Of a stretch of 23,526 nucleotides of DNA, positions 1 through 23,526 are shown one piece after another. The position numbers and the translations under genes are program-made. Position 1 is the first letter of the stretch; every line of letters begins with the position of its first letter. Below the pieces are notes generated by a model. It saw nothing but the letters and a program-made list of their open reading frames with translations. It did no database searches and was not told where the DNA came from. Origin of the DNA: a virus; IMG/VR virus record IMGVR_UViG_3300020220_002002, positions 1 to 23,526 of that record. One strand, written 5' to 3'.

Positions 1-105
1 GCAATGATGTTCACGGCACAGGCGAAGGAAGAGGTAATTCGGGCGATTCATTCATCGGTGGCTTTGGGGTACTACACGAAACGAGCAATCTCACACTGCC
101 ATTGA
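1..105 (+). CDS. 3' end of an unresolved + strand gene (partial)
   Basis: The left edge cuts into an open frame that ends in TGA at 103-105. The visible 34 residues look like an amphipathic helix (AQAKEEVIRAIHSSVALGYY) with a His/Cys-containing end. A second frame starting at position 3 is also open and stops at 171-173, giving an ATGA overlap with the next gene, so it is an equally legal reading; its peptide is Gly-rich and less protein-like to the eye. I cannot decide between them without upstream sequence. Function unknown. Confidence 0.35.
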   Translation, partial: AMMFTAQAKEEVIRAIHSSVALGYYTKRAISHCH

Positions 106-118
106 CAGACAAACGCAG

Positions 119-136
119 CCCCGGAGTTGTCCGGGG
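119..136 (+). repeat. CCCCGGA hairpin, copy 1
   Basis: Perfect 7-bp stem CCCCGGA (119-125) / TCCGGGG (130-136) with a GTTG loop, followed by TTTACCTTTT. It sits 24 bases before the ribosome binding site of the 88-aa gene. The same stem recurs at 403-420 with a different loop. The T-rich run after it would suit a weak intrinsic terminator or attenuator on the + strand. Confidence 0.75.
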
Positions 137-169
137 TTTACCTTTTCGACTTGAATACTGGAGGGCACG

Positions 170-436
170 ATGAGCGTTAAGAATGAACAGGCAGTTGCAG
201 ACTACTGGCGGTGCGTTGCAGAACTGCGGGCCGGGCTGGCCAACCTGCAGGAATTCGTTGACACCTTGCCAGTGGCTGACAGGACTGGCATTCCCAGCCC
301 GTTTCACTACGGGCATTTGGGCACAGTCCAGCGGCTGCACGAAATGATTGGTAACGCAAGCAAGGTGGTGGATTCATTCGCAATGAGACAATACAACTGC
401 AACCCCGGAGCAATCCGGGGTATTTTTGGGAGATAA
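170..436 (+). CDS. Small hypothetical protein (88 aa)
   Basis: ATG at 170 has a good Shine-Dalgarno (GGAGGG, 160-165). The protein is soluble, mostly helical by composition, with no family I recognise. Its last residues (PGAIRG) are encoded by the second CCCCGGA hairpin at 403-420, so hairpin and gene end overlap. It is the first complete member of a dense + strand run that ends at the terminator near 1800; stop and next start (439) are two bases apart, which suggests translational coupling. Function unknown. Confidence 0.65.
   Translation: MSVKNEQAVADYWRCVAELRAGLANLQEFVDTLPVADRTGIPSPFHYGHLGTVQRLHEMIGNASKVVDSFAMRQYNCNPGAIRGIFGR
403..420 (+). repeat. CCCCGGA hairpin, copy 2
   Basis: Stem CCCCGGA (403-409) / TCCGGGG (414-420) with a GCAA loop, a stable GNRA-class tetraloop, followed by TATTTTTGGG. 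The stem is identical to the one at 119-136 while the loop differs, which points to conservation of the structure. It lies inside the last codons of the 88-aa gene and just before the ribosome binding site (GGGAG, 428-432) of the next gene. Confidence 0.75.
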
Positions 437-438
437 CT

Positions 439-513
439 ATGGTTCTATTGTGTGTGTGGTTGTTGGCGTTTGTGTGGGTTATCGGCTGGTTCATCGGGAG
501 GGCTGAACAGTGA
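439..513 (+). CDS. 24-aa single-pass membrane microprotein
   Basis: ATG at 439 is placed 6 bases after GGGAG (428-432). The 24-residue product is almost entirely one hydrophobic segment (VLLCVWLLAFVWVIGWFIG) closed by R-A-E-Q, giving a short charged C-terminus. Its stop TGA (511-513) overlaps the GTG start of the next gene. The clear ribosome binding site and coupling to a second membrane peptide argue that it is translated. Possible jobs for a phage peptide of this kind are membrane interference, exclusion or lysis regulation; none is shown by the sequence. Confidence 0.55.
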   Translation: MVLLCVWLLAFVWVIGWFIGRAEQ

Positions 514-626
514 ATCTGTGTTGCATTGAAACATTTTGTTTTGCCGTGCTTTTCACAATTGGGTTTATCGTGCTTGGCAGCGCAGTAGTTGATTATGTGT
601 TATCGCGAAGGAAGAATAATGACTAA
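510..626 (+). CDS. 38-aa single-pass membrane microprotein
   Basis: The GTG start at 510 follows an excellent Shine-Dalgarno (GGGAGGG, 496-502, 7-base spacing) located inside the preceding microgene. The product has a short Cys-rich N-terminus (NLCCIETFC), one hydrophobic helix (AVLFTIGFIVLGSAVV) and a basic tail (LSRRKNND), so by the positive-inside rule the C-terminus should be cytoplasmic. It overlaps both neighbours: its start shares bases with the upstream stop, and the next gene's ATG (619) lies inside its end. No family recognised. Confidence 0.6.
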   Translation: MNLCCIETFCFAVLFTIGFIVLGSAVVDYVLSRRKNND

Positions 627-891
627 CCGTGTTCCCCGTGAAAACGTGGTAACGTCAATCGTGGTACTCGACGAACCACGATTGACTGACGGACCAGCAG
701 CATTCTACGCCCCGCATGATCAGGCTAATGTTGCTGCTGTCGTAGACAAGAAAGGGCCGGGGTTGCGTATTGTCGCACCCCCGCACGGGGATACGTCTTT
801 GATTGGGAAGATCATCAGACCCGGCTCAAAGCGTATTCTCGGGGATAAACACTTTTGGGGTGCCTTTAACCAGTTGTCTACCCCCCTCTGA
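619..891 (+). CDS. Small hypothetical protein (90 aa)
   Basis: I chose ATG 619, 5 bases after GAAGGAAG (607-613ish), over an upstream in-frame ATG at 589 that lies inside the preceding microgene and lacks a ribosome binding site. The protein begins MTNRVPRENV and is beta/loop-rich with several Gly-Pro turns; I recognise no domain. Its first four residues and 13 bases around its start match those of the 219-aa gene at 1098. Function unknown. Confidence 0.6.
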   Translation: MTNRVPRENVVTSIVVLDEPRLTDGPAAFYAPHDQANVAAVVDKKGPGLRIVAPPHGDTSLIGKIIRPGSKRILGDKHFWGAFNQLSTPL

Positions 892-912
892 GATTTTTTG
901 GGAGTTTGAGCA

Positions 913-1101
913 GTGACTCAGAGACAGACAATCGAATTGACGCATAAGGATTTGCAGGGCAGTCAAGCAAAAGATTTGACCATGCTTGGGGATGTATTTC
1001 TGAGAGGGAAACGTAATACTATTGAACGGTGGAACGTGACTCAGGTGAGGCAGACAGTCGGCGGGATTCAGCTTGTACTCAATCAGGAGACAGAACAATG
1101 A
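913..1101 (+). CDS. Small hypothetical protein (62 aa)
   Basis: GTG start at 913, 8 bases after GGGAG (900-904). A 62-residue soluble, charged protein with a likely beta-strand pair near the C-terminus (VRQTVGGIQLVL). Its stop TGA at 1099-1101 overlaps the ATG of the next gene in the ATGA arrangement, so the two are probably translationally coupled. No recognised family. Confidence 0.6.
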   Translation: MTQRQTIELTHKDLQGSQAKDLTMLGDVFLRGKRNTIERWNVTQVRQTVGGIQLVLNQETEQ

Positions 1102-1757
1102 CTAACCGTATCAAGGGATTTTTTGATCGCAAAAAACGTGGCGATGGACCGCATAGCAGACCTAAGCAGCCTTCAGTCATGGTTTCAATGGATATATTTA
1201 TGCTCAATGAACTTCGTGATATAATGGACGGTCACGAAGACGATATGTTGGAAGAATCTGACTGTGATACCGTCGAAGAATTTATTCAAGAGTCGTGCGA
1301 GTGGGAAGGGTCGCTCAATGTTTCATCATTGTTGGTCGGACATATGCGAGATGCCAAAACTCGCAAAATAATTTCTGACATCCGGGTCAACACGTTCCAG
1401 CGGTACAAAATTGATCCCATGCAACTGCAAATGATTCATATGGACCCAGACTTCATTGAATTTTGCGAACAACATGCAGATACAATTCGCAGCGAATACA
1501 TGTATACAGCTATTAAGATATTACAGCAGGCAACAGACGTTATTGTCTGGAGGATGTTTAAGCCGCATCCAGAGGCTTTAGAAGCTGCTACCTTAGTCTA
1601 TTGCTGTGTAGCTGAACAAATTCAAAGCAGACAGGAAGGGCATGATACTGTCATTACATTTGGCAAATTACAATCGTTAATCACTATGTCAGATCAATTT
1701 GTGTTGTTACTGAAAACTGGGGTGCTGCAGGTAAACGGGCTGTTTTTTGAGAAATAA
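1098..1757 (+). CDS. Hypothetical protein (219 aa)
   Basis: Start ATG 1098 is supported by AGGAG (1085-1089) and by the ATGA overlap with the preceding gene; a longer reading from 1029 would overlap that gene by about 70 bases without a ribosome binding site. The N-terminus is basic (IKGFFDRKKRGD), followed by an acidic stretch at about residues 49-70 (HEDDMLEESDCD) and a long helical region with Trp/Cys/Met-rich segments. There is no membrane segment or motif I can name. It closes the + strand run and is followed by a terminator 17 bases downstream. Function unknown. Confidence 0.7.
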   Translation: MTNRIKGFFDRKKRGDGPHSRPKQPSVMVSMDIFMLNELRDIMDGHEDDMLEESDCDTVEEFIQESCEWEGSLNVSSLLVGHMRDAKTRKIISDIRVNTFQRYKIDPMQLQMIHMDPDFIEFCEQHADTIRSEYMYTAIKILQQATDVIVWRMFKPHPEALEAATLVYCCVAEQIQSRQEGHDTVITFGKLQSLITMSDQFVLLLKTGVLQVNGLFFEK

Positions 1758-1773
1758 AAGTAACATTCAAAAT

Positions 1774-1811
1774 AAAACCCTCGGAGGGGGTATCCCGTCC
1801 GAGGGTTTTTT
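1774..1811. terminator. Bidirectional intrinsic terminator
   Basis: A 12-bp perfect stem, AAAACCCTCGGA (1774-1785) / TCCGAGGGTTTT (1798-1809), with a 12-base loop and T-runs on both strands. It lies between the convergent + strand run (last stop 1757) and the - strand run (last stop 1828), where a shared terminator is expected. Confidence 0.92.
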
Positions 1812-1827
1812 GGTTTGAAATTTACGA

Positions 1828-2229
1828 TCAGTAACCCAACAGTGCATCCAGATTCGCCTGATCAGTTTCTGAGGTGAAGCTGATATGTTGCCTGCAATGC
1901 GGACAGGGAATCATAACAGGCGGGACAGGACGAACACATGAGTTTATCTCGATGTCTGTGTTGCTCACATTGCCGATGTCGATCATACCGTCGTCATAAC
2001 AGTGCCAGCAGTTTGGGCTGTCAGGGAATGGCAGTCTACGCTGGCGTAAATTTTTGTTCGATCCTTGTCGGTTCATCGCTACTACTCCATCGAAGCGTAT
2101 TGTGGCGAGTTCGGCATTGGCAGAGTTAAACTGTCCAGACGATTTGTGGGGGTTACTCAAGGCTTTGCGAGCCTGAAGGACGCTTGTGAGGTAAGGGTAC
2201 TTTTTGCTGGGTGGTGGCCGCTTAACCAT
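1828..2229 (-). CDS. Small protein with two CxxC zinc motifs
   Basis: Start ATG at 2229 is preceded by AGGAG (2238-2242); a longer in-frame reading to 2403 would lie over the HNH gene and is rejected. The 133-aa protein has a basic N-terminal half and a C-terminal half with CWHC (residues 74-77) and CPHC (109-112), spaced like a Cys4 zinc ribbon. The first knuckle is followed by D-D-G-M-I-D-I-G, seen in small zinc-ribbon proteins. It overlaps the end of the HNH gene by 8 bases and is last in the - strand run. DNA- or protein-binding accessory role inferred only from the zinc motif. Confidence 0.7.
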   Translation of the reverse strand: MVKRPPPSKKYPYLTSVLQARKALSNPHKSSGQFNSANAELATIRFDGVVAMNRQGSNKNLRQRRLPFPDSPNCWHCYDDGMIDIGNVSNTDIEINSCVRPVPPVMIPCPHCRQHISFTSETDQANLDALLGY

Positions 2230-2524
2230 TAGTAGGTCTCCTGAGTCCTGATTCGTACAGAGTTTTCTGGCGGTGACATTTCTTGCATAACGTCTGCAGG
2301 TTTGATTCTTCGTCAGGCCCGCCCTGCCATAGCGGGATGATATGATCCACTTCGAGGTTCTGCTCGGGGTAAGGCTCCTTGCAGCTATTACAGACGAATC
2401 CATCTCTGCTCAGGATCTGGAAACGCTCTTTAGTCCGACCCTTACGTCTAACGCCTTTTATGTGGCCTGCGATTGGTTCCCGCTGGCGGTTTGGGTCGGG
2501 TATCCTCTTCATCGGGAAACGCAT
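2222..2524 (-). CDS. HNH endonuclease
   Basis: A 100-aa protein with a compact HNH nuclease domain: C45-x2-C48, the DH pair at 60-61 (EVDHIIP), N75 and the closing CKKCH at 80-84, which together give the zinc-bound beta-beta-alpha metal site. It should cleave DNA, as a homing or packaging-associated nicking enzyme does. The start is uncertain: ATG 2524 has AGGAAAG upstream, with ATG 2512 as an alternative. Either way the N-terminal 20-25 codons overlap the 3' end of the ATPase gene by more than 60 bases, unusual even here. The basic N-terminus (VRRKGRTK) would help DNA contact. No terminase is in view, so a packaging role cannot be judged. Confidence 0.85.
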   Translation of the reverse strand: MRFPMKRIPDPNRQREPIAGHIKGVRRKGRTKERFQILSRDGFVCNSCKEPYPEQNLEVDHIIPLWQGGPDEESNLQTLCKKCHRQKTLYESGLRRPTNG

Positions 2525-3791
2525 GTTCTTCGACTTTCCTGAATGCTGCCTGTACCCAGTTGGTACAGTAGATTTTGGGAACTACTCGGCCACGGTCAGG
2601 GCGGCTATCGGTTGCTTCATACAGGATACCTAGTGAAGTCAGGTCGTCCATACGTCTTGTAACAGTTTCCAGCGGGATACTAGACTTCTGGGCGATCATG
2701 CTCCTGTTAAGACCCTCTGAGAGTGCCACAGAGCGTATTAGAGCGTGTTGGCGGCTATAACTGGTATCAAGGCCCGTCTTGACCAGCAAACGACGTATAG
2801 GGGCTGTAATGCGATTTGTGCCGTAGACGTAGCAGAGAGTTAGAGCCAGACGGGCTATCTGCTTGACCACTCGCGTAGACGCTTCTGGGACAGCATCGTA
2901 CAGCAGTTCATTCTGACCGAACTCACGGCTGCGAGGTGCCTGAGCACGACTGCAGGCAATCATATCGCCAAGAGACTGGATCAGGTCGATATCGTCCTGA
3001 GTGTACTTCGGCTTCAGGATGTCTTCCTGTCTGACTTTGCTATGCAGGTGAGACAGGAATCCTGCCGTGAAGGATCTCTGAACAGGAAAACTACGCTGGT
3101 CTCCGATCTCATTCCCTTCGCTGAGTGATCGGCCTGTTGTGTTGAAGATTGACTCGATAGCACGCTTGTTACGGATGACCTCGGTATCGCGTGTAGTCTC
3201 CAGTCGAACGTGCAGGAAGCGTTCTCCCAATGCTGACATGTTCATCCCGTAGATTTTCTCGGTCATCCCAATGATCATGCCGAAGCTGATTCCTGAGAAT
3301 GATGCAGAGACACCGTTACGGTAGTGGGCTTCCAGCGAGCCGTCGAAGATGTCTCGCAGTTCTCCGAACACTTGGCTGATTGTCTGAGGGTTAGAGTCGA
3401 GCAGGACTGTACCATCCTTCACGACAACACACTTCCCCTGAAACATAGGAACAAGGTGCGTGCCCTGTCGAGATCCTGAGACCAGTCCGGTGAACTTAGA
3501 CATGGCTCGGGTATGGATCTCATCGCTTCCCAACAGTTCACAGATTGTGCTCTTGCCGGAAGAAGGTGCTCCTACGAGGTACATCCACAGCGGATCACCT
3601 TCGAGGGCTACAGCTACATGCACAGCCATGCAGACAGCCATGCAGTCTTCGAGAGACTGAGTGACTGTCATGTCCTGTCGGTAAATTTCCATCAGGCGAG
3701 TGAATGAGTTGCATTGCTGAGGCTGGACGCTGATGACTTCGTTCAGATCAACTTCTGTGAGTGCAGACTGGATGATTGCAAGTATGTTCAT
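2448..3791 (-). CDS. P-loop ATPase with winged helix, candidate replicative helicase
   Basis: About 447 aa. Walker A is GAPSSGKST near residues 74-82, followed by a hydrophobic strand (CVVVKDGTVLL, near 120) in the Walker B region and GERFLHVRLE near 190, where an arginine finger or sensor could sit. The C-terminal third contains a likely winged helix (MIAQKSSIPLETVTRRMDDL), then a basic Pro-rich tail. Start ATG 3791 overlaps the primase stop by one base (TGATG); a GTG three bases upstream is the alternative. The primase next door lacks a helicase domain, and there is no DnaB- or T7 gp4-like helicase in the window, so this ATPase is the best candidate to open the fork. That role is inference; the ATPase fold is visible. 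Confidence 0.75.
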   Translation of the reverse strand: MNILAIIQSALTEVDLNEVISVQPQQCNSFTRLMEIYRQDMTVTQSLEDCMAVCMAVHVAVALEGDPLWMYLVGAPSSGKSTICELLGSDEIHTRAMSKFTGLVSGSRQGTHLVPMFQGKCVVVKDGTVLLDSNPQTISQVFGELRDIFDGSLEAHYRNGVSASFSGISFGMIIGMTEKIYGMNMSALGERFLHVRLETTRDTEVIRNKRAIESIFNTTGRSLSEGNEIGDQRSFPVQRSFTAGFLSHLHSKVRQEDILKPKYTQDDIDLIQSLGDMIACSRAQAPRSREFGQNELLYDAVPEASTRVVKQIARLALTLCYVYGTNRITAPIRRLLVKTGLDTSYSRQHALIRSVALSEGLNRSMIAQKSSIPLETVTRRMDDLTSLGILYEATDSRPDRGRVVPKIYCTNWVQAAFRKVEEHAFPDEEDTRPKPPAGTNRRPHKRR

Positions 3792-4552
3792 CACGCATCC
3801 CTCAGTGAAAGTACTAGGTCTCGGATGTCGAACTTGTCGGGGATTACAGAGTGTTCAGACAGTGTAATCTTTGACCAGTCGAGGAACTTGATGCTGCTGA
3901 CTGAAGTACCAGTGCTCTTGAGTCGTCGAGCAACAGACTGCACCCCCTGACGACCAGCATCATCATTGTCAAACAGCAGGGTTACATCCTTGTCTCGCAG
4001 AACATGCAGATAGTTGCCGCTGAAGCCTGAGCCGCAGGTTCCCAGCAAGTCGATCTTTGAGTTCTTCAGCAACTCACGCATGACCAGATAATCTGCATGA
4101 CCTTCGGCAATGTAGATTTCTGAGGAAGAGGTAAGTTGTGACAGACCGAGCACGCTGCAGGACCACGGTTTAGGACTGGCATAAGCAATGTTAGACTTCA
4201 CACTGTACTTGTGCAGAGCAACGAGCTTTTCATTCTGATTCCAGACTGGGAACCAGTAATACTGACCGTCGTACCTGAGACCCTCTGACACCATTGTGCG
4301 AAATGATACGCCCTTCTTCTTTGCAAGGAACTGACGGGCAGTGCTCGGTGTCAGCCTTGGCAGTTCAGCATAGAACTTCTGCATCAGTGTTAGAGCATTG
4401 CCGGACTCATGGCACTTCCAGCACTGCCAGACGTTGCCATCAGCCTTGCTGATACTGCAGTTGTCTGAGCCGCAGTATAAACACTGAATCGTGTAGTCCT
4501 GTTTGTCGGCGTCGTCTTCGTAGGGTATTTCAAGATGGTCAAAGAGTTTCAT
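3791..4552 (-). CDS. DNA primase with zinc ribbon and TOPRIM domain
   Basis: A 253-aa protein resembling the primase half of T7 gp4. The zinc ribbon is C24-x2-C27 ... C44-x2-C47, which recognises the priming template. The TOPRIM core has the catalytic Glu (E150 in YIAEGHAD) and the metal-binding D195-x-D197 (LLFDNDDAGRQG). It would make RNA primers for the adjacent polymerase. Unlike gp4 it stops after TOPRIM, with no RecA-like helicase domain. Start ATG 4552 follows AGGAGAT, which also forms the end of the polymerase gene (stop at 4555), and the stop overlaps the next start, so polymerase, primase and ATPase are coupled. Confidence 0.93.
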   Translation of the reverse strand: MKLFDHLEIPYEDDADKQDYTIQCLYCGSDNCSISKADGNVWQCWKCHESGNALTLMQKFYAELPRLTPSTARQFLAKKKGVSFRTMVSEGLRYDGQYYWFPVWNQNEKLVALHKYSVKSNIAYASPKPWSCSVLGLSQLTSSSEIYIAEGHADYLVMRELLKNSKIDLLGTCGSGFSGNYLHVLRDKDVTLLFDNDDAGRQGVQSVARRLKSTGTSVSSIKFLDWSKITLSEHSVIPDKFDIRDLVLSLRDA

Positions 4553-4554
4553 AT

Positions 4555-6630
4555 TTATCTCCTGATCTTTACTGACTTGTTCCAGCCATTTACCACCAGT
4601 TCTGGATCTACAGGGGCTTCCACCCCGTAGTCCAGTGCTGCACGCTCCATACAGTCTACCAGTCCCCAGACGTGCTTCTTCGGGAACTTAGCAGGCATCT
4701 CGAATACAAGTTCATCATGGCACTGCAATGCGACTCTTCCCGCAGGGTAGTTCTGGAGAAGATAATCGTAACAGTAACGCATGGCTCGTTTGACTATGAC
4801 GCCCTCGGTTCCTTGTACGATGTAGTTGACCCCGGCGTGACCTTTGAACTCATCACGACCTGACCACTGATTGAATGCGATGTCCAGATGCAGGGGATAA
4901 CCTGATCCGGTTGGCCCGGTGTCTTCAATACCACTTCGCCCTGCTGTGTAGACGATGCCAGTTTCCGCAATCTCTCGCTTCGTCTTTTCGATGAAAGCAT
5001 GGGCGTTCGGGAATAGTTTAAGAACTGTACCCCACAACCCAGGGACACCCGCAGTCTGCTCGATCTTCTTCGGACTGGCACCAAAGATGAAACCGAAGTT
5101 GACGTTCTTTGCGATGCGTCGTTGGGCCTTGGAAGGAGAGTCACTATCTGAAATGCCAAAGATCCTACGGGCCGTGAAGTCATGTGCATCCCATCCACGT
5201 CTGAAAGCATCGATCATCTCTTGTTCGTTGGTGACTACAGCAAAGATACGCAACTGCAACTGAGAGTAGTCACAGTCTAACCACCAGTAGCCTGGAGGCG
5301 GACCAAACACACTACGCATACTCGGACTGTGCTTGAGCCACTTCGCAATTTCTGGATGATCATCTTCATAGGGGTTCCCGGCTTTCTGCACCTGCTGCAG
5401 ATTCGGGTTGTTGCCTGACATGCGTGTTGTCTTTGTGCCAGTCACTTTGAATGACGGATAGATAACACCACTGTCGGTGCGGTTCTCTGAGTAGGAAGTC
5501 AGGTACTCCAGTTTCTTCGTGTACTTTCTGAGGGAAAGGAACTGGGCGAGGAACATGTACTCAGGACTGCCGGGCTGTGCTTCATCATGCAGGCGTACCA
5601 GTGTCTCTGCATCGACTGAGGGTTCCTGTTTCTTCTTTGTCACCTTCAGTTGATTCATGTTCCAGTTGTCATAGAATAGCCAGCGAAGGTCTGCGTCGTT
5701 GAACTCTTCGAGTCCGCTGATTGTCTGACAGGATTCTGTGAGTTGCTCAATCAATCTCTCGCAGGACTCAATAGCATCCTGCAGCTTAGCCTTGTGGACC
5801 CAGACACCAGTGTTTTCAATGCCCCACATGACAGGCATGACCTGACGGTTCACGTTCAGACATTCCATGACCTTATCGCTTGGCTGAGACGTAAGCATGT
5901 GCGGGTCATGCTGCATCATCTGAGCACGAGTTTCATCCTGCACGCCAGCCATTAGGAAGCGTGCAAGATCGTGGGTGTTAGTCACGTCTGCTTTGAGGTA
6001 TTTTTTGAGCACTCCACTGAGAAGAGTATCCGGGAGTTTCGGGCGAGCAGACGCTGGTATGCTTCGCAGAACTGCTCGGGGTAGCCAGTAGTCCAGTCGA
6101 GCGAATTCAGTAGATTTGCCACACCCTCGCATTCCGGGATGTCCGCTCTGGTACTCGGCAATGCTCCACTGTTTGTTTTCTGGGAGGGACTTGTTGTGCT
6201 TGCGGATGAGTCGGCGGCAGGCATTGACGGTATCGACAAGTTCATGTTCCTCTCCATACTTGTTACCAAAGTATTTGAGTACAAGAGCATCAAGACCTTG
6301 ACGGTCTGTGTTGTTGAACAGGTGAGCGAGGTGCATTGTATCAAGCACCTTGTCCCAGAACTCAGGACAATTCGGTTCTTCCCAGTCGAGAATACCAGCC
6401 TCACACAAAGCCTTAATGTCGAACATGGCGTTATGGAACACCAGCATGTTCGCAGCAGAGACAGCGATCTTGATGTCTCGTGAGAATTCACCCACACGAT
6501 TACGAGTCACGGGATCGATAGGCAACTCTTCTGCTCGATAGGTACTGCCGTCGAACATTCCAATAGCAAAGACTGTGGACCAGCCAGCACGCAGATGGAG
6601 TCCTGTTGTTTCGGTGTCGATTACGAGCAT
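4555..6630 (-). CDS. polA: DNA polymerase I (family A) with 3'-5' exonuclease
   Basis: 691 aa, the replicative polymerase. The exonuclease domain is intact: ExoI D5-x-E7 (VIDTETTG), ExoII N67-x3-D71 (FHNAMFD), ExoIII Y211-x3-D215. There is no 5' nuclease domain. Polymerase motif A is DYSQLQLR (454-461), motif B runs R504 ... K508 ... F512 ... F516, and motif C is CHDELVFE with H637-D638-E639; the conserved NYIVQGTEG precedes it. The position equivalent to E. coli F762 is Phe (F512). Two usually conserved residues differ: the motif A Glu (E. coli E710) is Gln (Q459), and the O-helix Tyr (E. coli Y766) is Phe (F516). ATG 6630 follows AAAGGGGG and starts 3 bases after the methyltransferase stop. 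Confidence 0.97.
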   Translation of the reverse strand: MLVIDTETTGLHLRAGWSTVFAIGMFDGSTYRAEELPIDPVTRNRVGEFSRDIKIAVSAANMLVFHNAMFDIKALCEAGILDWEEPNCPEFWDKVLDTMHLAHLFNNTDRQGLDALVLKYFGNKYGEEHELVDTVNACRRLIRKHNKSLPENKQWSIAEYQSGHPGMRGCGKSTEFARLDYWLPRAVLRSIPASARPKLPDTLLSGVLKKYLKADVTNTHDLARFLMAGVQDETRAQMMQHDPHMLTSQPSDKVMECLNVNRQVMPVMWGIENTGVWVHKAKLQDAIESCERLIEQLTESCQTISGLEEFNDADLRWLFYDNWNMNQLKVTKKKQEPSVDAETLVRLHDEAQPGSPEYMFLAQFLSLRKYTKKLEYLTSYSENRTDSGVIYPSFKVTGTKTTRMSGNNPNLQQVQKAGNPYEDDHPEIAKWLKHSPSMRSVFGPPPGYWWLDCDYSQLQLRIFAVVTNEQEMIDAFRRGWDAHDFTARRIFGISDSDSPSKAQRRIAKNVNFGFIFGASPKKIEQTAGVPGLWGTVLKLFPNAHAFIEKTKREIAETGIVYTAGRSGIEDTGPTGSGYPLHLDIAFNQWSGRDEFKGHAGVNYIVQGTEGVIVKRAMRYCYDYLLQNYPAGRVALQCHDELVFEMPAKFPKKHVWGLVDCMERAALDYGVEAPVDPELVVNGWNKSVKIRR

Positions 6631-6633
6631 ACG

Positions 6634-7821
6634 TCAACCCCCTTTCTTTGCTTTGGCTTCCAGAATCCGCTTGCGTGCTTCCTGATAGTGCTCTTTGTCA
6701 ATCTCGATACCTATGAAGTTGAAACCTTCAAGTACGCAGGCTTTACCTGTAGATCCACTACCCATGAATGGGTCAAGGACTAATCCGTTTGGCTGTGTTA
6801 CCAGCCTGCATAAATATCTCATCAAGTCTGTAGGTTTTACGGTAGGATGTTTGTTGGTCGGCCCTCTGTCTTTCTTGCTTGCCTTTGCACAATAGAAGAA
6901 ACGGGCTGCGCTGCCGGCGTCGCCATAAGTCTCGCCGCCTGTAATCACTGGCATTGGTCCTGCCCATCCATCGCGGTTGTGCCGCATTGTGCCTGCAGCC
7001 ATTTTCCCGCTCGTCGTCTCCGGAAACAGACTCACCACCTCTTCGCTGCCGTCGTGGATTATGTTTGCGGGCCAGCGACCTGCGTAAGTTTTCCTTTCAC
7101 CTATTATGTGTGTTTTTGTCCATTCATCCTGTGCATAGTGATGATTGCTTTTTGTATTAGTTGGAAGGCTTGTGATCGTCTCCGTCCCCACTCTGCACCC
7201 ATCCACGTTGATCGCCCCCGTCCCGTACTGCAGCACATTTTCCGCCACTGTACCGGCGAGCGGTTTGCGTGCCATTGTGACTGGTTCCACCGCAGGCTTA
7301 AGAGCAGTCCCCCAGCCCGCCCACTGCTTCGCGGCGTCGGTCGCGGGGGCGGTGATATTTTCTACTCCATATCCAAAAATTGCTTTGTTGTTTTTGTTGG
7401 CAATAGCACTTGCATACGTCGAGCCGCTTGTCTTGGCTTTTTCCACATCACCCCGAACTTTTTGCCCCACCACCTCCCGCTCGGCTCCTGCCGCTCGGTC
7501 GATAGCTTTTGAAACATCTAACGATTTTGGGAACCCGCTGCCATAGACCCACATAATCAAATCCCGGATCTCAAACCCCGCATCCTCGATCCTGCAGGCC
7601 ATCCGGTGTTGCGTCCGTGTCCCTGCAAACGTCAGCAGATGACCGCCCGGTTTCAGGACTCGCAGCACCTGCTGCCAGATCTCGACCGATGGAACGTCGT
7701 AATCCCATCGCTTGCCCATGAAAGAAATTCCGTAGGGGGGATCGCAGACGCAGGAGTCAACACTGTTATCGGGCATGGACTTCAACTGCACTAAGCAATC
7801 AGCATTGTATATTTTCAACAT
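6634..7821 (-). CDS. DNA adenine/cytosine-N4 methyltransferase
   Basis: 395 aa. Catalytic motif IV is DPPY at residues 27-30, and the AdoMet-binding motif is near the C-terminus (DPFMGSGSTG ... GIEIDKEHY), the order of beta-class amino-methyltransferases that modify adenine-N6 or cytosine-N4. The middle carries a long variable region (about 110-300), presumably target recognition. No restriction enzyme is adjacent, so it looks like an orphan phage enzyme protecting phage DNA from host nucleases. I chose ATG 7821 (MLKIYNADC) because a longer reading from 7863 would run through the hairpin at 7841-7872. The middle of the gene looks richer in GC runs than its neighbours, hinting at separate acquisition. 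Confidence 0.93.
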   Translation of the reverse strand: MLKIYNADCLVQLKSMPDNSVDSCVCDPPYGISFMGKRWDYDVPSVEIWQQVLRVLKPGGHLLTFAGTRTQHRMACRIEDAGFEIRDLIMWVYGSGFPKSLDVSKAIDRAAGAEREVVGQKVRGDVEKAKTSGSTYASAIANKNNKAIFGYGVENITAPATDAAKQWAGWGTALKPAVEPVTMARKPLAGTVAENVLQYGTGAINVDGCRVGTETITSLPTNTKSNHHYAQDEWTKTHIIGERKTYAGRWPANIIHDGSEEVVSLFPETTSGKMAAGTMRHNRDGWAGPMPVITGGETYGDAGSAARFFYCAKASKKDRGPTNKHPTVKPTDLMRYLCRLVTQPNGLVLDPFMGSGSTGKACVLEGFNFIGIEIDKEHYQEARKRILEAKAKKGG

Positions 7822-7840
7822 GGGTATATCTCTAGAAAGA

Positions 7841-7872
7841 GACAGCCGTGTAGATTGCTCCACACGGCTGTC
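7841..7872 (-). terminator. Hairpin with terminator character
   Basis: An 11-bp perfect stem, GACAGCCGTGT (7841-7851) / ACACGGCTGTC (7862-7872), with a 10-base loop. On the - strand it lies between the SSB-like gene (stop 7898) and the methyltransferase start (7821) and is followed by TCTCTTTCT. The T-tract is imperfect, so it may attenuate rather than fully stop transcription, or act as an RNA-processing or stability element between the recombination and replication blocks. Confidence 0.7.
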
Positions 7873-7897
7873 GGACGGGGGTGGAATTAACTGACGA

Positions 7898-8758
7898 TCA
7901 AGGCAGAGTCACAGACAGGTACGGAACAGTCAGAGAGTTACCTGCCCTTTCGATTGTCAAAGTCTGCTTCTTGTCGTCAGCGGCTGTAACCTTGTAGGTC
8001 AGAGCCTTGGGAGACCTTGGGGCTTGGTACTGGACTTCGTAGTCCACCCAGTCAGACGGGGAGTAGTCTGCATGAACAGGTGTATCCTGCTCTGGCTCAG
8101 GCTCTTCAGCATCGTCTGTAACGCTGTCGAGGTCTTCCCCGGTAGGATGGTCCAATTCGGCATTCCATTCGTCTTCTGGAGGCTCTGGAGCGGCTTTAAC
8201 GACGTTTTTGGAGGTACGCTTAATTGTCACCTTGGCCGAAGCAGGCTCAGTGGCCGGTCTCGGCTCTGGGGCAGCATCTTCATCCGCCCAGTTCATGCCG
8301 AGGATGTTGAAGTACCTTTTGTTTGGGTCATTTTTGCCCGGAACAACACGCATCTTGAACGCCTGATTGATGCAGCCTTTCAAAGCCGTGTCAATCTGAG
8401 CGATTTCAAGTTCTGCTGTGTCGATGGACATACGCTGAAGGTCGCGCATCAGGTCTTCGAGACACTGCTCAGGAGTGCGACGTTCATTGCCTGACAGATT
8501 GTGCAGCACGTTCATGCTGGCCCCGTTGTGAGGTGCCTGATGAGGCAGGCTGCCGTCACACTTGAACTGCAGGATGAAATACTGGGCACCGTCTTTCAGG
8601 ACCACCTTTGGACCGACAAACGTCACAACGTATTCGCCCGGAGGTCCGGCAAAGTCCCGGACAGCCTGAGCTTTCTTCGCGACCTCGGCGTGCTTTGCAA
8701 GAGCTTTGTTCTGCTTCAGCAGAGCAGCCAGCCCGAGGTTCTGAGTATTGTCAACCAT
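7898..8758 (-). CDS. Putative single-stranded DNA-binding protein
   Basis: 286 aa. The N-terminal half has an OB-fold-like strand pattern (GEYVVTFVGPKVVL ... QYFILQFKC) ending in a segment with aromatic residues (NKRYFNILGMNW). The centre is a Pro/Glu/Asp-rich acidic linker (about 160-235), and the C-terminus is a small beta-rich domain (DYEVQYQ ... LTYKVTAADD). Small SSB-like proteins of the DUF669 type commonly sit beside Sak4-type ATPases in phages, which is the context here. An acidic segment recalls the partner-recruiting tails of SSBs, although here it is internal. ATG 8758 follows AAAGGTG. Fold and function are inferred from pattern and neighbours. Confidence 0.55.
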   Translation of the reverse strand: MVDNTQNLGLAALLKQNKALAKHAEVAKKAQAVRDFAGPPGEYVVTFVGPKVVLKDGAQYFILQFKCDGSLPHQAPHNGASMNVLHNLSGNERRTPEQCLEDLMRDLQRMSIDTAELEIAQIDTALKGCINQAFKMRVVPGKNDPNKRYFNILGMNWADEDAAPEPRPATEPASAKVTIKRTSKNVVKAAPEPPEDEWNAELDHPTGEDLDSVTDDAEEPEPEQDTPVHADYSPSDWVDYEVQYQAPRSPKALTYKVTAADDKKQTLTIERAGNSLTVPYLSVTLP

Positions 8759-8811
8759 TAGAACACCTTTCTGAACTTGAAGTTAAACATACAGTTGATT
8801 GATGAATGTTA

Positions 8812-9723
8812 TTAGGCGATGCCGAGGACGTTCTGCAAAACCTTGTAGGTTTCTGCAGGAGTAGTCCCACAGTCCAGTTCATCGGACTCACCACACCATG
8901 ACTTTGCAATGTAATAGGTATTCGGTGCTACTCCGATAAATCGACGGTCTCCGACTGCCTTACGCTTCTTGGTCTTTTCGTCATTAAGCACGCTGACTGT
9001 GCGACCAAGGTACACAATAGCGTGGACATCTTTCTTTGTGTAATTGAAGATGCCCTTCGTCAACTGCGGCTGGTACTGATCGTAATCAGGACCGACAGGG
9101 TTGGCGACCGTCTTAGTTGTGCTGTGACTGATCAGCACGATGTTAAGACCCTTTGCAACGATCTCCAGACACAACGGCATGAAGATACCAGACCAAAACA
9201 CCTCAGCAGCTTTAGTGTAACCTCGCTGAAAGTCGTTAAAATCTTTGCTGGTCATGTCGCCGTTGAACAGTACCGATGCGGCGTGTTGGAAACAGATATC
9301 CTGCAGGCCGCTTGTGCTGTCAATCACCAGTGTCTTGTACTGATGTTTGCTGTCACGGAAACGAGTAATTGCTGACATCAGTTTTTTCCAGCCCGGATGT
9401 CCAGTACCTCGCGGTATATTGTTCTGGTCGAACAAAGGATCAAGGTCAATCACAGGTACAGACATAGGAATAGCTGCACGCTGCTTATGAATGTGGACAC
9501 CCTGTTCGCCACTGGTCGCAATGAACATTGGTGCGGGGAACTGTGCGGCAAGGGTTGTCTTACCCTCACCGGCTTCTGAGTAGAGAAGGATGAATCGACC
9601 GTGGGTTGGGGACTCATCGATCAGGTCATCAAACGGATTATCGCCTGCTCGCATTCGTGGCGTAGCAGGTAGTGCAGCGGGACTCGCTGGCTTTGTTGGA
9701 CGTAGTGCAGGTCGAACACTCAT
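8812..9723 (-). CDS. Sak4-like RecA-fold recombination ATPase
   Basis: 303 aa with a RecA-type core: Walker A around residues 49-57 (EAGEGKTT), Walker B TLVIDS near 131-136, and a third strand ending in a polar residue (NIVLISHSTT). This matches the AAA_24/Sak4 group of phage single-strand annealing or recombination ATPases, which are short RecA relatives lacking RecA's DNA-binding extensions. It would load on single strands with the neighbouring SSB-like protein. The start overlaps the upstream nuclease stop as ATGA (9720-9723), linking nuclease, ATPase and SSB in one unit. The first 30 residues are Pro/Ala-rich and probably disordered. Confidence 0.88.
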   Translation of the reverse strand: MSVRPALRPTKPASPAALPATPRMRAGDNPFDDLIDESPTHGRFILLYSEAGEGKTTLAAQFPAPMFIATSGEQGVHIHKQRAAIPMSVPVIDLDPLFDQNNIPRGTGHPGWKKLMSAITRFRDSKHQYKTLVIDSTSGLQDICFQHAASVLFNGDMTSKDFNDFQRGYTKAAEVFWSGIFMPLCLEIVAKGLNIVLISHSTTKTVANPVGPDYDQYQPQLTKGIFNYTKKDVHAIVYLGRTVSVLNDEKTKKRKAVGDRRFIGVAPNTYYIAKSWCGESDELDCGTTPAETYKVLQNVLGIA

Positions 9724-10688
9724 CGTGACTTCTTTCTAAGACCAAAGGTACTGCCGGACATGCGGAAAGCACGGTAACGCTCTGCCGTTCCTTCCATGAA
9801 TGGATTAAACAAACCGTAGGGCATCATGTAATGTGTTTTATTGACGACTCCTTGTTTAGATGGAAGAGACATATATTCGTACCAGTCGAGAAAGCACTCA
9901 AGCATTGGGTAAAGACATGCGTGCAAAAAACGGTTGAATCGTTGTTCGTCTGGATGGATGAAATAACGAAAGAAGTGATAATCTCTGTTACCATCTATCG
10001 CTTCGCATAATCTGCCAGCAAATTCCTCATGACTTTCCTTGCTTCTTTTTGCTGGCCCTCTGTATGCGAAACCTGCTGGTCGTCGCATGTGTTGATACCA
10101 GACTGTCGATGGGAGTTTCCCGTGTTGTGCTTTGTGGAACAGACAATACATATTGACCTGAAGATTGAGATCAATCTCTTCAGCCAGTTTTGTTTCATCC
10201 CATTCCCCTCGACACTTGTTTTCCATCAGTGCATCATCGCCTTCACCGTCCACATAACCGTGAAGTTTGATCGATCTGCCGGAGGGTAGTTCCAGCATCA
10301 TTTCGTGATGTCGTTCTGAGTGTTTGATACCGTAGGTATCGAGGTCTTCCGCATAGAGGCTAATCCATGTGTTGACCATTTGTGTTGCTAATATCGTCCA
10401 GAAAGTGATGTCTTCTGTCTCAGAGTACATAGCAATCTGTTTTTCAAACTCGTTAGCTATCAGCTTACCAGCACCTCGGGCTTGTCGGGTCTTAATGAAC
10501 CCTTCAATGCCCGCTTGCACCAGTGTCCCAAACTGCATGTTCTTGTTCCAAGGTTCCACCGCTTCAAGATCTCTGAGGTAGGAACACTCGAACGCAACTC
10601 TGTCAACGAGCCATAACTCCAGCCCGCTTACGCTTAGGCCGTTTATCACTGGGTTCCACAGTTGCTTGAGCGACTGCAACTTCGCCAT
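9720..10688 (-). CDS. RecB/Cas4-like PD-(D/E)XK nuclease
   Basis: 322 aa. The nuclease core is readable: GYVDG with D147, the strand LMENK giving E156-x-K158, and the helix motif QVNMY (Q177-x3-Y181) typical of RecB-family enzymes. A helix starting L-S-V-S-G-L-E (18-24) matches the usual N-terminal motif; the His often found after it is replaced by Gln58 in GTLVQAG. Three further Cys could support a metal cluster but do not form an obvious Cas4 four-Cys set. It likely resects DNA ends for the Sak4-like ATPase. The N-terminal motif forces an 86-base overlap with the upstream gene; the ATG at 10688 has only a weak ribosome binding site. Confidence 0.8.
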   Translation of the reverse strand: MAKLQSLKQLWNPVINGLSVSGLELWLVDRVAFECSYLRDLEAVEPWNKNMQFGTLVQAGIEGFIKTRQARGAGKLIANEFEKQIAMYSETEDITFWTILATQMVNTWISLYAEDLDTYGIKHSERHHEMMLELPSGRSIKLHGYVDGEGDDALMENKCRGEWDETKLAEEIDLNLQVNMYCLFHKAQHGKLPSTVWYQHMRRPAGFAYRGPAKRSKESHEEFAGRLCEAIDGNRDYHFFRYFIHPDEQRFNRFLHACLYPMLECFLDWYEYMSLPSKQGVVNKTHYMMPYGLFNPFMEGTAERYRAFRMSGSTFGLRKKSR

Positions 10689-10998
10689 TCTTTACCATTC
10701 TACAAAATTCAGGCAGGTCTTTAAGTGCTAACACAACCATTGTGTTAGCTCGGTCGTCAAACTCCCCGATGAACAGAACGGCAGTCTTTTTTTCAACTTT
10801 CGCTTTCTCCCGTTCTTCGCCAAGCAGTTGTCTCAGTGTCTTGTGATTGTGTCTAGTGTACTTACAGGAGATGAACAACTTCGGATGAGTGCTATCACTC
10901 CGAGTCAGTTTACTGTTGCCTCCGCTCAGTGAATTTCTGAGAGAAGAAAACATTGCTGCAATGTACCGCTCAAATCGTTTCCAGGGTGCGTCTGCCAT
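10603..10998 (-). CDS. Small PD-(D/E)XK-like protein, possible junction resolvase
   Basis: 131 aa. The N-terminus (WKRFERYIAAMF) resembles the leading helix of archaeal-type Hjc resolvases and related nucleases with Glu at position 10. It is followed by S-G-G-N-S and a strand with D35 and KLFISCKY (S44-x-K46). In an active enzyme the strand would read E-x-K; here the Glu position is Ser, so catalysis is doubtful or another residue substitutes. The C-terminus is basic (DKRPKRKRAG). ATG 10998 follows AAAGG. It is first in the recombination block and overlaps the RecB-like gene. The resolvase assignment is tentative. Confidence 0.5.
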   Translation of the reverse strand: MADAPWKRFERYIAAMFSSLRNSLSGGNSKLTRSDSTHPKLFISCKYTRHNHKTLRQLLGEEREKAKVEKKTAVLFIGEFDDRANTMVVLALKDLPEFCRMVKNGEVAVAQATVEPSDKRPKRKRAGVMAR

Positions 10999-11089
10999 GA
11001 CAAAACCTTTCTGTGTATTACGGGCACGGACTTGTTTAATGAAGTTTAACAGCGGTCATCTCTCATGCGTGTTTTTATCCCGTGGAGAT

Positions 11090-11129
11090 AGTTGTGTTAC
11101 AGTGGCGTTGTAACGTCTGTGACACAACT
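11090..11129. repeat. 13-bp inverted repeat in intergenic region
   Basis: Arms AGTTGTGTTACAG (11090-11102) and CTGTGACACAACT (11117-11129) are complementary except for one T-G pair, with a 14-base loop. A nested alternative pairs GTTAC (11096-11100) with GTAAC (11110-11114). It lies about 90 bases upstream of the resolvase-like gene on the - strand, in the longest non-coding stretch of the window (10999-11268, shared with the tRNA-like element). It could be an operator, a replication origin element or a processed RNA hairpin. No convincing -35/-10 pair is visible. Confidence 0.6.
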
Positions 11130-11188
11130 GTAAAGCAACCTGCGGCTGAGAGACCTACCATTGCAGGACTGCTGGTGCTTTCAACAAA

Positions 11189-11262
11189 GGATGACCCCCG
11201 GAGTCGAACCGGGGACCGTAGGGCAGGAGTATTGGAGGCTCCTACAGCGTTCCCACGTCATC
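11189..11262 (-). tRNA. tRNA-like element, possibly degenerate tRNA-Trp (CCA)
   Basis: A 74-base segment has a tRNA-like 3' half: T-stem CCCGG/CCGGG around loop TTCGACT, and an acceptor stem GATGAC/GTCATC (6 bp, then one mismatch). The sequence CTCCAAT fits an anticodon loop with CCA (11233-11235), flanked by GGAG/CTCC plus a C-A mismatch. The 5' half does not fold normally: only about 13 bases separate the acceptor from this anticodon stem, so there is no room for a D-arm, and the variable region is too long. A different pairing (GTAGG with CCTAC) competes. CCA is not encoded. It may be a decayed or rearranged phage tRNA. Confidence 0.5.
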
Positions 11263-11268
11263 TGCAGA

Positions 11269-12486
11269 TCAAAGGTCTTCGCCGTCTGCATCAAACCCGC
11301 CGTCATCGTCAGGCAAAGCAATGGCTGCACGCTTTTTGACTGGCCGTTTCTTCGCAGGACGGACAGGTGCAGGTTCTGGCTCTGGCTGAGTTTCCTTCGC
11401 TATCGCAACATTAGCCTTAATTCGTGCAATGTTTTCCAAACACATTGTATGCCAGCCATCTAAACCGATAGGGCATAGGCTCCAATTATCGCGTTCTTTT
11501 GCAGACAACTTGATGTCAGAGGGCTTTTTACCCTTGTCCGAATCGCCGTGGTAGGTCGGGGTCAACAAGTTCAGGGCTTTAATAAATGGACCCATAATCT
11601 CGCGGTCGCGGTCTTTGCTGCCCTTTTCTGAAAACAGCGTGTTCCAATAACCACTGACTGCGTGACAAACACTACCTTTAGTGAAGTCTTTACCGCTTGC
11701 CAGTTTTTCTGCGAATACAATGAAACTATGAGTCAGGTCTGAGTCAATGTCGACAATTTCTGACTCAAGAGGCTCAACAGTGTCAATGGCCCATGCGTAG
11801 CCCAGAGCAGCCATATAAGCTAGACTAATTTTGAGACCACCGTAGCCCCCATCGTTTTCGTCTGCGTCCAAAATGATTGTGACGAACTTTGCAAGGTTCT
11901 GGTGACGCTCAATAAATGCCAGCATTTCGCTGTGCAAAAACTTCACTGCATCGCTGACAGTCTGCCCACCTTCAAGCAACCATACTAAACGTGCAGCGGT
12001 TGCAAGGCAGGTGGTCCACTTTTTGCGGCGTGCTGCAGACGTATTCCAATCTGCACTAATTATTCTGTCAACAATTGGACTGCGGAATAACACATCACCG
12101 TGGTTACGGCCTTTACCAGTGTCCACACTGTCAGCGGTTTCTGGATCGACACCTGAGACGATAACACAATCAAATTCAGACTGAGCATCTGGCCAGCTTT
12201 GACCGGATTCAAGAGCCTGATGAGCCATCAAAAAACCGTGCAGGCGATGTTGTCCACTGACACATTGACCCTTATTGTCGAAGATCAACGGTTCGCCGTT
12301 TAGTTTCCATTTACCTCGCAAAAATTCGTTAGCATAAATGCCAGCAAGACCTTTGCTGTATGGCCGGTTGCGGCTGTTGTGATCAGCGACTACGCCAGCA
12401 GCAAATGCTTTAGTCACGCAAGCTACACGACTCACAATTTCTGACTTTGGCTTTGAGCACTTCTTCAACAAATTCTCAAACGACAT
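11269..12486 (-). CDS. ParB/sulfiredoxin-fold-like protein
   Basis: 405 aa. The N-terminal part has the ParB/Srx-type signature: WKLNGEPLIFD (about 60-70), then GQHRL (78-82) and VDTGKGRN (about 120-127). Phage proteins of this kind are annotated ParB-like; some members of the superfamily have nuclease or ATP/CTP-binding activity, which cannot be read from this sequence. A long helical middle follows. The C-terminus has a basic linker (KKRPVKKRA) and an acidic tail (DDDGGFDADGEDL). I prefer ATG 12486 with GGAG nine bases upstream to the GTG at 12501, which overlaps that GGAG. It lies alone between two structured non-coding elements, so a role tied to the inverted repeat at 11090 is possible. 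Confidence 0.7.
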   Translation of the reverse strand: MSFENLLKKCSKPKSEIVSRVACVTKAFAAGVVADHNSRNRPYSKGLAGIYANEFLRGKWKLNGEPLIFDNKGQCVSGQHRLHGFLMAHQALESGQSWPDAQSEFDCVIVSGVDPETADSVDTGKGRNHGDVLFRSPIVDRIISADWNTSAARRKKWTTCLATAARLVWLLEGGQTVSDAVKFLHSEMLAFIERHQNLAKFVTIILDADENDGGYGGLKISLAYMAALGYAWAIDTVEPLESEIVDIDSDLTHSFIVFAEKLASGKDFTKGSVCHAVSGYWNTLFSEKGSKDRDREIMGPFIKALNLLTPTYHGDSDKGKKPSDIKLSAKERDNWSLCPIGLDGWHTMCLENIARIKANVAIAKETQPEPEPAPVRPAKKRPVKKRAAIALPDDDGGFDADGEDL

Positions 12487-12513
12487 GGGGGTGAACTCCA
12501 CTAAAGTAATGAA

Positions 12514-12565
12514 ACGATCCTGCGGCTAGTTGCCTCACGGAAGGCAGTCTAGCAAGCAGGATCGT
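12514..12565. repeat. Long imperfect hairpin upstream of ParB-like gene
   Basis: Three consecutive stems nest with small bulges: ACGATCCTGC/GCAGGATCGT (12514-12523 with 12556-12565), GCTAG/CTAGC (12525-12529 with 12549-12553) and TGCCT/AGGCA (12531-12535 with 12542-12546) around loop CACGGA. It lies between the glycosyltransferase stop (12595) and the ParB-like start (12486) on the - strand. The following T-tract (TTTCATTACTTT) is broken, so it is a poor classical terminator; a leader structure, RNA-processing site or binding site is also possible. The 12487-12594 gap holds nothing else clear. Confidence 0.8.
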
Positions 12566-12594
12566 CATGTCAAACTAAAATCTTTCAATTTGTT

Positions 12595-13377
12595 TCAGAA
12601 TTTCTCCGATTCGTAAGATTTTGTGCGATGACGGGCTGCCAACATATCTCTCAGAGCTTCTTCTCGAATACCTGCATGTGGATTAGTTTCTCCGGTTAGA
12701 GTCATAGTAACTCGTCCGCACCAGTTTCGACCATCGTGTCCGAGATGTAGTACCTCAAATGGTGGTCGCAGCTTTTCTGCGGTAGACCATTTTTGCTGGA
12801 AGAACGAGTCGCCTCCACCCGCATGTTTCCAGTTTGTCTGATGCCACGGTGCTGTACTAAGGTGCTTGTCCGAACCGTGGAATATCTGAGTGTAACCCGC
12901 CCACTCAACTTGTTGTTTGTGCAGTGGAAATTGTTTCCAATATGGTTCCTGTGGTAAATGATCAGGTACGTCATACATCATCCGGCGAAGTGGAGTGTAT
13001 AGATATCCGGGGTGCATGTGTGCCATACTAGGTTCGAGTGTACTAGGAGATACCGAACCGTCAGGATGGTGGAAGCACCAGTCAATATGGTTGGGCCAGC
13101 AAACATCAGCATCCATAATACATATCCAACCATCACGACCTACAGCATCGAATGTCTCTTCTAGTGCAAGGTATTTGTTGAAATACGCTCCGTTTAGGTA
13201 GAACGCTTTAGTATGGTGACAGTTTACTTTGTTTTTACTGCAGACGGTGTGCGTTGGTCGGTCTTTGCGAGTTGTAATAACGTGGATCTCAGAGAAGTGA
13301 TGTTTGTTGATAGGCAAAGTTCTGGAAAGGAAATCAGCATACTCTACGCACACGATAAACGCTTTTAACGGAGTCAT
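12595..13377 (-). CDS. GT-A-type glycosyltransferase
   Basis: 260 aa. A nucleotide-sugar transferase pattern is visible: an N-terminal beta-alpha unit (KAFIVCVEYADFL), the strand IHVITTR (31-37), LNGAYFNKYLALE (61-73), and the metal-binding DxD in WICIMDADVCWP (D89, D91). Further down are GGGDSFF and HLGHDG, which supply acceptor-side Asp/His residues. There is no membrane segment, so it acts in the cytoplasm. ATG 13377 follows AGGAA, with its start immediately after the radical SAM stop. It is last in a run of sugar-transfer and oxidative genes; acceptor unknown. Confidence 0.82.
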   Translation of the reverse strand: MTPLKAFIVCVEYADFLSRTLPINKHHFSEIHVITTRKDRPTHTVCSKNKVNCHHTKAFYLNGAYFNKYLALEETFDAVGRDGWICIMDADVCWPNHIDWCFHHPDGSVSPSTLEPSMAHMHPGYLYTPLRRMMYDVPDHLPQEPYWKQFPLHKQQVEWAGYTQIFHGSDKHLSTAPWHQTNWKHAGGGDSFFQQKWSTAEKLRPPFEVLHLGHDGRNWCGRVTMTLTGETNPHAGIREEALRDMLAARHRTKSYESEKF

Positions 13378-13378
13378 G

Positions 13379-14311
13379 TCAAGTTCCTAAATACTTAATG
13401 ACAGGTCGGTCGGTTGAATGAACTTCCTCTTCCGTACTCAAAATTTGCAACAGTCCATTTTTCAGGTTTGAGTGACTATACTGTTGGGTCACATGAGTCA
13501 CATTGTCGTGCTGGGCGTGAGAGCCGTGGCCTTTAAGGGGCACTAAACAGTTGTGGCAGTGTTGACGAACCTGTGGAGCAAACTCTGTCATCGACTTCTG
13601 CCACCATGCGATGCCTGAACCTTCATCTGCTACAATTGGAATGCCGGTGTCTGGGTACTCTGGATTGTGCTGATTGAGGATAGCTTGACTGCCTGCAATC
13701 TCACAGAAGAACCCACGCACCTGACCACGGAACTCACAGATCATTGCAGACCAATGTTGATTGATGTCGCACTGGCTAATCAATTCCCATCGACGTTCCT
13801 CGGGGATATCGAGATCGATCATTGAACCGTGAACCGGGGAGTGTCGGCTGTCTGTCTGATTGCCAAACGGCTTTGACTCCGGCCATGATGCCTTGAACTC
13901 ATCGTAAGCTGTCTGGTTCAAGTGACAGTTCAGGTTGCTCATGTGCGGGTTGAATGTCTCCCGCATGATGCCGCCTTTACCGCGAGGATTATTACACCAG
14001 ATACCACACTGCTGCTTCGGGAAATAGTTTTTGAGGATGGAACAGATGTCATCGAATTGCGGGTGTAATGCAGGATTGCCTCCAAAGATCCCGATCAATC
14101 CCCAGTAGCCTTTCATTGACTTCAGGGCAATCTCGAAGTTCTCTAGTGATATGAATGTGGACTTGCCACGAAACTGACTTCCTTGAGTACAGTTACTGCA
14201 AGCGAGGTCGCAGGCTCTTGTCAGGTGGATCTGCATGACACCTTCACGAAACTTTCCCGGTCGTCTCTGGTTAGGGGCAACCATTTGTTCTAAGCATTCT
14301 TGCTCGTTCAT
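13379..14311 (-). CDS. Radical SAM protein with C-terminal Cys cluster
   Basis: 310 aa. The 4Fe-4S cluster motif is C34-x3-C38-x2-C41 (CDLACSNC), preceded by the usual strand MQIHLTRA. The SAM-binding GGEP motif reads GGNP (77-80), a less common variant. Later Cys pairs (CEFRGQVRGFFCEIAG and HCHNC) resemble SPASM/twitch auxiliary-cluster ligands, so it probably binds a second cluster and acts on a peptide or sugar. ATG 14311 follows AAAGGAT; a longer reading from 14341 has less support. It overlaps the upstream glycosyltransferase by 41 bases. The surrounding enzymes suggest a tailoring step on the same target. Reaction not predictable. Confidence 0.88.
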   Translation of the reverse strand: MNEQECLEQMVAPNQRRPGKFREGVMQIHLTRACDLACSNCTQGSQFRGKSTFISLENFEIALKSMKGYWGLIGIFGGNPALHPQFDDICSILKNYFPKQQCGIWCNNPRGKGGIMRETFNPHMSNLNCHLNQTAYDEFKASWPESKPFGNQTDSRHSPVHGSMIDLDIPEERRWELISQCDINQHWSAMICEFRGQVRGFFCEIAGSQAILNQHNPEYPDTGIPIVADEGSGIAWWQKSMTEFAPQVRQHCHNCLVPLKGHGSHAQHDNVTHVTQQYSHSNLKNGLLQILSTEEEVHSTDRPVIKYLGT

Positions 14312-15350
14312 CGTATTCCATCCTTTTAGCTTCAAGAGCATCAGCTAGATAAGAAGTCACAGTATTGTAGTTGTACCTTACTGTAGTTTTACATGCAAAA
14401 TCATATTGACGTTCGTAATCGTAATTTGCTGTTGCTTCTTCGAGAACACATTGCAGTGATTTTATATTGATGTCTGGGTGAACACGAATCAGATTACTGT
14501 CAATCTCTGGCAGTACGTCATCGACTGGTAGATCCGTAATAACTCGACAGCCTACAGCAGTAGCCTCAATAATTTTTCTGAGAGCGTACCCGTAGCGACT
14601 GCTGGTACAAACCGCGACCTTAAATCGTGATAAAAATTGCAGGTACTCTGGCGTACAGCAGCCTTTACGGTGATATCCTGGGTGAGTGAGCCATGTCATG
14701 TTCAGTTTTGCTTGAAACTGTCGTATGCGCTGTCTAAGAGGATAGACTGAGGACATTGCTCCAGACATTCCTACCCCCTCTCGCTGATTGTTCCATAATG
14801 GAATATCGTCTGGATTTAGACTGTGGTAAGTCCGAATTAAATCTTGCTCTCGAACGTAAGGTGCAAGACATTTCACAATCCTCGGATGGTAGTACACGAT
14901 CCATGCGTGACAAGCCATGTCAATCGCAGCCTGACGGTGGTACAGAGGATTTTGGTGAGCATCTTTCAGAATAGTGACGTTTAGACTGTTGTGGTCTTGT
15001 AGAGCCGTAATGTTCTCAAAGCGGGCTTCTGACTCTCTGAAGTTCCCCGGCTGAACATCCCACTCGCGAATGTCCTGCACGACGACGATACCGGGGTTTG
15101 TGTGCTCAATGATCTTGCAGACATTCGTTTGCGGATAATCAAGGTTGTATCCGCAGTGTCTGTAACCTTGACATGCCAAACCGTTAGTGATTTGCCAGCC
15201 CTCATCGGTCATGTGTCGTTTCATCGACTCGACACCGAGCACGACTCTTTCGGTACTGCTGTTTGGCATGAATGCAGGTCTTGGCAATTCTTGACAAGTC
15301 TGCATCGGTTTCAGTTGGTTCAATGTCTCTTGGACCGTGCGGGGGTGCAT
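14271..15350 (-). CDS. GT-B-type glycosyltransferase
   Basis: 359 aa. The C-terminal half carries the donor-binding signature of GT1/GT4-like enzymes: a strand ending VAVCTSSRYGYALRK, then IIEATAVGCRVI with Glu at the ribose-contact position, TDLPVDDVLPE, and VHPDI. The N-terminal half contains a Rossmann-like strand (GIVVVQDIREW) and a block rich in His/Tyr. ATG 15350 follows GAGGA with a 6-base spacer. It starts 8 bases after the stop of the GT at 15359 and runs into the radical SAM gene, so all are co-translated. It may transfer a sugar to an acceptor primed by a neighbour; substrate unknown. Confidence 0.8.
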   Translation of the reverse strand: MHPRTVQETLNQLKPMQTCQELPRPAFMPNSSTERVVLGVESMKRHMTDEGWQITNGLACQGYRHCGYNLDYPQTNVCKIIEHTNPGIVVVQDIREWDVQPGNFRESEARFENITALQDHNSLNVTILKDAHQNPLYHRQAAIDMACHAWIVYYHPRIVKCLAPYVREQDLIRTYHSLNPDDIPLWNNQREGVGMSGAMSSVYPLRQRIRQFQAKLNMTWLTHPGYHRKGCCTPEYLQFLSRFKVAVCTSSRYGYALRKIIEATAVGCRVITDLPVDDVLPEIDSNLIRVHPDINIKSLQCVLEEATANYDYERQYDFACKTTVRYNYNTVTSYLADALEAKRMEYDERARMLRTNGCP

Positions 15351-15358
15351 AACTGTCC

Positions 15359-16315
15359 TCAGAGTAGGGTCAGGGCATCAAAATTCTCTCCCGGAAATGT
15401 CAGAGCCTCGGGATGTCTTCGGTTTCCCATTGAAGACTTTTCTCCTGTGTGCTGAAGCAGGCTGGGAGCGTGAACGTACTCAGTATATCCAGACTGGTTC
15501 ATAGATTCAACTACAGCCCCGTCAAGCGAGTGGTGGCCCCTCTGAGAGTCCATACGCCGAGTGATCATGTGAGGGCACGACAGCAAGGCTACGCAAGCAT
15601 CGTGAGGAAAGACTAGGCCGACAGCACCTCGGCCTAACTGGTGGCTGCGAGTATTGTCTGGAGTGGTAGCATAGGCTGCTTCAACCCAGCCTTTGCGGTC
15701 TTTCACAACCTGTTCGTTCTCCATGAACGTGAACAGATTGAAGTATGCTTTGTCTGGTTTGCTGCACTGCTCGAAGTACGCTCTTAGATTCTTGACGGCT
15801 ACGAAGTCATCCTGAAAGATTGCGTAGTATTCTGCCCACGGATCTCTGTTGTAGAGTTCCAGCAGAGTCAGGTGCCAGTGACTGAACGTGCGGATGTTGG
15901 CCCCTCTGAAGTGAACACGGTTGTAATTGCATACGTCACCGTAGTTGATCCACGGACCATCGACGAATAGTTCTGGGTCAGGGAAGCCTGCATCGACCAG
16001 ACTGTTCATTGTTGGCTGTAGGGTTGTCTCGAATCGAGACTGAACCGTAGTCACGGCATACTGCCATCGGCCCTTGACGTAAGGTACATCAGTCTGTGGG
16101 CGGTCATGTCCCTTGTTCCACTGATTTACCAGTCTGGTTAATACGTCTTCGTGTCCGGGATCGCAGAGAACCCTGCGATGACTAGACGGTGTTGGCCTGA
16201 GTCCGAAGTACAAGGACTTGGTTTGAGGTTTAGCCCATGCTTCAAACTCTTTGACTTCGCCGTCATGAACACAACCACAGACATGCCGAGATGTAGGTGC
16301 TACAACAGCAGGCAT
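15359..16315 (-). CDS. GT-A-like glycosyltransferase
   Basis: 318 aa. After a short Cys-containing N-terminus (HVCGCVHDG) there is a segment WQYAVTTVQSRFETTL (84-99) and ELFVDG (115-120), typical of a GT-A family that starts 'TTV..R...TL..L..AGF'. The catalytic acidic pair is in YYAIFQDDF (D169, D170). LGRGAVGLVFP and LDGAVVES are plausible acceptor-side loops. I start at ATG 16315, which has GGAG (16321-16325) just upstream, rather than the TTG at 16327. It is cytoplasmic. The preceding gene is a dioxygenase, so the acceptor could be a hydroxylated residue. Confidence 0.8.
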   Translation of the reverse strand: MPAVVAPTSRHVCGCVHDGEVKEFEAWAKPQTKSLYFGLRPTPSSHRRVLCDPGHEDVLTRLVNQWNKGHDRPQTDVPYVKGRWQYAVTTVQSRFETTLQPTMNSLVDAGFPDPELFVDGPWINYGDVCNYNRVHFRGANIRTFSHWHLTLLELYNRDPWAEYYAIFQDDFVAVKNLRAYFEQCSKPDKAYFNLFTFMENEQVVKDRKGWVEAAYATTPDNTRSHQLGRGAVGLVFPHDACVALLSCPHMITRRMDSQRGHHSLDGAVVESMNQSGYTEYVHAPSLLQHTGEKSSMGNRRHPEALTFPGENFDALTLL

Positions 16316-16384
16316 GTCAAACTCCAACTAAAAGAAACAAGTTTTTGCAGTGTATCAATAAAAACAGGTAGTGTTCAAAGGCAG

Positions 16385-16957
16385 CTACGCTTCAAATCTA
16401 GCGGCAGTGGCTCCTTCAAAACCACACGATTCTGTCCACGCAAACAAGGCTAATGTTCTCCGCATAGGGGCTGTCTCTGCTGTCTTCTGCACATAGTGCC
16501 ATGTATTAGGTGTTTGAAATACAACAGCCATATTGGCTTCTGGAGTAATCAAAATGTCCGGTTCTAACACCAGTGAACCGCCGTCCTCTTTTTGGAAATT
16601 GTCTAAAAACAATATAATGGAGTGCGTGCGGACCCAAGGCCGAAGGGGGTGTTTCTCAGCATCTTGGTGCCTGCCAAGAAAACCGCCTGGAGGTATCTGG
16701 TGCAAACCCGCAGCGTGCAGGTCGTAGTCAATAAAAGAATCTTCTACCATGTCGGCCACGCTTATTGCAAGCAGGCGTATTGCTTCTCGGCAAGCCTCTG
16801 GTAAAAGGCTAACGTGCAGGAGACCGTATTTGTCTGCGGTAAATCCTTTGTATCGATGCCAACCATTCCAATCCACGCTAGGCCATGATGCGGACACTGA
16901 TCGCAAAACGGCTGCTGGCAGTACATTGTACAATAGTTTAACCTGCGTGGTATTCAT
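16385..16957 (-). CDS. Prolyl-4-hydroxylase-like 2OG-Fe(II) dioxygenase
   Basis: 190 aa. The iron triad is visible: H97-x-D99 (GRHQDAE) and the distal H154 (TWHYV); R167 in MRRTLALF is the expected 2-oxoglutarate anchor. The double-stranded beta-helix strands SIILFLD, GGSLVLEPD and MAVVFQ lie between. It uses O2 and 2-oxoglutarate to hydroxylate a substrate. The layout (compact, LHQIPPGGFLGRHQD) is of the P4H type, which favours a protein side chain over a DNA base, though phage relatives on nucleic acids exist. ATG 16957 has an A-rich leader without a clear ribosome binding site. It is flanked on both sides by glycosyltransferase-like genes. Confidence 0.88.
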   Translation of the reverse strand: MNTTQVKLLYNVLPAAVLRSVSASWPSVDWNGWHRYKGFTADKYGLLHVSLLPEACREAIRLLAISVADMVEDSFIDYDLHAAGLHQIPPGGFLGRHQDAEKHPLRPWVRTHSIILFLDNFQKEDGGSLVLEPDILITPEANMAVVFQTPNTWHYVQKTAETAPMRRTLALFAWTESCGFEGATAARFEA

Positions 16958-16975
16958 TGTTTTTTATTTCGTGTT

Positions 16976-18010
16976 TTATATGTTTATCTTCAACTCGGCC
17001 TGTACCGCACTATCCCAGTACGACTTCAGGTATAAGTCGCCAGCGTTGTCGTGAAATAAACAAGATACTTGTTCTGCCGGAAACATCAATCCTGGCCATG
17101 ATTCTACAGCAAAGAAAAACATATCCATTTTTTGCCAGTTACGTTCAAACACATCGGCGTTTCTAAACCAGTAGAACGCTCCAGAATAGTGCCACCTGTG
17201 ATTTCCCGGAGTCTTGAAACTCCCGAATCGGCGGAAAGGCCCAGTCATAGCCGCTGTTTTTAGGTGCAGCACAACTCGATCTACATCGTCTAGGCAAGAT
17301 CGATACATGGTTTCTGTCCAGTCTTGAATCGTTGACCCTTTATCCCCAAAAGCTCCTCCGTGACGAGCACCTTTGCCGTGGCAAAAAAACGTAATACTAT
17401 CTTTGTCGTTTTGAACGGACGACAGTAACTTTTGAAAGGTCGCCCCTTCGCGAATGCGGGGGTTGTTCGGCACTGAAAAAACCTTTGGGTTTAACTCTGC
17501 TGCATACTCTGCGACCTCCGAGGCCGAGGCTGTGCCCGGACCTTCGGCAACACCTATGACAACTTGGCCCGTGAAGACATGTTTGCGACTAAGAATTTGG
17601 TCAAGATTCCACTGCCAGGCTCCATTGCCTGTTGGCCATAAGTGCATCAACAAGTTTCTGCGAGTGTCGTTGGATATGGGTCTTGGTGCTAAGAACGGTA
17701 TAACTTTTCGGAAGTTTATTTCATTAAGCCACTGCTTACGTTTTTCGCACGGAATGCAGGGCTTGACCAGCCCCGCTGTAGCGATTTTAATTCCGGCAGC
17801 TACGATATCCCCAAGACCTGTTTTTTTAACGCCTGACGATTGATTCTGCATGTGGGCTACAAGGTCTTCGATTGTTCGGTCTGGAAATATACTTTTCAAA
17901 TATGCCAGCCGTTTTTCAGGAAGCATGTCAATAGGATGCCCATTTTCGTCAGAGCCTTCACAAATGTATCGAAGTCGTCCTTTCAAATTATTGCAAGACA
18001 CTGGTTTCAC
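16976..18010 (-). CDS. Glycosyltransferase-like protein with N-terminal Cys module
   Basis: 344 aa, GTG start at 18010 with GGAG eight bases upstream. Residues 1-100 form a separate module: C6 and C17 (VSCNNLKGRLRYICEG), a linker, then GLGDIVAAGIKI and KPCIPCEKRKQWLN, a CxxC-x2-R-x3-LN element I recall from phage and planctomycete proteins. The rest (about 100-344) has alternating strands and helices (QVVIGVAEG, SITFFCHGKG, VVLHLKT, SGAFYWFRN) and looks like a nucleotide-sugar transferase, but I see no clear DxD, so catalytic class is unproven. The Cys module may tether it to a partner or bind metal. It follows the Cys-rich structural gene directly (5-base gap). Confidence 0.6.
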   Translation of the reverse strand: MKPVSCNNLKGRLRYICEGSDENGHPIDMLPEKRLAYLKSIFPDRTIEDLVAHMQNQSSGVKKTGLGDIVAAGIKIATAGLVKPCIPCEKRKQWLNEINFRKVIPFLAPRPISNDTRRNLLMHLWPTGNGAWQWNLDQILSRKHVFTGQVVIGVAEGPGTASASEVAEYAAELNPKVFSVPNNPRIREGATFQKLLSSVQNDKDSITFFCHGKGARHGGAFGDKGSTIQDWTETMYRSCLDDVDRVVLHLKTAAMTGPFRRFGSFKTPGNHRWHYSGAFYWFRNADVFERNWQKMDMFFFAVESWPGLMFPAEQVSCLFHDNAGDLYLKSYWDSAVQAELKINI

Positions 18011-18014
18011 GATA

Positions 18015-19940
18015 TTACTCCGTAATCACCCAGTGGAAAAAAGACGCTGCAAAAGAAGGGTTGCAGCATGTGTTAGACGACACGGATCGAGTCTCCCACA
18101 AGAAAGGGATGCAGTTAAACGCTGGATCTGATACAGGCACCTGCGGAACCCACACATGATCTATATTTCCATTAAAACCCCACTGCAGTTTCCAAACAGG
18201 AGAGCCTATTAAATCGTCACAGCCGAGTCTCATATTAACACTGCATGTGCCGCACCCTTCAGAAAATCCAAATACTGCCTCGCCTAACCATGCTTCTTCC
18301 TGAGCATCGTAGATAAGGACAATTACCACGTCATTAGCACAAGGGCAGTCGTTGTCTTCATACGCTGTTGCATACAGTATTCTTGGCACGGGTTGGGAAC
18401 AACACGCAACTGTTACTGCACCATAAGGATCTTCTTCTGTTTGTTCGTCGCAGCCAGTACATTTTTCAGGGTATACAATAACTTTGTATATGTAGTGGTG
18501 CGGTGGTTGTGACGCTACAGCAAATTCGCAACCAGTGAATACATGCTCTGGCCATATCTCACTAATAGACCATTCATCTCTACGACCTTTGAATGTATTC
18601 GTAGTTGTTTCGATGTGCAGCTTTGGAAGACAATCGCTAGTTAGCGTTTGAACTAATGCCGCTGTGTTTATGCGTTCAGAATATAGTGTTATCTTTTTTG
18701 TATAGTCTATTGGGTTTGAGCCTACCCAACCTTGAAACTCTCCAACAATTAACTCTAAAACTCCTGTACCAAAATCACTATCAGTGTTTTGGCAAAACTC
18801 AGTCTCGACAATGCCTGATAACTTTATTTGAAACGGGTTGCAACTTAAAATTTTAGCATCACTGATTCGGTACACGTTAGAGTAAATGTTGGCTTCATTA
18901 AATGGTATCAGATAGTCTGTGTTATTCGCCGCGACAGACGCAGTATAATTGACAATTTCAAAGCAAGCCTGCCATGTTCCAGTTGTAACGTCGCACCACA
19001 GTACAAGTCGAGCGTACACTTCAATAGTGTACGGGGTCTCTATTTGAAACGGGGATGGACACAGTGACGCTAAAGAGTCAGCCAAGACTCCTTCAGATAA
19101 CCAAATGTCAGACCCTTCTGGTATGTTTGGGTATCCAGATACAAACGGGTCGGAGGCATACGCCAACTTGTGCTGTAGATGCAAGAGCGAGCCGGGGTCA
19201 GTGATCTCGTTTCCAGCCTGCGACTCTGTGTAGTATTGAGTCCCTGTTCTCTTTGGTGCAATACAAGTGCATCCGTCTGAAAAATTTACAATCCGTGCAA
19301 TCAATACACTTGGCATAGTATTGGCATTGCAACAGCACTCAGGGTCTACTAACACCGTGTCGTTTATGTACCACTCAAGAGTAGTGCGTTTGGCTACTCC
19401 AGGGTCATCTAAAGTGAATACCTCAGCACACAATCGTTGCGGCAGGCATCGCCCTCCTGTACAGTCGTCTGGACCGCTATTTATACATTTTTGCTGACCA
19501 AGACTTACCATGTTGTATTTGCGAACAGATACTACATCTCCATTGCCTAAATCAAATTCCCAATAAGGGCATCTTGCATTGATGTCGTCTGTAAATGCGT
19601 GCGATACTTCAAGATCCAATTGGTCGCTTCGTAAAACCGCAGATGGCGTACCGGATACCAACTCATATGTGAGGTACAAATCGATTAGGTAACTACCGCA
19701 CAGGAACGACAGGTCAAACGCTTGTATATTGCAGTTGTATGATACAGCCCCAAAGTATTGAGACGCTCCTAACAAAGTTGCTTCGTACCCGCAAGATGGC
19801 ATGTTTAGCGACACACACAAAAAGGGAAACAAACATTTTGTAGCTTCGTTGCAATCTGTGGTGATTTCGCAAGTGGTGCATTTTGTGCCCCCGCCTTTAG
19901 CCGTGCGAATAGGCTTCCGAAAAAACGGGTCATCTGCCAT
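18015..19940 (-). CDS. Cys-rich phage structural protein with repeated modules
   Basis: 641 aa with about 37 cysteines, beta-rich, no membrane segment. Two similar blocks can be seen: one around ECCCNANTMPSVLIA ... SDGCTC and one around ACCSQPVPRILYA ... DNDCPC. CxPF elements (PSPFQIETP, CNPFQIKLSG, CIPFLWETR) recur, and the chain ends FFHWVITE. This suggests tandem small beta domains, perhaps disulfide- or metal-stabilised, as in a tail fibre or adhesin. ATG 19940 overlaps the upstream stop (TGATG) with GAGGCG before it. Position after the tail genes and before the sugar-modifying cassette makes it a candidate receptor-binding protein and modification target. Role inferred. Confidence 0.65.
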   Translation of the reverse strand: MADDPFFRKPIRTAKGGGTKCTTCEITTDCNEATKCLFPFLCVSLNMPSCGYEATLLGASQYFGAVSYNCNIQAFDLSFLCGSYLIDLYLTYELVSGTPSAVLRSDQLDLEVSHAFTDDINARCPYWEFDLGNGDVVSVRKYNMVSLGQQKCINSGPDDCTGGRCLPQRLCAEVFTLDDPGVAKRTTLEWYINDTVLVDPECCCNANTMPSVLIARIVNFSDGCTCIAPKRTGTQYYTESQAGNEITDPGSLLHLQHKLAYASDPFVSGYPNIPEGSDIWLSEGVLADSLASLCPSPFQIETPYTIEVYARLVLWCDVTTGTWQACFEIVNYTASVAANNTDYLIPFNEANIYSNVYRISDAKILSCNPFQIKLSGIVETEFCQNTDSDFGTGVLELIVGEFQGWVGSNPIDYTKKITLYSERINTAALVQTLTSDCLPKLHIETTTNTFKGRRDEWSISEIWPEHVFTGCEFAVASQPPHHYIYKVIVYPEKCTGCDEQTEEDPYGAVTVACCSQPVPRILYATAYEDNDCPCANDVVIVLIYDAQEEAWLGEAVFGFSEGCGTCSVNMRLGCDDLIGSPVWKLQWGFNGNIDHVWVPQVPVSDPAFNCIPFLWETRSVSSNTCCNPSFAASFFHWVITE

Positions 19941-20650
19941 CAGAACGCCTCGCATTCCGTTTGCTGTTCCGCCAACGACGTGACTTCAAAACCCGTCCAC
20001 GGTTGGTACGGATATTTAGGGCGACCTGTTAAATACGTTGCGTACCCAATTCGATCCTGCAAGTTGATATTACTTTCGTTCAAAAAACATCCAGTTTTAT
20101 CATACACTACTACAAATTTTGACGGCACATCTTGCCCCTGCTCGTCCTGCTCAATTTCACCGTATATTTCATATGATCCTGGCACGCTACCATTATTTGA
20201 CAGCACTCGAACGATTGCTGATCGACCTTCGCAATCAGATTCAAAAATTTCAAATCGAATAATAGGTGTTGACGTGCCGCCACTTGAGTGCAAAGGAATG
20301 TATTCGCTACCTGCACGTTTTACCCAGATGTAGTCGCCAGTATTTGCACTGAATGACGTAGAGCGATTGGTGATCTTCTCCCTGTTCTCTGCAGTATCGG
20401 GAGCTACTTCACGATCCAGTGTATCCTCAGCAGGGATCTTGTACCGGACGATCAAACCATCAGCTTGAGTGTACCCAGTCTCAGGATTAGTAGCTGCAGG
20501 AAGATCAGCCAGCATCTTCACATAGTACATATCAGCGGACGTTGTATAACGTCGCTGTATGTTTTCTGGGGAAGAGGTAGATTGCTGGCCGAGCACTTTA
20601 CGGTGTATCTCGCGAGCATCTTCAGGACTAAATACACCAAAACTGGTCAT
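19940..20650 (-). CDS. Tail-region structural protein (236 aa)
   Basis: It opens FSPEDAREIHRKVLG, a helical start I associate with phage structural genes in planctomycete-like genomes, then is beta-rich with charged loops. There are no catalytic motifs, signal peptide or membrane segment. It is joined to both neighbours: ATGA overlap with the gene upstream (20647-20650) and TGATG with the Cys-rich gene downstream. Probably a minor tail or baseplate component; exact role unknown. Confidence 0.6.
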   Translation of the reverse strand: MTSFGVFSPEDAREIHRKVLGQQSTSSPENIQRRYTTSADMYYVKMLADLPAATNPETGYTQADGLIVRYKIPAEDTLDREVAPDTAENREKITNRSTSFSANTGDYIWVKRAGSEYIPLHSSGGTSTPIIRFEIFESDCEGRSAIVRVLSNNGSVPGSYEIYGEIEQDEQGQDVPSKFVVVYDKTGCFLNESNINLQDRIGYATYLTGRPKYPYQPWTGFEVTSLAEQQTECEAF

Positions 20651-21768
20651 GGTATTTCCAGATTATTGTCTGCTACAAAGGTATGCAGGTCAGCCTCAAC
20701 AGGCAACTCAGGATCGATGTAGGCAAAGGCTGTTTGTGGGTCTGCGGTCTGAAGGTCTGCGAATGGGAAACCCTGACCTAACGGAGTCAACGGCCACGGC
20801 TCTTGAGCAAAGTCTCCCCTGCCGTTGATTGGAATTGGCAGTAGAGGGTTCAGCAGTACAGGGGGTGTATTCGGAGCGAGCAACCCGAGGGTATGCTTAG
20901 AAACTCTTCGATGAGCATCTCGAAAGTATCCTTGGTCTCCCTCAAATGTAGGACGACGATCAATCACGAATACGGCAGTTAAAGTAACAAAGTGGTGCTC
21001 TGCATTTGTTCCTGCTACGGATTGTCCGGCAGGAGTTCCAATGTTTACAGGTCTTCTGTTTTCTACAACACTGATACGCTCACACATGACATGCTTGATA
21101 TTAGCATTTTTGAAACTGTCAATTTGTTGCGAGTTAATCTTGCCAATGTACTGACTGATATCTTCGTAGTCGAACTCAGCGTATTGTTTATTCCAAGTAA
21201 AGGTATGTACTTCCAGTTCCAAAGGTATCTCAATACCCTCGGTGATAGGTAGGCCGTTTGGATGTAACAGTACACCACCGTTTGCATCATGATACTTTGT
21301 AACAGTAACAGTTCGAGTGTCAGCACTCCATACTACAGGCTCATCCCAAGGAAAGACAATGACTTGTTTTTCTTCGGGAGTGCCGCCTGTACCAGTTTCA
21401 TACACTTTGTCTCTAGTGCCTGCATTACCTCTTCCCCGGTCTTCTCCGGGAAACATGTCACGCATCCATTGGCCAGTCTCGTAAGTGACTGCAACACGCC
21501 AGAACGGCCTGCCAGCATTCTGATCTTCCTTGATGCCACTGCATTCTTTCAGCAGCAGGTCTGGCCTGCCAGGATAGTGACTGAGACCAATAGTGAACGT
21601 AGGTTCTGCTTGCTGATTGAATGACGGCAAGTAGTATTGTACGTCTGTAGAATCTTCGAGAGGGCTGGTCATGCGAACCAACCACTCGACATTCAAAGTC
21701 ACAGTACCCCACGATGCAGACAGCACTTCTGTATCGAGAGGTACGCCGATAATTTCTTCGAGAGCCAT
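20647..21768 (-). CDS. Tail-region structural protein (373 aa)
   Basis: Directly downstream of the tape measure gene in transcription order (TAATG overlap at 21766-21770), where siphoviruses carry distal tail or hub proteins. It is beta-rich (TVTLNVEWLVRM; FWRVAVTYETG; EIPLELEVHTFTW), with a Pro-rich C-terminal region (LLAPNTPPVLLNPLLPIPING). I recognise no named domain; the tail assignment is from order and composition. It ends with an ATGA overlap onto the 236-aa gene. Confidence 0.6.
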   Translation of the reverse strand: MALEEIIGVPLDTEVLSASWGTVTLNVEWLVRMTSPLEDSTDVQYYLPSFNQQAEPTFTIGLSHYPGRPDLLLKECSGIKEDQNAGRPFWRVAVTYETGQWMRDMFPGEDRGRGNAGTRDKVYETGTGGTPEEKQVIVFPWDEPVVWSADTRTVTVTKYHDANGGVLLHPNGLPITEGIEIPLELEVHTFTWNKQYAEFDYEDISQYIGKINSQQIDSFKNANIKHVMCERISVVENRRPVNIGTPAGQSVAGTNAEHHFVTLTAVFVIDRRPTFEGDQGYFRDAHRRVSKHTLGLLAPNTPPVLLNPLLPIPINGRGDFAQEPWPLTPLGQGFPFADLQTADPQTAFAYIDPELPVEADLHTFVADNNLEIP

Positions 21769-23526
21769 TACGGTATACCTTGAAAGAATACGTTACCAGA
21801 AGCGATAGCATCTCTGATCTGCTGTAACAGTGCTCGTTGTGCTTCAAGTTGAGGATCAGGTTTCTTGTTGATTGCCTGCATTGCCTGCTTCAAAGCGTCT
21901 GCCTGAGCCTTGAATGCGTCTTTCTCCAGAGCACCTTGAACCTGTGCGGGCTGTGTTGCCTTATCCATTTCTTTCTGCAACTGGTCTGCTTTGGCTTGAA
22001 GGAACTGCAAGCCGAGAGCCTCAGCCATGTTTTCCTGACCTACGTTTTCTGCAGACTTAGGATCAAAGCCGATGAAGTCCAGTTGCTCTTTGGCAAGATC
22101 GTACCGCTGCTTCTCTGCTGCGGTCATTCTCATGACAGCCAGTTGTTCTTCTTGCTGGTATTGAAGTTGCTTTCTTTTAGACTCTTCTTCGCGTCTGTTA
22201 TCGACTGAGGTTTGATGAACGAGGTCATTCATCTCTTTCTGTATCTCAAGACGCCGTTCTTCCAATTCCTGCAATGCTTGTGCGTTAGCCTTGGTATCTT
22301 CTTGCAACTTTAACTTTTCTTTATTGATAGAGACCATCTCATCTCTAAGTTCTCTCAACTTTGCTTGATCCTCAGTCTGCATGAGGAACCCAGTGTTGAA
22401 GATAGCCTGAAGACTGTCGAGGGCTGTCGGGTCGTTGATTAAGTTCTGGAGGTCAGCAAACACTCCCCCTGTTGTAAAGTCTTCTGTTAGCAGATTTTGC
22501 TGCATCTGATATCCGAGGGAGTTAAGCACTCTCAAGGCATTGATCATCTTTTCGACTTCACCGCGACGTGCAGCACCGAAAGCATCGCCCAATGCTTTTT
22601 CCATATTGGTGCCCATAGCAGCGGCCATTTCGTTACCGCTGTTTCGCAACGAATGAATCAACTGACGCAACTCGGCTTCAGCATCTTTACCGCCAATGGT
22701 ATTCAACAGCATTTCTGAGCCGAGTCGTGTTGTCTTGGCTTCTTCCTGCTCCATTCGTCTTCTGATATTCTCTTGCTGCTCCAGCAAGAGCACACGCTTC
22801 TGGTCGTGAGATTCCATGTCTTTGATATTGGCAATCTCACGATGCTGCTGCTGGATATGCTCTCTACGGTCCTGAGCAGCACGCAATTGGTCGAATCCAT
22901 GCTCTGCATCTTTGAGAGCATCTGTAAGACTGCGAGTATCTCGTTCTGCTCGATTCAACCAACTGAATGCTGCACCGACACCAATCACCGCTGCTGGCAA
23001 ACCGAGAGCTACAGCCATGAACTTTCCTGCGGACATTCCGAGGATAGTCATACCCTCAGATGCCTGCAGTGCTCCGCGAGCAACCATTGTCAAGTTGTTG
23101 GACGCACCGAGAATACCAGAACGAATGTCTCCGAATGCAACACCCTGAATGAAGTCTTCAATCGCGAATGATGCTTGAGTCATCATGCCTGTATAAGCAC
23201 CTGATCCAGCACGGGAAGAATTCATTATCTTGACAGACTCTGCTACCGCTCTGTTGTACTGTTCCTGGGTAAGGTAGTTCCTACCTGTTGCTTTGTTGAC
23301 AGTATTCAACAGACGTGTGTAGTCAGCCAGCCGCTGATTGTGTGCTTCTTGAGCAGTAGCATTTCTGCGGATGATTTGTTCAGCAAGTCTGGCGTCTTGG
23401 TCTATTCCTCTTGCTTCAAGTCTGCGTTTAGACTGAGCGGCTACAAATTGTTCGGCAAGTTCTTTTCGTTTTTCTTCAGACAAATTAGTTAAGTTTAATA
23501 CCTTTAAGAATTCACTCGCCTCTGCC
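21768..23526 (-). CDS. Tail tape measure-like protein (5' end cut by window)
   Basis: 585 residues are visible and the frame stays open to the right edge, so the start lies outside; the TTG at 23483 is not a credible start. Near visible residues 105-190 is the tape-measure-like segment SFAIEDFIQGVAFGDIRSG, then ASNNLTMVARGAL and a hydrophobic stretch (FMAVALGLPAAVIGVGAAF). Most of the remainder is long charged coiled coil (heptad-like Q/E/R-rich, 220-550), ending GNVFFQGIP. Such proteins set tail length and are carried in the tail lumen. The visible size is short to moderate for a siphovirus. It is the first gene of the right-hand tail block. Confidence 0.8.
   Translation of the reverse strand, partial: AEASEFLKVLNLTNLSEEKRKELAEQFVAAQSKRRLEARGIDQDARLAEQIIRRNATAQEAHNQRLADYTRLLNTVNKATGRNYLTQEQYNRAVAESVKIMNSSRAGSGAYTGMMTQASFAIEDFIQGVAFGDIRSGILGASNNLTMVARGALQASEGMTILGMSAGKFMAVALGLPAAVIGVGAAFSWLNRAERDTRSLTDALKDAEHGFDQLRAAQDRREHIQQQHREIANIKDMESHDQKRVLLLEQQENIRRRMEQEEAKTTRLGSEMLLNTIGGKDAEAELRQLIHSLRNSGNEMAAAMGTNMEKALGDAFGAARRGEVEKMINALRVLNSLGYQMQQNLLTEDFTTGGVFADLQNLINDPTALDSLQAIFNTGFLMQTEDQAKLRELRDEMVSINKEKLKLQEDTKANAQALQELEERRLEIQKEMNDLVHQTSVDNRREEESKRKQLQYQQEEQLAVMRMTAAEKQRYDLAKEQLDFIGFDPKSAENVGQENMAEALGLQFLQAKADQLQKEMDKATQPAQVQGALEKDAFKAQADALKQAMQAINKKPDPQLEAQRALLQQIRDAIASGNVFFQGIP

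Follow-up and report, generated by a model that had tools for sequence, protein, structure and literature searches.

Do the six adjacent ORFs found between positions 12595 and 18010 of a 23.5-kb uncultured virus record (the window: the whole stretch of DNA analysed) form one pathway, and what would this pathway decorate? A first-pass annotation had proposed a six-gene set. The six ORFs are present at the positions and with the motifs that it listed, all on the minus strand. They are named here by their lowest coordinate (Table 1) and are transcribed in the order 16976, 16385, 15359, 14271, 13379, 12595. The genes lie close together, separated by 18, 57, 8 and 1 nt, with one overlap of 71 nt between the GT-B gene (14271) and the radical-SAM gene (13379), or 41 nt if the latter starts at Met11, the start favoured by its homologues. 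The ORFs point away from tail genes (tape-measure-like 21768, 20647, 19940 and 18015) and toward replication genes, and the described position between these two groups is borne out. The names of the tail genes (including tape-measure and adhesin) rest on order and composition, not on a family match. Only one of the six proteins, the dioxygenase 16385, exceeds a curated Pfam cut-off.

Table 1. Features of the locus, with the basis of each assignment (GT, glycosyltransferase).
Coordinates	Strand	Feature	Basis
12595..13377	-	GT-A fold glycosyltransferase ('GT12595'), core, DAD motif	AF2 model, Foldseek GT-A, Glyco_tranf_2_4 in homologues, co-occurrence
13379..14341 (probable start 14311, Met11)	-	Radical-SAM enzyme, Twitch-like, core	CxxxCxxC and four invariant Cys, PF04055, Foldseek SpeY/BtrN
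14271..15350	-	GT-B-like glycosyltransferase ('GTB'), core	Weak Glyco_trans_1_2, conserved motif
15359..16327	-	GT-A-like glycosyltransferase ('DD'), core, invariant QDD	Alignment, weak MGAT4_cons, fusion variants
16385..16957	-	2OG-Fe(II) dioxygenase, P4H-like, window-specific cargo	PF13640
16976..18010	-	Putative glycosyltransferase, HxKG motif, N-terminal GLGD...CxxC segment, variable cargo	No Pfam/PDB match
18015..19955	-	Cys-rich protein (37 Cys/646 aa), likely tail-tip/adhesin, candidate acceptor	Order and composition
19940..20650	-	Tail-tip protein, conserved N-terminus (~129 aa), exchangeable C-terminus, candidate acceptor	Comparison with relatives
20647..21768	-	Conserved tail gene, distal-tail-like, upstream	Conserved in the window's lineage

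A four-gene cassette and its variable cargo

The conserved cassette consists of four genes: GT-A 'DD' 15359, GT-B 14271, radical SAM 13379 and GT-A 12595. They are kept in this order in the relatives of the window; exchange affects 16976, the dioxygenase, the Cys-rich gene and the C-terminal part of 19940. Co-occurrence was analysed with a search seeded by the GT-B alignment alone, which retrieved 24 viral contigs whose genes were mapped by HMM. The radical-SAM gene was found in 23 of the 24 contigs and GT12595 in 22 (one of the two contigs without a detected copy is truncated). Fifteen of the 24 lack any of the window backbone genes tested (20647, 9720, polymerase). DD was mapped in 23 contigs, a count that is inflated because the DD profile also contains a small CxC module (the 'DD' match of L074 is this module). 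Conversely, a radical-SAM gene lies in range in 29 of 41 GT12595 contigs, and the viral radical-SAM sequences form about 30 clusters at 90% identity. The contigs are fragments whose flanks end at 8-10 kb, and the scans were based on peptide patterns, by which divergent relatives are missed. The cassette is mobile between unrelated phages, in which it lies directly behind tail-type genes and in the same direction. The GT genes are both embedded among virion structural genes and conserved together, the features by which a phage virion glycosylation cassette is recognized. The radical-SAM enzyme is dispensable, since the GTs persist without it in one contig from the window's own lineage (L070/L109). 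No useful cultured-phage relative of radical SAM, 12595, 14271, 16385 or 16976 was found.

The other two genes do not co-occur widely with these four, and the six-gene unit was rejected since the co-occurrence data split off 16385 and 16976. Protein 16385 matches PF13640 above the cut-off (3.3e-10) and carries the residues of a 2OG-Fe(II) dioxygenase (H97-Q-D99, H154, R166/R167). The first-pass annotation had called for a search for the six-gene set in other phages: a PF13640 dioxygenase was found in only 2 of 22 records, the window and a near-identical sister contig. The dioxygenase is a passenger outside the conserved set. Protein 16976, which contains a C85-x2-C88 motif, had been described as glycosyltransferase-like; it matches no Pfam family and no PDB entry. 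Its homologues adjoin Cys-rich proteins in marine phages. The Cys-rich protein of the window (18015) has no detected homology to other Cys-rich proteins beyond that of the sister contig, and in relatives its slot is filled by unrelated Cys-rich proteins, often also by a TG-repeat tail protein. The C-terminus of the window adhesin (19940) is related to the adhesin of another contig, L029 (E 5e-10), in which a 16976-like gene lies two genes downstream, behind L029's own Cys-rich protein. Genes 16385 and 16976 are cargo of this variable adhesin region.

Core glycosyltransferases and the radical-SAM enzyme

The assignment of 12595 to GT-A (motif D89-A-D91) relies on an AF2 model (pLDDT 83.6), whose Foldseek matches to GT-A enzymes include K4CP, SpsA and SunS, and on Glyco_tranf_2_4, which is weak on the window protein and was found in 14 of 14 homologues (best 3e-5). 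The assignment of 14271 and 15359 leans on weak matches and conserved motifs, because their GT matches are all sub-threshold: Glyco_trans_1_2 in four of seven members of the 14271 family, which shares the motif RKIIEA...GC.VITDLP, and MGAT4_cons for 15359 (motif Q172-D-D174). PDB profile searches with 15359, 14271, 16976 and the dioxygenase gave no significant match.

The DD protein of relatives often has a fused CxC module, which is lacking in the window copy. This module (about 60 residues; GLGDxVxxAL..GITEERV..WLGxPCxCxERxEKLN) is encoded by a separate ORF of 76-94 aa, or fused to the N-terminus of DD, or, in two cases, to its C-terminus. These fusions connect the module with the GTs; that it serves in docking would be a guess. 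It has no PHROG match, and neither the one classic copy tested nor a related ORF in L079 has a cultured-phage match. The similarity of the N-terminal GLGD...CxxC segment of 16976 to this module is suggestive (HMM E 0.19; 3 of 1297 scored shuffles reach the score); on these values, its identification as the same module was dropped.

Protein 13379 belongs to an unnamed radical-SAM family whose C-terminal cysteines, judged from the alignment, follow the four-Cys order of a Twitch domain. PF04055 matches the window protein at 1.8e-6, 0.8 bits under the cut-off, and was detected in 15 of 15 homologues (best 8.5e-7); the cysteines of the C44-x3-C48-x2-C51 motif are invariant in 37 of 37 representatives, which together place the family in the radical SAM superfamily. 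Four further cysteines (C191-x21-C213-x48-C262-x2-C265) are invariant in all 31 sequences that cover the C-terminus, bacterial ones included; C202 is a Cys in just 15 of these 31. In the model, strands 199-204 and 207-211 lie between the first two of these cysteines, and helix 251-264 lies at the third. This spacing agrees with the Twitch layout of BtrN, in which a beta-hairpin has one Cys on either side and a helix is followed by two more (PMC6231123). BtrN is a Twitch radical-SAM enzyme that oxidises an aminocyclitol (PMC9012708, PMC6231123); SpeY oxidises a hydroxyl on an aminoglycoside ring. Below E 1e-3, the PDB matches of Foldseek were confined to five entries, four of SpeY and one of BtrN (E 5.6e-5 to 6.4e-4, TM 0.40-0.50). 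The model is moderate (pLDDT 71, cluster loop poorly modelled), so that the structural evidence for a Twitch domain is support, not proof. Sequence profiles of the family do not reach SpeY or BtrN, no NCBIfam model claims the protein, and weak matches to the maturases HxsC and SbtM were obtained.

Homologues outside viruses are rare (2 of 385 genomes of the class searched, 4 of 149 of the family searched). Three radical-SAM sequences gave no match on genome contigs; an alignment of 15 sequences gave five loci (L045-L049). The homologue adjoins a GT25 gene in an alphaproteobacterial MAG (L045) and two GT2 genes in Beijerinckia (L047); another is from Methylosinus (L046). In Pelagibacteraceae (L049), it belongs to a surface-glycan-like locus with RmlA/RmlB-like (named by eye), GT61 and GT2 genes. 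The fifth locus (L048) is a phage-like contig binned in a Balneolaceae MAG, where the gene lies behind GT2 and SDR epimerase genes and ahead of terminase/portal/capsid-like genes (structural names by eye). Two more homologues (L059, L060) are also flanked by GT2 genes. In phages, the slot adjoining the radical-SAM gene encodes a Methyltransf_24 protein or a PAPS_reduct protein, or is empty. In one phage contig (G012), the cassette belongs to a more extensive group of GT-like genes that follows the tail genes directly, in a locus that also has a cytidylyltransferase-like gene.

Proposed pathway and competing explanations

The reading that we consider reasonably probable is that of a mobile phage glycan-assembly cassette, whose Twitch radical-SAM enzyme would edit a sugar and whose target would be tail-tip proteins. 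The three GTs (15359, 14271, 12595) would put together a short glycan, and the radical-SAM enzyme would take a hydrogen off a sugar carbon, with its auxiliary Fe-S cluster allowing the sugar to be oxidised (or epimerised). In other phages, the methyltransferase or PAPS-reductase-like product of the neighbouring slot would add a further change. In this phage, exchange of the adhesin block would have brought the putative extra glycosyltransferase 16976 and the dioxygenase 16385; both may have a role in priming or trimming the adhesin of this phage only. The parts of this proposal differ in strength. That the cassette does glycan chemistry is very likely, and the radical-SAM enzyme probably acts on a sugar; that it specifically oxidises a hydroxyl is possible, with the balance somewhat against it. 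One of the tail-tip/adhesin proteins encoded directly upstream would be the most likely acceptor, given that tail-type genes precede the cassette in unrelated phages; on this positional evidence a tail protein is favoured by a little over even chances, and the location next to tail genes may be a matter of operon convenience. The fullest version, in which a transferable cassette makes a tail-tip glycan with a radical-SAM-edited (oxidised or epimerised) sugar and the CxC module links the GTs to the adhesin, is tentative.

The main rival is modification of the host surface: the cassette would alter a host polysaccharide during infection, for superinfection exclusion or receptor masking. It is unlikely, although the bacterial homologues in surface-polysaccharide-like loci (L049, with rmlA/rmlB-like and GT61 genes; L045, with GT25) and the cytidylyltransferase-like and many GT-like genes of G012 speak for it: the cassette shares its direction with late tail genes and is not part of an early or lysogeny module, and where the adhesin is exchanged the first cassette protein is exchanged with it. 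It is rather improbable that 13379 is a peptide maturase that crosslinks or otherwise modifies a tail peptide (RiPP-like), with the GTs acting on the same protein. The SPASM/Twitch families count many peptide maturases among their members, the HxsC and SbtM matches point the same way, and Cys-rich proteins and the small CxC module adjoin the cassette; against this, the best structural matches of 13379 are sugar/cyclitol dehydrogenases, its bacterial homologues adjoin glycosyltransferase and sugar genes, with no small precursor peptide among the longer ORFs listed there, and the Pfam scan reported no peptide-binding RRE domain.

Hypermodification of DNA bases, with GTs decorating a hydroxylated base and radical SAM editing the sugar or the base, had been put forward as an alternative to virion decoration and is disfavoured here as quite improbable. 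Such hypermodification by phage GTs is on record (Pyle et al. 2024, as cited in PMC12619734), also with multiple GTs, and DNA-acting genes are encoded nearby in the window lineage. The base-hydroxylation enzymes were not found here: PF00303 thymidylate synthase/hydroxymethylase occurs in 0 of 21 records, many of them fragments, and PF00145 C5 DNA methylase in 1 of 22 (G020, a record without any detected core cassette gene), hence in no cassette-bearing record. By its sequence, the DNA methylase of the window (6634) is of the DPPY type, the bacterial radical-SAM homologues sit in glycan loci, and a TET/JBP search gave no match, its control being silent too. Least credible is the original scheme, in which the dioxygenase hydroxylates a virion protein, the GTs add sugars there and radical SAM finishes. 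All six genes are indeed adjacent in the window, but the dioxygenase is missing from 20 of 22 records, and about 30 viral clusters have the core genes and no detected dioxygenase of this kind. What holds of the multi-step pathway is a probable glycan synthesis beside tail genes; the logic by which a P4H hydroxyl feeds the GTs is not supported.

Relation to known systems and significance

The glycan-assembly cassette favoured here is, as had been suspected, possibly undescribed: the searched papers and family libraries yielded no description of it. To our knowledge, no earlier viral glycan needs radical-SAM chemistry, and that of the cassette would be the first, if the proposal is true. BtrN and SpeY share with 13379 the CxxxCxxC motif and a four-Cys auxiliary-cluster pattern (a four-Cys [4Fe-4S] cluster in BtrN) and genes that adjoin those of sugar-processing enzymes; they also gave the best structural matches to its moderate model. 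13379 differs by the lack of detectable sequence-profile similarity, by TM values of only 0.42-0.48, and by being phage-encoded in a GT cassette.

Chloroviruses and giant viruses (PBCV-1) also encode their own GTs for glycan pathways, in which we know of no radical-SAM enzyme; these are viruses of eukaryotes, and no sequence homology was found. The 12595 model weakly matches the PBCV-1 capsid GT 2p6w (Foldseek, rank 48). In mycobacteriophage Corndog/cluster O, GTs and an O-methyltransferase encoded in the structural operon were proposed to modify capsid/tail proteins (Freeman et al. 2023; PMC4351075, PMC12619734). GTs and a methyltransferase among virion genes are common to both systems; the cassette differs by following tail-tip genes, by moving between unrelated phages and by its radical-SAM enzyme, which the passages of these sources on the mycobacteriophage system do not mention.

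Phage glycosyltransferases are known, but the sugars that they make and their targets are mostly obscure. Compact and conserved across phages that are unrelated, with a few rare homologues in bacteria, the radical-SAM/GT cassette is a defined gene set; the 13379 family is a candidate for a new family of radical-SAM enzymes that edit sugars.

Tail-tip repeats and the small CxC module

Tail-tip proteins encoded 5′ of the cassette in six of the compared loci bear Thr-Gly repeats (TGTGTGTG), which are possible O-glycosylation sites; 19940, the tail-tip protein of the window, is devoid of them. A GLGD...CxC module of about 60 amino acids is encoded by a tiny ORF in some phages and joined in others to the N or C terminus of DD, the GT-A-like glycosyltransferase with QDD. 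This module gave no match in the PHROG search, nor, when one copy was used, in the cultured-phage search. Two DD genes, one with and one without the module, are found in tandem in locus L023 (5772-8348).

Features of the compared loci and the window
Feature	Position	Match
Thr-Gly-repeat tail-tip proteins	L003:5735-6847; L010:7761-8843; L013:5657-6754; L015:5817-6917; L023:3524-4645; L085:4027-5526	
GLGD...CxC module	L084:3753-4031; L069:6965-7192; L074:785-1066; L081/L086 and L003/L010/L013/L015 DD genes	
PAPS-reductase-like protein	L010:13300-14013; L017:10924-11919	PF01507, 7.6e-6 in L017
ParB-like 'SGQHRL' protein	window:11269-12501	phrog_5931 (7e-22), function not annotated

Radical SAM surroundings and 16976-like fusions

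The PAPS-reductase-like protein is inserted between radical SAM and the cassette gene GT12595 in two loci; the L010 copy is divided between two ORFs (HMM map). In the Balneolaceae MAG contig JAGYJQ010000016.1 (L048), radical SAM adjoins GT2 and SDR epimerase genes, with terminase/portal/capsid-like genes beyond; it looks like a phage contig placed in a MAG bin. Proteins related to 16976, the putative glycosyltransferase of the window, carry a fused C-terminal domain in L029 (7973-9919) and L005 (7362-9296), which reads by eye as a methyltransferase.

Backbone of the lineage

The ParB-like gene adjoins the cassette throughout the lineage of the window. A putative ThyX-like flavin-dependent thymidylate synthase gene, predicted from sequence in contig G005 (L034; 12888-13619), is absent from the primase-polymerase interval of the window. 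L070/L109 (3300020162_001010) has the backbone and glycosyltransferases of the lineage and, according to HMM mapping, lacks the radical SAM gene: this natural absence provides a helpful comparison case.
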